Shown: positions 1 through 64,000 of the stretch, in pieces
Layout of the letters: every line of letters begins with the position of its first letter
How positions within the stretch are numbered: position 1 is the first letter of the stretch
Assembly (NCBI GenBank): GCA_028874175.1
Contig: JAPPLN010000113.1
Span: forward strand, 44,059 to 108,058
From: Chloroflexota bacterium
GTDB lineage: Bacteria; Chloroflexota; UBA11872
Direction: 5' to 3'
DNA length: 64,000 nucleotides
Made by a program: the position numbers and the translations under genes
Notes under the pieces: model-generated
The model's database searches: none
What the model saw: only the letters and a program-made list of their open reading frames with translations
Told to the model about the DNA's origin: nothing

Positions 1-504
1 TCACTGGCAATCCGCGCGGTAGGTCGCGCGGCCCAGGCGATGATCCAGGAGGTCCGCCGTCAATGGCGGGAAGAGCCCGGAATCATCGAAGGCACGGTCG
101 AGCCGAACTACAGCTTGGCCGTGGACATCAGCACGCGCTCGGCGCTGCGGGAGATGATCGCGCCGGGTCTGCTGGCCGTGATCATGCCGATCGTGGTCGG
201 GCTGGTGCTGCGAGCCGAGGCCGAGGCGGCCCTGTTGATGGTCGGAACCATTGCCGGCGTGCTGTTGGCGACGGTGATGAACAACGGCGGCGGCGCCTGG
301 GACAACGCCAAGAAATACATTGAGGCGGGGCACCTGCGCGACGAAAACGGCAATCCAATCGGCAAAGGCACGGACGAACACGCCGCATCGGTCGTGGGCG
401 ACACCGTGGGCGATCCGTTCAAGGACACCGCCGGACCGTCGCTGCACGTGCTGGTCAAGCTGTTGAGCACGATCACGCTGGTGCTCGCCCCGGTATTTAT
501 CTAG
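1..504 (+). CDS. hppA: Membrane-bound proton-translocating pyrophosphatase, C-terminal part (5' truncated by window)
   Basis: Open from base 1; ...GGGAWDNAKKYIEAG...GKGTDEHAASVVGDTVGDPFKDTAGPSLHVLVKL motif typical of H+-PPase C-terminus. Confidence 0.95.
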   Translation, partial: SLAIRAVGRAAQAMIQEVRRQWREEPGIIEGTVEPNYSLAVDISTRSALREMIAPGLLAVIMPIVVGLVLRAEAEAALLMVGTIAGVLLATVMNNGGGAWDNAKKYIEAGHLRDENGNPIGKGTDEHAASVVGDTVGDPFKDTAGPSLHVLVKLLSTITLVLAPVFI

Positions 505-566
505 CTGCTTTGACACTGGGCCGCCCGCCAGGGTGCGCGCCGGCGTCTCGCTGGGTCGACTGACCC

Positions 567-1376
567 ATGTGGGGCGAGGTGATCGTCCTGGCGGCGGTCC
601 AGGCGCTGACCGAGTTTCTGCCGGTCAGCAGCTCGGGTCATCTGCTGCTGGTTCCTGCCTTGGCGGGCTGGACCGATCCGTTTCTGACGGGGCTGACGCT
701 ATCGGTGGCACTGCACGTGGGGACGGGGCTGGCCCTGGTGATCGCGCTTTGGTCCGACTGGGTGTGGCTGGCCCGCGGCGTGATCGGCAAGGGACCCTCC
801 GTCCGGTTGGCCCGTCGGCTGCTAGCAGCGCTGGTGGGATCGACACTGCTGATCGGACTAATCGCGCTGCCGCTGCGCAGCTGGCTGACCACGCTGCGCG
901 ATCCCACGCTGGCGGCGGTGCTGCTCATCGTCTTTGGGCTGGGCCTGGCGGCGGCGGACCGGATTGGAACGAGCCGCCGCGACCTCGCGTCCACGCCATT
1001 CGCATTCTGGGTTGCGATTGGACTGTCGCAATTCGCGGCGCTGGTTCCCGGGGTTTCGCGGGCGGGTATCACGATGACGGTGGCGCGAGGTCTGGGTGTG
1101 GAGCGTCAGGCCGCCGCCAAGTTTTCGCTGTTTCTGCTGGCGCCGGCGGTGGCCGGTGCGGGCTTGGTGCAGTTCGTGGACGTGGCGATCAGCGGCAAGC
1201 CGATCGGCGACATCCCGCTGCTGATCGGGGCGACGCTGGTGGCGGCAGTGGTCGGGGCGGCCGCCGTGCGCTGGCTGCTGAGCTTCGTCGCCCGTCACAG
1301 CCTGGCGGCGTTTGCGGTCTACCGAGTGGCTGCCGGCACCCTGGCGCTGATCCTGTTGCTGACGCTGCGCGCCTGA
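567..1376 (+). CDS. uppP: Undecaprenyl-diphosphatase
   Basis: EFLPVSSSGHLLL and PGVSRAGITMT motifs of UppP/BacA. Confidence 0.93.
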   Translation: MWGEVIVLAAVQALTEFLPVSSSGHLLLVPALAGWTDPFLTGLTLSVALHVGTGLALVIALWSDWVWLARGVIGKGPSVRLARRLLAALVGSTLLIGLIALPLRSWLTTLRDPTLAAVLLIVFGLGLAAADRIGTSRRDLASTPFAFWVAIGLSQFAALVPGVSRAGITMTVARGLGVERQAAAKFSLFLLAPAVAGAGLVQFVDVAISGKPIGDIPLLIGATLVAAVVGAAAVRWLLSFVARHSLAAFAVYRVAAGTLALILLLTLRA

Positions 1377-1429
1377 AAAACCCGCGGTGAAGGCGGAAAC
1401 CGTCCATATAATCGCTTCTCCCAGGTGAG

Positions 1430-2467
1430 GTGCGTATGCGCATAGGAATTCTCAACGCGACCGGGTATTCCGGCGGCGAACTGGTTCGGTACCTGGCCGT
1501 CCACCCGGAGTTCGAAGTCGTCGGCGCCACCGCCCGCAGCCAGGCCGGACGCCGTTTGCACGAGGTGTTTCCGTGGATGCGCGCCAGCGGCCGCGCCGCC
1601 TACGCCGACCTGGAGCTGACGCCCGAGTTGAACGGCAGCGCCGATCTGGTGATCTCGTGCCTGCCGCACAAGGCGTCGGCGGCGAAGCTGGCTCCGTTTC
1701 TCGACGATGGGATGCGCTGCATTGACGTCAGTTCCGATTTCAGGCTGCGCAATCCGGCGGACTACCTGCGCTGGCATGGTGTGGAGCACGCGGCGCCCGA
1801 GTGGATCGACTCTGGCGTGTACGGGCTGACGGAGTGGCATCGCGACCAGATTCGCGAGACCGACCTGGTGGCCAATCCGGGATGTCACGCCATCACGGCG
1901 GCGCTGGCGCTGGCCCCGGCGGCGAGCGCCGGACTGCTCGCGGGCCACGTGATGGTGGACTCAAAGACCGGTGTTTCCGGGGCGGGACGTTCGGCGTCGG
2001 CCGCGTATGGATTCTCGGAGATCAATGAAGATTCGTCGGCCTATCGGGTTGCCGACCACTACCAGAGCCCGGAAATTTCGCAGGAGTTGAGCGACATCGG
2101 CGGCTCGCCGATCGAGGTGACATTCGCCCCGCACCTGGTGCCCATGACGCGCGGCATTCTGATCACGGCTTACGGGGCGCTGCGTGCCGATGTCGCCCCG
2201 TCGCACGTCGAGCAGGCGTACCGCGACGCCTACGAGGATGAGCCGTTCGTTCACCTTGCGGGCGTTCCGCCGCACACCAAGTGGACATCCGGCGGCAACC
2301 ATGCGTTTGTGCACTGGACCGTCGATGAGGCGACGCAAACGCTGGTGGCGATGGCGGCGATCGACAACCTGGGCAAGGGCGCGGCCGGCAGCGCGGTCCA
2401 GAACGCGAACGTTATGGCGGGGATCGACGAGCAGGTTGGCCTGGCGATTCCGCCGAGTCACCCGTAA
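1430..2467 (+). CDS. argC: N-acetyl-gamma-glutamyl-phosphate reductase
   Basis: GILNATGYSGGELVR, NPGCHAI(T) active site; heads arg operon. Confidence 0.96.
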   Translation: MRMRIGILNATGYSGGELVRYLAVHPEFEVVGATARSQAGRRLHEVFPWMRASGRAAYADLELTPELNGSADLVISCLPHKASAAKLAPFLDDGMRCIDVSSDFRLRNPADYLRWHGVEHAAPEWIDSGVYGLTEWHRDQIRETDLVANPGCHAITAALALAPAASAGLLAGHVMVDSKTGVSGAGRSASAAYGFSEINEDSSAYRVADHYQSPEISQELSDIGGSPIEVTFAPHLVPMTRGILITAYGALRADVAPSHVEQAYRDAYEDEPFVHLAGVPPHTKWTSGGNHAFVHWTVDEATQTLVAMAAIDNLGKGAAGSAVQNANVMAGIDEQVGLAIPPSHP

Positions 2468-3696
2468 TGCACGAGCCGCCGACGGAACTTGACGGCTTCC
2501 AGGTCGTTCCGGGCGGCACGCTGGCGCCCCGCGGATTCGTGGGCGGCGGCCTGGCCGCCGGGATCAAGGCTACCGGGGCGCTGGACCTGGGCGCGATCCT
2601 GAGCACGCGCACGCCCTGTCAGTCGGCGGCGACCTTTACGACCAACCGCGTATGCGGTGCATCGGTGACCATCAACAAGGAGCGCCTGGGTACAAAGCCG
2701 GCCCGCGGCATCGTATTCAACAGCGGAAACTCCAACGTGTTTACCGGAGCGCGCGGGCGGGCCGATGGCCTGGCGTTCATCGACGCCTTTGCCGGCCGGT
2801 TCGGCGTGCCGGCCGATGAGATTCTGGTTGCGTCAACGGGCGTGATTGGATTCCACCTGCCGATGCCCAAGATTCTTGCAGGAGTTGAGTCTCTTGAGCT
2901 GTCGCCCGACGCCGGCGAGGCGGTCGCAAGGGCCATGATGACCACCGACGTTGCGCCAAAGACGCTGGCCATTGAGATTCCGGTGTCCGGCGGCACCATT
3001 CGGATCGGCGGCGCCGCGAAGGGCGCCGGCATGGTGCATCCGAACATGGCGACGATGTTCGTTTTCATGACCACGGACGCCGAACTAGAGGGCGGCTCAC
3101 TGCAGCGCCTGCTGAGCGAGACCGTGGCCGACTCCTTCAACCTGCTCAGCATCGACGGCGACCAATCGACGAGCGACACCGCCCTGCTGTTGGCCAACGG
3201 GGCAAGCGAAACCGGCTCGATCCAGGAAGGCACGTCGGACGCGGACGCGTTTACGCGCGGTTTACGGGCAGTGTGCCAGTGGTTGGCGCAGGAGATCGTG
3301 CGGGGCGGCGAGGGCGTGACAAAGGTCTTCGCCGTGACGGTGCGTGGAGCGTCCAATAACGCCACGGCGCGGCAGGCGGCGCGCGCGGTCACGACGTCGT
3401 CACTGGTAAAGACCGCGATTCATGGCGGCGACCCGAATTGGGGTCGGATCGTCATGGCCCTTGGCAATAGCGGGGCAGTCTTCGACCCGGATCTGCTCGA
3501 CATCTGGATCGGCGATACGCAGGTCGTCCGCGACGGAGCGCCCGCGGTGTACGAGGAGGCCATGGTCGCCGAGCACTTCCGGCAGCCCGACGTAACGATC
3601 GAGGTGGCGCTGAACCAGGGCGAGGCGAGCGCGACGGCCTGGGGTGGGGATCTGTCGGCCGAGTACGTGGCGATCAACGCGGAGTACATGACCTGA
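2467..3696 (+). CDS. argJ: Bifunctional glutamate N-acetyltransferase/amino-acid acetyltransferase
   Basis: KGAGMVHPNMATMFVFMTTDA autocleavage motif; start overlaps argC stop. Confidence 0.96.
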   Translation: MHEPPTELDGFQVVPGGTLAPRGFVGGGLAAGIKATGALDLGAILSTRTPCQSAATFTTNRVCGASVTINKERLGTKPARGIVFNSGNSNVFTGARGRADGLAFIDAFAGRFGVPADEILVASTGVIGFHLPMPKILAGVESLELSPDAGEAVARAMMTTDVAPKTLAIEIPVSGGTIRIGGAAKGAGMVHPNMATMFVFMTTDAELEGGSLQRLLSETVADSFNLLSIDGDQSTSDTALLLANGASETGSIQEGTSDADAFTRGLRAVCQWLAQEIVRGGEGVTKVFAVTVRGASNNATARQAARAVTTSSLVKTAIHGGDPNWGRIVMALGNSGAVFDPDLLDIWIGDTQVVRDGAPAVYEEAMVAEHFRQPDVTIEVALNQGEASATAWGGDLSAEYVAINAEYMT

Positions 3697-3734
3697 GCGG
3701 CGACTCCTCGCCCGCAACCCTCGCGGGCCGCTAC

Positions 3735-4502
3735 GTGGTCGTCAAGATTGGCGGGACGGCGGACATGGCAGCCGGGCGAATCGGGGCCGACGTTCGTGCC
3801 TTAGTCGATAGCGGCGTACGCGTCGTGATTGCGCACGGGGGCGGCGACGAACTGACGGCCTGGCAAGCGGCGAGGAATCGCACGACCACATGGCACAACG
3901 GGCTGCGCGTGACCGACGACCAGACGCGGGACGACGCCGTGCTGGTGTTCCGGGGTCTGGTGGCGCCGGCCGTCGTGGGCGCGCTGCAGCATGCCGGGGT
4001 CTCGGCGGTGGGCATCAGCGGGCCGGATGGCGGCGTGGTGCGTGTTCGGCAGGCGTCCCCGGATCTTGGCTGGGTGGGTCGCGTCCGGACGGTGAACACG
4101 CGGATTCTCGATGACCTGACGTCCGGGGGACACGTGCCGGTGGTTTCGCCGCTTGGTGTTGATGATTGCGGGTCGATCTATAACGTGAACGGTGACGACA
4201 TCGCCGGGGCTCTGGCGCGTGCGACGCGAGCCGCGGCCCTCGTGTTCCTGACCGACGTGGACGGAGTACGGGACGCCGACGGCGACGTTCTCGCACAATT
4301 GGACCCGGATGGTGCCGAGCGCCTGATCCAGGATGAGGTCATTGCGGGCGGCATGGTTCCAAAGGTTCGGTCCGCAATCTCCCTGCTCGGCGACGTGGGG
4401 CGGGTCTGCATAGCCAATGGCTCGCGGCCGCACGCGTTACGACGTGCCCTGGACCCGGCAGGCGGCGGCACGCAGGTGAGGGCCGAGGCCGCGTCCCTAT
4501 AA
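3735..4502 (+). CDS. argB: Acetylglutamate kinase (start codon uncertain, may be slightly upstream)
   Basis: VVKIGG, AHGGG, FLTDVDGV, GGMVPKV motifs; position in arg operon. Confidence 0.93.
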   Translation: MVVKIGGTADMAAGRIGADVRALVDSGVRVVIAHGGGDELTAWQAARNRTTTWHNGLRVTDDQTRDDAVLVFRGLVAPAVVGALQHAGVSAVGISGPDGGVVRVRQASPDLGWVGRVRTVNTRILDDLTSGGHVPVVSPLGVDDCGSIYNVNGDDIAGALARATRAAALVFLTDVDGVRDADGDVLAQLDPDGAERLIQDEVIAGGMVPKVRSAISLLGDVGRVCIANGSRPHALRRALDPAGGGTQVRAEAASL

Positions 4503-4554
4503 TCCGAGTCGGAACGGCGACCGCCGTTCGACCCCTCCCGAGGCTGAACGACGC

Positions 4555-5733
4555 ATGGGCTGGCAAGAGCTGGAAGCGCGCTATTACCACCAGGCGTTTC
4601 GCCGCTTTCCGGTGACGCTGGTGCGCGGCGAGGGGTCGCGCCTGTGGGACGACGAGGGCAATTCGTACCTGGACTTCACCGCCGGCATTGCCGTGACCAC
4701 GCTGGGACACGGCGATCCCGAGCTGTGCGACGCGGTGGCGGACCAGGTGCGGTCGCTGGCGCACACTTCCAACCTGTTTTACACGACGCCGCAACTCGAA
4801 GTGGCGCAGCGCCTGGTCGACAACTCGGCGCTGGACCGCGTCTTCTTCGTCAACAGCGGCGCGGAGGCCAGCGAAACCTGCCTGAAGATCGCCCGCAAGT
4901 GGGGGCGAACGCAGCGGGACGGCGCCTACGAGGTCATCACGGCGGAGCACGGCTTCCACGGCCGCACGATCGCCACGACGGCCGCCACCGGCACACCGGC
5001 CTACCAGGAACCGTTCGCGCCCATGCCCTCAGGATTCACGCACGTGCCGCTGAACGACCTTGATGCCGTCGACGACTCGATTTCGTCGACGACGGCGGCG
5101 GTCATGGTGGAACTGGTTCAGGGCGAGAGCGGCGTGCGAACGGCGGACGTGGACTACGTGCAAGGTCTGCGCCGGGTCTGCGACGAGCACGGCGTGCTGC
5201 TGATATTCGACGAGGTTCAGACCGGCATCGGACGCACCGGCCGCCTGTTTGGCTACGAGAACTTCGGCGTGACACCCGACGTAATCGGTCTGGCCAAAGG
5301 GCTGGGCGGTGGGCTGCCCATCGGGGCCGTGCTGAGCAGCGAGGCCGTGAGCGTCCTGGCGCCCGGTGAGCATGGGTCCACCTTTGGCGGCAGCCCGGTT
5401 GCCTGTGCCGCAGCCCGGGTGGTGCTGGACCGCGTGATGGCTCCCGGGTTCCTCGATGAGGTGCAGGCAAAGGGCGAACACGTGCGGGCGCGTCTGCGGT
5501 CCAGCGCCGAGCAGGGCGCCCGGATCACCGACGTGCGCGGGTTGGGGCTGATGATCGGCCTTGACCTTGAATCCGAAGACGCGGCAACCGAGGTGGTGGA
5601 GAAGGCTCGAAGCAACGGGCTGCTGCTGATCAAGGCCGGGCCGGAGACGATCCGCATCGTGCCGCCGCTTACGATCACCGTTGATGAACTCGACGAAGGG
5701 CTGGATGCGCTCGACGCCGCGCGGGGCGCCTGA
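4555..5733 (+). CDS. argD: Acetylornithine aminotransferase
   Basis: Class III aminotransferase, DEVQTGIGRTG and LAKGLGGGLPIGA PLP-lysine motif. Confidence 0.94.
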   Translation: MGWQELEARYYHQAFRRFPVTLVRGEGSRLWDDEGNSYLDFTAGIAVTTLGHGDPELCDAVADQVRSLAHTSNLFYTTPQLEVAQRLVDNSALDRVFFVNSGAEASETCLKIARKWGRTQRDGAYEVITAEHGFHGRTIATTAATGTPAYQEPFAPMPSGFTHVPLNDLDAVDDSISSTTAAVMVELVQGESGVRTADVDYVQGLRRVCDEHGVLLIFDEVQTGIGRTGRLFGYENFGVTPDVIGLAKGLGGGLPIGAVLSSEAVSVLAPGEHGSTFGGSPVACAAARVVLDRVMAPGFLDEVQAKGEHVRARLRSSAEQGARITDVRGLGLMIGLDLESEDAATEVVEKARSNGLLLIKAGPETIRIVPPLTITVDELDEGLDALDAARGA

Positions 5734-5770
5734 CGGCGCCGCCGTCCGGCTGTTGAGATAGTCCGCTCTG

Positions 5771-7213
5771 ATGTGGGGCGGCCGCTTCGACAAACCGCCG
5801 GCGGACGTCGCGCGCGCCTTTACGCGCTCGTTTCCCGTTGACCGCCGCATGTACCGTGAGGACATCGTGGCCAGCCGCGCCCACGCCGCGATGCTGGGCC
5901 GGCAGGAGATCATTCCAGTCGGCAGCGCGAACGCCTTGGTCGATGCCCTTGACGCGCTTCTGACGGATCTGGATCAGACCGGCGGCCCTCCCCTGACCGC
6001 GGATGATGAAGACGTCCACAGCTACGTCGAACGGGAACTGACCGCGCGTATCGGCGACGACGGCCGACGTCTCCATGTGGCTCGCAGCCGAAACGACCAG
6101 GTCGCCACGGATTTTCGGCTCTACTGCAAGGGGTTCTGTCTTCGTCTCGCGACGGCGGTCCTGGACTTGCTGGGCGTACTCGCGCAGCGGGCCGATGAGG
6201 AGGCCGAGACTGTCGCACCGGGCTTCACGCACCTGCAGGTCGCCCAGCCGGTAACGCTGGGGCACTACTTCCTGGCCCTGTTTGAAATGCACCGACGGGA
6301 CGTAGACAACATCCTGTACGCCTACACCGTGTCCGACGTCTGCCCGCTGGGGGCCGGTGCCTTGGCAGGCCTCGCCTTCGATATCGATCGGGATTATGTG
6401 GCGGAGGAACTGTGCTTCAGCCAGGTAGCGCGCAACAGCCTAGATGCGGTGTCCGACCGCGACTTTGTGAGTGCTGTTCTCCAGGCGTGCGCGACGCTCA
6501 GTGGTCACTTATCACGATGGGCGGAAGACTTGGTTATCTGGGCGTCGCCCGGGTTCGGCCTCGTCCGGTTTGACGATGCTTTTGCGACTGGCAGCAGCAT
6601 GCTGCCCCAGAAGCTCAATCCGGACGTTGCCGAACTGACGCGCGCAAAGGCCGGGGCCATTGCCGGTGCGGCCGTCGGCTGGCAAGCGACGTTGAAGGGA
6701 GTGCCCCTCAGCTATGCCCTGGATATGCAGGAGGACAAGCGTTCCCTGTTCCGAGTCGAGGACGATGTCGTGGCGGCGCTACGGGCCCTCACGGGCGCTT
6801 TGCGCACTCTGACGGTAAACCGCGAGCGCATGGCGGAGGTGGCGAGCCTGGGACATTCGACCGCAATCGAGATTGCCGACTACCTGACGGAGCGCGGCGT
6901 GCCATTTCGCGATGCGCATGCGGCCGTGGGTCGTTTGGTTCGCCTGGCCGAGGACCGGGGCGTTGAACTGGCCGACCTTGAGGAGGCTGACTTTGTCGAG
7001 GCCGACGAGAGGCTGTCAGGGGACGTGCGAGATCGGCTGGAACTTCAGCGTGCTGTCGCGCGCCGAACGTCGCTCGGGGGAACCGCGCCAGCCCGGGTGC
7101 GCGAGGAAGCCGCGCGCGCGAACCGCTGGCTGCGCTGGCAACGAGACCACGTGCAAGACCTAACTGGTCGCGGCCTGCCGCTGGCCCTGCGGCCGTCGGC
7201 GAGTGCTCCGTGA
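5771..7213 (+). CDS. argH: Argininosuccinate lyase
   Basis: MWGGRF start and GSSMLPQKLNPD signature. Confidence 0.96.
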   Translation: MWGGRFDKPPADVARAFTRSFPVDRRMYREDIVASRAHAAMLGRQEIIPVGSANALVDALDALLTDLDQTGGPPLTADDEDVHSYVERELTARIGDDGRRLHVARSRNDQVATDFRLYCKGFCLRLATAVLDLLGVLAQRADEEAETVAPGFTHLQVAQPVTLGHYFLALFEMHRRDVDNILYAYTVSDVCPLGAGALAGLAFDIDRDYVAEELCFSQVARNSLDAVSDRDFVSAVLQACATLSGHLSRWAEDLVIWASPGFGLVRFDDAFATGSSMLPQKLNPDVAELTRAKAGAIAGAAVGWQATLKGVPLSYALDMQEDKRSLFRVEDDVVAALRALTGALRTLTVNRERMAEVASLGHSTAIEIADYLTERGVPFRDAHAAVGRLVRLAEDRGVELADLEEADFVEADERLSGDVRDRLELQRAVARRTSLGGTAPARVREEAARANRWLRWQRDHVQDLTGRGLPLALRPSASAP

Positions 7214-7294
7214 GTTCCTTGGCGTGCAAATGGCGTGGTGCAGCCGGCGACGGTTTGATCAGTCTCGATGTCCTCGAAAGAGCGATAGTCGAGC

Positions 7295-8080
7295 GTGACT
7301 AGCGCAAACGAAACGCCGGTACAACTCTCAATCGTCATCCCGGCATTCAACGAGAAGGATCGGCTGGGTGCCACGCTGCTTGCGGTTGACGAGTGGGCCG
7401 CCGGCCGTGAGGCGAGGGTTGAAGTCGTTGTCGTGGACGACGGATCGACGGATAACACGCTTGAGATATCCCGAATCTGGGCGAACGAGACGGAAGGCAG
7501 CGGTGCGGTTGCCTCTATAGTGCTGAATGAGCCACACCGCGGCAAAGGCGCGGCCGTGGCGCGCGGCATGCTCGCAGCGCGTGGCGCCGTTCGCCTGTTC
7601 ATGGATGCAGATCTGGCGGTACCGCTCGTTTACGTTGAACGCATCGTCGACGAGGTGCGACGCGGTGCCGACGTTGCGATCGGCTCGCGGGAGCTAGATC
7701 TGTCACAGCGATTTGACGAGCCGTGGTACCGCCATGCGCTAGGGCGTGGATTCAACCGTTTGGTGAGTTGGCTCGGCGTCAGCGGATTCACCGACACGCA
7801 ATGTGGCTTCAAGGGTTTTTCGGCAGATGCAGCCGAGGACATCTTTCGTCGGGCTCGGCTCTATCCAGCCGATGGAGAGGTCATAAAGCAGGAGCGGGTT
7901 ACCGCCTTCGATGTGGAACTGTTGGCTATTGCCCGCCGTCGCGGCTGGCAGACCGTGGAGATTCCAGTTGAGTGGCGGCATGTACCCATGAGCAAGGTTC
8001 GCCCGCTGTCCGATGCCGTCTCGATGCTGTTCGATGTTTTGAGAGTACGGTGGTATTTGCTGCGCAGGGCGTACGACTGA
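7295..8080 (+). CDS. Family 2 glycosyltransferase (dolichyl-phosphate-glucose synthase-like)
   Basis: LSIVIPAFNEKDRLGATL...VVVDDGSTDNT...MDADLAVPL...TQCGFKGF. Confidence 0.88.
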   Translation: MTSANETPVQLSIVIPAFNEKDRLGATLLAVDEWAAGREARVEVVVVDDGSTDNTLEISRIWANETEGSGAVASIVLNEPHRGKGAAVARGMLAARGAVRLFMDADLAVPLVYVERIVDEVRRGADVAIGSRELDLSQRFDEPWYRHALGRGFNRLVSWLGVSGFTDTQCGFKGFSADAAEDIFRRARLYPADGEVIKQERVTAFDVELLAIARRRGWQTVEIPVEWRHVPMSKVRPLSDAVSMLFDVLRVRWYLLRRAYD

Positions 8081-8126
8081 CGCTGGTTCAGCTACCGCGT
8101 GCCGTGGAGGATATAGCCTCGCGTAA

Positions 8127-9752
8127 ATGTGGTCGGCCCATGCGGCGGATGGCATCGGACGACTTGACGGTGTCAATTTGAAGGAAAAGAGCATTGTTCT
8201 GTTCGACGGCTGGCTGGAGACCCTGGGTGGCGGCGAGCGACAGGTTCTCAGCGCGGCCAGTGCGTTGCGGTCACTGGGAACGGTCAGCGTGGTGTCGCAC
8301 CGTCCGTTGCGCTGGACCACGGTGGTTGAGCGAGCCGCCGTCGATCTGGATGGAGTGAGATTCCGCACACTGCCGGAACGGCCCCAGCTGTCAGGACGTG
8401 AAGTGGCTGGTGATGCGGACCTGTTCGTTAATGGGACGCATCACAGCCTCGTCGATGGCCGTGGCTTGCCGTCAATGCGATTTGTCTACTTTCCAGCTCG
8501 GAATGCCAATCGTGCGCGGCGCATGGCCGGACAAGCGCTGCGAAGGCTGGCCGGGAATCTGGGCGCGGCGTACGAGCGATCAGGCTGGTTCGGGACCGAG
8601 GTTCATCAGCGCGTCCGCTATCGGCAGTCTGATGGCGCCGGACGGATCGGCGTTGGCGAAGGCGCTTGCCTCCGCTTGTGGATAAGTGCGATGACCGATG
8701 TGGATAGGGCCTACACAATTCAGACCGGCGCAGGCAAAGCGCTAACCGAGGGACTGGCTGGGCCCAAGGGCGACTTTGCGCCGAGCCCCTGGGTCGAGGT
8801 CCCGCGCGGATGCCGCGAACTGGTGGTGCATTCAGCGGCATCGCTGGGGACGAATGAGCGCGAAAGCCGACTGCTGGGGCTGGCGCTTGGCTCGATCGAG
8901 GAGCAGGGTCCTCCGCCACGGCGCCTGTTTCAGCGCACGACGCGGCGGCTGGTACCGGCACTGGGGAGCTGGGCAAGCGACGACCGCGAGGAGCAATACG
9001 CCAAAGCGCTCCGTTCGTACGACGTCGTGACGCCTAACTCCCACTTCACGGCGTCCTGGCTTAAGCGGCGCTGGGGCGTGACGGGTCCGGTCATTGAGCC
9101 TCCGGTCGTCGCCGAGGCACACGCGCACGCGACTCGGCAGCCGCTGATCGTATCGATCGGGCGCTTCTTCGTCGGCAGCCATAACAAGAAGCACCTAGTG
9201 ATGGTGCGTGCCTTCCGCAAGCTGTGCGACCGCGGGCTGGTTGGCTGGCGCCTGGCGCTGGTGGGGGGCGTCGGCCAGCAGCCGGCGGACTCGGCATATT
9301 TGCGCGAGGTGCAACAGGCGGCAGAGGGTCTGCCGATCGATGTGCATCCGGACGCTGACGAAGCGACCGTGAACGAGCTGCAGGAACACGCCGCCATTGG
9401 TTGGCACGCCGCAGGATTCGGCGAGTCGGAACGCCGAACTCCTGAGCGATTCGAGCACTTTGGCATGGCGGTGGCCGAACTCATGATGTCTGGCGCCGTG
9501 CCGGTGGTGTTTGACGGCGGCGGCTTGCGGGAAATCGTTGAACCGGGTCGCAGCGGATATCGATGGCGCACGCTGGACGAGCTGGCAGACGCCACATTGG
9601 CGCTGGCTCGAAACGGTCGGCGTCGCTCGGAAATTGCCGATGCGGCGCGGCGTCGCGCCGCGCGCTGGTCGCTGGCCGACTATCAGCGGCGGATCGTGAA
9701 CTTGGCCCTTGAGGTCATGGACGGCCACAGCGGCCGCCGGGACGCCGCCTAG
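8127..9752 (+). CDS. Family 4 glycosyltransferase (ALG11-like) with internal insertion; start uncertain
   Basis: LETLGGGERQVLSAASALRS N-terminal motif; IVSIGRFF...KKHLVM and HFGMAVAELMMSGAVPVV..GGLREIV C-terminal GT-B motifs. Confidence 0.82.
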   Translation: MWSAHAADGIGRLDGVNLKEKSIVLFDGWLETLGGGERQVLSAASALRSLGTVSVVSHRPLRWTTVVERAAVDLDGVRFRTLPERPQLSGREVAGDADLFVNGTHHSLVDGRGLPSMRFVYFPARNANRARRMAGQALRRLAGNLGAAYERSGWFGTEVHQRVRYRQSDGAGRIGVGEGACLRLWISAMTDVDRAYTIQTGAGKALTEGLAGPKGDFAPSPWVEVPRGCRELVVHSAASLGTNERESRLLGLALGSIEEQGPPPRRLFQRTTRRLVPALGSWASDDREEQYAKALRSYDVVTPNSHFTASWLKRRWGVTGPVIEPPVVAEAHAHATRQPLIVSIGRFFVGSHNKKHLVMVRAFRKLCDRGLVGWRLALVGGVGQQPADSAYLREVQQAAEGLPIDVHPDADEATVNELQEHAAIGWHAAGFGESERRTPERFEHFGMAVAELMMSGAVPVVFDGGGLREIVEPGRSGYRWRTLDELADATLALARNGRRRSEIADAARRRAARWSLADYQRRIVNLALEVMDGHSGRRDAA

Positions 9753-9830
9753 GTCTGGACTCACCTCAACCGAACTGGGCGATTGTGCCAACGGGCGCGT
9801 GCTGGTTGCTAGCATCGTGGGTTCGCGCCT

Positions 9831-11081
9831 TTGATGTCTGGGTTCCACGTGGCACTACTTGTCCAGAAGTTCGGCGGCTCGTCGCTCGCAACCAGCGAGC
9901 GAATTCGAATCGTGGCCGAGCGGATACATGACTCACTGTCGCAGGGTGATCGAGTAGCCCTGGTTGTGTCGGCCATGGGGGACACAACCGACGATCTAAT
10001 TGCCGCAGCGCAGCGCCTGGCCAGTCGGCCGAACTCGCGGGAACTGGACTTTCTGCTGTCCACCGGCGAGCTGGTATCTGCGGCCTTGACATCCATGGCC
10101 CTGCACGAACTTGGGCGCGACGCGGTCGCGCTCTCCGGCCCTCAGGCCGGCATCCGAACCAACGGCCGCTACGGTCGCGCCCGAATCACGGAGATCGAGC
10201 CGACGCGAATCCGCGCGGAACTCGAGGCCGGGCGCGTTCCCGTCATGGCCGGGTTTCAGGGCCTGGGACCTGGTGGCGACATTGTCACGCTGGCGCGGGG
10301 AACGTCGGACACCTCGGCGGTGGCCTTGGCGGTGGCCTTGGGCGTCGACCGCTGCGAGATCTACACCGATGTGGACGGCATCTTCACCGCCGATCCGCGC
10401 ATCGTGCCGGACGCGCGCAAGCTCGATCTGGTGATTTACGACGAGATGCTGGAGATGGCTAAGCTCGGCGCGCGTGTCATGCATCCGCGCGCGGTCGAGA
10501 TTGCCGAACACTTCGGCATGCCGGTGGTGGTACGTTCCAGTTTCAGCGATGCACCAGGGACGGAAATTGTGGCTGAATCAGCGGTTCCAATCGAAACCAT
10601 GCAGCGAGTGCGCGCTGTCGCGCACGACACCGACGTGGCGCGGGTCACCATTCGCGGCGTCAGTGACCGGCCGGGCTTGGCACACGCCCTCTTCCAGCCG
10701 CTCGCCGACCGACATATCAACATTGACGTGATCGTGCAGAACGTCTCGGACGGCGGGGTGACCGACCTTTCGTTCACGATCGCCGAAACAGACCTGGACG
10801 CGACGCTCGACCTGATTCGTCCCGTGGCGGCCGAAATCGGCGCCCGCGACGTGGCGGCGTCAACCGAGTTGGGCAAAGTCAGTATTGTGGGTGTGGGCAT
10901 TCAGAGCACACCCGGCATCGCGTCCCGCATGTTCGGAGCCTTGGCGGCGGACGGCATTAACATCGTCAGCATTACGACCAGCGAGATTCGGCTGACGTGC
11001 CTGGTGGACAAGGCGCAGGTGGCACGCGCGACTGAGCTGCTACACGATGAATTCGATCTGAGCGCTGCAGACGCCGTGTAA
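9831..11081 (+). CDS. lysC: Aspartate kinase (true start may be GTG at 9849)
   Basis: VQKFGGSSLATSERI, RGTSDTSAVALAVALG, two C-terminal ACT-like segments. Confidence 0.95.
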   Translation: MMSGFHVALLVQKFGGSSLATSERIRIVAERIHDSLSQGDRVALVVSAMGDTTDDLIAAAQRLASRPNSRELDFLLSTGELVSAALTSMALHELGRDAVALSGPQAGIRTNGRYGRARITEIEPTRIRAELEAGRVPVMAGFQGLGPGGDIVTLARGTSDTSAVALAVALGVDRCEIYTDVDGIFTADPRIVPDARKLDLVIYDEMLEMAKLGARVMHPRAVEIAEHFGMPVVVRSSFSDAPGTEIVAESAVPIETMQRVRAVAHDTDVARVTIRGVSDRPGLAHALFQPLADRHINIDVIVQNVSDGGVTDLSFTIAETDLDATLDLIRPVAAEIGARDVAASTELGKVSIVGVGIQSTPGIASRMFGALAADGINIVSITTSEIRLTCLVDKAQVARATELLHDEFDLSAADAV

Positions 11082-11176
11082 TGCCGCGCGTTCGTTCCGT
11101 GAACGGCCGCTGGTACCATGAAAGTGCGCGCCAAACCTGTTAAGACGTCGCCTGGAGCGGGAGTGGCGATAGCGAC

Positions 11177-11683
11177 ATGATCGAAATGATCGTGGACAGC
11201 GTGCGGGTGAATCTAATCAGCCCCAGCCGTGTGGTGGTGCTGAAGGAACGGGATGGACCGCGCTATCTCGCGATCGTTATCGGTCAGGGCGAGGCCGACG
11301 CCATTGCCGTCAAGCTACAAGACCACGAGGTTCCGCGGCCGCTGACCCACGACCTCCTCAAGCAACTGATCGAATCGGTTCAAGGGTCCGTTGAGCGCGT
11401 GGTGGTGACCGACCTGGTGGACACGACGTTCTTTGCAACGATCGTGCTGAACATGAACGGCAGCCGCTGCGAACTGGACTCGCGACCGAGCGACGCTATC
11501 GCGCTGGCGGTGCGAGCGAATGCGCCGATTCTGGTTGAGCCGTCAGTGCTTAACGAGGCTGGTTTCGAGCCGGACGTTTCGGGCGAAGAGTCCGGTGAGG
11601 GCGAGCCTGTGGCGGAAGAAAAGCTCGAGGTATTTCGCGAATTCATTAATCAGCTCGACTTGGACGATCTGGGCAAGTCCTAG
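11177..11683 (+). CDS. Bifunctional nuclease family (DUF151) protein
   Basis: IVIGQGEADAIAVKL...RPLTHDLLKQLI...SRPSDAIALAVRANAPI. Confidence 0.9.
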   Translation: MIEMIVDSVRVNLISPSRVVVLKERDGPRYLAIVIGQGEADAIAVKLQDHEVPRPLTHDLLKQLIESVQGSVERVVVTDLVDTTFFATIVLNMNGSRCELDSRPSDAIALAVRANAPILVEPSVLNEAGFEPDVSGEESGEGEPVAEEKLEVFREFINQLDLDDLGKS

Positions 11684-11737
11684 GCTGCCGGCCGCGCTGG
11701 ACGGGATGCTCGGCGTCCCGCCGGCCCGTCCATTTGT

Positions 11738-13939
11738 TCATTCGGTGGCCACGCGTCGAAGCGCCACCGCGCCATTTGAGCCAATAGCGGCGATAACCCA
11801 GTTGCCCGCAGCCATCGATGCGTCCGCGGCTGCGAGGTGCGTCCGACGAACACCGAACGCGGAACCCGGCTCCGGCACGAGCCGGCGAGCGATACCCCCA
11901 CCGGCCGCGACGGCCCAGATCTCAGAGGCGCCCGCGCTCGCAGTGCCCAGTCGATGGATGCCGTCTCCTGCGTCGACCACATAGCTGGAGGCAAGAAGGG
12001 GGCGCTGGCTTGTTGTCGGCGTGTGGAGCGCGAATGTTGCCGTGGGGCCGGACGGTAGGGCCCCGAGGCTGAGGGGCGCGGAGGCAACTCCGTGGTCTGC
12101 GTGGAAGGCCATGAGCCGCCGAGGGGTCGAGGTTACGCTGCCCAGCGGATCGGACGCGCGCAATTGAAATTTCCCCGCGGCGTCGGTCCACGCCGCGGTG
12201 CCGGAGTCGAAGCCGACGGCGATTACAAGAGCTCCCGAAATAGGAGTCCCATTTTCATCCTGCACGATTCCTGTGACTATGCGGCCATTGGATCGCCAGC
12301 CGGACAAGAAGTTAGCCAAATTGATCCGCTCGCTGTGCGTGAGAAGGGCTGCAGCGTGCGAGCCGTCAACCTTGGCTCGAGAGGCGCCGGCCAGTCCCGG
12401 CGCACGCGCGCCCAAGGGTGTGACGCCGTGACATGACGAGCACTGAGTGTCATACGTCCGGCGGCCGCGCTCGACGGTCGGAAGTGCAGGTAGCCCGGCG
12501 AGCGAGCCATCAATCACGGCTAACCCAAAGCCTGGAACGAAGACCGACGTTCCGTCGAACCAGGAAAGAGTCCAGGCCGTTTCGCCGCTGACGGCGACCG
12601 CAGGCGCTGCTGGCAACCCGGACACGCGCACGGTTCGGTGGCTTGGCGATAGATTCACGACAGCCGCCCGCGGTCCCTGGTCGGTGTCAACGACCAGCGC
12701 ATCGAGATCCGGCCCGCGCACATCTACCCGCGTCAGTCGTCCGGAACCCGCAACGAACCGGCGTACCAACTGCATGACCCCAAATGCCGGTGCCGGAGGG
12801 TCTGCAATCGCGCTGGACCACAGACCGAAGTCTGGTTCACCGCGAGGCGATTTACCCGATGGGTCGCGCGTTCCCTTGTATACCAGCAGGCCGCTGGCGC
12901 CCTGGCGCAGTGCGCGCAGGGTGGCGGAAGCCAGAAACGCGCCGTTGATCGGCGCATGGACCAAAGGATCGACCGCAAGATCGCCGTTGAAGTTGATTTC
13001 TTCCACATAGTGGGGCCGTCCGGCGGCGATTCCTGAAATCAGGCGCACGCGGTTTTCAAACCATGAGAGACGTGTGCCAAGGACGTCGGTCGACGTTGTT
13101 TCGCCGACGCGATGCATCCCGTACCAGTGCCACGTCAGGAAGTCGTGGAAGGATGCTGAGTCCACGGCGCGCAGATACGTGGACCAGTCCACGTCGGGCG
13201 CATTCCCGCAGGTCGGACTACCGTCGGGATTCAGCGTGGCGCCGGTGTCGATCGCGTCGAGCGACGGGCCGCCAATAGCAACCACGCCGGAGCCGAAGCG
13301 CCTGGCCGCGGCGGCGCGCGCCGCGGCATAGAGCTCCGCGTACGCGGCGCCGCTGCCGCAGGCGTAGTGCTGACCGGCGTTCTGATGATTGTTCGGCTCG
13401 TTCCAGATGGTGTAAGGCCACGTCAGCGCGACCGGACCGAAGTGATCACGCAATCGCTCAATGGCGTCCGCCACGTACTCGGCATACCCCCTGACGCCGG
13501 CGGCGTTGAAGCGTTCGCTCTCGTGCTGGGAACTTGGGGTGCCGTCGGCGGCAGTCACCCATGCCGGCGCGGCGACAAAGCTCACCATCGGCGTCGCGCC
13601 GGCGTCGAGAACTCGCTGCACGAAGGTATGGAGCCGGCTCCAGTCGAAGTCGGCGGGTGTGCTACCCGCCACAGCGCCGAGAAAGCGATGCCCCACCCAC
13701 ACGCGTACCAGATCGGCTCCGAACTGGGCGGCCCGGTCGATGCCACCGTCTCGATAGAGATCGACGATTTCGTTGGTGCCCAGCTTGAAGTCGAGCGACT
13801 GCGCGAATCCCGTCGAAGGTTGATCGAGATGAACCTTGATGTCTGGCGTTGGCGAGCCACCGAGCAGCAGGCTGCCCAAGAGCAGTGCGCAGGCAAAGCG
13901 AGCTGCGCGGCGCCAGCGACCGGGCAGACCGCTGCCCAT
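11738..13939 (-). CDS. Secreted glycoside hydrolase-like (GH39/clan A-like) protein with CxxCH cytochrome-c-like and carboxypeptidase-regulatory-like segments
   Basis: Signal-peptide-like N-terminus; WPYTIWNEPNN and HYVEEINF putative catalytic segments; RTYDTQCSSCHGVTPLG haem motif; GIVQDENGTPISGALV..AWTDAAGKFQL. Confidence 0.75.
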   Translation of the reverse strand: MGSGLPGRWRRAARFACALLLGSLLLGGSPTPDIKVHLDQPSTGFAQSLDFKLGTNEIVDLYRDGGIDRAAQFGADLVRVWVGHRFLGAVAGSTPADFDWSRLHTFVQRVLDAGATPMVSFVAAPAWVTAADGTPSSQHESERFNAAGVRGYAEYVADAIERLRDHFGPVALTWPYTIWNEPNNHQNAGQHYACGSGAAYAELYAAARAAAARRFGSGVVAIGGPSLDAIDTGATLNPDGSPTCGNAPDVDWSTYLRAVDSASFHDFLTWHWYGMHRVGETTSTDVLGTRLSWFENRVRLISGIAAGRPHYVEEINFNGDLAVDPLVHAPINGAFLASATLRALRQGASGLLVYKGTRDPSGKSPRGEPDFGLWSSAIADPPAPAFGVMQLVRRFVAGSGRLTRVDVRGPDLDALVVDTDQGPRAAVVNLSPSHRTVRVSGLPAAPAVAVSGETAWTLSWFDGTSVFVPGFGLAVIDGSLAGLPALPTVERGRRTYDTQCSSCHGVTPLGARAPGLAGASRAKVDGSHAAALLTHSERINLANFLSGWRSNGRIVTGIVQDENGTPISGALVIAVGFDSGTAAWTDAAGKFQLRASDPLGSVTSTPRRLMAFHADHGVASAPLSLGALPSGPTATFALHTPTTSQRPLLASSYVVDAGDGIHRLGTASAGASEIWAVAAGGGIARRLVPEPGSAFGVRRTHLAAADASMAAGNWVIAAIGSNGAVALRRVATE

Positions 13940-13944
13940 TGGGA

Positions 13945-14949
13945 CTAGGTCCGACTTACGACTTCGCGCTGCCCGGAGACCGAGGACTGCCGAATCGCAG
14001 CCAGCACCTCCAGCAGGTGGACGCTGTCTTCGGGCGGTGAGCCGTTGGGGGCCGCGCCGCCGATTACGGCCAGGAAGTGATCGTCGGGATTGCTTCCGCC
14101 GGAGAGTCCTTCGACTTCACGCGTGACCTTGGCCTCGAGATCGTCCTCCAGAATGACTTCAACGCCTCCCGAGGCCCAGTCCGCGCGGATGGCGCCGCCG
14201 CCGCCAACCACCGCCAGGCGCTCCCCGAACGTGTGGCCGGTACCGATGATGGACAACGTGCCGATGGCGCCGTTCTCGAAGAGCAAAACGGCCGCGCCGT
14301 CGACCTCCACTTCCAGGTCGTAGGTACGCATGCGCGCGTCCACTTCGACGATGCGCAAGCCGGTAGTCCACAGCAGCATGTCCATGAGATGGCTGCCGGA
14401 GTCACTGAGCTGTCCACCGCCGCCCAGGGCCAGCGTGCTTCGCCACTTGCCTCGTGCGGCGCCAATCCAGGCCTGCCACTGGCTGGCTTGCACGTGGGTG
14501 ATGTCACCCATCTCGCCGCCCTGCAGGCGCTGGCGCATATAGGTGTAGCCGGGACTGAATCGACGCTGGAAGCCAACCACTACGTGTTGGCCTAGAGCCT
14601 TAGCGTGATCGGCGATCTCTTGGGCCAGTTCGGGGGTGTGGGCGAGCGGCTTCTCGCAGAGCACGTGTAAGCCGGCATCCAGGGCGCCCATGACATGCTC
14701 GTAGTGAAGGGTATGCGGGGTTGAGACCAGCGCTAGTTCCAGATCGGTCGCGGCCAGGAGGTCACGCCAGTCGGCGTATGCTGGAACTTCGTCCAGGCCT
14801 TCAACATTCGACCGCGCGTTCGCGATTGACGTGTCAGACGGATCCGCCATACCAACCACGTCAACCTCTGGCATCGCGAGGAATCGCCGCAGGTGGCCGG
14901 CGGAGTTGCCGCCAACGCCAATGGCGCCTAGTCGGTATGGCATGGACAT
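13945..14949 (-). CDS. Gfo/Idh/MocA family oxidoreductase
   Basis: LGAIGVGGNSAGHLRRF Rossmann; ALDAGLHVLCEKPLAHT motif. Confidence 0.92.
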   Translation of the reverse strand: MSMPYRLGAIGVGGNSAGHLRRFLAMPEVDVVGMADPSDTSIANARSNVEGLDEVPAYADWRDLLAATDLELALVSTPHTLHYEHVMGALDAGLHVLCEKPLAHTPELAQEIADHAKALGQHVVVGFQRRFSPGYTYMRQRLQGGEMGDITHVQASQWQAWIGAARGKWRSTLALGGGGQLSDSGSHLMDMLLWTTGLRIVEVDARMRTYDLEVEVDGAAVLLFENGAIGTLSIIGTGHTFGERLAVVGGGGAIRADWASGGVEVILEDDLEAKVTREVEGLSGGSNPDDHFLAVIGGAAPNGSPPEDSVHLLEVLAAIRQSSVSGQREVVSRT

Positions 14950-15011
14950 CGTGCAGTGCGCGCAGACGGGCGGAAGTCTACGTCAACGCGGCCAACCGTA
15001 GGGGCCGCAGC

Positions 15012-15338
15012 CTATGCGTCGCGGGTGGTCGGGTCTCCAGGCGCAAACTGACCGCCGTACGGGAGGGGAAGTCGCTCCACGGTCTCACGGAACGTCCCAC
15101 GCCCCTTCAGCAGATCGTGCACGTCCCAGCCCTCGGCTTCCAAATGTTCAAGCACATAGGCCAGTTCGTAGCGATCGCCCGTTTCCTCGTCGATGAACGC
15201 GTCGGTCCAGGCGAGCTGGTGGCGCGGCACCGGAAAGGTTCCCTCGCCGTTGCGGCGGGGAATCTGAAACCGGAACTCGGATACGCGGATGTGGCGACGG
15301 GGCTCGCTGGTCATATGGGTTTCTGGTCGTGGGCCCAA
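15012..15338 (-). CDS. Hypothetical protein (likely start MTSEPRR near 15314)
   Basis: Complete ORF, acidic composition, no shadowing CDS; no family recognised. Confidence 0.5.
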   Translation of the reverse strand: MGPRPETHMTSEPRRHIRVSEFRFQIPRRNGEGTFPVPRHQLAWTDAFIDEETGDRYELAYVLEHLEAEGWDVHDLLKGRGTFRETVERLPLPYGGQFAPGDPTTRDA

Positions 15339-15387
15339 ACGGCCCGGCTGGCTTGGGTGCGATTGTGAAGAGCGCGCCCGCCCTGTG

Positions 15388-16197
15388 TCAACGGGCGGCT
15401 GTGCGACCGATGACGATCAAGTTCGGCGAGTCGTCGCGCCACGGTTGGCGCGTGTAATCGCCGTACACCGCGTCAATCTCCAACCCGGCCTCCACGAACT
15501 CCGCCACCACCTCATCTCGCGTCACCAGCGCCAGGCTGTAACCCAGCCGACGCTCGTCGACCAGCAACGGGCCGTCGTAGTAGCGGTAGATGAGAGTGCT
15601 GCAGCCACGATGCGTTGCCTCGTCGTAGGTGTAGAAGCGCTCGCGGGTTATACGCCGGCCGGTCGAGGGGTCGCGTTCCAGAAACTCGACCTCCTCGTGA
15701 TCCGGCGTGGCGTCAAGCGGCGTGGCCGAGAACACGTCCACGGCCACGCCCCCGCCGGGCCGCACGTGGGCGGCCGCGTTCTCCAGGGTCCGCAGGCGAG
15801 CCGATTGATCCGGCAGTAACAGATATGAGTTGAAGCCCACCAGCGCGAGGTCATAGGTGTCCGTCAGCCGGCACGTACGCATGTCGCCGCGTTGCAGCCC
15901 GAGACGCGCGCTGGTTGACCGCCCTGAGGCAGCGCGGCGTGCCGCAGCCCGCTTGAGCATGGCGGCTGAGGTATCCACGCCGGTGATCTGGAAACCTTGC
16001 CTGGCCAGGGGAATGGCCATGCGGCCGGTGCCGACGGCGAATTCCAGCAGCCGCGGCCCCAAGCGGCGCCCCTCGGCGATCCAGAAGTCCAACTCCGCTC
16101 CGTCGCACTCCGGGTACTCCAGGTCGTAGACCCGTGCGGCCGGGTCGTAGCCGGTTTCGCGAAACGGCGGGGGCGTGACCAGTCTGGGCCGTCGCAT
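15388..16197 (-). CDS. Class I SAM-dependent methyltransferase
   Basis: LLEFAVGTGRMAIPLARQGFQITGVDTSAAML, DLALVGFNSYLLLPD. Confidence 0.88.
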   Translation of the reverse strand: MRRPRLVTPPPFRETGYDPAARVYDLEYPECDGAELDFWIAEGRRLGPRLLEFAVGTGRMAIPLARQGFQITGVDTSAAMLKRAAARRAASGRSTSARLGLQRGDMRTCRLTDTYDLALVGFNSYLLLPDQSARLRTLENAAAHVRPGGGVAVDVFSATPLDATPDHEEVEFLERDPSTGRRITRERFYTYDEATHRGCSTLIYRYYDGPLLVDERRLGYSLALVTRDEVVAEFVEAGLEIDAVYGDYTRQPWRDDSPNLIVIGRTAAR

Positions 16198-16224
16198 GTC
16201 AGGGCCGGCGCGCGGCCGGCGACA

Positions 16225-16932
16225 TCAGTCGGCGCCGGCGTAGTTCAGGGGCGCTGTGGCCAATTCGTCTTCGAGATTGGCGTGGTCTTTCACACTGTCC
16301 ATGCCGCGCCAGCGAGCTTCAGACTGAAAGGCGCCCAGTCGGCCCGCTGCGGCCAGCTCCGGAAACGTGCTGTCCTCGTGGTCGCCGATCTCGGGCAAGT
16401 GGTCTTCAAACGACCGGTCCAACACATACACGCCGCCGTTGATCCAGTGCGGCAGCACCGGGTTGGTAGTGAACTGGCTGACTTTGCGACCGTCGACTTC
16501 CACGATCCCGTACTGGCTCACGTACGGCGTAAGCAGGATGGTCGCCAGATTCCCGTCGTCCCGATGCTGATCCAGCATCGGAACCAGCCGCTGCTCCGTC
16601 AGGATGTCGGCGTTGGAGGCCATCACGATCGGCTCGTCGCGGGGAATCTGCTGCATGCCCAGGCGCAGGCCGCCGCCGCGACCCATCGGCGTGTCCTCGA
16701 CCGCGTAGCTGAAGCTGGCCCCGAAGGCCGAGCCGTCGCCAAAGTGGTCCTCGATGACTTCGTGCAAGTAGCCGCACGAGATTACGAAGTGATCGACCCC
16801 CTGGGCCTGGTACCACTCCACCTGGTGCTGCATGATCGGCTTGCCGGCCACGGCGACCATGGGCTTGGGCACGTTAGCGGTCAGCGGCCGCAGGCGTTCA
16901 CCGCGGCCTCCGGCGATCAATACGGCGTACAC
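16225..16932 (-). CDS. Sugar-phosphate nucleotidyltransferase
   Basis: MYAVLIAGGRGERLRPLTANVPKPMVAVAGKPIMQHQ. Confidence 0.92.
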   Translation of the reverse strand: MYAVLIAGGRGERLRPLTANVPKPMVAVAGKPIMQHQVEWYQAQGVDHFVISCGYLHEVIEDHFGDGSAFGASFSYAVEDTPMGRGGGLRLGMQQIPRDEPIVMASNADILTEQRLVPMLDQHRDDGNLATILLTPYVSQYGIVEVDGRKVSQFTTNPVLPHWINGGVYVLDRSFEDHLPEIGDHEDSTFPELAAAGRLGAFQSEARWRGMDSVKDHANLEDELATAPLNYAGAD

Positions 16933-17036
16933 GCAGCGAACCTCCAGGGCATCACGGGCACCCGGCGCCGCGACGCACGATTATAGGAACGGGCTGCTAC
17001 GGGACTGACCACGCCGGTCAGCGGCGTTGCCTGGTG

Positions 17037-17459
17037 TTACTCGGTGCGGACTGGATCCCATGCGCTGCGTAGTTCGATGATATTGCCATCCGGGTCTCGA
17101 AAGTAGAGGGAACGTCCCTCTGCGTCTTCGGTCGGCCCTTCGACCGCCGATCCGGCGGCCACGATGACCTCGGCGGCACGTTCGAACTCAGCTTCGCCCA
17201 GTGCCAGCGCGATGTGTTGTACGCCCAGCCGCCGCCAGTCGCGGCCGCCAGCTTCCGGTCGCCGTGCCGGCGCCTGGAACAAGTGAAACGAAAAGCCGGG
17301 TGCCGAGAGTACGTGGCGAAACGTCGAACGTGCCTGAGGCGTCAGGTTGAATACGCGGGCGTAAAACGAGGCGCTTCGGTGAAGGTCGCGCACGTTGATC
17401 GCCACGTGATCGAGACGCCTCGGCATCAGACGTCGTGGTCCGACAGATTCCTGTGACAT
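17037..17459 (-). CDS. VOC (glyoxalase/bleomycin-resistance) family protein
   Basis: RLDHVAINVRDLHRSASFYARVFNL...YFRDPDGNIIELR. Confidence 0.9.
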   Translation of the reverse strand: MSQESVGPRRLMPRRLDHVAINVRDLHRSASFYARVFNLTPQARSTFRHVLSAPGFSFHLFQAPARRPEAGGRDWRRLGVQHIALALGEAEFERAAEVIVAAGSAVEGPTEDAEGRSLYFRDPDGNIIELRSAWDPVRTE

Positions 17460-17533
17460 TGGAGTCCTGCTTGGCCCGTTGGTCGGGTTGTGGCCGCGAA
17501 ATCCCGACTACCGATACGGCCTTGAGCCTTGAC

Positions 17534-17549
17534 ATGCTATATGTAGTGC
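17534..17549. promoter_or_regulatory. Candidate NrdR box (atgCTATATGTAGTGc) upstream of nrdR
   Basis: Near-palindromic CTATATGTAGTG resembles consensus acaCwAtATaTwGtgt; overlaps the end of a TTGACA-like -35 (17529-17534). Confidence 0.55.
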
Positions 17550-17593
17550 CCGTGTGATTCGGCCCCCTGCGAAGTCATCGGAGAAAGCGCGAT

Positions 17594-18238
17594 ATGCGGT
17601 GTCCATCTTGCTCGTCAGGACGATTGCAAGTAGTGGACACGCGTGAGGCCGCCGATGCCACCCGCCGCCGCCGTGCCTGCCAGGATTGCGGCCGTCGTTT
17701 TACGACCTACGAGCGTCGCGAGATCTTCACGTGCCCGCACTGTGGACACGATGAAGCGCGAATAGAAACCTGGGAATTTACGTCGCAGGGGACCATGCGC
17801 CGCCGTCGCCGCTGCGCGGATTGCGGACTGGGCTATCAGACGCTGGAGCGTTTGGCGCGGATGGACATCCGCGTGGTCAAGGACGACGGTCAAAGCGAGC
17901 CGTTCAACCGCGGCAAGCTCTATCGCTCGATCATGATCGCCGGGACGAAGCGCCCCGTCACCAGCGACTGGGCAGACGAGGCGGCCATCGAAATCGAGAA
18001 CGAACTGCTCAGTCGTGAGACGCTGGATGTTCCGTCGAAGCAGATTGCCGACCTAGTCATGGAGCGCCTGGTCATGCTCGACGAGGTTACCTACGTACGC
18101 TACGCGTCGGGTTACTTCGGCGAGGGTGGCGTCCAGGACATGCTGGACACCATTAATGAGTCGCGGCGTCGACGCGAGCGAACCGAAATTGAGCGAACGA
18201 ATCTGCCGCTGGTCCCGGCAGACGCTGATGACACTTAG
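17594..18238 (+). CDS. nrdR: NrdR-type transcriptional regulator with two tandem zinc ribbons plus ATP-cone
   Basis: MRCPSC...CQDCGRRFTTYERRE then CPHC...CADCGLGYQTLER, followed by VVKDDGQSEPFNRGKLYRSI ATP-cone. Confidence 0.9.
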   Translation: MRCPSCSSGRLQVVDTREAADATRRRRACQDCGRRFTTYERREIFTCPHCGHDEARIETWEFTSQGTMRRRRRCADCGLGYQTLERLARMDIRVVKDDGQSEPFNRGKLYRSIMIAGTKRPVTSDWADEAAIEIENELLSRETLDVPSKQIADLVMERLVMLDEVTYVRYASGYFGEGGVQDMLDTINESRRRRERTEIERTNLPLVPADADDT

Positions 18239-18306
18239 CCTGCGAATCGTGCCGCGCTCGCACTATGTTTTTCGTGTGCCCGCCATAGGCCATTGAGCAC
18301 GGAGCA

Positions 18307-19500
18307 ATGATCGCTGCCCGCACGTTTATCGGTTTCGGGCTGGCGTTGGCGGTGCTGGGGTTTGTGGTCGGCGTGCGGGCTGAACTGGGACCGGGCCTTC
18401 GTACAGCGTCAGCGCTGGCGTCCGTGGTTCCGGGAAGCCCGCCCACGCCGCTCAAGCTGCGGCCGTCCCCCCGCGTCACCACGCTGGCCTACACGACCCG
18501 CGAGGGCTACGAGTTGCTGGCGGACCTGTATGAACCGCCCAATGCCTCAAGTCTGCCGGCCATCGTGCTCGTCAACGGCGTGGTGCCCCAGGGCCGGGGG
18601 TATCAGCCGCTGGTGGACTTTGCGGACGGGTTGGCGCGCACCGGGTTCGTGGTGCTGGTGCCCGACGCACTCGACTACGGCAACTACCGAGTTTTTCCGG
18701 AAGACATCGGTGCCCTGGTGCGTGGCTTCCAGGTGCTCCAGGACCGGCCATCCGTGGATCCGATGCGCGTGGGGTTCATCGGGTTCAGCATGGGGGGATC
18801 GCTGGCAATGGTTGCCGCCGCCGACCCTGAGATTGCCGACGACGTGGCGCTCATTGCGACCATTGGTGCCTACTACTCGTTGGACGCAATGCTCAGGGCC
18901 GTCACGACCTCCACCGTGCAGGTTGACGACCGGTTCGAGCCGTACCAGCCCGACAGCTACGTCTGGCTGGTGACGCGCAACACGCTGCTCTCGGCCATTC
19001 CGGACGACCGCGATCAGGAGGCGTTGTTCCATCTCTTCGCGCTGGAGACGCCGGACCCAGACCCCGAAGCATTGCCTAGCTACAACCCGGATAAGCTCGG
19101 CCCGCCGGCACGACACGTTTTCGATCTCTTCACCAATCGCGACCCGGCGGCGGTGGGCACGCTGATGGACCGCGTGCGTAGCGAGATGCCGGGAGTGCTC
19201 GAGTCGATCTCGCCCGACGCTCATCTCGAGAGCCTCCGAGCTCCCGCGGCGCTGCTGCACGATCGCGGCGACCTGTACGTGCCGGCGCAGGAATCGCGAC
19301 GAATTTACGATCAACTGGGCGGCGAGCCGCGCGCCCAGTTGGCCGTCCTGGACGTAATTCAGCACGCGCAACTCTCTACGCCCGACCTGTCACCGCCCGT
19401 GCTGCTCGGCTCATTCCTGCCGGGTATGTGGACCCTCTGGCAGTTCACCTACGACGCGCTGGGCCAACTGTCAATGGCTACCAACCCGCACCAAGCGTAG
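18307..19500 (+). CDS. Alpha/beta hydrolase, dienelactone-hydrolase-like, N-terminal membrane segment
   Basis: LLADLYEPP...PAIVLVNG...VGFIGFSMGGSLAM nucleophile elbow. Confidence 0.8.
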   Translation: MIAARTFIGFGLALAVLGFVVGVRAELGPGLRTASALASVVPGSPPTPLKLRPSPRVTTLAYTTREGYELLADLYEPPNASSLPAIVLVNGVVPQGRGYQPLVDFADGLARTGFVVLVPDALDYGNYRVFPEDIGALVRGFQVLQDRPSVDPMRVGFIGFSMGGSLAMVAAADPEIADDVALIATIGAYYSLDAMLRAVTTSTVQVDDRFEPYQPDSYVWLVTRNTLLSAIPDDRDQEALFHLFALETPDPDPEALPSYNPDKLGPPARHVFDLFTNRDPAAVGTLMDRVRSEMPGVLESISPDAHLESLRAPAALLHDRGDLYVPAQESRRIYDQLGGEPRAQLAVLDVIQHAQLSTPDLSPPVLLGSFLPGMWTLWQFTYDALGQLSMATNPHQA

Positions 19501-20301
19501 GGCGATCACATCCGCCGGCGCGTTTAAGCGCAGAGGCACGCCCACCGTGCCCACGCCGGCAGATACAACCAGTGGACGTCCGCGCACATACATCAAGCCG
19601 GAGGGTTGGGGCAAGCGGTGACGCGTGCGCAGAGTGAGCGGGCCGAAAAACGGAAGGGCAATTTGCCCACCGTGGGTGTGGCCGCTGAGCGTCAGGTCCA
19701 CACGACGCCGTTCCAGCCGAAATGCCGTGTCGGGGTTGTGGGCGGCGAGGATGGTAAAGACGGAAGGGTTCATGCCCTGAAACGCGGCGTCCAGGTCGCA
19801 CAGGCCCAGATGGGTATCGCCCGCCCCAACGATCTGCAGCGGGGCGCCGTCGACGGTGAGACGAACGGAGCGGTTGGTCAGCGTCTGAATGCCGTGCGCT
19901 GCCAGCGCTGCTTCCATATTGGGGAGCGACCGTGTCTCGTCGCGCAGCCAGCCTGGAGCCCGACCCTGCGGCTTGCCCAACGCATCGTGGTTGCCCCAGA
20001 CGGCAAAGGCGCCAAAGCGTGCGTCAATCCGTGCCAGGCGCTCGCCCACGTCGGATATGAAGCGCTCGTTCTCCACCAGGTCGCCAGCCGCGATCAGCAG
20101 ATCGGGACGAGCGCCGGCGAGTCCGTCAAGTGCGGTGAGCGAATCATGCGGTCGGTTACCTACATGCAGGTCTGAGACGAGCAGGATGCTGAGCGACTCA
20201 ATTGCCGCAGGCAGCCGAGCTGTGGGCAGCCGATGCTGAATCGTAGCTAGGGGCTGAAGGCCCAGAAAGAGTTCTTTCAGCAACTTCACGTTAGTCGGCA
20301 T
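19471..20301 (-). CDS. Metallophosphoesterase (YkuE-like)
   Basis: LLVSDLHVGN, AAGDLVEN, VWGNHDALG, LTLSGHTHGGQI. Confidence 0.9.
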   Translation of the reverse strand: MPTNVKLLKELFLGLQPLATIQHRLPTARLPAAIESLSILLVSDLHVGNRPHDSLTALDGLAGARPDLLIAAGDLVENERFISDVGERLARIDARFGAFAVWGNHDALGKPQGRAPGWLRDETRSLPNMEAALAAHGIQTLTNRSVRLTVDGAPLQIVGAGDTHLGLCDLDAAFQGMNPSVFTILAAHNPDTAFRLERRRVDLTLSGHTHGGQIALPFFGPLTLRTRHRLPQPSGLMYVRGRPLVVSAGVGTVGVPLRLNAPADVIALRLVRVGSH

Positions 20302-20420
20302 CTGGCCGACGGAACCGGTGCCGGCGGTGCGCCCTAAGCTCAGATGTCCGTAGTAACCCAGACATCCTCGGCCTGCGAGCCAGACTTCCGCCCATTAGTC
20401 TTGTGCTTTAACGACGGGCG

Positions 20421-21380
20421 CTAGACGGCTGGCACGTTCTGGTGTTCGCCCATGGCGCGGAACTTGGCGTAACGGGCGCTGACGAGGTCGTCGACGTTCT
20501 GGGCGCAGAGTTCCTGAAGCATGCGTGCCAGTTCGGCTCTGAGATTGGCGGCGGCGGTGTCGAAGTCGCGGTGCGCGCCGCCTTCGGGTTCGGGCACGAC
20601 GCGGTCGATGAGGCCGGCTCGCAGCAAGTCGGGAGCGGTTAAACCTAAAGCGGCGGCCGCTTCTTCGGCGTGGTCGGAGCTGCGCCAGATGATGGCGGCG
20701 GCGGCTTCGGGCGAGGCCACAGAGTAGATCGCGTGTTCCAGCATCAGCACCCGGTCGCCAACACCCAGGGCCAACGCGCCGCCGCTGCCGCCCTCCCCGA
20801 TGACCGTAACGATCACGGGCACTCGTAGCCGCGCCAGGCGGGCCATGTTCTCGGCGATGGCCCATGATTGGCCGCGCTTCTCGTCGTCAAGGGTCGGGCT
20901 GGCGCCGGGCGTGTCCAGGAAGGTCAGAACGGGCCGCCCAAAGCGTTCGGCCATGTCGAACAGGCGTAGGGCCTTGCGGAATCCCTCGGGATGGGCCATG
21001 CCGAAGTTGCGCTCGACGTTCTCGGCTGTACTCCGGCCCTTCTGGTGACCTACCACCATCACGCTGCGGCCCTCAAACGTGGCCAGCCCGGCAACGACCG
21101 AAGGATCGTCGGCGAAGCGGCGGTCGCCGTGCAGTTCGGTGAAGTCGGAGCAGAGGCGGTCAATGTAGTCCTGGGTGTGGGGACGCTGCGGGTGACGCGC
21201 CAACTGGACGCGCTGCCACGGGGTGAGGTGGGCAAAGATGTCGGCGGTGCGAGCCTCGAGCTCTAGTTGGAGGACGGCGAGTTCGCGCACGACATGGGAG
21301 TTCGAGTCCGCGCCGGCGTCGCGCTCCAGTTCGGCGATGTGGTCGCGGAGTTCGTCAAGGTCGCGCTCGAATTCAAGCAC
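20421..21380 (-). CDS. accA: Acetyl-CoA carboxylase carboxyltransferase subunit alpha
   Basis: WQRVQLARHPQRPHTQDYIDRL...MVVGHQKGR...LTFLDTPGA.. Confidence 0.95.
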   Translation of the reverse strand: MLEFERDLDELRDHIAELERDAGADSNSHVVRELAVLQLELEARTADIFAHLTPWQRVQLARHPQRPHTQDYIDRLCSDFTELHGDRRFADDPSVVAGLATFEGRSVMVVGHQKGRSTAENVERNFGMAHPEGFRKALRLFDMAERFGRPVLTFLDTPGASPTLDDEKRGQSWAIAENMARLARLRVPVIVTVIGEGGSGGALALGVGDRVLMLEHAIYSVASPEAAAAIIWRSSDHAEEAAAALGLTAPDLLRAGLIDRVVPEPEGGAHRDFDTAAANLRAELARMLQELCAQNVDDLVSARYAKFRAMGEHQNVPAV

Positions 21381-21395
21381 GGAGACGCTCTGTGC

Positions 21396-22286
21396 TCAGA
21401 CGCGAGCGGCCCTGGCAGCCATCGGCGCCGGAGCGGTCACGTGCGCGGGCGCAAGGTGACCGATCACGCGAGCCAAGGTCTCGCGCAGTTCGCGGCGTGG
21501 GACCACCAGGTCGATCATGCCCTGCCGAAGCACCCATTCGGTGGTGTGGTCTTCAACCGGCGCGCGGCGGCGCAGCGTGCCCTGCACGACGCGGGACCCA
21601 GCGAAGCGAATGGTTGCGCCAGGCTCACCGATGATGATGTCGGCTACGGCGGCGAAGCTGGCGGTGACTCCTGCCAGGGTAGGGTCGGCCATCACACAGA
21701 TGTGAGGGAGGCCGGCTTCGCCCAGGCGAGCGGCCGCCGCTGTCGTACGGGCCATCTGCATGAGCGCGAACAGGCCCTCGTCCTGGCGGGCCCCGCCGGA
21801 AGCGGTGACGGTGACGACCGGCAAACGGTGGCGGAGCGCGTGCTCGAAGAGCCGGGTGATCTTTTCGCCCGTGGCCGAGCCCATGCTGCCGGCGATGAAG
21901 CCGAATTCCATGACACCCAGCGCCACCGGCCGGCCTTGCAGCGGGCCGATGCCGCAGACAATCGCCTCATTACGTGAGGTGAGGGCACGGGCCTTGGCTA
22001 CGCGGTCGACATAGGAGCCGCTGGGTCGGCTGAATTCGAGCGGATCGGCTGCGGTAATGTCGGCGTCAATTTCTTGAAACCGACCTGGCTCGTCGAGCAG
22101 GAGGGCAATGCGTTCGGCGGCGTCGAGGCGGTCGTGGTAGTTGCACGTGGGGCACACGCGTAGCGCGGCCTCGTACTCAGGGCGGTAATGCATGCCGCCG
22201 CACTTGCGGCACGTAACCCAGAGGTCAACCGGGATATCCGGGTCGCTCTGCATTCCGCCGCGACGCCTGACGGCCATCCGGCGCAC
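21396..22286 (-). CDS. accD: Acetyl-CoA carboxylase carboxyltransferase subunit beta
   Basis: Zn-binding CRKCG...CPTCNYHDRL, GEKITRLFEHAL, TASGGARQDEGLFALMQMART. Confidence 0.94.
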   Translation of the reverse strand: MRRMAVRRRGGMQSDPDIPVDLWVTCRKCGGMHYRPEYEAALRVCPTCNYHDRLDAAERIALLLDEPGRFQEIDADITAADPLEFSRPSGSYVDRVAKARALTSRNEAIVCGIGPLQGRPVALGVMEFGFIAGSMGSATGEKITRLFEHALRHRLPVVTVTASGGARQDEGLFALMQMARTTAAAARLGEAGLPHICVMADPTLAGVTASFAAVADIIIGEPGATIRFAGSRVVQGTLRRRAPVEDHTTEWVLRQGMIDLVVPRRELRETLARVIGHLAPAHVTAPAPMAARAARV

Positions 22287-22361
22287 CCCTTACGCGCTTG
22301 GGAAGACGCGGCTTCCGGTGGGCGGGCCTCCCAGCCGCGAGATTGCCGGAGTATATCAGCG

Positions 22362-23165
22362 CTACAGGTGTAAATCGGGTGGATTCGAAGGAACATCCAA
22401 GCGTTCCTCGGGGGTACGCGCAAGAGCCAAAGCGCCCACCCAGACCGCGCCACGACGCCGCAATGCACGGGTTGCGGCCTCGATGGTCGCACCGGTTGTA
22501 GTGACGTCGTCCACCAGGAGGATCCGGGTTCCGGACAGCTTGCGCAGGGCGCGAAACGCGCCGCGAACGTTGTTGAGGCGGCGTGCGCGGGGCAACGAGG
22601 TCTGGGGCGGGGTGTCGCGCAGACGAATCAGCACGTTGCAGTCGAGTGGGCAGTCGAGGTGTCGCGCGATCTCGGCTGCGAGCAGCCGGCCCTGGTTGTA
22701 GCCGCGCTGCCGCTCGCGGCTGGCGGCCAGCGGTATGGGGACAACAAGGTTGACTTCCAGGTCGGACGGCAGCGCCGACATGGCGAGGGCGGCCAGGTCG
22801 GCGGCGAGGTAGCGCTTGTTGGCGTACTTGAAGTGGTGGACGGCGTTGAGGATTGGCGGGGTGTAGGCGTAGGGGACGTAGAGGTGGTCGACGCGGCGAC
22901 GCTCGAGGCGGCAGCGGGCGCATTGGTCGCCGTGGGTGAGCGGGCGAGTGCATTGGCGGCATTGCGGGTGGGGGAGGAGCGTGGCGGTTGCGAGGCAGGG
23001 TTGGCAAAGGGTGGCGCCGGGACGTCCGCAGGCGGAGCAGCGGGGAGGGAATAGGGCGGTGGCCAGGGCCCGGCTGGCGCTGCGGATGCCATCGGCGGCT
23101 GATTGGGCGAGGCCGCGGAGGACCGCCCCGCCCTGGATTCGGTCGGGCGGAGCGAGTCTCGCCAC
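22362..23165 (-). CDS. ComF family phosphoribosyltransferase-like protein
   Basis: CSACGRPGATLCQPC zinc finger, ILLVDDVTTTGATIEAATRALR PRPP motif. Confidence 0.92.
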   Translation of the reverse strand: MARLAPPDRIQGGAVLRGLAQSAADGIRSASRALATALFPPRCSACGRPGATLCQPCLATATLLPHPQCRQCTRPLTHGDQCARCRLERRRVDHLYVPYAYTPPILNAVHHFKYANKRYLAADLAALAMSALPSDLEVNLVVPIPLAASRERQRGYNQGRLLAAEIARHLDCPLDCNVLIRLRDTPPQTSLPRARRLNNVRGAFRALRKLSGTRILLVDDVTTTGATIEAATRALRRRGAVWVGALALARTPEERLDVPSNPPDLHL

Positions 23166-23183
23166 TACGCCACGCGCATTGGA

Positions 23184-25691
23184 CTAGCCAGGGGTACCCG
23201 CGGGACTCGGAGTGGTTTCGACGATGACGGGATTGCCGTCCTGCACGCGTAGTTCGAACTCGCGGCCCTCGGCCGACTCCTGCATGACGTGGTCGGTGAG
23301 CGGCTGGTCGACGTACTCACCGACCAGTTGCGCGATGGGACGTGCGCCGGCGTTGCGGCCCAGGGTGACGTTGACGATGTAGTCGAGTGCTTCGGACGTG
23401 ATGTGGAGCCGGATGCCGAGGTTCTCGGCGCGGAGGATGGCGTCCGAGAGCGTCCGACGCGCGATTTCCCGGATGTCCTCCTCTTCAAGCGCGCGGAAGA
23501 CGACGAGGCGGTCGAGCCGGTTCAGGAACTCGCCAGGGAGTTGGCGGCGGGCGTACTCGCGGATGCGGGCTTCGTAGGCGGTATGGCGGCGGGCGGAGAC
23601 AGAGGAGGATTCGAACCCGATGGAGGGTCCAGTGACCTGGTCGACGCCCAGATTCGAGGTAAGCACGACGATGGTGCTGCGGAAGTCGACGTGGCGGCCG
23701 TTGGCATCGGTGAGCAGGCCGTCCTCCATGATTTGCAACAGGACCTGCAGCGTGCGGGGATGGGCTTTCTCCACGTCGTCGAAGAGGACGACGGAGTACG
23801 GATTGCGGCGGACGGCTTCGGTGAGGCCGCCGGCTTCGTCGAAGCCGACATAGCCCGGCGGGGAGCCGATCAGCCGGGAGATGCTGTGGTACTCGGACAT
23901 TTCCGACATGTCGACGCGGACCAGGTTGTCGTCGGTGCCGCTGACGAACTGGGCCAGGGCCTTGGCGGTCTCGGTTTTGCCGACGCCGGATTCGCCGAGG
24001 AAAAGAAAAGACCCAATCGGACGGCGCTCGTCGCGCATGCCGGCCAGGGCGCGGCGCAGGGCGCGGCCGAGCTCGGCGAGGACGTCGTCCTGGCCGACGA
24101 CACGCTTCCGCAAGTCATCCTCCATGTGCAGGAAGCGATCGGATTCGTTTTCAGCCAGCGTGGGAAGCGGAACACCGATCCAGGAGGAGAGGACTTCGGC
24201 GACTTCGTGGGGGGTGATGACTGGTCGGTCCGTGCCGACTTCGGCTTCCCAGGCGGCGCGTTCGTCACGCAGTTCGTCGGCAACCTGGTCGCGCACCCGA
24301 CGCCTGGCGGCCGGGGGATGTGCCGGGTCATCGGGCGCCTCGGGCTCCGCCGCGATTTCGGCGTCAAGCTCCTTGATGCGTCGCAGGAGTTCGAGGATGC
24401 GGGTGGGTGGGGTCTGGCGCAGGACCTTGGCCCGGGCGGCGGCCTCGTCCACGAGGTCGATGGCCTTGTCGGGCAGTTGACGCGAGGTGACGTAGCGGCG
24501 GGACAGGTGCACGGAAGCGTCCACGGCATCGTCGGTGACCTCCACGCCGTGATACGACTCGTAGATCGGGCGCAGGGCCTTAAGGATTTCGATGGCATCT
24601 TCGTCGCTGGGTTCGTCGACGTCGATGGGCTGGAAGCGGCGGTTGAGGCTCTTGTCGTTGGCGATGTAGCGGCGGTATTCGCGCCAGGTGGTGGCTCCGA
24701 TGACCTGGACCTCGCCACGGGCCAGGTGGCCCTTGAGGAGGTTGGCGGCGTCAAGGGATCCGGCCGCACCGCCGGCGCCGATGACGGTGTGGAGCTCGTC
24801 GATGAAGAGGATCACGTCGCCGCTCTTGCGGACTTCGGCGATGAGTTGTTGAACGCGTTCCTCGAACTCGCCGCGGTACTTGGCGCCCGCGATCATGCCG
24901 GGGAGGCTGAGGGAGATGAGGCGCCGGTTTTCGAGCTCCTCGGGCACGTCGCCCTTGACGATGCGGTGGGCCAGACCTTCCACGATGGCCGTCTTGCCCA
25001 CGCCAGCGTCGCCTACGAGCACCGGGTTGTTCTTGGTTCGGCGCAGCAGGACCTCAATCGCGCGGTCCATCTCAAGCTGGCGGCCGATGACGGGGTCCAG
25101 ATCGCCGGTGCGGGCGGCGTTGGTGAAGTCGCTGCCGTATTCGGCCAGCATGCTGCGCGGCTTGCTGCGGCGGCCGCGCCCACGCCAGCGGCCGCGGCGA
25201 CGGCGGCCTCGGCCCGGTGAGCCGGGCTGGTAGGCAGCCTCGATGCGGCGGCGGAGGGAGCGGAACTCGACGCCGGCGGCGGCCAGCGCACCTGACGTCA
25301 AGCGTCCGGCGTTGGCCAGCGCACCGAGCAGCAGGTGCTCCGTGCCGATAAAGCGGACGCCCATGCGTTCGGCCTCCAGGGCGGCGGAGCGGAGGACGTT
25401 GCGGCCCTGGGCGGAGAGGGGACGGCGGCCGTCGTCTCGCGCATAGCCGGGAGGCAGGGTGTCGACGATTGCATCGCGGAGCGGTTCCAAGTCGATCCCG
25501 GAGTCGCGCAGGACGCGTGCGGCAGCGGTTTGGGGGAACTCGAGGATGGCGAGGAGGACGTGGCCGGGGCCGACGGCGTCGTGGCCCAGGCGGGCGGCTT
25601 CAAGCTCGGCGTGCTGGATGACACGACGACCGCGGCCGGTGAGGCGGCGGAGGTACTCGACCGGGGCGTATTCGTCGGGTTCGCGGTCCAC
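23184..25691 (-). CDS. clpC: ATP-dependent Clp protease ATP-binding subunit ClpC
   Basis: Clp-N repeats, two AAA+ modules: [33 protein letters not shown]. Confidence 0.95.
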
Positions 25692-25706
25692 AGGGCTAGG
25701 GGCTCC

Positions 25707-25910
25707 TCAGAGGCTGATGGGGATCTGGTCGACGAGGTCTTGCAGACCCTCGCCGATGCTGTTGCCGAGGGAGGTGAGCACCACGATCAGGACGATGACG
25801 AAGACGGCGGTGACCAGGACGTAGCTGAGGACGCTGACGCCCGACCCCTCGGGCAGGTAGCGGCGCCCCGAATGGCGGGGCGTTCCGGTGGGATTGAGAT
25901 TGGCCGTCAC
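25707..25910 (-). CDS. Small single-TM protein, Flp-pilin-like hydrophobic segment (proposed GTG start)
   Basis: GSGVSVLSYVLVTAVFVIVLIVVLTSLGNSIGEGLQDLVDQ; GGAG 8 nt upstream of proposed GTG. Confidence 0.5.
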   Translation of the reverse strand: MTANLNPTGTPRHSGRRYLPEGSGVSVLSYVLVTAVFVIVLIVVLTSLGNSIGEGLQDLVDQIPISL

Positions 25911-26028
25911 ACCGGCTCCGAGGCTTGGCGGGACAGTGCCAGTGTAGACGGGCGGGGCGGTGGAGCGCGTGCCGGGGCTGGCGATGGGTGGCGTCCGGAG
26001 CGTCGAATTCGGGGGTCTCGCGCGCAAT

Positions 26029-26052
26029 AAGAGTTTTTTCCAAAAAACTCTT
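26029..26052. repeat. AT-rich perfect inverted repeat AAGAGTTTTTT-CC-AAAAAACTCTT
   Basis: 11-bp perfect stem read directly. Confidence 0.9.
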
Positions 26053-26551
26053 GAGGCGACGCGGGGCGCATTTTTGCGGGGTTTGGGGCGCGTCGGGGGC
26101 CGGGGTGGCGACTGGCCTACGCGGGTCGGATGGATGGCGCGGCGGGGCGGTTTGGGGGTTGGTGGGCGAGGCGTGGCGGAAGGACGGCCGCGGGTGACGA
26201 GATCGGGGCGAGAGGTGGGCATTTGGGGTGGGTTGCGAGACTTACTCAGATAGAGTACGATAGTGAGAGGCTGGAGTCAAAGTTGTGGTTGGCACCGATT
26301 GGTGCGGGATGGGGCGGGATGCGGGGCTAGTGGCGAGTGGCTAGTGGTTTGTGGTTGGTGGAGAGTCGAAGAGGGCGGGTGCGGGGCTGATTGGGGCGGT
26401 GGGTCTAATCGGGGCCGGTGATGGCGGAGGCCGGCATTGACGTCAATGCCGGCAATGCAATCAGTGCATGCGTTGCTGGCAGTGGGGGCGAGGATGGCTT
26501 TGTCAGCGACGCCGTCGGCGGGCACAGAAAGGCGGTGGTGGTTCGACACTG

Positions 26552-26693
26552 CCCCTGCTTCGGCAAGCTCAGGGCAGGCTCTGCGTCGGTCGACGGGATG
26601 ACTGAGGGCCGGGGCGCGGGGTGGGTGGACGGCTTGGGCGTGGTACCGGCAATCAAGGATTCCAGGCTGCTCGCAGCCTGGGTCACCGGGCAG
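26552..26693. repeat. Dispersed intergenic repeat, copy A, containing palindrome CCAGGCTGCTCGCAGCCTGG (26662-26681)
   Basis: Aligns through its length with 28707-28841. Confidence 0.75.
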
Positions 26694-26898
26694 AAACCGG
26701 CAATGACCGCTTCGCTGCGCTCCCCGCCAGTCTTGTTGGCGAGGATCCGCGTCGGGGCGAGTTGTTCAAACGCGGTGGAGGCCGTCGACCAGCATCGCAA
26801 CCGCCAAGTCAATGGGTGCCCCGGCTCTTAGGCGGCGCTGATCCTGACTAGCCGCTATTGGTCCTTGATCGCATCGGTGAATGTCACGCGTACTGGAT

Positions 26899-28467
26899 TC
26901 AGCCAGCCAATCCGCTCTTTGTTCCTTCCCAAACCAGCGCCTTCTCAATTGTCCAGTTGCCATTGGCATCGGCCCGCGCGGCGAGAACCGTACATCTTGT
27001 AGCGGGCGGGGGAGGAGCTCTAGCAACGACGTTGCTCGCGTAGACAAATTGACCCTGCGCTGGACTCATAAGAAGGTCTTTGGCATTTTCTGAGCCTTCA
27101 CACCCTGAGCCAGCACCGTGACCAGAAGCTTCACTCACTTTGAACCATCCGTCCCTGACCTGAACGGGGTTCGCATCGAAGCTTATGTTGATACTTACAT
27201 ATCGAGTTTCGTATACCTCGTTCTCTTTCTCGTAGACGATGCCCAGGCCGTCAACAGCGACCGCGAATCCGCGCACCCTGGTCTTGGTGAACTCGGGCAT
27301 CTTGCAGCCAGATCCTTTCGCAATCATCACTCCGGAGCTGCAAATCACGTCGCTTGGCGGTGCGGGGGGCCGGCCAGGCTGCGTTGGCGGGGACGTGGCT
27401 TCTCCGCTAAAGTTGCTGCCCCAGCATCGAATTGACCCGTCGGCCAGCAACCCACAGGCATGATCTTTCCCAGCCCCAATGTCCAGAAACTTCTGAGTCG
27501 ACGGTATCGTCGGAATGTACCAATCCTGATCTGAGTCTGGACTTACAGGCGAACATCCTGCGGAGCCGTCCGGCCGGATACCGCAAACGAAGCCACGGTA
27601 TCCGACGTCCCAACTGCCGCCCATGTATCGGAGCTTGTCGCCAGGAAGGACGCCGTAGTCGGGCCCCTGGTCCCAGTCAAGACAGACGATATCCCCCGCA
27701 ACATTGAGATCGCAGAGGTTGCCTCGGCTTAGTGCGACCAGATTGTCCCGTCGCGGAGGTTGGGGTGCTTGCAGTTCGAGTCCATTGTTCCAGCAATGCG
27801 TCGAGCCGTCCGGTCTAAGGCCACAGGAATGGGCGGCCATGCTAAAGATCGAGACAAACGTTTCGCTTGGCGGCGACCACCGATCAATGCGGGCTCCAGG
27901 TCTGGTGCCCCAGCAAATCGCGGCGCCGTCTTCCCGCAGGCCGCAAACGTGATACCCGCCGGAGTTAATCGCCACAAGCCGCTCATCTAGCAATGACGTG
28001 GCTCTGTGGCCTCGGTATCCCCAGCGGCCCCAACAGAGGGCCGCGCCGTCGGCACGCAGCCCGCAGGTGTGCTCGGCACCGGCGCTTATGGCCACAAATC
28101 GTTCGTCGACAGGTGCCGCCAACTGGCCCTGGCTGTCCTCACCCCAGCAAAGTGCTCGTCCGTCTTCCCGAAGGGCGCAGTTGTGGTGTTCCCCAACACT
28201 CAGGGCAATGAAGCGTTCGCGGTTCGCAGGGGCGGTTCCATCAAGAGTCTTCGCCCGCCCGGACATCGCATCCAATCCCGTGGCGGCAACTGGCGCCAGG
28301 GTGGCAGGTGGCGGCGGGGGTGCGTCCTCCGACGTGCAGGTCATCCCAGCCAGAGCGAAGGCCGACAGCATGAGGACGACGACGATGGCCGCCCGACCCG
28401 ATCGCGCGAGGATCCCCAATTCAGCCTTTCCCAGGCTCAAACGCAGACTCCTCCAACGGTTAGGCAA
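26899..28467 (-). CDS. Exported RCC1-repeat-type beta-propeller protein
   Basis: Hydrophobic N-terminus; repeated HxCxLRxDGxxxCWG units. Confidence 0.82.
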   Translation of the reverse strand: MPNRWRSLRLSLGKAELGILARSGRAAIVVVLMLSAFALAGMTCTSEDAPPPPPATLAPVAATGLDAMSGRAKTLDGTAPANRERFIALSVGEHHNCALREDGRALCWGEDSQGQLAAPVDERFVAISAGAEHTCGLRADGAALCWGRWGYRGHRATSLLDERLVAINSGGYHVCGLREDGAAICWGTRPGARIDRWSPPSETFVSIFSMAAHSCGLRPDGSTHCWNNGLELQAPQPPRRDNLVALSRGNLCDLNVAGDIVCLDWDQGPDYGVLPGDKLRYMGGSWDVGYRGFVCGIRPDGSAGCSPVSPDSDQDWYIPTIPSTQKFLDIGAGKDHACGLLADGSIRCWGSNFSGEATSPPTQPGRPPAPPSDVICSSGVMIAKGSGCKMPEFTKTRVRGFAVAVDGLGIVYEKENEVYETRYVSINISFDANPVQVRDGWFKVSEASGHGAGSGCEGSENAKDLLMSPAQGQFVYASNVVARAPPPPATRCTVLAARADANGNWTIEKALVWEGTKSGLAG

Positions 28468-28706
28468 AGGTTGCTCAAGGCCGAAGAAGGTATTAGCGGG
28501 CGTCCAGTGTGTTTAATTCGCGATACGTGATCAACGGCATCGACTCGCAGGTTGGTGCGGCGGTGCGGCGAGTGAGGAGTTTGTAGAGGCGCCGCGGGTG
28601 GGCTGCCTGGCATTGGAGAGCGCATTGGGGTTTGGGGCAGTGGCTGACTTGTGGGCGAGGGACGATAGATCGAATGGCGACTGGTGACGGCGAGTGCTGC
28701 TGGGTT

Positions 28707-28841
28707 CCCCTTCGGCAAGCTCAGGGTCGGCTCTCTGTGGACGCCGGGAAGACGGAGGGACGGGGCGGGGTGGTTGGGCGGCTTGGGGGTGGTGCCGGCG
28801 ATCGTGGGTCCCAGGCTGCGCGCAGCCTGGGCCACGGGGCA
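28707..28841. repeat. Dispersed intergenic repeat, copy B, containing perfect 20-nt palindrome CCAGGCTGCGCGCAGCCTGG (28811-28830)
   Basis: Aligns with copy A; shared ttcggcaagctcaggg...ggctct and ggcttggg.gtggt.ccggc blocks. Confidence 0.75.
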
Positions 28842-28890
28842 CGGTTCTCCGACGGACTCTGGACCGGCTCACCACGAACAGGGGTGCGCG

Positions 28891-28952
28891 GAAGAGGGGC
28901 GGGTCGGAGACGCCGCCCCCATTCGGCAAGCTCAGGGCAGGCTCTACGAAAG
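28891..28952. repeat. Partial copy of same repeat family with hairpin GGGGCGG...CCGCCCC then cattcggcaagctcagggcaggctct
   Basis: Shared with 26557-26582 and 32155-32193. Confidence 0.65.
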
Positions 28953-29022
28953 ATGGGGCCGGGGACGTCGGGGATGGCTGGAGCGGAAGTGGTGGGTGGT
29001 TGGTGGGGAGCGGGGAGGGTGG

Positions 29023-29442
29023 CTATGGGTAGTCCCAGGGGTTGACGATGTGGATGTCCATCCCCTGGAAGTCCCGGATGTTGCGGGTGGCGATGGCCAA
29101 GGCGTGGGCTTTGGCTGTCCCGGCGATGAGGGCGTCGCCGACGTCGACGGTCCGCCCGGCGTGGCGGGCCTGTGCCTGGAGCTCGGCTGCCCAGCGAGCG
29201 CCGGAGAGATCCAGGGACAACAGCCGATCGTCAAAGGCGGCGAGGATATCCGCGTGCAAGGCGCGCAACCTGGCCAAGCGCCGACCCTGGGGAAGGGTGG
29301 CAAGGCCGTATTCCATCTCGTACACGACGACGGACGACAGCCATAGGTCGCCCTGGTCGTCGAGAAACCGGACCACCCGCGAATCAGGATCGTCTTTGGT
29401 CAATTCGGAGATGACGTTGGTGTCGAGGAGGAATCCCGTCAA
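29023..29442 (-). CDS. PIN-domain VapC-like toxin
   Basis: MTGFLLDTNVISELTKDDPD, DVGDALIAGTAKAHALAIATRNIRDF. Confidence 0.9.
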   Translation of the reverse strand: MTGFLLDTNVISELTKDDPDSRVVRFLDDQGDLWLSSVVVYEMEYGLATLPQGRRLARLRALHADILAAFDDRLLSLDLSGARWAAELQAQARHAGRTVDVGDALIAGTAKAHALAIATRNIRDFQGMDIHIVNPWDYP

Positions 29443-29717
29443 CGCTCGTCTTCCTCTGAAAAGGGAATGGGCCTGTTGGAACGCCGGTCACGGGGGATTT
29501 CCCAGTTCAGGCCCCTGGGCACGTTTTCGACCAGCCATTGGCCCAAGTGTTTTTCGGGAGGCGACTTTTCCTGCCAGACGCGCTCAGGCACGACGACGAA
29601 GGGCCGGCGCAGACCGATGCGCTGGGGGCCCTCCTCTTCCGCCAGCCGGAGAACCTCGGACAGCTTGGCCTTGGCCTCGGCGACGGTCCAGGTGCGTTGC
29701 GATACGGAGGGATCCAT
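29439..29717 (-). CDS. Phd/YefM-like antitoxin
   Basis: TWTVAEAKAKLSEVLRLAEEEGPQRI...PFVVVPERVW; 4-nt overlap with downstream PIN toxin. Confidence 0.85.
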   Translation of the reverse strand: MDPSVSQRTWTVAEAKAKLSEVLRLAEEEGPQRIGLRRPFVVVPERVWQEKSPPEKHLGQWLVENVPRGLNWEIPRDRRSNRPIPFSEEDER

Positions 29718-29744
29718 TACCGATGCTCTTGTGAAATTTCAGAC

Positions 29745-29761
29745 TAGTCTATTGTAGACTA
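29745..29761. promoter_or_regulatory. Candidate TA operator TAGTCTA-TTG-TAGACTA (perfect inverted repeat)
   Basis: Directly upstream of antitoxin start at 29717; shares GACTAGTCTA with 32987-32996. Confidence 0.6.
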
Positions 29762-29982
29762 TGCGGTTCCCAAGCGCTCAGCGCGACACCCCCCGGGGAG
29801 CGCTCCCGGGATCGAGCCTTGGGGCGGGTGATTCGCTGCAGCCGGCGCCAGTGCTCGATGGGGACGAGTACGGATTTCTCGACGCCGGGCCCGGTAACGA
29901 TCTGCGGCCCTTCAGCGAGGCTGGTCTCGAGCAGTTCGCTGAAACGCGTCATGGCCTCCTGTGCCTGCCAGACTTCGCTCAT
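29749..29982 (-). pseudogene. Orphan/decayed Phd-family antitoxin, paralogue of 32677-32937
   Basis: First ~53 aa (MSEVWQAQEAMTRFSELLETSLAEGPQIVTGPGVEKSVLVPIEHWRRLQRITRP) match the intact copy, then diverge; no cognate toxin adjacent. Confidence 0.65.
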
Positions 29983-30247
29983 GCAGTCCTGCGGGCCAAG
30001 TTTGGGTGGACCCCAACCTGACTCGACTGAAGGCTGGTCTATTCGATTTATACGCTCTGGGCTGTCGGCATGAGGAGGTAACGCGGCAGCTGGCCCGCAG
30101 CGTTTTCCGCCCGGTCAGTCGTTACCTCGCCGGCAGCCGCACGTCATTCGCCGTGGCCTCGAAGCGTGGGGCCCGGGCCGGACGCTCAATGTCGCCTGGT
30201 CTGACCGTGCCACGGTCGCTCCGCGGCCCGCCGGCGCGTCGTCGGAG

Positions 30248-31993
30248 TCACGTCCGAGGCGCACGGCGGTATTCGATAAGGGCTGATCGGCCCACGACAT
30301 CCAGGATTCGAACCAGGGCTTCGCGGCCGTCGGCGTCGGTGAGACGGAGTTCTTCGCCGGGGGCGAAGTGGACCGGTTGGGGCTGGCCCTGGTTGATCGC
30401 GATGTTGGAGGCGTAGAGATAGGTTCGGTCGCTGGTGTCGCGGATGGGATTGAGGCGGCCTTTGAGGATGGGCAGGTGTCCGACCGCCTCGGGGAATATG
30501 ACGCTGCCGCCATCCGCCAAGGGCCGCATCTCAAGCGTGAGGGCGCCGTGGCTGGGCGTCCATTCGCGCTCGAGGCGCGCCGCGTGTGCGGGGGCAGCTG
30601 CAAACACGGTCATTGGGAGGTGGGACGTGTATAGCTCCACCGATGCCTCGCCGTCGTCGTTTGTATTCGCGCGCTTCCAGGTCTTGTTCGGAAATAACGC
30701 GAGGACATCGGCACCTGACAAGGGCTGATTGGCTGACCACACAGTGACGACGGCGCTGGCGGGGCTATGTTCCTGGACTGCCGCGGGGATGGTGAGCCGG
30801 ACTTCGGAGTCGTCAATGACCTGGTATTCGGGCAGCTTCCCGCAGAGTTCGCGAGTCTCACGCCGGATAATGGGCACGCCGTCGCCGCGACGTTCCATGA
30901 AGTACTGCCGGTCCTCCGACCCGCGAATCCCGCCCACCGGCAGGCGCGCCAGTACGGACGTCAACGCTTCGTTGCGCGTGACCTGCCGCGTTTCCATGCT
31001 TTCGACGGTGAGGTTGTTGGGGAGCGAGCCGGGCGACTGAATTTCCAGGCGGTCGGCGAACATCGAGAGGCGGACCTTGCTGCCGCGAATCGAGTAGTCG
31101 CGGTGCACTATGGCGTTGACGAGGGCCTCAAACAGCGCCCGGTGGCTGTACTGGGGAAGGTCAACGCGCCCCGGTTCCTTGCGAGCGGCGACTTGCATGT
31201 TGCGCAGGGCAAAGGCAACGACCTGAGCAATCTGCTGGTTCAGCGGACCGCTGATCTCCTGGGCATCGACCTGGCCTGAGGCACGATCATTTCCGCGGTA
31301 CCGGGTGGCGGTAACGCCGGCGTTTGGCAACCACTGTCGGGGATCCGGGGTGCACAACAACAGGCCAGCGACGGTGGCGCGGGGGATTCCAGCCTCGTCG
31401 CTGACCAGGAGCGCCAGCCTGCCCAGGGCCGCTTCGGGCTCGGCGGCGCCTTCCGCACTCAGCAGAGGACGCCAAAGCGACTCATCTAGCGTGTTGAATC
31501 CAGTATTGGGCACAGCCTGTTCGTCGAAGGACGCAAACCGCGCCTGGCCTCGCCGCTGCGCCAAGCGCAACCGCTCGTCGCTGGTCATCCGTCGCTTGGA
31601 GCCGCCGACGCGGATGTAGCTTCTTCCGGATCGCTCATGGAGGGAATCGCTTGCCGGAACGCGGACGATCAGCAGCCGCTTGCCATCCTGGCGCCGCATG
31701 TGCCGGGTGTGGACGCGAACGGGCGGCTCGATGGCGTCGGAACTGATCTCGACCACGAACGCGTCAAACGCGGCGAGCTGATCACGCGTCATGCCCTGCA
31801 CTTCACCGTCGTCAGTGACGCCGCAGAGCAGCGTGCCGCCATCCGCATTGGCGAAGGCCGCGATTTCATCCGCCAGATCGTCGCGTCTCGGACTCCTGGG
31901 CCGGTCGCCAGCGAACTCGACCTGCTTGAACTCCCAGGCGCTGTCCTCGCCGAGCTGTAGGCGGCGAGTTATCTCTTCGTTGCTGTAGGTCAT
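30248..31993 (-). CDS. AlbA_2/Schlafen-type ATP-binding domain protein with novel C-terminal extension
   Basis: EDSAWEFKQVEF...DDLADEIAAFANADGGTLLCGVTDDGEV; ALFEALVNAIVHRDYSIRGSKVRLSMFADRLEIQSPGSLPN. Confidence 0.85.
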   Translation of the reverse strand: MTYSNEEITRRLQLGEDSAWEFKQVEFAGDRPRSPRRDDLADEIAAFANADGGTLLCGVTDDGEVQGMTRDQLAAFDAFVVEISSDAIEPPVRVHTRHMRRQDGKRLLIVRVPASDSLHERSGRSYIRVGGSKRRMTSDERLRLAQRRGQARFASFDEQAVPNTGFNTLDESLWRPLLSAEGAAEPEAALGRLALLVSDEAGIPRATVAGLLLCTPDPRQWLPNAGVTATRYRGNDRASGQVDAQEISGPLNQQIAQVVAFALRNMQVAARKEPGRVDLPQYSHRALFEALVNAIVHRDYSIRGSKVRLSMFADRLEIQSPGSLPNNLTVESMETRQVTRNEALTSVLARLPVGGIRGSEDRQYFMERRGDGVPIIRRETRELCGKLPEYQVIDDSEVRLTIPAAVQEHSPASAVVTVWSANQPLSGADVLALFPNKTWKRANTNDDGEASVELYTSHLPMTVFAAAPAHAARLEREWTPSHGALTLEMRPLADGGSVIFPEAVGHLPILKGRLNPIRDTSDRTYLYASNIAINQGQPQPVHFAPGEELRLTDADGREALVRILDVVGRSALIEYRRAPRT

Positions 31994-32154
31994 CGGCGGT
32001 TTGGAGCCTCTCCCGGAGCCATCCTATCCGCCGTTAGCAGGTGAGCCGCCGCGATGCTTGAGAGTGTTCGCGATTCGAGGGGGCTCTTCAGGAACCTCAG
32101 GATGGCCTTGCCTCATCGGGGATCGCGAGTGGGGAAGGGTTAGCGGGTGGCGCG

Positions 32155-32250
32155 CGGAAGAGGCCGGTCGGAAACCGGCCCCCATTCGGCAGGCTCATCG
32201 CAAGTTGAGGCGCAGGACCGGATGGCGGGTGGCTTGGGCGCGGCGCAACC
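32155..32250. repeat. Diverged copy of dispersed repeat with hairpin GGCCGGT-cggaa-ACCGGCC (32162-32180)
   Basis: gaagagg..ggtcgga.ac....cccccattcggcaggctca shared with 28891-28930. Confidence 0.55.
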
Positions 32251-32259
32251 GGGGGCGGC

Positions 32260-32673
32260 TTAGGGCGAGTGTGGCTGGAAGGGGTTGAGGGTTGGGACGC
32301 CGAGGTGCTGGAAGTCGCGGGTGTTGCGGGTGACGACGATGCGGCGGTGGACGGTGGCGACGGCGGCGATGAGGGCGTCCTGCATGAGGATGTCCGACTG
32401 TCGGTGCATCAGCTGGGCCCAGATTCGAAAGGCGAGGGCGTCGACCGCCAGCACTTCATGGGTCACGAGCACACGGTCGAGCCATTCCTCAAGCTGAGCC
32501 GCTTTGGCGGGATCCTGCTGACGGGTGACCTCAATACCAGCCTGGATTTCGCCGATGGTGACTGCGGAGAGGTAAAGCTGATCGGCCGGCACACGCTGCA
32601 TCCAGCCGAGAACGGCCGGATGCGGCGAGGGGCGGCGGAGTTCGGAGACGACATTGGTATCGAGGAGGTACAC
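32260..32673 (-). CDS. PIN-domain VapC-like toxin
   Basis: MYLLDTNVVSELRRPSPH...SDILMQDALIAAVATVHRRIVVTRNTRDF. Confidence 0.9.
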   Translation of the reverse strand: MYLLDTNVVSELRRPSPHPAVLGWMQRVPADQLYLSAVTIGEIQAGIEVTRQQDPAKAAQLEEWLDRVLVTHEVLAVDALAFRIWAQLMHRQSDILMQDALIAAVATVHRRIVVTRNTRDFQHLGVPTLNPFQPHSP

Positions 32674-32676
32674 GCG

Positions 32677-32937
32677 CTAGTCGAATTGGGGCGTGGGGCG
32701 ACGTCGGAGCTGCCGGCGCGGCGGTGTCAGGTCTTCAGTGCGAGGCTCTGGGGCGAGCAGCAGTTCCTTGAGCGTGGGGCGGGTCATTCGCTGCAGCCGG
32801 CGCCAGTGCTCGATGGGGACGAGTACGGCTTTCTCGACGCCGCGCCTGGTGACGATCTGCGGTCCTTCGGCGAGGCTGGTTTCAAGCAGTTCGCTGAAGC
32901 GGGCCTTGGCTTCCTGTACTTGCCAGACGTTGCTCAT
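32677..32937 (-). CDS. Phd/YefM-like antitoxin
   Basis: MSNVWQVQEAKARFSELLETSLAEGPQIVTRRGVEKAVLVPIEHWRRL; immediately upstream of PIN toxin. Confidence 0.88.
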   Translation of the reverse strand: MSNVWQVQEAKARFSELLETSLAEGPQIVTRRGVEKAVLVPIEHWRRLQRMTRPTLKELLLAPEPRTEDLTPPRRQLRRRPTPQFD

Positions 32938-32977
32938 GCCGTCCTCCGGGATAGGCCTAGTCCGGCATCTAACTGAC

Positions 32978-32996
32978 TAGACTCCTGACTAGTCTA
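32978..32996. promoter_or_regulatory. Candidate TA operator TAGACTCCTGACTAGTCTA
   Basis: Imperfect inverted TAGACT/TAGTCTA plus GACTAGTC palindrome, upstream of antitoxin start. Confidence 0.55.
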
Positions 32997-33091
32997 CGTG
33001 ATTCTGTTGGCCCGACGTGACTGCCGAACCGGCTGGCGCGGTAGAATGAAACAGGTCGTTACTTCTGGGGCGCAGGGACTTAACCACCGGA

Positions 33092-33601
33092 TTGGCCAGG
33101 CCTTCGTTTACGCATTTCGACGCGGATGGGTCCGCGCGGATGGTGGACGTGTCGGCTAAGTCGGAGACGGACCGAACCGCGGTGGCGCGGGGTCGGGTGG
33201 TGATGCAGCCGGCGACGCTGGCGATGATTCGCGAGCAGATGGCCGGCGAGACTTCGGACCTGCCGAAGGGCGACGTGCTGGGGGTGGCGCGGCTGGCCGG
33301 GCTCATGGCGGCCAAGCGCACGTCGGACCTGATTCCGCTGTGTCACCCGCTGCCGCTGAATGGCGTTGAAGTGGAGCTGACGCCGGAGGGCGAGGAATCG
33401 CTGGCGATCGAGGCGACTGTCCGCACCGTGGGTCGGACGGGGGTTGAGATGGAGGCGCTGACGGCGGTTTCGGTGGCGGCGCTGGCGGTGTACGACATGT
33501 GCAAGGCGGTGGACCGGGGGATGCGGATTGCGGATGTGCGGCTGGTGCGGAAGGCCGGAGGGGTGAGCGGCGATTTTGAGCGCTTGGACGATGAGGGTTA
33601 G
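33092..33601 (+). CDS. moaC: Cyclic pyranopterin monophosphate synthase
   Basis: [18 protein letters not shown]...[17 protein letters not shown]...[23 protein letters not shown]. Confidence 0.95.
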
Positions 33602-33670
33602 CGCGGACGTGCGAGCTCTTTTGGGACTGGAATTGGGCGCGTTGGTGTCCGGGGCGCCTCGGCCGGAAGA

Positions 33671-33703
33671 CCCTCACCCCGACCCTCTCCCATGGAGAGA
33701 GGG
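33671..33703. repeat. Intergenic element ccctcaccccgaCCCTCTCccatggaGAGAGGG with hairpin
   Basis: 7-bp stem/7-nt loop between moaC and gyrA. Confidence 0.6.
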
Positions 33704-33745
33704 AGAAGAACAGCGAGCCATCTCTGACGAGGGGAGTGGAGGGGC

Positions 33746-36208
33746 GTGACGGAGGAGTCTGTAGGGGACGACGGGATCCGGTCGGTGGACATCGTCGAGG
33801 AGATGGAGACGTCGTATATCGACTATGCGATGAGCACGATCGTCGCGCGGGCGATTCCGGACGTGCGCGATGGGTTGAAGCCGGTGCATCGGCGGTTGCT
33901 GTACTCGATGGAAGAGATTTCGGCCACGCCGAACGCGGCGTTCCGCAAGGCGGCGCGGGTGGTTGGCGACACGATGGGGAAGTACCACCCGCACGGCGAC
34001 CAGGCGCTGTACGACGCGCTGGTGCGGATGGCGCAGCCGTTTTCGATCCGGTATCCGCTGGTGGACGGGCAGGGCAATTTCGGGTCGGTGGACGGCGATC
34101 CGGCGGCGGCGATGCGGTACACGGAAGCGCGGCTGACGCAGGTGGCGGCCGCGATGCTGGACGACCTTGACCGGGACACGGTGGATTTCGTCGACAACTT
34201 CGACGGGACGGCGGAGATGCCGGAGGTGCTGCCCTCGGTGGTGCCGAACCTTTTGATCAACGGGTCCACGGGAATCGCGGTGGGGATGGCGACGAGCATT
34301 CCGCCGCACAACCTGCGCGAGGTCGGGCGGGCGATCGACCACTACATCGAAAACCCGGAGGCGACCTCGCGGGACCTGATGCGGTTCGTGCGGGGGCCCG
34401 ATTTTCCGACCGGCGGGATCATCGTGGGGGCGGAGGGGATCGAGCAGGCGTATACGCAGGGTCGCGGGCGAATCAGCGTGCGGGCGGTGGTGAACGTGGA
34501 GGAAGTGCGCGGCACCACGATGGCGCTGGTGGTGTCGGAGATTCCCTACCTGGTGAACAAGGCCAGGCTGGTGGAGAAGATCGCCGCGCTGGTGCGGGAC
34601 AAGGTGATCGAGGGCGTTCGCGATATCCGTGACGAGTCGGACCGGCATGGCATGCGCGTGGTGGTGGAGTTGCGCAGCGGCGCGCGGCCGTTGGCGGTGC
34701 TGAACCAGCTGTACAAGCACACGGCGCTGCAGTCGACGTTCAGCATCAACAACCTGGCGCTGGTGGACGGGCAGCCGGAGCAGTTGCCGCTGCGCCGGTT
34801 CGTCGAGCTCTTCGTGCAGCACCGGCAGGACGTGGTGCGGCGGCGGACCGAGTTCGACCTGAAGAAGGCGCAGGCGCGCGAGCATCTGCTGGAAGGCTAT
34901 GTGATCGCGCTGGCGGACATCGACAAGGTGATCCGGATCATTCGCGGGGCGGACGACACTGAGGAAGCTCGCAACGGGTTGATGCAGGAGTTCGGGCTGA
35001 CGGAGATCCAGGCGAACGCGATCCTGGACATGCAGCTGCGCCGGCTGGTGCGGCTGGAGCGCGAGCAGATCCTGGCGGAGTTGGAAGAGGTGCGGGCGAC
35101 GATCCGGGACCTGCAGGACATCCTGGCGGACGAGTCGCGGGTGCTGGCGATCATCGGCGACGAGACGCGCGAGGTGGTGAAACGCTTCGGCGACGAGCGG
35201 CAGACGGAGATCCAGCGGGAGGCGTCGGGCGACTTCAACGAGGAAGACCTGGTGGAGGACCGGGATTGCCTGATCACGATGTCGTCGCGCGGCTACGTGA
35301 AGCGGGTGCCGGCGAACACGTACCGGCGGCAGGGCCGGGGCGGGAAGGGGATCCGCGGGTTCCGCAGCAAGACGGGCGGGGTGGTGGAGCACTTCCTGGT
35401 GGCCAACACGCACGACCACCTGCTGTTTTTCACGAACCGGGGGAAGGTGTACCGGCTGCGGGCGTACGAGTTGCCGGAGCAGGGGCGGGACGCGCAGGGG
35501 CATAACCTGATCAACTTGCTGGCGATCGAGCAAGGCGAGCGGGCGACGGCGGTGCTGGCGATTCCGAACTTCGAGGCGGGGGACTACCTGGTGTTCGGGA
35601 CGCGCAAGGGCGAAGTGAAGCGGAGCGCGTTGACGCAGTTCGTGTCAATCCGAACAACCGGCCTGCTGGCGATGGACCTGGACGAGGACGACGAACTGGT
35701 GTGGGTGCGGCTGGCGACGGACGAGACGCACGCGATGTTCTTTACGCGGAACGGGATGTCGATTCGGTTTGCGCTGGATGAGATACGCGCCAGCGGACGG
35801 ACCAGCGGAGGCGTGCGGGCCATCCGCCTGGCCGAGGGCGACGAGGTGACCGCGATGGACCTGACGCAGGACGACGGGTACGTGCTGCTGGTGACGGCCA
35901 ATGGCTACGGCAAGAAAGTGGCGGTGTCCGAGTTTCGGCCGCAGGGCCGGGGCGGACAGGGGCTCAAGTCGATCATTCTGAGCGAGAAGACGGGTGAGGT
36001 CGCCGACGCGCGCACGCTGATGGCGGAGAACGAGGAGATTGCGCTGGTGTCTTCGGACGGGCAGGTGATGCGCTGCGGGTTGGGGAACGTACGGCCGATC
36101 AAGCGGCCGGCGGCCGGGGTGATCATCATGCGGATGGACGAGGGCGTGGACCTGCTGCGGGTGGCGCGGCTGGCGGATGGCCGGGACGGGGAGAACGGCG
36201 GCGGATAG
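33746..36208 (+). CDS. gyrA: DNA gyrase subunit A
   Basis: [36 protein letters not shown] GyrA-box-like motif in CTD. Confidence 0.95.
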
Positions 36209-36734
36209 CGAGGCTGGGCGGTTTCCGGACCTCTTTGCGCCGGTGGTGGGGAAGCGCGGTTCGGCGGAGTTTCGGCGTGTCGACGAGGTTTCGTGCGAGG
36301 ACCTCGTGTCAAATGTGACTGTCGTGCCCTATACGGCTGCGGGCTGGGTGGTGCTGGTGCTGGGGGACGGGCGGCCGGAGGTGCCGGGTGGGACGCGTGA
36401 GCCGGGGGAGTCGATCGAGGCGACGCTGCGGCGGGAATTGCTGGAAGAGGCGGGGGCGAGGCTGGAGTCGTTCAGAACGTTTGGCGTGTGGGACTGCGTG
36501 TCGACGGCCGAGGCGCCGTATCGGCCGCATCTGCCGCATCCGAGGTCGCAACGGCTGGTTGGCGTGGGGCGGGCGGAGTTGGTGACGACGCCGACGATTG
36601 GGGACGGGGAGGATGTGGTGGAGGTGCTGACGGTGTCGCTGGAGGAGGCGCAGGCGCGGTTTCGGGCGGTTGGGCGCGGGGACCTGGCGGATCTGTATGC
36701 GTTGGCGGCGGAGGTGGTGGGTCGAGAGGGCTGA
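36177..36734 (+). CDS. NUDIX hydrolase domain protein (start may be internal to ORF)
   Basis: [26 protein letters not shown] Nudix box. Confidence 0.85.
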
Positions 36735-36909
36735 TCGCGGGCGAGGGAACGAATTGCGATTGGGTGGCGTAGCTATTTGTGTGGCGCCGACTTGAGCGGT
36801 TTCGATGGTCTCGATACGAACTTGCGGGGGCGCCGTTAGTCTTGAAGAGGAAGAGGCCGAGGGCAGCGCCCGGAGGCCGCTTTCCGCACATCGACGTCAG
36901 TAGGAGCGC

Positions 36910-38631
36910 GTGATGCCGAAGCGATTCCGGGTATTGGCGGCGGCTCTGGTGGTTGGCGCGCTGGCTCTGGCGGCGTGTGGGGAGTTTCCGTTTGGCGGGG
37001 ATGAGGAGTCGTTCGAGCGGTCGATGGCTGCCCCGGCGGCCGTGATGGCCGCGCAGCCGGCGGCCGCGATGGCCGAAAGTGAAAGCGGTCGCATGTCGCG
37101 CGACACGGCCACGACGATGGGGATGGCGGCGGAGCGGGCGGCGGTACGGGTTGCCGAGGGGCCAGCATCGCAAGTCGTGGTGAAGGAGGTCCCGGTCGAG
37201 GCGGCGGCGATGAAGCAGGTGGTCGTTGAGTCTGAGCAGGCGGCGCCGGCGCGGCGGGTGATTCGGGACGCGACGGTTGGGATCGTGGTTGGGGACGTGG
37301 ACGAGGCGGTGCGGCAGTTGCAGGCGCTGGTGGATGGGATTCCGGAGGCGTTTGTGGACTCGGCGGACGTGCGGGACGACGATCCGCGGTCGATCAGCAC
37401 GGTGAGGTTGCGGGTGCCGGTGGAGCGGTTCGACGAGGCGCGGCGGCTGGTGCGCGAGTTGGGCAGCGAGGTGTTGTTCGAGGCCGTGGGCGGGCGCGAC
37501 GTGACGGCGGACTTCACCGACCTGGAGGCGCGGCTGCGGACGGCGCAGGCGACCGAGCAGCAGCTGCTGGACATCCTGGCGACGGCGCGGACGGTGAGCG
37601 ACACGCTGGAGGTGCAGCGGGAGTTGCTGGAGGTGCGCTCGCGCATTGAGGTGTTTCAGGGGCAGCTGAACCTGCTGGCGAATCAGACGGATCTGGCGAC
37701 GATCACGGTCCAGTTGCATCCGGCGCCGGACCTGCGGATCGAGCGGTTCTCACCCGAGGGTTACGCGATGCACGGCAGCACGGAGCTGCCGATCACGATT
37801 GCGAATCACGGGACGGTGGACCTGCGGGACGTGATGGTGCGGGATCAGCTGGCAGTGGGGATGGTGTTCGAGTGGGCGTCGTCGCAGGGGGTGTACGAGG
37901 CGGCCTCGCACAGTGTGATTTGGGAGTTTGACCGACTAGAGGCGAACTCGTCGCGGGATGTGTGGTCGCGGGTGCGGCTGGAGGGCGACGGAGAGCCGAT
38001 GCAGGTGAGCGCGACGATTACGGCCAGCGGGGTCGTGCGCGAGCCGTCTGAGGACCGGGCGGAGACGACGCTGGCGTTCTTCGTGGACCTGAGCGTGTTC
38101 AAGGAGGGCGAGGCGTCGGTGCCGGTGGGGCGGGACGTGACGTATTTCCTCAGCTTCCAGAATCACGGCAACGGCGACGCGCGGGAGGTTCGGCTGACGG
38201 AGCGGTTGCCGCAGGGCATGACGTTCGTGCGGGCGGAGGGCGGCGGTCGCTACGACGAGGGCTCGCGGACTGTGGTGTGGGAGTTCCCGCGGATGTCGCC
38301 CGAGTCGGGGCAAGGCGTCTTCTACGAGGCGCGGGTGGACCGGAGCGAAGGACGGTTCCAGACCGAGACGACGATCGAGTCGGCCGACGAGGACCGGGCC
38401 GACGTGGATAACCGGGTGGTGACGTTCCTGACGGCGTTGCCGGAAGACGTGGCGGGCCGGGAGGTGTTCGGGCCAGGGTCTACGGCGCGGGACGCGGTGG
38501 GCCTGTTGCTGGACGTGCTGCGGTTCCTGGCCAACGCGGCGATCGTGCTGGTGATCGTGGCGGGGCCGTTTGCGGTGGTTGGGGTGCTGGGCTGGCGGGG
38601 GATCCGGACGATCAAGCGGCGGCGAGGGTGA
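36910..38631 (+). CDS. DUF4349-type lipoprotein with DUF11-like repeats and C-terminal TM
   Basis: ALALAACGE lipobox; RRVIRDATVGIVVGDV...LRVPVERFDEARRLVRELG...RDVTADFTDLEARLRTAQATEQQLL; DUF11-like NHGTVDLRDVMVRDQL. Confidence 0.85.
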   Translation: MMPKRFRVLAAALVVGALALAACGEFPFGGDEESFERSMAAPAAVMAAQPAAAMAESESGRMSRDTATTMGMAAERAAVRVAEGPASQVVVKEVPVEAAAMKQVVVESEQAAPARRVIRDATVGIVVGDVDEAVRQLQALVDGIPEAFVDSADVRDDDPRSISTVRLRVPVERFDEARRLVRELGSEVLFEAVGGRDVTADFTDLEARLRTAQATEQQLLDILATARTVSDTLEVQRELLEVRSRIEVFQGQLNLLANQTDLATITVQLHPAPDLRIERFSPEGYAMHGSTELPITIANHGTVDLRDVMVRDQLAVGMVFEWASSQGVYEAASHSVIWEFDRLEANSSRDVWSRVRLEGDGEPMQVSATITASGVVREPSEDRAETTLAFFVDLSVFKEGEASVPVGRDVTYFLSFQNHGNGDAREVRLTERLPQGMTFVRAEGGGRYDEGSRTVVWEFPRMSPESGQGVFYEARVDRSEGRFQTETTIESADEDRADVDNRVVTFLTALPEDVAGREVFGPGSTARDAVGLLLDVLRFLANAAIVLVIVAGPFAVVGVLGWRGIRTIKRRRG

Positions 38632-38845
38632 TCGGGGCGCCGACGCGCAGCTGATTGCGGGGATGGCCGGTCGTTCGGTCGTCTTTCGCAGTTCGACTAG
38701 AAAAGTCCCGAACCCAGGGAACGAATCCAGTCCTCCCTGCGTACATCTCTTTGAAGGCGTACCGCAGAGCCGAGTCGCGCACGCGGGGATTCATGCCTCA
38801 GACGTGAACGCTCGGCACATATAGATCGATTGGGTCGGGAGGCGA

Positions 38846-40639
38846 GTGATGCGAGGACCAAGACGAACGCTGATGTTGGCGATTCCGCTGGCGGCAATGC
38901 TGGTTGCGTCATGTGGTGAGAGTTCGACGGATAGCCCGTCGTTCGCGGTAGAGGCGGCTCCGGCGGCCCCGGCCGCAATGGCCGTAGCTCCGCCGCCAGA
39001 GCGCGTCGTTATCAAGGAGGTTCCGGTCGAAAAGATTGTGGTCAAGGAGGTGCCGGTCGAGAAGGTGGTGACGCAGGCAGTCCAGTTCGAGGCGGTGGCG
39101 ACGACGGATCCCGGGACAGCCGGCTCGATCGTTCAGGAGGCCGCGCCGGCCAACGGGGCGCAGGGCCAGAGCCTGACCGGCTCCCTGCTGGCCGCGGAGA
39201 CGCAGGTGCCCGACTCGGGGCGGAAGGTCATTCGCACGGGCAGCATCGGGATCGTGGTGGCCGATGTGCCGACGAGCGTGAAGGCGATTCGGGGCATGGT
39301 GGCTTCGATCGCCGGGGCGTTTGTGTCGCACACCGAGATTGGCGGCAACGAGCCGTACCGGATCAGCTCGATCACGTTACGGGTTCCGGCCGAGCGATTC
39401 GACGAGACGATCGAGCGGATTCGGTCGCACGGGCGCGAGGTGGTGGCCGAGGACGTGACCGGGCGGGACGTGACGGCGGCCTTCACGGACATCGAGTCGC
39501 GCATGCGCAACGCGCAGGCCACGGAGAAGCAGCTACTGGAGATCATGGCGACCTCCAGAACCGTGCAGAGCACGCTGGAGGTGCAGCGCGAAGTCGCCAA
39601 GGTGCGCGAGCAGATCGAGATGTTCCAGGGTCAGCTGAATGTGCTGGCCGACCAGGCGGCGCTGTCCACCATCACGGTGAACCTGCACCCGGTGCCCGAC
39701 CTGCGCGTGGAGCGGCGCGCGCCGGACCGGTACGCGATGCATGAGTCAGTTGAGTTCCCAATAACCGTGATCAACGACGGGACGGTGGAGCTGCGCGAGG
39801 TCGTTCTGCGCGATCAGCTGGACCCGGATCTGGTGTTCCAGTTCGCGACGAAGCCCGGACAGTACGAAGAAGCGACGCACAGCGTGGTCTGGACGATAGA
39901 CCGGATGGCGCCGGGCCAGTCGCTGGAACTGCGGACGACCGCGCGCCTGGAGGGCGACGGCCGGACGATGGAGGTGCGGGCCAAGGCGAGCACGGCGAGC
40001 GACGTCCGGGGCGCCGACCTGGACCACGACGAGGTGCGACTGCCGTTCTTCGTCGACCTCGGCCTGGACAAGCAACGCGACGTGGAGGTCCAGGTGGGTC
40101 GCGAGTCGAGCTACTCGGTGGGCTACGCCAACCGGGGCAACGCCGATGCGAGGGATGTGCGGCTGGTCGAAGGGTTGCCCTCAGGCATCGAGTTCATCCG
40201 AGCGACCAGGGGCGGTCAATATGACGCGGATCAGCACGCGATCGTGTGGGAGTTCCCGGAACTGGCGCCCGGCGCCAGCGGCACCGTGAGCTACCTGGCG
40301 CGGCTGGAGTCGGCGGCCGCGCGGCAGTGGTTCACGACCTCGATCGAGGCATCCGAGCGCGACCGCGCAACCGTGGACAACCGCAGCGTGACGTTCCTGA
40401 CGGCGATTCCCGAGGACAGCGTCGAAGTCGTGGACACGGCCGAGCGCGACTGGGATCCCAGCGAGACCGTGAGCAATTCGGTCAGTGTGTTGACCCGGAT
40501 CGGGCAGTGGGCGGCCAACGCGGCAATCGTTATCGGAGTCATCGTTGCTCCCATTGGGGCCGCAATTGGAGCGATTGGGCTTGGCGCGCTTGGCGTTCAT
40601 CGGATGGTGATCCGCGGGATCCGGCGGCGTATGCAATAG
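38846..40639 (+). CDS. DUF4349-type lipoprotein, paralogue of preceding gene
   Basis: LVASCGE lipobox; VIKEVPVEKIVVKEVPVEKVV repeat; same domain order as 36910-38631. Confidence 0.85.
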   Translation: MMRGPRRTLMLAIPLAAMLVASCGESSTDSPSFAVEAAPAAPAAMAVAPPPERVVIKEVPVEKIVVKEVPVEKVVTQAVQFEAVATTDPGTAGSIVQEAAPANGAQGQSLTGSLLAAETQVPDSGRKVIRTGSIGIVVADVPTSVKAIRGMVASIAGAFVSHTEIGGNEPYRISSITLRVPAERFDETIERIRSHGREVVAEDVTGRDVTAAFTDIESRMRNAQATEKQLLEIMATSRTVQSTLEVQREVAKVREQIEMFQGQLNVLADQAALSTITVNLHPVPDLRVERRAPDRYAMHESVEFPITVINDGTVELREVVLRDQLDPDLVFQFATKPGQYEEATHSVVWTIDRMAPGQSLELRTTARLEGDGRTMEVRAKASTASDVRGADLDHDEVRLPFFVDLGLDKQRDVEVQVGRESSYSVGYANRGNADARDVRLVEGLPSGIEFIRATRGGQYDADQHAIVWEFPELAPGASGTVSYLARLESAAARQWFTTSIEASERDRATVDNRSVTFLTAIPEDSVEVVDTAERDWDPSETVSNSVSVLTRIGQWAANAAIVIGVIVAPIGAAIGAIGLGALGVHRMVIRGIRRRMQ

Positions 40640-40669
40640 ATCGATCACGACTCGACGTTGACGGTCTTT

Positions 40670-40709
40670 CCCGACCCTCGCTCGTCTCGATGGACTGGCG
40701 AGGGTCGGG
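40670..40709. terminator. Hairpin between convergent genes (12-bp perfect stem CCCGACCCTCGC/GCGAGGGTCGGG)
   Basis: Lies between DUF4349 stop (40639) and mnmG stop (40724); no clear U tract. Confidence 0.6.
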
Positions 40710-40723
40710 GCTCGTCTCTGGGA

Positions 40724-42772
40724 TTAGTGCCTCTCGGCGTCGGCCGTTTCGGCGTGGCGCTTGAGGTAGACGAGGAGGCCGGCGATGTCGGAGGGGGTGA
40801 CGCCTTCGAGGCGGGCAGCCTGGCCGACGGTGGCGGGGCGGAAGCGTTCGAGGCGGTGGCGGGCTTCGGTGCGGAGGGCGCGGAGGGCGAGGTATGCCAG
40901 GTCGGGCGGGATCCGGTGGTCTTCCATGGCGGCGGCTCGGCGGACCTGGGCTTCCTGCTGACGGATGTAGCCGGCGTATTTGACTTCAAACTCGACGTGG
41001 GCAGCGGCCTCGGGCGGGGGCGGCGGATCGCCGGCGAGGTCGGCGATGAGGTCGCAGGTCATGCCGGTGCGGGCGAGGAGTTCGAGACCGCGGGTGGTCT
41101 GGCGGAGCGGGGCGAGTTCGAGGTCGCGAAGGCGATCGTTGACTTCCGGCGTGGCGGGAACGCGGAGGCGCTGCAGCCAGGCCAGGGTGGCGTCGGATCG
41201 GTCGCGCTGACGGTGGAGACGGGTGAGACGACGGTCCGAGGCGAGGCCGATTTCGTGTCCGAGTTCGGTCAGGCGGCGGTCGGCGCTGTCGTGGCGGAGG
41301 AGCAGGCGGTATTCGGCGCGGGAGGTGTGGAGGCGGTAGGGCTCGGTGAGCTCGCTGGTGACGAGGTCGTCGATCATGACGCCGATGTAGGCCTGCGCGC
41401 GGCCGAGTTCGACCGGTTCAAGGCCGAGCGACCGGCGGGCGGCGTTGATGCCGGCCATGAGGCCCTGGGCGGCGGCTTCCTCGTAGCCGGTGGTGCCGTT
41501 CACCTGGCCGGCGAGGAAGAGGCCGAGGGCGCTGCGGACTTCGAGGGAGCGGCGGAGCTGGCGGGGGTGGACGAAGTCATACTCGACGGCGTAGCCCGGG
41601 CGCAGCATTTCGGCGGACTCGAGGCCCGGGATGGTCTGAATCATGGCCAACTGCACGTCGGCCGGCAGGCTGGTATTGGCGCCCTGGACGTAGACCTCGT
41701 GGGTGCGGAAGCCCTCGGGTTCAAGGAAAAGCGCGTGCGAGTCCTTGTGGGCGAAGCGGACGACCTTGTCTTCGATCGAGGGACAGTAGCGAGGACCCGA
41801 GGCCTTGATGGCGCCGTTGTACATGGGTGCGCGGTGGAGGTTGTCGCGGATGAGTTGGTGAGTCTGGGGCGTGGTGTGGACCTGGTAGCAGGCCATCTGG
41901 GTGCGCCAGCCGGCGGGAGGGACGTGGGGATAGACGGGGTCAGGCTGGGCTTCGTACCACTCCGACCGCGGAGGTGGGTCGAAGCTGAACCAGAGCGGAT
42001 GCTCGCTACCGTGCTGCACGCGCGTCCGGGTGTAGTCGATGCTTGTGGCGGCGAGGCGCGGCGGGGTGCCGGTCTTGAGGCGACCGAGTTCAAGGCCGGC
42101 CGCGCGTAGATCCTCAGATAGTGCGGTGGCGGGCGGTTCGCCGCGGCGGCCGCCGGGGGACATCTGGTCGCCCATGATGATGCGGCCCTGGAGGAACGTG
42201 CCGGTGGTGACGACGGTGGCGTGGGCGCGGATGTCCGCGCCATGGCTGGTGCTGACGCCGCGTACGCGCCAAGCGGGCGCTCCGTTCGCCGGTTCGGGGT
42301 CCCAGATGAGGCTGTCGGCGTGGGCCTCGAGAAGCGTCAGGTTCGGCTGCGCCTCCAGCACACGCCGCATGAGTCGGCCGTAGGCGTGCTTGTCGCACTG
42401 GGCGCGGAGGGCGCGGACGGCGGGACCCTTGCTGGTGTTGAGCTCGCGGATCTGGATCTGGGTGCGGTCGGTGTGGCGGCCCATCTCGCCGCCGAGGGCG
42501 TCGATCTCGCGGACGAGGTTGCCCTTGGCGGGGCCGCCGATGGAGGGGTTGCAGGGCATCTGGGCGACGGTGCCGAGGTTCGTGCTCAGCAGGACGGTGC
42601 GGCGGCCCATTCGCGCAGAGGCAAGGGCCGCCTCGCAGCCGGCGTGGCCGGCGCCGACCACCAGGACGTCGAAGCTGTCGGCAGGAGTTCGGGAACGTCG
42701 CAAACGCATGGCCTCATCTTCACACGCGCCGGTGCGTTTCGGTCCGATTTCAGGTTTGGCGGCGATATACAC
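40724..42772 (-). CDS. mnmG: tRNA uridine-5-carboxymethylaminomethyl modification enzyme MnmG/GidA (likely start MRLRRS at about 42709)
   Basis: [23 protein letters not shown]...[27 protein letters not shown]. Confidence 0.96.
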
Positions 42773-42806
42773 TCAGATACTCGCGCCGCTGTCATTGTGG
42801 CGTGCC

Positions 42807-43562
42807 GTGGCGCCGCTGGAGCCTTCTATCGCCGTGCAGGACTCCGATCCCAACGCCCAACTCATTGATGCATTCGTGGTTCCCACGGACACGGGGAGCG
42901 CGGTGCTGATCGACGCCGACTACGAGCGGCTGGACGCGGTGGCCGGACCGTTTCAGATCGCGCTGTACAGCCGGTTGCCGCTGTCGATGGGGGAACTGGC
43001 GGTTATCCGGGCACGGGTGGAAGCGGACCTGTTTGCCCACGCGGTGCGAACGGCGCCGGAGGGCCGGCGGTGGGTGCTGGCGCTGCTGATGGGGCTGCTT
43101 GAAGTTGGTGTGGTTGGCGTGCTGCTGGCGTTTCTGTTCCTGAACCGCGAGCCGATACACGCAGTGGTGGCCTGGGCGGCGCCGCTGGGATTCGTGCCGG
43201 GCGTGCTGCACGCGTGGCGGGCGGTGGCGCGCCGACGGGCCGGGGGGAGCGCACGGGCGACGCTGGAGGTTGGCGAATTGCTGCCCACGACCGCGGTTGG
43301 GCGCGACGGCGACTCGCTGGCGCGGCTGCGCGATCTCTGGCGGTTTGCTGATCAGCCCAACGAGCCGCGCGACCTGATGCGCCTGGAGCGCGCGGCGCGA
43401 ATCCGCGTGCGCTGGCCGGCGGCGGCGAGGTTCTATCGAGCCCTGGCGGCCGCGCCGGACGCCTCAACACCAGCGGGCCGCCTGGCCTGGCTGCGGGCGC
43501 GAGTGCGCCGCCGAGGAGCGGCCCCGCAGCCGCTGACCTACCTGGAAGCTCGCTCGCAATGA
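42807..43562 (+). CDS. Hypothetical membrane protein, cassette gene 1 (proposed GTG start)
   Basis: ORF open; AFVVPTDTGSAVLIDADYERLDAVAG; two hydrophobic segments; 4-nt ATGA overlap with next gene. Confidence 0.65.
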   Translation: MAPLEPSIAVQDSDPNAQLIDAFVVPTDTGSAVLIDADYERLDAVAGPFQIALYSRLPLSMGELAVIRARVEADLFAHAVRTAPEGRRWVLALLMGLLEVGVVGVLLAFLFLNREPIHAVVAWAAPLGFVPGVLHAWRAVARRRAGGSARATLEVGELLPTTAVGRDGDSLARLRDLWRFADQPNEPRDLMRLERAARIRVRWPAAARFYRALAAAPDASTPAGRLAWLRARVRRRGAAPQPLTYLEARSQ

Positions 43563-44260
43563 TGAATCTGGCCTGCTGGGCGGTACCGATCCGTGACGGC
43601 TATGTGCTGCGGGCCGATCGGTCGACGGCCGCGATTTTGCAAGCGGCACCGGCCCGGAGCCCGCAATTCTGGGGATGGCGCATCGCGCTGATCCAGCCGC
43701 AAAGCCAGCAGTTTTCGGCGCCGCTGGCGGCGCGGGCCGCCGTGATGGCGGTGGACTATGCGCGCCTAGCGGGAGGTGTCGCGCCGCAAGATCAGTCTCG
43801 ACGCCGCGGCCGAATGATGATCTGGATGGAATTGGCGCTGGGGCTGGCGCTGATCATCGCGTCCGGCGGCCACTGGGTTCCGTCGCTGGCCGGCGCATGG
43901 TTGCTGGCCGGTCGGCGCTGGCTGCGATGGCTGCTCGGCCTAGATGCGCGGGTGGCCCAGTCGCCGACCGCGCCGGCGCAATCGCCGCTGGTCAGCTCGG
44001 ACGCTCACGCCGGACTTGGCCGTATCGAGCGCTCGATGCGGGAGGTCGACGACGACACGGCCGCCTACGCGCTGGGCGCAGTGCAGGCGCGCGCGGAGGG
44101 GCTGGACGAGGTCGCCGAGGTGTACGAGGCCCTGGCGGGGGGCACGCCCCCGTCCACGCTGCCGCCGCACATCGGCTTCTGGGTCGCGGACGAGACCCAG
44201 CACAACCTTTCGCGACCGGCGCTGCCTGCACCAGTCGCGGCGACCGGGGACCCAGGATGA
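43559..44260 (+). CDS. Hypothetical membrane protein, cassette gene 2
   Basis: CWAVPIRDGYVLRADRSTAAILQ; hydrophobic hairpin MELALGLALIIASGGHWVPSLAGAWLL. Confidence 0.7.
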   Translation: MMNLACWAVPIRDGYVLRADRSTAAILQAAPARSPQFWGWRIALIQPQSQQFSAPLAARAAVMAVDYARLAGGVAPQDQSRRRGRMMIWMELALGLALIIASGGHWVPSLAGAWLLAGRRWLRWLLGLDARVAQSPTAPAQSPLVSSDAHAGLGRIERSMREVDDDTAAYALGAVQARAEGLDEVAEVYEALAGGTPPSTLPPHIGFWVADETQHNLSRPALPAPVAATGDPG

Positions 44261-44285
44261 GCCACGGCCCCGAGGACGCCGGGCC

Positions 44286-45194
44286 GTGATTGCCGAGGGC
44301 GTGCGCGTCGACATTCCCATTGACGAGCCGCGCTATCGCCGGTTGCTGCGCCCGACGGACTGGTGGGAGGAGACCGCGAAGCTGGCCGGCGTCTATGCCG
44401 AGCGCACGATCTACGAAGGCCCCATCGGCGGCTTGCGGGAGGGTCGCGTGCTGGAACTAACGGCCGGCGACTCGGCAGCGGAGGTTCGAATTGCGATCGA
44501 CGCTGTGCCGAACACGCTCACAATGCCGGTGCTCGCGGCCGGACGGGCAGTGGCGCGCGCGCTCGGCACGCCCGCCAGCGACCGACAGTCGCTGCTGTCG
44601 CGGGTTGCGCTGTTGCTATATGTGGTGGAGCCCGACGCGTTTGGGGACATTCCCCGGCCGGAGCAGCCGGTGTTTGGATTGGCGGCGGCCCTGCGGTTGC
44701 TGGCCTCACCGATCCGGCCCCGCGCGTGGGCGGCGCTGCGGGCATCGCTGGACGCATTTGAGCCGTCGTTTGTCCTGGACCTACGAGACGGTGGCCCGGC
44801 ACTGGAGGCCCAGGAACTGGCCTTTATCGTCCATGCGCAGGGCCAGCAGTCCGACGTGCGGTGGTATGACGACCGGCGCGCGCGAATTGGCGCGGACGAA
44901 GGGCAGCGTGCCGCGGATGAGATTCGGCGGCGTGGCATCAACCTGCTGGCGCCGCAAGCTGACGACCTGCACATGGCCGGGGTTCTTCCGCTTGCTCCGG
45001 GCGTGCTGGCGACCGCTCCGGGCCAGCCACCGGATCGCACGCTGGCTTCGTGGGCGGCGCACAGGACCGGGGCGATCGGCGCTTCGGCCGTGGCGGTGGG
45101 GCGGATTGGGAGCCAACGGGCGGCGGCGCTGGCCGCGGCGGCCGGCGCCGTCTTCATCGCAGGGCCGGCCGCCGTAGCGCCGGAGACGCTGTAG
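44286..45194 (+). CDS. Hypothetical protein, cassette gene 3 (proposed GTG start)
   Basis: Long uninterrupted ORF; abuts next start codon exactly (TAG-ATG). Confidence 0.65.
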   Translation: MIAEGVRVDIPIDEPRYRRLLRPTDWWEETAKLAGVYAERTIYEGPIGGLREGRVLELTAGDSAAEVRIAIDAVPNTLTMPVLAAGRAVARALGTPASDRQSLLSRVALLLYVVEPDAFGDIPRPEQPVFGLAAALRLLASPIRPRAWAALRASLDAFEPSFVLDLRDGGPALEAQELAFIVHAQGQQSDVRWYDDRRARIGADEGQRAADEIRRRGINLLAPQADDLHMAGVLPLAPGVLATAPGQPPDRTLASWAAHRTGAIGASAVAVGRIGSQRAAALAAAAGAVFIAGPAAVAPETL

Positions 45195-46700
45195 ATGCGG
45201 GCCGAACCATCGTCCGCGGCGAGCATGACGTCCGAACGGGACGACCCCGCGGCGATTCCGCTGGACTATGTGCCCATTCCCGCGGGTCCGAACGGTTCGG
45301 TGCTGATCGCGCACGATCGGCACCGACTCCGGCAAGTGGCGGGGCGAGCGCTGATTCCGGCTCGCACGCTACGGGTGGACGCGGTTCCGGGCGACGCCTC
45401 GGCCGTGGACCGGATCGAGGCCAAGGCCGTGCGGGGGATGCGGCGTTCGGGGCGCCATGTACGAGCCCGGCTCTGGGCGCACGTGATCGCGGCGGTGGGA
45501 TTGCCTTTTTTGGTTGCGGCGCTGCTGGGGCTGTCGTCGGTGCCGATTCGCAATGTCCCGGCCGTGGGAGCGACCGTTGCCGACTTCCTGGGCAGCGCCG
45601 GCGGTTCCCTGGGCGGGCTGCCGCTGGCCGTCGTGATTTCCTTGCTGCCATCCGCCTGGTTGATCCGCCGAGCCCACGGCCGGGTGGCGGCGCGTCCGTT
45701 GGCTCGCGGCGCCGAGAGCGCCCTGCGGGTGGCTGACCTCCAGGTGCGCCAGGACGCGGGGCCGTTCCTGGCCGCCGCCGATGGGCTGCTGGCGGACATT
45801 GGAGGCTTGATGGGCGGACGGGCGCGGATCGACGGCCAGCGGGCGCTACGCCTAGCGACGAGATTCGACCGGCTGAAGCAGTTGGCGGCCCACTACAATC
45901 AGGACGCGGTGCAGGCGTTCGCGGCCGACATGGCCGCCCAGTTTCGGCGGGCCGGCCAGCCGCCGCGGCGCCTAATTCCGGGGCTGTATGCGCGGCGGAA
46001 CTCGGCGCACATCGCCTCGGTTATCGCGCCGTACGACCCTGCCTCGCGGTCGCGCGTACCCACGTTCCTGAGCGTTCCGGCGATTCTCCTGCTGGGCGCG
46101 CTGACGGCGGTCGTAACGTTCCTGGCGGCCGGGGTCTTTCGGTTGAGCGCGGACGACGCGCTGATTCTGCTTCAGAACGAGGCGGCGGTATTTCCAGGCA
46201 GCGGCGGCGTGTTCGCGCTGGGCAAGGGATTCGACCAGCCCGAAGATCCCGGCCTTGGCACGCTGAGCGTCCTGCAGGGTCCGGGACTGTTCTGGAGTTG
46301 GCCGCAGCCGGTGACGGATCGGCGGCTCATCAATCTGACGGATCGAGCGGCACCGGTGACGTTGATCCTGCCGACGGAAGCGGAGCCCGAAGATCTGGTC
46401 GTGGATTTCCAGTACGACGTGACCGATCTGACCGCCTACATCCGGTTGGGCGTGCCCGAGCTGGCGGATCGGCTAATCGCCGCCGTCCTGCAGGAAGGCC
46501 TGACGCAGTTGCTGGGATCGTGGCGGGATTCGCTGGTGACGGAGCACGGGGGCGACAACGCCACGGTAAACGAGGAGCTGCGGTCCGGCATGGACGATTT
46601 CCTCAACCAGTTCGTGGACATCGCCAACGCCAACGAACGACTGACGGGCCTGGGGATCATCGTGAAGCCGCGGCCGGACTTCAACATTCAGCGAACTTGA
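45195..46700 (+). CDS. Membrane protein with C-terminal truncated HflK/SPFH-like domain, cassette gene 4
   Basis: TM then LQGPGLFWSWPQPVTDRRLINLTDR...VVDFQYDVTDLTAYIRLGVPELADRLIAAVLQEGLTQLLGSW...LTGLGIIVKPRPDFN resembles HflK PGLxWxxP...VQYRVTDPxxYL. Confidence 0.65.
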   Translation: MRAEPSSAASMTSERDDPAAIPLDYVPIPAGPNGSVLIAHDRHRLRQVAGRALIPARTLRVDAVPGDASAVDRIEAKAVRGMRRSGRHVRARLWAHVIAAVGLPFLVAALLGLSSVPIRNVPAVGATVADFLGSAGGSLGGLPLAVVISLLPSAWLIRRAHGRVAARPLARGAESALRVADLQVRQDAGPFLAAADGLLADIGGLMGGRARIDGQRALRLATRFDRLKQLAAHYNQDAVQAFAADMAAQFRRAGQPPRRLIPGLYARRNSAHIASVIAPYDPASRSRVPTFLSVPAILLLGALTAVVTFLAAGVFRLSADDALILLQNEAAVFPGSGGVFALGKGFDQPEDPGLGTLSVLQGPGLFWSWPQPVTDRRLINLTDRAAPVTLILPTEAEPEDLVVDFQYDVTDLTAYIRLGVPELADRLIAAVLQEGLTQLLGSWRDSLVTEHGGDNATVNEELRSGMDDFLNQFVDIANANERLTGLGIIVKPRPDFNIQRT

Positions 46701-46741
46701 GGATCCGGGCATTCCGACCAGGCGCCGCGCGATAATCCACT

Positions 46742-47416
46742 ATGGCGACGATGGGTGAAATGCTGCGCGCGGCGCGGGATCAGTCCGGGCTGAGCCTTGA
46801 GGCGGTGTCGAGCGCCACGCGGATTCCGCGCCACAACTTGATTGCGCTGGAAACCGACAACCTGGACGTGTTGCCGGCCGAGCCGTTCACGCGGGGGCTG
46901 ATACGGGTGTACACACGGGCTCTCGCGGTGCCGGAGGAGCCCGTGTTGAACGCCTACACCACGGCCCTGAGCGCGCGACGTCTGGCCGCCGGCGCGCCGG
47001 ACCGGGCATTGCGCCGTCGCCAGGGGCGCCTGATCGCCGGGGCGATTGCCGTGGTGGCCGTGATCGTGGCGGCGGCGCTGCTCATGATCCAATCCGGCGG
47101 ACTGCCCATGCCGGCGCCTTCGGAATCGCCCACACGTGCCTCGTCACCAGCGGGCGCCGGGCTGAGGGTCGGCGGCGTTCTGGAACTGGTAGCCGTGCGG
47201 CCGACCGAGATTGCGGTCGTGGTTGATGGCCGGTCGGTCTTCGACGGACAGATCTCGGCCGGATCGAGCCAGACCTGGTCGGCACAGCGGGAAATTGCGG
47301 TGCGGGCCGAAGCGCCCGATGCAATCGAGGTGCGAATCGACGGCGCCTCAATCGGATTGCTGGGTCCGCCGGGCGGATCGTTCCAGCGCACCTGGCGAGT
47401 GGACGCCGGTGGCTGA
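46742..47416 (+). CDS. RodZ-like protein (N-terminal HTH, TM, C-terminal domain)
   Basis: MGEMLRAARDQSGLSLEAVSSATRIPRHNLIALE...FTRGLIRVYTRAL; TM AGAIAVVAVIVAAALLM. Confidence 0.85.
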   Translation: MATMGEMLRAARDQSGLSLEAVSSATRIPRHNLIALETDNLDVLPAEPFTRGLIRVYTRALAVPEEPVLNAYTTALSARRLAAGAPDRALRRRQGRLIAGAIAVVAVIVAAALLMIQSGGLPMPAPSESPTRASSPAGAGLRVGGVLELVAVRPTEIAVVVDGRSVFDGQISAGSSQTWSAQREIAVRAEAPDAIEVRIDGASIGLLGPPGGSFQRTWRVDAGG

Positions 47417-48032
47417 GCCGGCTGCAACGCCGCCGTCCGAGCACTCTGCCTCTGTGGCGGAGCCGGCAGGCCGGGCCGTTTGGATGGCCCGGCTGCCCAA
47501 TTTGTTGACAGGGTTTCGAGTGGCGGCAATTCCGGTGATGATCTGGCTGCTGCTCTGGGACGGCCAGGCCTCGAACCAGGCGGCTGCGTGCCTGTTCATC
47601 GTGGCGGGCATCACGGATGTGCTGGACGGTCTGATCGCGCGTCGCTACGGGTCCGGTTCGCAACTGGGAGTCTTTTTCGACCTGGTGGGCGACAAACTGG
47701 TCGTGGCAGCACTCGTGATCACGATGGTGGAACTGGGCTGGATTCCGGGATGGATTGCGGCTGGCTTTATCGGACGCGAACTCTTTGTGATGGGGATGCG
47801 GGCCTATGCCGGGGCGCAGGGCGTTACGGTGAGCGCTGGGCAGTTGGGCAAGATGAAGATGATGTGGCAGTACATGGGACTGGCCGCGTTGATCTGGGAC
47901 CGCGTGCCGCTGACCTGGGCGCTGGTGCTGTTTGCGCTGGCGATGACGGTTGCTTCAGGCCTCTACTATCTCGTCAGCGTTTCGCGCGAGTTGCGCGGAC
48001 GGCCCGCGCCGGACGTTCCGGAACCGCTTTGA
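47409..48032 (+). CDS. pgsA: CDP-alcohol phosphatidyltransferase (PgsA-like; proposed GTG start)
   Basis: DGLIARRYGSGSQLGVFFDLVGDK = DG-xx-AR-x8-G-xxx-D-xxx-D; MARLPNLLTGFRV. Confidence 0.9.
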   Translation: MAEPAATPPSEHSASVAEPAGRAVWMARLPNLLTGFRVAAIPVMIWLLLWDGQASNQAAACLFIVAGITDVLDGLIARRYGSGSQLGVFFDLVGDKLVVAALVITMVELGWIPGWIAAGFIGRELFVMGMRAYAGAQGVTVSAGQLGKMKMMWQYMGLAALIWDRVPLTWALVLFALAMTVASGLYYLVSVSRELRGRPAPDVPEPL

Positions 48033-48044
48033 GGTGGCGTTGAC

Positions 48045-49187
48045 ATGAGTGACTCAGACGTCCTGCGAATTGGTGTCGTTGGCGCGACGGGGCTCTTTGC
48101 CCCCACGTATCTGAATCCGGCGGTCGATCTGCCGGACCTGGAATTGCGCGCGATTGCCGCACGACGGCCGGAGCCGCTGGCGGAGACGGCGGCGGCCTAC
48201 GGCATGCCGGACACGCACACCGATTGGCGCGACCTGGTGGCGCGGGACGACCTGGATGTGGTGGCGATTGTCACCAGCAACGCCATGCACCATCCGGTAG
48301 CCATTGCCGCGCTGGAGTCGGGCAAGCACGTGTTATGCGAGAAGCCGCTGGCCAATACGGCCGAACAGTGCGCCGAGATGGTGGCGGCGGCGGAGAGCTC
48401 GGAGCTGGGGCACGGCCTGGGGCACTACATGCGGTTCGCGGAACCGATGCAGACGGTCCGCCGCCTGATCGACGAGGGCGAGATCGGCGAGGTGCAGGCG
48501 ATGTTCGGACGCATCTGGCAGCCGCGGGCCCTGCACGAGCCGGTGCAGTGGTGGATGACGGAGGAGGAGTGCCCGGCCGGGTCGATCGGGCTGCTGGGCG
48601 TGCATCTGCTGGATCTGGCGCGCTATCTGACCGGCAGCGAGATCAGGGCCGTGATGGGGCACCTGCCGATCGTGGTTCCGGAGCGGCCGGACATGGGTGA
48701 CATTTCGCGAGTTGACGCCAACCGCTGGTCGGCGGAAAACCCGCAGGGCGTGGCTCCGGGAACTCCGACGGCGCAGGTGACTGCCAGTGATTTCGGCACT
48801 ATCCACGGCGAGATGGGCTCGGGTGCGTTGTTTACCTTTACGGCAGGCCAAACAACGTTCACGCGGCCCGGGCCCACGCCCGACGTGCAGGTGCATGGGT
48901 CGCGGGCGTCGGCGTTCGTGCGCTACTCGGGCGGCAACCGGAAGGCCGGCCAGGTGAGCCTGGTGCGGGGGGTCAATCCTGAAGTCGTCGACGTACCGGT
49001 GCGGGTGCACGAGTCGCCACGGGCGCAGAACACGGCGATGTTCCGGGAGATCGTGATTCCGGGGTTGCGGGCGAGTGCCGCGGGAATGCCCAGCCGGCTG
49101 GCGAACTTCCACGACGGTCTGGCGGTGGCGCGGGCGGTGGACGCGGCGCGGGAGTCGGAGCGGACGCGGGCGTGGGTGGCGGTGTGA
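48045..49187 (+). CDS. Gfo/Idh/MocA family oxidoreductase
   Basis: LRIGVVGATGLFAPTYL; ALESGKHVLCEKPLANT. Confidence 0.92.
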   Translation: MSDSDVLRIGVVGATGLFAPTYLNPAVDLPDLELRAIAARRPEPLAETAAAYGMPDTHTDWRDLVARDDLDVVAIVTSNAMHHPVAIAALESGKHVLCEKPLANTAEQCAEMVAAAESSELGHGLGHYMRFAEPMQTVRRLIDEGEIGEVQAMFGRIWQPRALHEPVQWWMTEEECPAGSIGLLGVHLLDLARYLTGSEIRAVMGHLPIVVPERPDMGDISRVDANRWSAENPQGVAPGTPTAQVTASDFGTIHGEMGSGALFTFTAGQTTFTRPGPTPDVQVHGSRASAFVRYSGGNRKAGQVSLVRGVNPEVVDVPVRVHESPRAQNTAMFREIVIPGLRASAAGMPSRLANFHDGLAVARAVDAARESERTRAWVAV

Positions 49188-49516
49188 CTCAGGATGAAAG
49201 CCGAGTGGTGATTCCGCTCGTAGCGAAGCAGGCCGATGAACTGAAGCGGCTTTGCCGGCGCTACCGGGTCCAACAGCTTGACCTCTTCGGCTCGGCCAGT
49301 GTCCGCGGTCACCTCACAGAGGACAGCGACCTTGACTTTGTCGTGGAGTTCCAGCCGGAGGCCATGGGCGCTTATGCCGACGCGTACTTCGGCTTGCTGG
49401 AGTCTCTAGAGGAATTGTTCGGACGGCCCATAGATTTGATTATCGACTCGGCTATTAAGAACCCTTACTTCCGGGAAGCCGTTGATGAGAGCAGAACGCT
49501 GGTCTATGCGGCGTGA
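49172..49516 (+). CDS. MntA-like minimal nucleotidyltransferase antitoxin
   Basis: LDLFGSASVRGHLTEDSDLDFVVEF (GSxxxG...SDxD); overlaps HepT-like gene. Confidence 0.88.
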   Translation: MGGGVTQDESRVVIPLVAKQADELKRLCRRYRVQQLDLFGSASVRGHLTEDSDLDFVVEFQPEAMGAYADAYFGLLESLEELFGRPIDLIIDSAIKNPYFREAVDESRTLVYAA

Positions 49517-49847
49517 GACGCGGAAGTATCTGCACGACATCCAGCGTGCCGTTGGACAGCTACATGAATTCACCAACGACAAGACGTTCGGCGACTACAG
49601 CCGCGACGCCATGCGGCGTGCCCCGGTCGAGCGACAGTTCGAGATCATCGGCGAGGCCATGGCGCAACTGGCCAAAGTCGACGCACACGTGGCGGAGCGC
49701 ATCAGCGGTTACCAGCGCATCATTGCCTTCCGAAACCTCCTGATCCACGGCTACGACGATGTGGATGATCGGCTGGTTTGGAATGTGGTTGAGACCAGTC
49801 TTCCAACCCTTGCTCGCGAGATCGACGAGCTACTCGGCGGATCTTGA
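49482..49847 (+). CDS. HepT-like HEPN toxin (start 49482 or 49506)
   Basis: IIAFRNLLIHGYDDVDD (Rx4-6H motif); pair with MNT gene. Confidence 0.88.
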   Translation: MMRAERWSMRRETRKYLHDIQRAVGQLHEFTNDKTFGDYSRDAMRRAPVERQFEIIGEAMAQLAKVDAHVAERISGYQRIIAFRNLLIHGYDDVDDRLVWNVVETSLPTLAREIDELLGGS

Positions 49848-49939
49848 CCGCCGAGAGCCGAACCGAGCAGTCTCCGGCTGGCATTTCGGCGCCAAATCTG
49901 AGGGCGACGCGGACCTGAAAGACCGCAGGTAGAGCGAAC

Positions 49940-51706
49940 CTAAGTCAGGGGGACCTCGGCGGCGCTTTCGAGGCGCCAGCGGGCGCTGAGTTGCTGGCGG
50001 CGGACCATGTCGGCGTACCAGCCGCCGTGGGCCACGAGCTCGTCGTGGGAGCCAGCGGCGGCCACCCCGCCATCGCGCAGCACGATGATCCTGTCGGCGC
50101 GGCGGACGGTGGCCAGGCGGTGGGCGATGACGAGGGTCGTGCGGCGGAGGGTCAGGCGGTCGAGGGCTTCCTGAATCAGGGCTTCGGTTTCGGCGTCGAC
50201 CGCAGACGTGGCTTCGTCCAGGATCAGGATTGGGGAGTCCTTTAGGACGGCGCGGGCGATGGAGATGCGCTGTTGCTGGCCGCCGGAGAGGCGTACGCCG
50301 CGCTCGCCGACGCGGGAGTCGTAGCCATTGGGGAGGCGTTCGGCGAATTCGTCGACGTTGGCGGCGCGGGCGGCCTCCAGGATTTCTTCCTCGGTTGCGC
50401 CGGGGCGACCAAAGGCGATGTTGTCGCGGATGGTGCCGGCGAACAGGAAGACCTCTTGCAGGACCAGCGAGATGTTGGAGCGCAGCCAGGCCATCGGCAG
50501 GTCTCGGACGTCAATGCCGGCGACCCGCACCGCGCCGCTATCGACGTCGTAAAACCGCGGGACCAGGTGGGCGCAGGTGGACTTACCGACGCCGGTAGGG
50601 CCAACCACAGCGATGAGTTCGCCGGGCTCCGCGTTGAAGGACACGCCTTGCAAGACTGGTTCTTCCGGTTCGTAGCGGAATTCGACCTGGTCAAACTCGA
50701 CCGACCACTCGGGTGCTGACGGGGCCGTGGCATTCGGCTTGTCGCGAAGGTCGGTCTGGATTTCAAGCAACTCGAATACCCGTTCGGTGCTGGCCATGGC
50801 CTTTTGGATGTTTTCGCTGATGGCGGCCAGCTGGATGACGGGTTGGTAGATGAGGCCCAGGTAGACGACGAAGACGAATAGGTCGGCCACCGGCACCGTG
50901 CCGCGCAGGGTGAGATCGCCGCCGACCGCCACCACGAGGATGAGGCCGATGCCGGCGAGGAGTTCGATCATTCCGGCGGGAACCAGGGAGAAGAACTGTG
51001 CCTTCTGGATGTCGTCGCGGTAGCGCTGCCAGTTGCGCTCGACGATTCGGAGTTGGTCCCGCTCGCGGCCGAAGGCCTTGATGACGGCGTAGCCTGCGAT
51101 GCCCTCGGTGACCGTGGCGGTGACCCTGGCCACGGATTCCCGCACCACACGCCAGGAGCTTCGGATGTGCGGGAATAGGAACCGACCGGCCACGAGAATG
51201 ATGGGAATCGGCAAGAGCGCCAGCAGGGCCAGCTGCCAGTTGATGATGAACAGGGCAATCAGCATCGCGGCCGGCAATGCCATGGCGATGACGGTCTCGG
51301 GGATACCGTGGGCGACGAAGTCCTCGACCGTTTCCACGTCGCCCACAGAACGCGAAACCAACGAGCCCACGCGCCGGTCGGAGAAGAAGCGGTGGGGCAG
51401 CGTCTGGATGTGGCGGTAGAGGCTGACCATCATGGCCTGCTGCACGTTGTAGGCCGCCCAGTGGGACAGCAGACCGTAGGTGTAACGAGCGGCGGCGCGC
51501 ACCAGGTAGGCGCCCACCAGGGCCGCCACCACGACCAGCATGGCGTTCTCGGCGGTGGTGCCTTCGGCGTGCCAGATCAGGATCTGGCGGACCAGCAAGG
51601 GCGGGACCAACCCGCTGGCGGTGAAGAGCAAGCCAGCCGCGACCGTGCCGATAAGCATGCCGCGCTCGGGACGGGTGAAGCGTGACAGCTGCCGGAGAAA
51701 TCTCAC
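49940..51706 (-). CDS. ABC transporter, fused permease/ATPase (MsbA-like exporter)
   Basis: VVGPTGVGKSTCAHLVPRFYDVDSG, RLSGGQQQRISIARAVLKDSPILILDEATSAVD. Confidence 0.94.
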   Translation of the reverse strand: MRFLRQLSRFTRPERGMLIGTVAAGLLFTASGLVPPLLVRQILIWHAEGTTAENAMLVVVAALVGAYLVRAAARYTYGLLSHWAAYNVQQAMMVSLYRHIQTLPHRFFSDRRVGSLVSRSVGDVETVEDFVAHGIPETVIAMALPAAMLIALFIINWQLALLALLPIPIILVAGRFLFPHIRSSWRVVRESVARVTATVTEGIAGYAVIKAFGRERDQLRIVERNWQRYRDDIQKAQFFSLVPAGMIELLAGIGLILVVAVGGDLTLRGTVPVADLFVFVVYLGLIYQPVIQLAAISENIQKAMASTERVFELLEIQTDLRDKPNATAPSAPEWSVEFDQVEFRYEPEEPVLQGVSFNAEPGELIAVVGPTGVGKSTCAHLVPRFYDVDSGAVRVAGIDVRDLPMAWLRSNISLVLQEVFLFAGTIRDNIAFGRPGATEEEILEAARAANVDEFAERLPNGYDSRVGERGVRLSGGQQQRISIARAVLKDSPILILDEATSAVDAETEALIQEALDRLTLRRTTLVIAHRLATVRRADRIIVLRDGGVAAAGSHDELVAHGGWYADMVRRQQLSARWRLESAAEVPLT

Positions 51707-51768
51707 GCCCGAAGCCTAGCGAGGCGGGCTACGAGAGGCCAGCGGTGGCAGCGGTTGGCGAGTTCCGG

Positions 51769-52134
51769 TCAAGGGCCTCTCAGCCCGAACTCGTTTCCGT
51801 CGGGATCGCAGAAGATCGCGAACGTGCCCCAGGCCATGGACTGCGGTTCGCTGGAGAACTCAACCCCGGCGTCGCGCAGACGCACGTAGGCGGCCTGGCA
51901 ATCGGCGCACTCGAAAACGACCGAGGGTTTGCGCTCGGCCCAGTCCGGCATCATGGCCCTTGGGTAGATCACCAGGCGCGAGCCGGCCCCCGGCGGCGCC
52001 ACCTCCAGCCACTCGCCCACGCGGCCCATCGATTCGCGCCGTCTCAGATCGAATCCCACCTGGTCCACCCAGAAGCGCAGGGCGACCTCCTGGTCGTCGA
52101 CGTAAATCCCGACGGTAGCTATCCGTTCGATCAC
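51769..52134 (-). CDS. VOC family protein
   Basis: IATVGIYVDDQEVALRFWVDQVGF...FCDPDGNEFGL. Confidence 0.9.
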   Translation of the reverse strand: MIERIATVGIYVDDQEVALRFWVDQVGFDLRRRESMGRVGEWLEVAPPGAGSRLVIYPRAMMPDWAERKPSVVFECADCQAAYVRLRDAGVEFSSEPQSMAWGTFAIFCDPDGNEFGLRGP

Positions 52135-52199
52135 CTTGTTCCCTCCAGGGCGCGGGCCGACGCTCCGTGCCGGCCCCCAGCATCCGCCAGCGAAGTCAA

Positions 52200-52215
52200 T
52201 GTTTCACGTGAAACA
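52200..52215. promoter_or_regulatory. parS-like ParB-binding site TGTTTCACGTGAAACA
   Basis: Perfect 16-bp palindrome equal to consensus chromosomal parS; intergenic. Confidence 0.85.
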
Positions 52216-52355
52216 TCCACTTGCCGCCACGCGTTCACGAACCCAGTGTTCGCAAGCCTCTTGGGAACGGCATCCAGGCCAACGCCGCTATCCGCAGGCG
52301 ACGGCCCGAGTACGTGAGAATGACAGGCTTTGAATCTGAAGCTACCGGGAAACGC

Positions 52356-52685
52356 ATGGCCTACGACGAGGGACTGGCGCAGCGGATACACGAGGTGCTG
52401 GCGGGCGACGCCGGGCTGACGGAACGGCGGATGTTCGGCGGGGTTGCTTTCATGCTGCACGGGAATATGGCAGTCGGCATTTCCGGCGATGAGCTGATGG
52501 TGCGAGTAGGGCCGGAGGCCTATGACGAGGCGTTGACGCAGCCGCATGCGCGGGTCTTCGACATGACCGGCCGGGTCATGCGGGGCTGGGTGGTGGTGGA
52601 GGCGGACGGCGTAGCGGACGATGCGGCGCTGAATGCCTGGGTTCAGAAGGGCGCCGAATTCGCGCGGTCGTTGCCGGCGAAGTAG
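52356..52685 (+). CDS. TfoX/Sxy N-terminal domain protein (start may be upstream at 52321)
   Basis: MAYDEGLAQRIHEVL...TERRMFGGVAFMLHGNMAVGI. Confidence 0.88.
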   Translation: MAYDEGLAQRIHEVLAGDAGLTERRMFGGVAFMLHGNMAVGISGDELMVRVGPEAYDEALTQPHARVFDMTGRVMRGWVVVEADGVADDAALNAWVQKGAEFARSLPAK

Positions 52686-53276
52686 CGCCGGCGTGTACCT
52701 TTGGTTCGAGACCGCCGAGTACCGTTCGGCCTGGTCCACCGTAATTCGCAGCGCGTCCCGAGGGCGGATCGTGGCGCCGCCTCTTGACCCACGAGGTTGG
52801 ATTGGAGACTCCCTGTGAAGTACACCCGCGAGGTCGTGATTGACCTGCCGCGCGATCGCGTGATCGAGCTATTCGACAACGCTGACAACCTGACGAAGTG
52901 GCAGGAAGGTTTGCAAGCGTTCGAGCACGTCAGCGGCGAGCCGGGAGAGTCCGGCGCCAAGTCGCGCCTGGTGTATGACCACCGAGGTCGCAGTTTCGAG
53001 CTGATCGAGACGATCACGGAGCGCAATCTGCCTGATGACTTCTCGGCCATCTACGAGACCGAAGGCGTCTGGAACCTGATGAAGAACCGGTTTGAGGAAG
53101 ACGGACCGGACCGCACGCGCTGGATTGCCGAGTCGAATTTTCGCCCCCAGGGGCTCAAGATGAAGCTGATGGCGATCATTCTGCGACCGCTGTTCACCGC
53201 AAGGACTAAGAAGACCCTGAACGACTTCAAGGCATTTGCCGAAGGCGAGGGTCGCGGGGACGAGCGTTCGACCGAA
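52683..53276. repeat. Tandem duplication unit 1 (132-nt leader + SRPBCC gene)
   Basis: Leader TAGCGCCGGCGTGTACCTTTGGTTCGAG..CGCCGAG matches unit 2; GTG start 132 nt into the unit in both copies. Confidence 0.85.
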
Positions 53277-53279
53277 TAG
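52815..53279 (+). CDS. SRPBCC/START-like family protein, copy 1 (GTG start)
   Basis: VKYTREVVIDLPRDRVIELFDNADNLTKWQEGLQAFEHVSGEPGESG. Confidence 0.85.
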   Translation: MKYTREVVIDLPRDRVIELFDNADNLTKWQEGLQAFEHVSGEPGESGAKSRLVYDHRGRSFELIETITERNLPDDFSAIYETEGVWNLMKNRFEEDGPDRTRWIAESNFRPQGLKMKLMAIILRPLFTARTKKTLNDFKAFAEGEGRGDERSTE

Positions 53280-53858
53280 CGCTAGCGTGTACCTTGGGTT
53301 CAAGCACGCCGAGTGTTTTTCGGCCTGGTCCGCAGTGATGTGCGGCGCGTCCGGAGGACGGATCGTCGCGTTGCTTAGCGACCCTTCTGGTTGGAGTGGA
53401 GGCTCCCTGTGAAATACACCCGTGACGTCGTCATCGACTTGCCGCGCGATCGTGTGATCGAGCTATTCATGGACCGGGACAACATGCCGAAGTGGCAGAC
53501 GGGCCTGAAGAGTTTTGAACACGTCAGCGGCGAGCCCGGGCAAGCCGGGGAGACCTCCCGGCTGGTGTACGAGCACCGCGGCCAGGACGTCGAGATGATC
53601 GAAACGGTCACGTCGCAAAGCCTGCCGGACGCATTAGCGGGCACCTATGAGACCGAAGGCGTATGGAACTACATCAACAACCGGTTCGTGGAAGAGGGAC
53701 CGGACCGCACGCGCTGGATTGCGGAGACGGAGTTCCGCTTCTCGGACTGGAAGATGTTGGTGATGTCCATCGTCATGCGGTTTGCATTCACGGGGCAGAC
53801 CAAGAAGGCGCTGCGCGATTTCAAGGCGTTTGCCGAGGGCGAAGGGCGCGGGGAGTAG
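53277..53858. repeat. Tandem duplication unit 2
   Basis: Leader TAGCGCTAGCGTGTACCTTGGGTTCAAG..CGCCGAG. Confidence 0.85.
53409..53858 (+). CDS. SRPBCC/START-like family protein, copy 2 (GTG start)
   Basis: VKYTRDVVIDLPRDRVIELFMDRDNMPKWQTGLKSFEHVSGEPGQAG. Confidence 0.85.
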   Translation: MKYTRDVVIDLPRDRVIELFMDRDNMPKWQTGLKSFEHVSGEPGQAGETSRLVYEHRGQDVEMIETVTSQSLPDALAGTYETEGVWNYINNRFVEEGPDRTRWIAETEFRFSDWKMLVMSIVMRFAFTGQTKKALRDFKAFAEGEGRGE

Positions 53859-53891
53859 CGGCCAGCTCGATCTGCAGCGGGCCAACGCAGC

Positions 53892-54030
53892 AGGGACGTC
53901 TCGGACCCGGAGGGCGTCACGCTGGTGCATAACGTGCATGTCTGGACGATTGTCTCCGGGAACGAGGCGCTCACCGCGCACGTGATACCGGACCCAGGAT
54001 TCCTCTGCGATCTCAGCCTGCTGGTGAGCC
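53892..54030 (+). pseudogene. Fragment of a CzcD-like CDF transporter C-terminal domain
   Basis: RDVSDPEGVTLVHNVHVWTIVSGNEALTAHVIPD resembles CzcD ...GVxxVHDLHVWTLTSGxxALSAHV; no TM part present. Confidence 0.65.
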
Positions 54031-54118
54031 GTGGGCCTCAGTTCCTGCGCCGGTTGCAGCGCGTGCGTTTGGAAATGCGGCACGCCGTCGGATTGATGGT
54101 TAACGGACCGCGCGGGCG

Positions 54119-55117
54119 TTAGTGGCGGTGGAGTGACAGCCCATCATGTTCATGGGCGGATGTTTGATCGTTGGCGGTGCCTGCTTGATCGGCGGGGTCG
54201 ACATGAATGACTGCCTCGCCCAGGTAAGGGATGGCGTGGGTGAGCGCATGGGAGACGCGCTGCTCCAGCTCGTGTGCCTGCTTGAGCGAAAGGTCACCGT
54301 TTGCCGTGAGATGCACTTCCGCGTGCAGGCGGTGGCCAATCCAGCGTGCCCGTGACGAGGTAACAGCTCGGACGCCTTGTACGTGCAGGGCCTCGTGCTC
54401 CAGATTGTCAAGGATCTCCGGGTCGACTCCGTCGAGCATGCGCCCAAATACGGTCTTGGCGGAGTCGTACACGATCTTTGCGATGAGTACGCTGATGCCC
54501 AGCCCCACGATGGGGTCGGCTATCGGGAAGCCTGACCAGATCGCGATGGCGCCGGCGACGACGGCGAGGCTGGCCAGACCATCCGTCCGGGCGTGATATC
54601 CGTCGGCCACCAGCGCGGCGCTGTTGATTTCGCGCCCGACGCGGATGCGGAACAGCGCGACGGCCTCGTTACCGATAAAGCCTATGGCCCCGGCCGCGGC
54701 GACCGCCCACACCAGTTGAACGTCTCGCGGGTTGAGCAACCGATCGACGGACTGGTAGGCGGCCACGATTGCGCTGGACAGGATCACGAGAACGATGGTT
54801 GCTCCAGCGAGGTCCTCGACCCTGCCGAAGCCATAGCCGAACCGCCGCGTTGCTGTGCGGCGTGCAAACAGGAAGGCAATCCACAAGGGGACGGCCGTCA
54901 TCGCATCGCCTACGTTGTGGATGGTGTCGGCCAGCAACGCCACGCTTCCGGAAACGGCGAAGACGGCCGCCTGGAGCACTGCGGTAATCCCCAGTCCCAC
55001 GAATGACCACTTGATGGCCCAGATGCCACGGCTGGTCGTCGCAATGGTCGGGTCGACTGCGCCGTGGGTGTGGGCGTGCTTCTCGTCCTCTCCGTGATGG
55101 CGGTGATGGTGCTGCAT
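54119..55117 (-). CDS. Cation diffusion facilitator family transporter
   Basis: His-rich N-terminus; SGSVALLADTIHNVGDAMTAVPLWIAF; DGYHARTDGLASLAVV. Confidence 0.92.
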   Translation of the reverse strand: MQHHHRHHGEDEKHAHTHGAVDPTIATTSRGIWAIKWSFVGLGITAVLQAAVFAVSGSVALLADTIHNVGDAMTAVPLWIAFLFARRTATRRFGYGFGRVEDLAGATIVLVILSSAIVAAYQSVDRLLNPRDVQLVWAVAAAGAIGFIGNEAVALFRIRVGREINSAALVADGYHARTDGLASLAVVAGAIAIWSGFPIADPIVGLGISVLIAKIVYDSAKTVFGRMLDGVDPEILDNLEHEALHVQGVRAVTSSRARWIGHRLHAEVHLTANGDLSLKQAHELEQRVSHALTHAIPYLGEAVIHVDPADQAGTANDQTSAHEHDGLSLHRH

Positions 55118-55365
55118 AGCGCTGAATTTAGCCTGAATCCGGAGCTCGTAGCTAACAGGAGGGGTTCGCGCCGCGCGCTGCGTGACAGCAGGATAGACCC
55201 ACGTCTAGCACGCAAGTCTCGCCGGGCGGCCACGAGGCGGATGCCATCCGAGCACCGTGGTCAGGACGTTTGAATGACGGAGACGGTGCTATCGCGGAAC
55301 CTGCCCGGCGAGCTGGCGGGTCGCGGCCAGCTTGACGTCAGACGTGCAGCCACGGGCTGCGACGT

Positions 55366-57219
55366 TTATTCCTCGTGGCCGGCGGTTGACTCCAGTTCGA
55401 GGGTGTAGGGCAACGCGCCGACGGGGAGGGGTTCGGGCCGTTCCGTCACCAGATCCTCCAGATCGGCTTCGGAGGCGTTCAAGCCCAAGTAGTCCAACGT
55501 GTCGGCGTACGGCAGGCCCTGGTCGGGGTCCCAGCCGCGGTCGTGGTAGTAGCCCTGGACGTAGGTGCGGACTTCCTCGCGCGGCAAACGGTAGTCGCTG
55601 AGGGGTCCCTGACGGATGGGCTGGTGCAGGCGCTCGGGCAGGCGGTCATCCTGGGCGGTCATGCCTTCGCGCAGGTTGAAGAGCCGCGCCATGGTGAGGC
55701 CGCGTTCGAAGGTTTCGTGCAGTTCCTCGGGGGTCATGTCCCACCCGGTGACGGCGTTGAGGAGTTCCAGCGCCTTGGTGTCGTCGTAGTCCAGGAACTG
55801 GCAGAGGCCGACGGTGTTGCGGACGGAGGTTCGCTTGAGGCCGGCGCCGGTGTGATCGCCGCCGGTGGGGGTGATGGGGTAGTTGTCGCGCATGTCCTTC
55901 ATGGCGCGCGGGTCGTGCATGGCGACTTCCAGGCCCTTGACGTGGACGACGTAGTCCTCGGCATCGCCGCCGATGGTGCGGGCGGCACGGAGGGCGCCTT
56001 CGGCCAGCAGGTCGCCGATACCGTCGCGGTAGGCGATCTTCTCGATGAGATCCAGCAGGTCCTGGGCCGAGCCGAACTGGAGAGACTGGCCGTCTTCGTT
56101 GAAGTCGCGCAGGCGGCCCATTTCGTGCATTTCCATGGCCCAAGCGATGGTGGCGCCGGCGGAGATGCTGTCCATGCCCAGGTAGTTGAGCATCTCGTTG
56201 CCCTTGCAGACGGCCATGATGTCGGTGACGCCGGTGTTGGTCCCGATGGCGGCCAGCGTTTCGTACTCGGGGCCACCGTACTTGGGCCGGACCTTGACTT
56301 TGGGCGCGTCGATCTTCACGCGCTTCTTGCAACGCACGGAGCAGGCGAAGCAGCGGTCCATGTGGTCGATGACCTGGTCGCGCATGGCGATGGCGTCGAT
56401 GTTGCCGGCCCCGTCCAGCTGCCCATCGCGGAAGTTATGGACGATGAGATGGCCTTCAAGCTGCTTGGCGCGGACCGTGGCGCCAGTGCCCCAGGTGTGC
56501 AGCCGGTAGTGCGTACCGCCTTCGCCGAGCGTTTCGCGGGCGACCCACCGGGCGGTGTCCTTGACCGGATCGCGGTCGGCCACCTGCACCCGACGGCTAC
56601 CGCGAACGGCAATGGCCTTGAGGTTCTTGGAGCCCATGACCGCGCCGAGCCCGGTGCGGCCGGCAACCTCGTTCAGGTCGTTGACGATGCAGGCGTAGCG
56701 GACGAGGTTCTCGCCGGCGGGACCGATCTGGGTGACGCGGATCTGCTGGTCGCCCAGCTCCTCGCGGATGGCAGTCTCGACGGGGCCGGTGATCTTGCCC
56801 CAGAGGTGGGTGGCGTCGCGGAATTCGACCTGGTCGTCCTTGATCCAGAGGTAGACGGGCTCGGACGCGCGGCCCTGGATGACGATGCCGTCCCAGCCGG
56901 CCTGCTTGAGCTCGGACCCCCAGTAGCCGCCGGCTTCGGACTCGCCGAAGAGTCCGGTGAGCGGCGACTTGGCGCCCACGCTGTGGCGGCCGGCGCCAGG
57001 CAGGGCCACGCCGGTGGTGGGTCCCATGGCGAAGACCAGGCGGTTGACGGGATCGAATGCGTCAGCGCCGCGCGGCGTCTCCGTAAGCAGGTAGTGGGCG
57101 ATGAGGTTGCGGCCGCCGAGGTGCTTGCGGAAGAAGGCGTCGCCGGGCTGTTCGGTCCAGCAGCGGCGCTCGGTCAGGTCCACGCGCAGGATTCGGTTCT
57201 GGATCGCGGTTGGCGCCAT
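55366..57219 (-). CDS. Aldehyde ferredoxin oxidoreductase (tungsten AOR family)
   Basis: ILRVDLTERRCW...HLGGRNLIAHYLL...GAGRHSVGAKSPLTGLFGESEAGGYWG...ACSVRCKKRVK. Confidence 0.93.
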   Translation of the reverse strand: MAPTAIQNRILRVDLTERRCWTEQPGDAFFRKHLGGRNLIAHYLLTETPRGADAFDPVNRLVFAMGPTTGVALPGAGRHSVGAKSPLTGLFGESEAGGYWGSELKQAGWDGIVIQGRASEPVYLWIKDDQVEFRDATHLWGKITGPVETAIREELGDQQIRVTQIGPAGENLVRYACIVNDLNEVAGRTGLGAVMGSKNLKAIAVRGSRRVQVADRDPVKDTARWVARETLGEGGTHYRLHTWGTGATVRAKQLEGHLIVHNFRDGQLDGAGNIDAIAMRDQVIDHMDRCFACSVRCKKRVKIDAPKVKVRPKYGGPEYETLAAIGTNTGVTDIMAVCKGNEMLNYLGMDSISAGATIAWAMEMHEMGRLRDFNEDGQSLQFGSAQDLLDLIEKIAYRDGIGDLLAEGALRAARTIGGDAEDYVVHVKGLEVAMHDPRAMKDMRDNYPITPTGGDHTGAGLKRTSVRNTVGLCQFLDYDDTKALELLNAVTGWDMTPEELHETFERGLTMARLFNLREGMTAQDDRLPERLHQPIRQGPLSDYRLPREEVRTYVQGYYHDRGWDPDQGLPYADTLDYLGLNASEADLEDLVTERPEPLPVGALPYTLELESTAGHEE

Positions 57220-57515
57220 CAGCTCGCTCCCATTCCGCCGGACATCGGAACCAGGACCTCCAGCGTATCGCCGTCGCGCAGTTTCGTCTCGCGCGAGGCC
57301 AGCACGTCGTTGACGCCGAGGGTCAGGCGGCGTGATTCATCAAGGCCGTGGGCATCGAGCAGATCGCCGACGGTTGAGCCGGCGGGGGCTTCTACGACCC
57401 GGACACGGCCTTCGCCGGGGAAGAAGCGGGCGAGGTCGGCGTAGGGCCGGACGCGGATGCGGATGGAACAGTTCTGGGCCATTTCTGAGTCTCTCGAACT
57501 CTCCTGCGGGATCAT
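57219..57515 (-). CDS. MoaD/ThiS-like sulfur carrier protein (likely start about 57482)
   Basis: RVRPYADLARFFPGEGRV...LLDAHGL...RDGDTLEVLVPMSGGMGAS; ATGA overlap with AOR gene. Confidence 0.85.
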   Translation of the reverse strand: MIPQESSRDSEMAQNCSIRIRVRPYADLARFFPGEGRVRVVEAPAGSTVGDLLDAHGLDESRRLTLGVNDVLASRETKLRDGDTLEVLVPMSGGMGAS

Positions 57516-57588
57516 TGACGTGCAGCCAACGGAAGTCAGCCGCCGGCACCAGCACTACGGTGCCTGGAACGACGGCTTGCCGCATGCC

Positions 57589-57620
57589 CTGATATCATTT
57601 TGGCAGTGAACTGATATCAT
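57589..57620. promoter_or_regulatory. Candidate TA operator: two CTGATATCAT sites 22 bp apart
   Basis: Identical palindromic sites at 57589-57598 and 57611-57620 immediately upstream of antitoxin start. Confidence 0.65.
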
Positions 57621-57630
57621 AGGTTGGAGC

Positions 57631-57879
57631 ATGGCCATGCCGCAGGTGGCAGTGCGCGGGCTCCCCGAGGACGTGCATCGGAAACTCAAGGAAGCTGCTC
57701 GCCGAAACCACAGAAGTCTCAATGGCGAAATCGTGACGAGGTTAACGGCCTCCGTGAATTCGAACCAGATCGACCCTCAGGCGCTGCTCGATCAGATTCA
57801 GAGGCGGTACGAACGAATCGGGCCTATCCATCTCAGTGCCAGCGAAATACGGGAGCTTCGAGACGCCGGTCGACGATGA
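57631..57879 (+). CDS. FitA-like ribbon-helix-helix antitoxin
   Basis: PQVAVRGLPEDVHRKLKEAARRNHRSLNGEIVTRL. Confidence 0.9.
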   Translation: MAMPQVAVRGLPEDVHRKLKEAARRNHRSLNGEIVTRLTASVNSNQIDPQALLDQIQRRYERIGPIHLSASEIRELRDAGRR

Positions 57880-58286
57880 TCGTCGTCGACACCAATGTCA
57901 TGGTCATGCTGGTCGTTGGAGGACCGGGCGGAGCCGAGGCGGCACGTCTGTATGGCCGAGACAACGAGTGGGTAGCGCCGCCGATTCTGATAAGCGAACT
58001 TCGCAACGTACTAATCGGATCAGTCCGCCGCGGTGCGATACCACGCCACGAGGCAGTCTCGATGGTCGACCACGCCTCGCTCGTGCTCGGCGACCGCGTA
58101 TTCGACGCGTCGCACTCCGACGTGCTCGACGTCGCACTGAACTGCGGGCTGACCGCCTATGACGCCGAGTTTGTCGTCCTGGCCCGCCGGCTCGGCGTTT
58201 CCCTGGCGACTTCGGATCGCGAGATATTGCGAAATGCCTCGGACGTAGCCGCACGGTTGTCGACGTTGGTGAACGGACAGGCGTAG
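57876..58286 (+). CDS. PIN-domain toxin (VapC/FitB-like)
   Basis: MIVVDTNVMVMLVV...LTAYDAEFVVLARRLGVSLATSDREIL; ATGA overlap with antitoxin. Confidence 0.9.
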   Translation: MIVVDTNVMVMLVVGGPGGAEAARLYGRDNEWVAPPILISELRNVLIGSVRRGAIPRHEAVSMVDHASLVLGDRVFDASHSDVLDVALNCGLTAYDAEFVVLARRLGVSLATSDREILRNASDVAARLSTLVNGQA

Positions 58287-58300
58287 AGGGGCCGCAAGCG

Positions 58301-59218
58301 CTAGGGCACGCGCACGCCGGTGGTGTTGGTATTGACGCGGTAGACGCTGCCGCGGGCGGTGACGAAGAGGGTGGACCAGTCGGGGCCGCCCCAGGCGAGG
58401 TTGGCGGGTTGCTCGGGGAACTTGACGAGGCCGACCACGGTGCCGTCACGCTCGATCACCCACACGGCGTTGCCGGGTCCGGTGGACCAGAGGCGGCCGT
58501 TCATATCGCACTTCATGCCGTCGGGGTTGTTGGGTTCGGGGTAGGGATCCATGTCGACGAACTGGCGCGAGTTGTCCAGCGTGCCGTCGTCCGCAACATG
58601 GAAGGCCCAGATGTCGCGCGGTCCGCCTGAGTCGCCGATATACAGCGTGGCTTCGTCAGGTGAGAAGGCGAGCCCGTTGGGCTTGAGGAAGCGGTCGCTC
58701 AGGAGGGTGAGGGCACCGTCCGTTCCCAGACGGTAGACGCCGCAGACCGGCTGTTCCTGGACCTCCGGCGGCAGGTCAATAATCCCGTAGGGCGGGTCGG
58801 TGAAGTAGATGTCGCCGTTGCGCTTGACGACGATGTCGTTGGGGCTGTTCAAGCGTCCGCCGTTGAAATGGGTGGCGATGGGCGTGGGCTGGTTGTTCTG
58901 GTCGAAGCGCAGGACGGCGCGCGCGCCGTGGGTGCAACCGAGCAGGCGGCCTTCGCGGTCGAGGGTGAGGCCGTTGGTGGAACCGTTGAAGGCGCGGAAA
59001 GTCGTGAGCTCGGGGCCTTCGGGCAGCTGGCGCCAGCGGCAGATCCGGTCGTTGGGAATGTCGCTGAACAGCAGGTGGTCGCCGCGCCAGACGGGGCCCT
59101 CGGTGAAGCCGAGACCGCCGGCGATGCGTTCCAGGTTGGTGCCGGGCTCGATCAGCTCGGCGAGGCGCCCGGACACGTCCTCCAGCTCAACGTCGAAATG
59201 CGGGATCGGTTCGGCCAC
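58301..59218 (-). CDS. SMP-30/gluconolactonase family protein (proposed GTG start)
   Basis: GLGFTEGPVWRGDHLLFSDIPNDRICRW; LNSPNDIVVKRNGDIYFTDPPYG. Confidence 0.9.
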   Translation of the reverse strand: MAEPIPHFDVELEDVSGRLAELIEPGTNLERIAGGLGFTEGPVWRGDHLLFSDIPNDRICRWRQLPEGPELTTFRAFNGSTNGLTLDREGRLLGCTHGARAVLRFDQNNQPTPIATHFNGGRLNSPNDIVVKRNGDIYFTDPPYGIIDLPPEVQEQPVCGVYRLGTDGALTLLSDRFLKPNGLAFSPDEATLYIGDSGGPRDIWAFHVADDGTLDNSRQFVDMDPYPEPNNPDGMKCDMNGRLWSTGPGNAVWVIERDGTVVGLVKFPEQPANLAWGGPDWSTLFVTARGSVYRVNTNTTGVRVP

Positions 59219-59372
59219 GGTGCGGGCTCCAAAGGACAAGTCTCGTTGGCACCGATATTGCCCGATTCGCGATCTGCCGGTCACGTTCCCGCGCTGTGGG
59301 AACTGTGCGGGTTGCGGCAAACCCAGCGCAGGCGCACGATGAGGCTGGCGATGGCTTCGGACGGTGATCACC

Positions 59373-60308
59373 ATGACCAACGACCTGCCACAGGTTCCGC
59401 CCGTGACACTGGGGCGGTCGGGCGTGCGGTCCACCAAGCTGGCGCTGGGGTCGGCCAACTGGATCGGCCGGGTGGGCGACGAGGCCTACGTCGAGCTGTT
59501 GCGCGAGGCGTTCCGCCTTGGCATCCGCCATGTCGATACCGCGCCCTCTTATGCGCAGGGATGGCTGGTGGAACGGCTGAAAGAAGCCGAGGCTCCCGAC
59601 GACCTGCTGATCGTCACCAAGATCGGGCGCTACATGGGCGACGACGGTATCGAGTACGACTTCGGTCCTGATCGAGCGGTGCGCAGCGTGCACGACAGCC
59701 TGGCGGAGCTAGGGCTGGAGCGCCTGCCGGTTGTCAAGGTGCATGACGCGAGGCCCGACCACTGGGATCAGATCATGGCGCCACACGGCATGCTGGCCGC
59801 GCTGCGGCGACTACAGAGCGAGGGCCTGGTAGGTGCAATTGGTACGGCGGTGGGGAACGCGGACTTCGCGGCAATGGCGGCCGAGAGCGGGGAGTTCGAC
59901 ATCATCGGCTCGTACCACCACTACACGCTGCTCAACCAGGACGCGGCCCGGCGCATCCATCCGCACGCGCGGCGGCATGACCTGGGCGTGATCAACATCA
60001 GCCCGTTCGGCGGGAACATCCTAGGCACGGGCGCGGTGCCAGGTGCACGTTACAGCTACCGGGAGGCCGCGCCCGAGGTACTGAACGAAGTGCGGGACAT
60101 GGAGCAGCGCGCCCAGGCTCACGGGCTGGACCTGCCGACGGCGGCCCTGGCCTACTCGCTGGCTTGCCCGGACATCAACGTCAACGTGATTGGTCCAACC
60201 TCGATCGAGGAATTGCACGCCGATGTGGCGGCCTTGAGAGTGGCCGAGGAGTTCGGGAACTTCGGCGATATCGTGTCGCCGGTTGAGTTTCCGAACGACT
60301 GGTTCTAG
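59373..60308 (+). CDS. Aldo/keto reductase family protein
   Basis: LGRSGVRSTKLALGSANW...GIRHVDTAPSYAQG...VKVHDARPDHWDQI. Confidence 0.9.
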   Translation: MTNDLPQVPPVTLGRSGVRSTKLALGSANWIGRVGDEAYVELLREAFRLGIRHVDTAPSYAQGWLVERLKEAEAPDDLLIVTKIGRYMGDDGIEYDFGPDRAVRSVHDSLAELGLERLPVVKVHDARPDHWDQIMAPHGMLAALRRLQSEGLVGAIGTAVGNADFAAMAAESGEFDIIGSYHHYTLLNQDAARRIHPHARRHDLGVINISPFGGNILGTGAVPGARYSYREAAPEVLNEVRDMEQRAQAHGLDLPTAALAYSLACPDINVNVIGPTSIEELHADVAALRVAEEFGNFGDIVSPVEFPNDWF

Positions 60309-60320
60309 GGGTGCGCGGAC

Positions 60321-63300
60321 TCAGGCGACTGCGACGCTGTCCTTGCCGAATTGGGCGCTGAGTTCGCCGAGGAGTGATTCGCCGGGCTGGACGGTGTTGG
60401 GCCAGCGGAGGCGGGCGACGGATCCGTCGGTCTTGACCACGTGGAGATGCAGGGGCGTTGGGCCTTCGTTGGCGGCGACCGCGGCGTCCAGGCGCTTGAG
60501 CAGGTCGAGATCGAAGCTGGGGTCGGGGCTGCGGCGGAGGGTGACAACCACACGCGCGGGCGGGGGACCCTCAGACGGCGCTGGCGGGGTGGGCTCCTCG
60601 ATTTCGGGCGTCGGTGGCGTGCCGTTCGCTGGATCCCTGGTCAAGCCATTTGCGCCATTGCCGGCCGTGCCGGGGGCAGCAGCGCTCTTGGTTTTGTCCG
60701 GAGACTCGCCGGGCATTGGGTCTGTCACAGGTTCGACTGGCGCGGGGGAAGTGGAGCCATTGGCGGGTGTGTGGGCGGGCTCAGTTGGGCGCTGTTCTGC
60801 GGGCGCATCCGGCTCGTACTCGGCGGAAGTGTCGGAGGCCCCAGGCGCGGGAATAACGGCGTCTTCTTCGGCCTTCCTGATGTTCGCGGGTTCAGGTACA
60901 GGCTCGGGAACATAGAAATCGCCAGACTTGTCGTCGCCCGGCATCGGGAGGCTGTCCTCGCTGCCGGGCTGTTCGGGAACCGCATGCCCATTCTCGTCTG
61001 CCGCCTCCGATTCTGCGCCGTTCGATGTGGCGGCCGACAACGGGTACAAGTTGTCGGCCAGCATCCGCGGTGAGGAGTCGTCGCCTTCAATACGTCCAGT
61101 AGCCAGGACCACGCGGTCGTTGCTGAGTTCTGGCGAAATGCGCTGCCAGACGCGCGGGAAGCAGATCACCTCGATGGCGCCCGGTAGATCCTCCAGGGTC
61201 ACGGCGCCCATCATCTGACCCTTGCGAGTCATAAACGACCGCAGACTGGAGACGATTCCACCGATTGTCATCGTCTGGCCGTGGTGCGTGTCTTCGAGCT
61301 CGTAGATGCGGGCGTCGACGTTGGCTGCGAGTTGTTCGCCGATGGCCGGGTCGGAGAGTGGGCTGGGGGTGACGTATAGCCCCAGCAGTTCTTTCTCCCA
61401 ACGGCGGCGATCGGCCTCGGCGGCGGCCGGAACGTCGGGCAGCTCAAGCGCGGGTTCAGTCGCCTCCGGCAGCAGCCCGATGCCGAACATGGTCGTCTGG
61501 CCCGCCGCGCGATCGGCTTGCGTGCGCTGGCCGCGCTTCATGGCCGGTTCCAGCGCCTCCAGCATTGCCTGCCGCTCGCCCAGCTCGTCCAGGGCGCCGA
61601 CCTTGATCAGCGACTCCCAGGCGCGCTTGGGCGCTCGGCGCAAGTCGACTCGCTCGCAGGCGTCGGACAGGGAATTGAATGGGCCGCCCTCCTGGCGAGC
61701 CGCCGCGATGGCCTCGACGGCAGCCTCCCCCACGTTCTTAATGGCCGTCAGCCCAAACACGATTGAGTCGCCGCTGGGCTCGAACGTGACGCCGCTCTGG
61801 TTGATGTTGGGCGGCAGGACGTTGACGCCGAGGAGTTCGGCTTCCATACGAGTGCTGGCGACTTTGCCGACATCGCCCGCGTCGGTGTCCAGCAGAGCGG
61901 TGAGGAACTGCACGGGATAGTGCGCCTTGAGCCAGGCGGTCCAGTAGGCGATGACGGCGTAGGAGACGGCGTGGGCCTTGTTGAATCCGTAGCCGGCGAA
62001 GGGCTCGATCAGCGCAAAGATCTCCTCGGCGACGTCGTTCGGAATCCCCTCCTGCACGGACCGCGACACGAACTTCTCGTGCTCGCTTTGCAGCGCTTCA
62101 CGGATTTTCTTCCCGACGGCTCTACGGAAGTTGTCGGCTTCATCCCACGAGTAGCCGGCCAGGTGGCGGGCGATCATTAGCACCTGGTCGGCGTAGACGA
62201 GCACGCCGTAGGTTTCGCTGAGGATTGGCTTGAGCCGTTCGTGAAGGTAGGTGGGCGCTGTCCGGCCGTGCTTGCGGTCGATGTAGATGGGGATGTTGGC
62301 CATCGGCCCGGGGCGGTAGAGCGCGATGATTGCGGCGACTTCGCCGATGCTGGTGGGGGCCAGTTCGCGCAGCGTGCGGGTCATGCCGGCGCCTTCCATC
62401 TGGAAGATGCCGACCGTGCGGCCGCGCCGCAGCAGGGCAAAGGCCTTGTCGTCGTCCAGCGGGATGTCCTGCGGCGCCAGCGCCTCACCGGTGGCCTGCT
62501 CCACCAGCCGCAACGCGTGCTGGATGGTGCGGAAGTTGGAAAGACCCAGCACGTCCAGTTGCAGCAAGCCGATCTTTTCAATGGTCTGGAAGGTGAACTG
62601 CGCGACCGGGCGGCCCTCGGCCGAGCGCGTGAGGGGTACGTGCTCCTGCAGGGGATCCCTGGACACCACAAGCCCGGCGGCGTGGGTGGACGCGTGGCGC
62701 GCGACACCCTCGATGCGCTGGGCGGAATCCAGCAACCGCCGGACGGCGTCGTCCTCCTGGTAGAGACGCTTGAGTTCGTCAACTTCGTCCAGCGAGCGGC
62801 CGATGGTGTAGGGATCGACGGGGTTGACGGGAATCTGCTTGGCCACCCGGTCGGTCAGGCCGTATTCCATGCCGAGGACGCGCCCGACATCGCGGACCGC
62901 GGCGCGGGCGGCCAGGGTTCCGAAGGTAACGATCTGGGCCACGTGGTCGGCGCCGAAGCGACGAATCATGTACTCGATGACTTCGTCGCGGCGGTCGCTG
63001 GGAAAGTCCATGTCCACGTCGGGCATGGAGCCTTTGCGGCCGATGGTCAGGAAGCGCTCGAAGATGATGTCGTGCTCGATCGGATCGATGTCCGACATGT
63101 CGGTGGCGTAGGCGACGAGGCTGCCGTTCACCGAGCCCCGTGGGGCGGTCAACATGCCTAGGCCGCGCGCGAAGTCGAAGATTTCGCGCACCAGCAGCAG
63201 GTATTCGCCGAAGTCGGTCTGGTCAATAACGTCGAGCTCATAGGCCAGGCGTTCGCGGTATCTGGCGTCGGCGTTTGGAAGGCGACGGGCCAGGCCCTCG

Positions 63301-64000
63301 GCGGCCAGTTCGGCGAGGTGCGACTTGACCGTGTGGCCCTTCGGCACCTCGACGGAGGGCATGGCGATGCGGCCGAACGGCAGGTCGAGGTCACAGCGCT
63401 CGGCGATGGCGACGGTGTTGGCCAGGGCGTCGGGCTGGTCGTCGAAGGCCTGGGCCATCTCCTCGGGCGACTTGAGGTACCACTCGCCCTCCATGCGCAT
63501 GCGGTCGGTGTCGGCTACCAGGCTGCCGGTCTGGATGCAGAGCAGGATGTCGTGGGCGTCCTTGTCGTCGGGCGTGAGGTAGTGGACGTCGTTGGAGGCG
63601 ACGAGGGGCAGGCCCAGGCCGCCGGCCAGCTCGATGAGGCCCTGGGCCAGGGGTTCCTGGTCGGGCAGGCCGGGGCGCTGGATCTCGACGTAGTAGTTCT
63701 CGGCGCCGAAGGTATCGGCGTGCCAGCGGGCGACCTCCTCGGCGCGGGCCGGATTGCCGGATGTGACCGCTCGTGAAAGTTCGCTGGAGGGGCAGCCGGA
63801 GAGGCAGATGAGGCCTTCGGCGTGGGTGGCCAAGAGGTCGCGGTCGACGCGGGGCTTGTAGTAGAAGCCGTCCAGGCTGGCCCGTGAGACCAGGCGCACC
63901 AGGTTGCGGTAGCCGGTGAGGTTGCGGGCGAGCAGGGTGAGGTGAAAGGAGCGGCGGTCGAGGGCGGGGTCGCGGTCGGTGTGGGAGCGGGGGGCGACGT
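60321..64000 (-). CDS. dnaE: DNA polymerase III subunit alpha (N-terminus beyond window end)
   Basis: GFYYKPRVDRDLL (PHP), GSVNGSLVAYATDMSDIDPIEHDIIFERFL, PDVDMDFPSDRRDEVIEY, FNKAHAVSYAVIAYWTAWLKAHYPVQF. Confidence 0.95.
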   Translation of the reverse strand, partial: VAPRSHTDRDPALDRRSFHLTLLARNLTGYRNLVRLVSRASLDGFYYKPRVDRDLLATHAEGLICLSGCPSSELSRAVTSGNPARAEEVARWHADTFGAENYYVEIQRPGLPDQEPLAQGLIELAGGLGLPLVASNDVHYLTPDDKDAHDILLCIQTGSLVADTDRMRMEGEWYLKSPEEMAQAFDDQPDALANTVAIAERCDLDLPFGRIAMPSVEVPKGHTVKSHLAELAAEGLARRLPNADARYRERLAYELDVIDQTDFGEYLLLVREIFDFARGLGMLTAPRGSVNGSLVAYATDMSDIDPIEHDIIFERFLTIGRKGSMPDVDMDFPSDRRDEVIEYMIRRFGADHVAQIVTFGTLAARAAVRDVGRVLGMEYGLTDRVAKQIPVNPVDPYTIGRSLDEVDELKRLYQEDDAVRRLLDSAQRIEGVARHASTHAAGLVVSRDPLQEHVPLTRSAEGRPVAQFTFQTIEKIGLLQLDVLGLSNFRTIQHALRLVEQATGEALAPQDIPLDDDKAFALLRRGRTVGIFQMEGAGMTRTLRELAPTSIGEVAAIIALYRPGPMANIPIYIDRKHGRTAPTYLHERLKPILSETYGVLVYADQVLMIARHLAGYSWDEADNFRRAVGKKIREALQSEHEKFVSRSVQEGIPNDVAEEIFALIEPFAGYGFNKAHAVSYAVIAYWTAWLKAHYPVQFLTALLDTDAGDVGKVASTRMEAELLGVNVLPPNINQSGVTFEPSGDSIVFGLTAIKNVGEAAVEAIAAARQEGGPFNSLSDACERVDLRRAPKRAWESLIKVGALDELGERQAMLEALEPAMKRGQRTQADRAAGQTTMFGIGLLPEATEPALELPDVPAAAEADRRRWEKELLGLYVTPSPLSDPAIGEQLAANVDARIYELEDTHHGQTMTIGGIVSSLRSFMTRKGQMMGAVTLEDLPGAIEVICFPRVWQRISPELSNDRVVLATGRIEGDDSSPRMLADNLYPLSAATSNGAESEAADENGHAVPEQPGSEDSLPMPGDDKSGDFYVPEPVPEPANIRKAEEDAVIPAPGASDTSAEYEPDAPAEQRPTEPAHTPANGSTSPAPVEPVTDPMPGESPDKTKSAAAPGTAGNGANGLTRDPANGTPPTPEIEEPTPPAPSEGPPPARVVVTLRRSPDPSFDLDLLKRLDAAVAANEGPTPLHLHVVKTDGSVARLRWPNTVQPGESLLGELSAQFGKDSVAVA

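Follow-up and report, generated by a model that had tools for sequence, protein, structure and literature searches.

A class-restricted gene set of uncultured Chloroflexota, with a divergent SPFH-fold protein encoded next to rodZ, as a candidate membrane organizer

The window, a stretch of 64,000 nucleotides from a Chloroflexota bacterium, contains four co-oriented genes on the + strand (g1, g2, g3, and g4) that make up a good candidate for a membrane organizer at sites of wall building. An SPFH membrane platform that serves the RodZ-MreB wall-elongation machinery is our best explanation for their function, which we infer with a probability of roughly 45%. In the literature searched we found no earlier description of the set, nor of an SPFH-rodZ operon. 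None of the four proteins matched a curated family above its own cut-off in Pfam, NCBIfam, or PADLOC; a reading as a defense system is likewise unsupported (nothing above cut-off in PADLOC).

The genes g1 (42834–43562, + strand, 242 aa), g2 (43559–44260, + strand, 233 aa), g3 (44286–45194, + strand, 302 aa), and g4 (45195–46700, + strand, 501 aa) are joined by the tight junctions that had been noted from the sequence alone: g1 and g2 share an ATGA overlap (43559–43562), and the stop codon TAG of g3 (45192–45194) is directly followed by the ATG of g4 at 45195 (TAG-ATG at 45192–45197). A gap of 25 bp lies between g2 and g3. The start of g1, earlier placed at 42807, is shifted by comparison with homologues to the GTG at 42834. 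Upstream, a spacer of 61 bp (42773–42833), a putative promoter region, separates g1 from mnmG (40724–42772, − strand; assigned by ORF and position), whose divergent placement is kept in the homologues. Downstream of g4, after 41 bp, follows rodZ (46742–47416, + strand), with HTH_25 and RodZ_C over the Pfam cut-off and a TM helix at residues ~98–116, by domain content an ordinary RodZ. Next is pgsA, for phosphatidylglycerophosphate synthase (47484–48032, + strand; TIGR00560 over cut-off, start set by inspection). The sequence-only reading had identified these three flanking genes correctly, but mnmG lies on the opposite strand, and the tie of g4 to rodZ was missed. In g1–g4 the GC content is 0.80–0.82 at third and 0.50–0.57 at second codon positions, a coding-type composition. 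All four ORFs are intact, and homologues at identities between ~20% and 91% conserve them, which rules out an artefact or pseudogene.

The C-terminal part of g4 (residues ~316–501; 46140–46700, + strand) comprises an SPFH domain, as had been proposed from the sequence. A third TM helix (residues ~297–315) is predicted directly N-terminal to this domain as its membrane anchor, and the charge pattern predicts the domain to be outside the membrane. It carries the motif GPG.FW.WP.P.T.R, and GPG..W.WP.P.T.R, belonging to the start of the SPFH domain, is strongly kept in the order. In a Foldseek search with the g4 model, the first eight PDB matches were SPFH proteins (probability 0.97–1.00), and the best domain-level TM-scores, up to 0.70, were those to stomatin SPFH domains; the best E-value was only 0.012, because the query was a multi-domain model. 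The window's own g4 gave no match to Pfam Band_7, and 7 of 14 homologues did (best E-value 1.6e-4; 20.7 bits, below the cut-off of 23.6). The profile-profile score between g4 and SPFH was 34.9, against a null maximum of 16.8; PDB sequence searches with g4 gave nothing credible. The architecture of g4, in fold and topology, is well supported by these computations.

A coiled coil is usually held to be necessary for the oligomerization of SPFH proteins. The window's g4 ends 14 residues past the conserved Gly487, and the tail after the last conserved glycine is 14–29 residues long in all 18 g4 relatives compared, whereas in canonical SPFH proteins from this class it extends over 94–347 residues. 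Because all 18 relatives stop short in this way, the coiled coil is absent by design in the g4 family. The sequence-only reading was right about the missing coiled coil, but its description of g4 as truncated is misleading: the short C-terminus is common to the whole family, with no lesion, and a frameshift or truncation was rejected since the 18 homologues end alike. As the lack of a C-terminal coiled coil sets g4 apart from classic SPFH members, we file it as a divergent SPFH-fold protein rather than a classic SPFH/Band 7 member. The absent coiled coil also speaks against classic SPFH cages, and in this respect against a platform for RodZ. An SPFH protein without predicted coiled coil has been reported before in the SPFH11b subgroup, but its description includes neither the g1/g2 module nor rodZ (PMC2636767).

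The preceding part of g4 (residues ~1–290, TM helices at ~95–117 and 139–157) corresponds to a module common to g1 and g2. The g1 protein is predicted to consist of a small N-terminal segment, a TM hairpin (residues ~81–125), and an arginine-rich cytosolic C-terminal part; g2 is predicted to follow the same plan, with its TM region at residues ~86–110. With trimmed profiles, the profile-profile score was 38.7 for g1-g2, and the N-terminal half of g4 scored 46.6 with g1 and 28.3 with g2. All three values lie above both the column-shuffled controls (at most 16) and the reversed profiles (at most 23). These comparisons support the view, first suggested by a common N-terminal pattern, that g1 and g2 are paralogous to the N-terminal half of g4, all three being membrane modules with two helices. 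g3 was rejected as a further carrier, its profile scores being at null level. Weak single matches (DUF5956, SLATT, Tweety, CrgA, S_4TM) were dropped, as they were not common to the homologues.

For g3, an AlphaFold model was obtained with a pTM of 0.84 and a pLDDT of 75.8, and its top Foldseek matches were M14 metallo-carboxypeptidases (4a37_B, E-value 1.1e-6, TMq 0.55 for this query model). The Pfam search gave no match, PDB sequence searches gave nothing credible, and hhalign comparisons with M14 profiles taken from the class remained at null level. None of the 14 homologues has an HxxE where it would be expected, and their alignment holds no conserved histidine column. By structure comparison only, g3 is predicted to have a zinc-carboxypeptidase-like fold without zinc ligands; with the metal ligands absent and no profile support, an active M14 peptidase was rejected. 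The earlier statement that the genes encode no recognizable enzyme is accurate by sequence, but the predicted fold of g3 resembles a metallo-carboxypeptidase devoid of its metal site.

Gene content, conservation, co-occurrence, and linkage to rodZ are directly seen in the genomes of the class. g4 is present in 32, g3 in 33, and g1 in 31 of 41 class genomes, each with 0 of 358 among the Chloroflexota sampled elsewhere in the phylum, which confines the set to a single class of uncultured Chloroflexota. The three genes are present or absent together, eight class genomes lacking all of them. The set also provides marker genes for this class, and three protein families that currently have no description. 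MreB is encoded in 41/41 class genomes, and rodZ is retained even where the set is lacking. Wherever this could be tested, in 31 of 31 genomes, rodZ is the direct same-strand downstream neighbor of g4, even where g1-g2-g3 occupy a separate locus beside mnmG. A loss of g1–g3 where g4 stands alone with rodZ was discarded, as they were found at this second locus; the split of g1–g3 from g4-rodZ is probably one event and therefore counts as one independent observation. An SPFH gene is thus kept beside rodZ across most of the class, while the coiled coil is absent. After rodZ comes pgsA in the window's family and rimO in other class members, continuing in the direction of g4, with pgsA less strongly linked to the set than rodZ. 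The set is accordingly not the stand-alone four-gene cassette first proposed; the expected conservation of the neighborhood in related genomes was borne out, and no unrelated known family emerged for the four proteins. rodZ, rimO, and pgsA are housekeeping neighbors, and the rodZ linkage could be operon history, which would count against a RodZ platform.

The neighborhoods read contained no kinase, sigma, or anti-sigma gene in conserved position. This argues against a reuse of the SPFH fold outside scaffolding, for example as a domain for extracytoplasmic binding within a sensor or envelope-stress complex, as does the strongly kept start motif; such a reuse, with which the high divergence of the domain (below the Pfam cut-off), the missing coiled coil, and the confinement to one class would agree, seems to us very unlikely.

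SPFH proteins are thought to organize membranes. We infer the assembly, RodZ contact, and function of g1–g4 as follows. g1, g2, and g4 would be three paralogous membrane subunits, each with a small cytosolic N-terminal segment, a TM hairpin, and a cytosolic helical part; in g4 these would be followed by the third TM helix and an SPFH domain that faces outward as in HflK/HflC. Together they may form a hetero-oligomeric SPFH-type membrane platform in which the shared modules and SPFH domains, not a coiled coil, provide the lateral packing, and g3 could act in the cytosol as a binding or adaptor subunit without catalytic activity. Made together with RodZ, the platform would act on the RodZ-MreB wall-elongation complex and its lipid environment by positioning or tuning them; the designation membrane-scaffold system, chosen in the sequence-only reading, may then be appropriate. 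Should such a complex exist and contact RodZ, the coupling of a membrane scaffold to the cell-shape machinery would become directly testable, and the assembly of an SPFH platform without coiled coil would become a question. The fullest version, a new wall-elongation component of one Chloroflexota class in which an outward, coiled-coil-free SPFH assembly with three paralogous two-helix subunits and a catalytically dead peptidase-fold cytosolic adaptor binds RodZ and directs MreB-guided growth, we regard as rather doubtful.

HflK/HflC and prohibitins resemble the set in having an SPFH domain that is anchored in the membrane and lies on its outer face (predicted for g4), a 'GPGLxWxxPxP'-type motif, and more than one related subunit per operon. 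In contrast to HflK/HflC, with a single N-terminal TM helix and a coiled-coil cage, g4 is predicted to have three TM helices and lacks a coiled coil, a large cytosolic module precedes its SPFH domain, the partners g1 and g2 carry no SPFH domain, and its neighbor is rodZ rather than a protease. A role in quality control, in which the outward SPFH subunit acts as a cap or regulator of a membrane protease (for example FtsH), g3 serves as a substrate-binding peptidase-fold subunit, and the proximity of rodZ is incidental, would fit the outward topology of HflK/C, which bind FtsH (PMC12624060), the frequent linkage of SPFH genes to protease or NfeD genes (PMC2636767), and the peptidase-like fold predicted for g3. 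We nevertheless consider it unlikely: the conserved neighborhood as read holds no protease gene, g3 lacks metal ligands, and canonical Band_7 proteins, found in every class genome searched, are available for the role. Stomatin-type SPFH proteins with an NfeD/ClpP-class partner (SPFH1/SPFH5 operons) are likewise accompanied by the gene for a protein with a peptidase-like fold, but g3 resembles a metallo-carboxypeptidase without metal ligands and not a ClpP-class serine protease, and NfeD is missing.

For the platform serving RodZ-MreB, a precedent exists in the flotillins of B. subtilis, which act on MreB and wall synthesis (PMC7360373). FloA and FloT share the SPFH fold with g4 and have a published functional link to MreB movement and wall synthesis (PMC7360373), whereas g4 differs in architecture, predicted membrane side, and the lack of a coiled coil, and its own link to MreB is suggested by the rodZ neighborhood only. 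The B. subtilis flotillins affect MreB via fluidity and not by complex formation (PMC7360373), and in the window's family pgsA is the gene after rodZ; both would suit a platform for lipid and membrane-fluidity homeostasis that senses or organizes the phospholipids from nearby PgsA, with an indirect effect on RodZ-MreB. This we hold to be improbable, as the linkage to pgsA is weaker than that to rodZ and rimO takes its place in other class members. Unlike the SPFH domain of g4, predicted to be outside, FloT of B. subtilis is attached by a hairpin loop (PMC7360373), a difference that weighs against the RodZ platform.

The four co-oriented genes g1 (42834–43562, + strand, 242 aa), g2 (43559–44260, +, 233 aa), g3 (44286–45194, +, 302 aa, GTG start) and g4 (45195–46700, +, 501 aa) form a conserved, class-specific gene set that is passed on as a unit and linked to rodZ. 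In the window, mnmG (40724–42772, −) is the divergent flank of g1, and g4 is followed by rodZ (46742–47416, +), an ordinary RodZ gene with HTH_25 and RodZ_C present, and by an ordinary downstream neighbor, the PgsA gene. Genes g1 and g2 share an ATGA overlap, g2 and g3 are 25 bp apart, g3 and g4 abut, and 41 bp separate g4 from rodZ. GC at the third codon position is 0.80–0.82 in all four genes. Searches of Pfam, NCBIfam and PADLOC gave no family above its cut-off for any of the four proteins.

The distribution of the set was analyzed in 41 genomes of the Chloroflexota class that includes the genome of the window (3.3 Mb, 121 contigs), and in a sample of 358 other Chloroflexota genomes. Search models for g4 (single copy per genome), g3 and g1 identified homologs in 32, 33 and 31 of the 41 class genomes, respectively, and in 0 of the 358 others, where the best 3–7 candidates per genome were scored and a very distant relative could escape. 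The lists of genomes containing g1, g3 and g4 nearly coincide, and all three genes are absent from eight: G021, G040, and all six of family f4. The genomes are mostly or all metagenome assemblies, and incompleteness may account for some absences (G040 is 77% complete, G039 81%). A g4 motif scan of 85,462 species genomes, which misses class members without the motif, yielded 16 loci, every one titled Chloroflexi or Chloroflexota. The named relatives are metagenome-assembled Chloroflexi/Chloroflexota, and the isolate codes of several resemble what we take to be sponge and marine sets.

The genus of the window and its sister genus both retain the full arrangement mnmG(−)//g1-g2-g3-g4-rodZ with pgsA or rimO next, as do the order's other family and several class members that are less closely related. 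Two genera of family f3 have a split set, with mnmG//g1-g2-g3 at one locus and g4-rodZ-rimO at another; in G024 the split loci lie approximately 40 kb apart on the same contig. This split is probably a single event, and therefore counts as one independent observation of g4 staying with rodZ. On the same strand, rodZ directly follows g4 in 31 of 31 checkable genomes, and one more is interrupted by a contig end. Genomes lacking the set retain rodZ where this was read (G025, G029 and G021). The 1.9 Mb genome G021, which belongs to the same taxonomic order, lacks g1–g4 entirely; there (locus L127, 7568–10563) rodZ is directly divergent from mnmG, and rimO comes next. MreB was found in all 41 class genomes, nearly every one of which (41 genomes including G000) has two strong MreB paralogs (E about 1e-120 or better). 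Just upstream of g4-rodZ, the genera with the split set carry a flagellin gene, then a gene for a right-handed beta-helix protein (L080, 3678–4580; L082, 612–1511).

The sequence-only reading had described a membrane cassette ending in an HflK/SPFH-like protein. An AlphaFold model of g4 (17 sequences, mean pLDDT 73.6) predicts the C-terminal domain well, with residues 351–372 below 50. The first eight Foldseek matches in the PDB are stomatin, flotillin, an SPFH microdomain protein (7vhq) and the FtsH-HflKC complex (probability 0.97–1.00), and the modeled structure reaches TM-scores of up to 0.67–0.70 to isolated stomatin SPFH domains. The E-values stay modest, the best being 0.012, which is to be expected when a single domain of a 501-residue model is matched. 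Band_7 matched 7 of 14 g4 homologs, under the Pfam cut-off (best E 1.6e-4), and the C-terminal profile of g4 scored 34.9 against an SPFH profile (null maximum 16.8). Only 14–29 residues follow a conserved glycine near the domain end in 18 g4 homologs, whereas 94–347 remain in the ordinary SPFH proteins of this class. A 2009 survey of prokaryotic SPFH proteins describes the C-terminal coiled coil as necessary for oligomerization in classic members and reports one subgroup without it, SPFH11b (PMC2636767); the short, coiled-coil-free form of g4 is unusual, though precedented. By its architecture g4 does not count as a classic member, and we place it among divergent SPFH-fold proteins.

Hydropathy and charge place transmembrane helices of g4 at about 95–117, 139–157 and 297–315. 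The N-terminal and middle parts flanking the first two helices are Arg/Lys-rich, the loop 118–136 is not, and the SPFH part is acidic in most of the order to which the window belongs. From this charge pattern the SPFH domain is predicted to lie on the outer side of the membrane, the same arrangement as that of HflK/C (PMC12624060). Quality control of the HflK/C-FtsH type is the main rival to the role in RodZ-MreB wall elongation that the tie to rodZ would suggest.

Paralogy of g1, g2 and g4, previously proposed from three short motifs, is borne out by profile-profile alignment. The N-terminal half of g4 scored 46.6 against g1 (198 columns) and, more weakly, 28.3 against g2; g1 against g2 scored 38.7 (174 columns). 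The null maxima were 16 for 20 column-shuffled controls per pair and 23 for reversed profiles. The common plan comprises an N-terminal segment with VP...G......D...L, a strand, a long helix leading into a transmembrane hairpin, and a cytosolic helical part; in the g4 model this region is predicted as strand-strand-helix-strand-long helix. Profiles of g3 against g1, g2 and g4 scored at null level (11–13), showing no relation.

For g3, the best matches of an AlphaFold model built from 16 sequences (pLDDT 75.8, pTM 0.84) are M14 zinc carboxypeptidases (4a37_B, E 1.1e-6, TMq 0.55); M17 aminopeptidases and glutaminyl cyclases rank lower. HxxE was found at the expected place in none of the g3 homologs, which have no conserved His column, and the strand at the presumed second zinc-binding His position, placed by inspection, reads VLDLRD. 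Against profiles of M14 proteins taken from within the class, g3 scored at null level. Our reading of the model is a peptidase-like fold without a catalytic site. The g3 proteins of more distant class members are homologous (score 73, null 20).

Taken together, the set is predicted to encode the peptidase-fold protein g3 and three membrane subunits that are paralogs of one another, of which one carries an outward-facing SPFH domain. The paralogs may assemble together, with SPFH domains packed laterally on the outer side of the membrane, and such a platform would act on the RodZ-MreB machinery or on the surrounding membrane. That the set serves this machinery we consider slightly short of an even chance (about 0.45). 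The closest functional precedent is the flotillins of B. subtilis, the loss of which alters MreB dynamics and wall synthesis via membrane fluidity, not complex formation (PMC7360373); this precedent is no less compatible with a membrane-organizing role than with a direct contact to RodZ. Searches of open-licence papers for SPFH proteins with RodZ and for surveys of SPFH operons turned up no account of a set like this one, and we regard both the architecture of this SPFH protein and its partners as new.

Elsewhere in the window, two adjacent paralogous lipoprotein-like genes with DUF4349 and DUF11 (36910–38631 and 38846–40639, both +) carry repeated VVKEVPVE motifs in their N-terminal part. A nucleotidyltransferase gene (49172–49516, +) followed by a HepT-like gene (49482–49847, +) forms a typical MNT-HEPN toxin-antitoxin pair.
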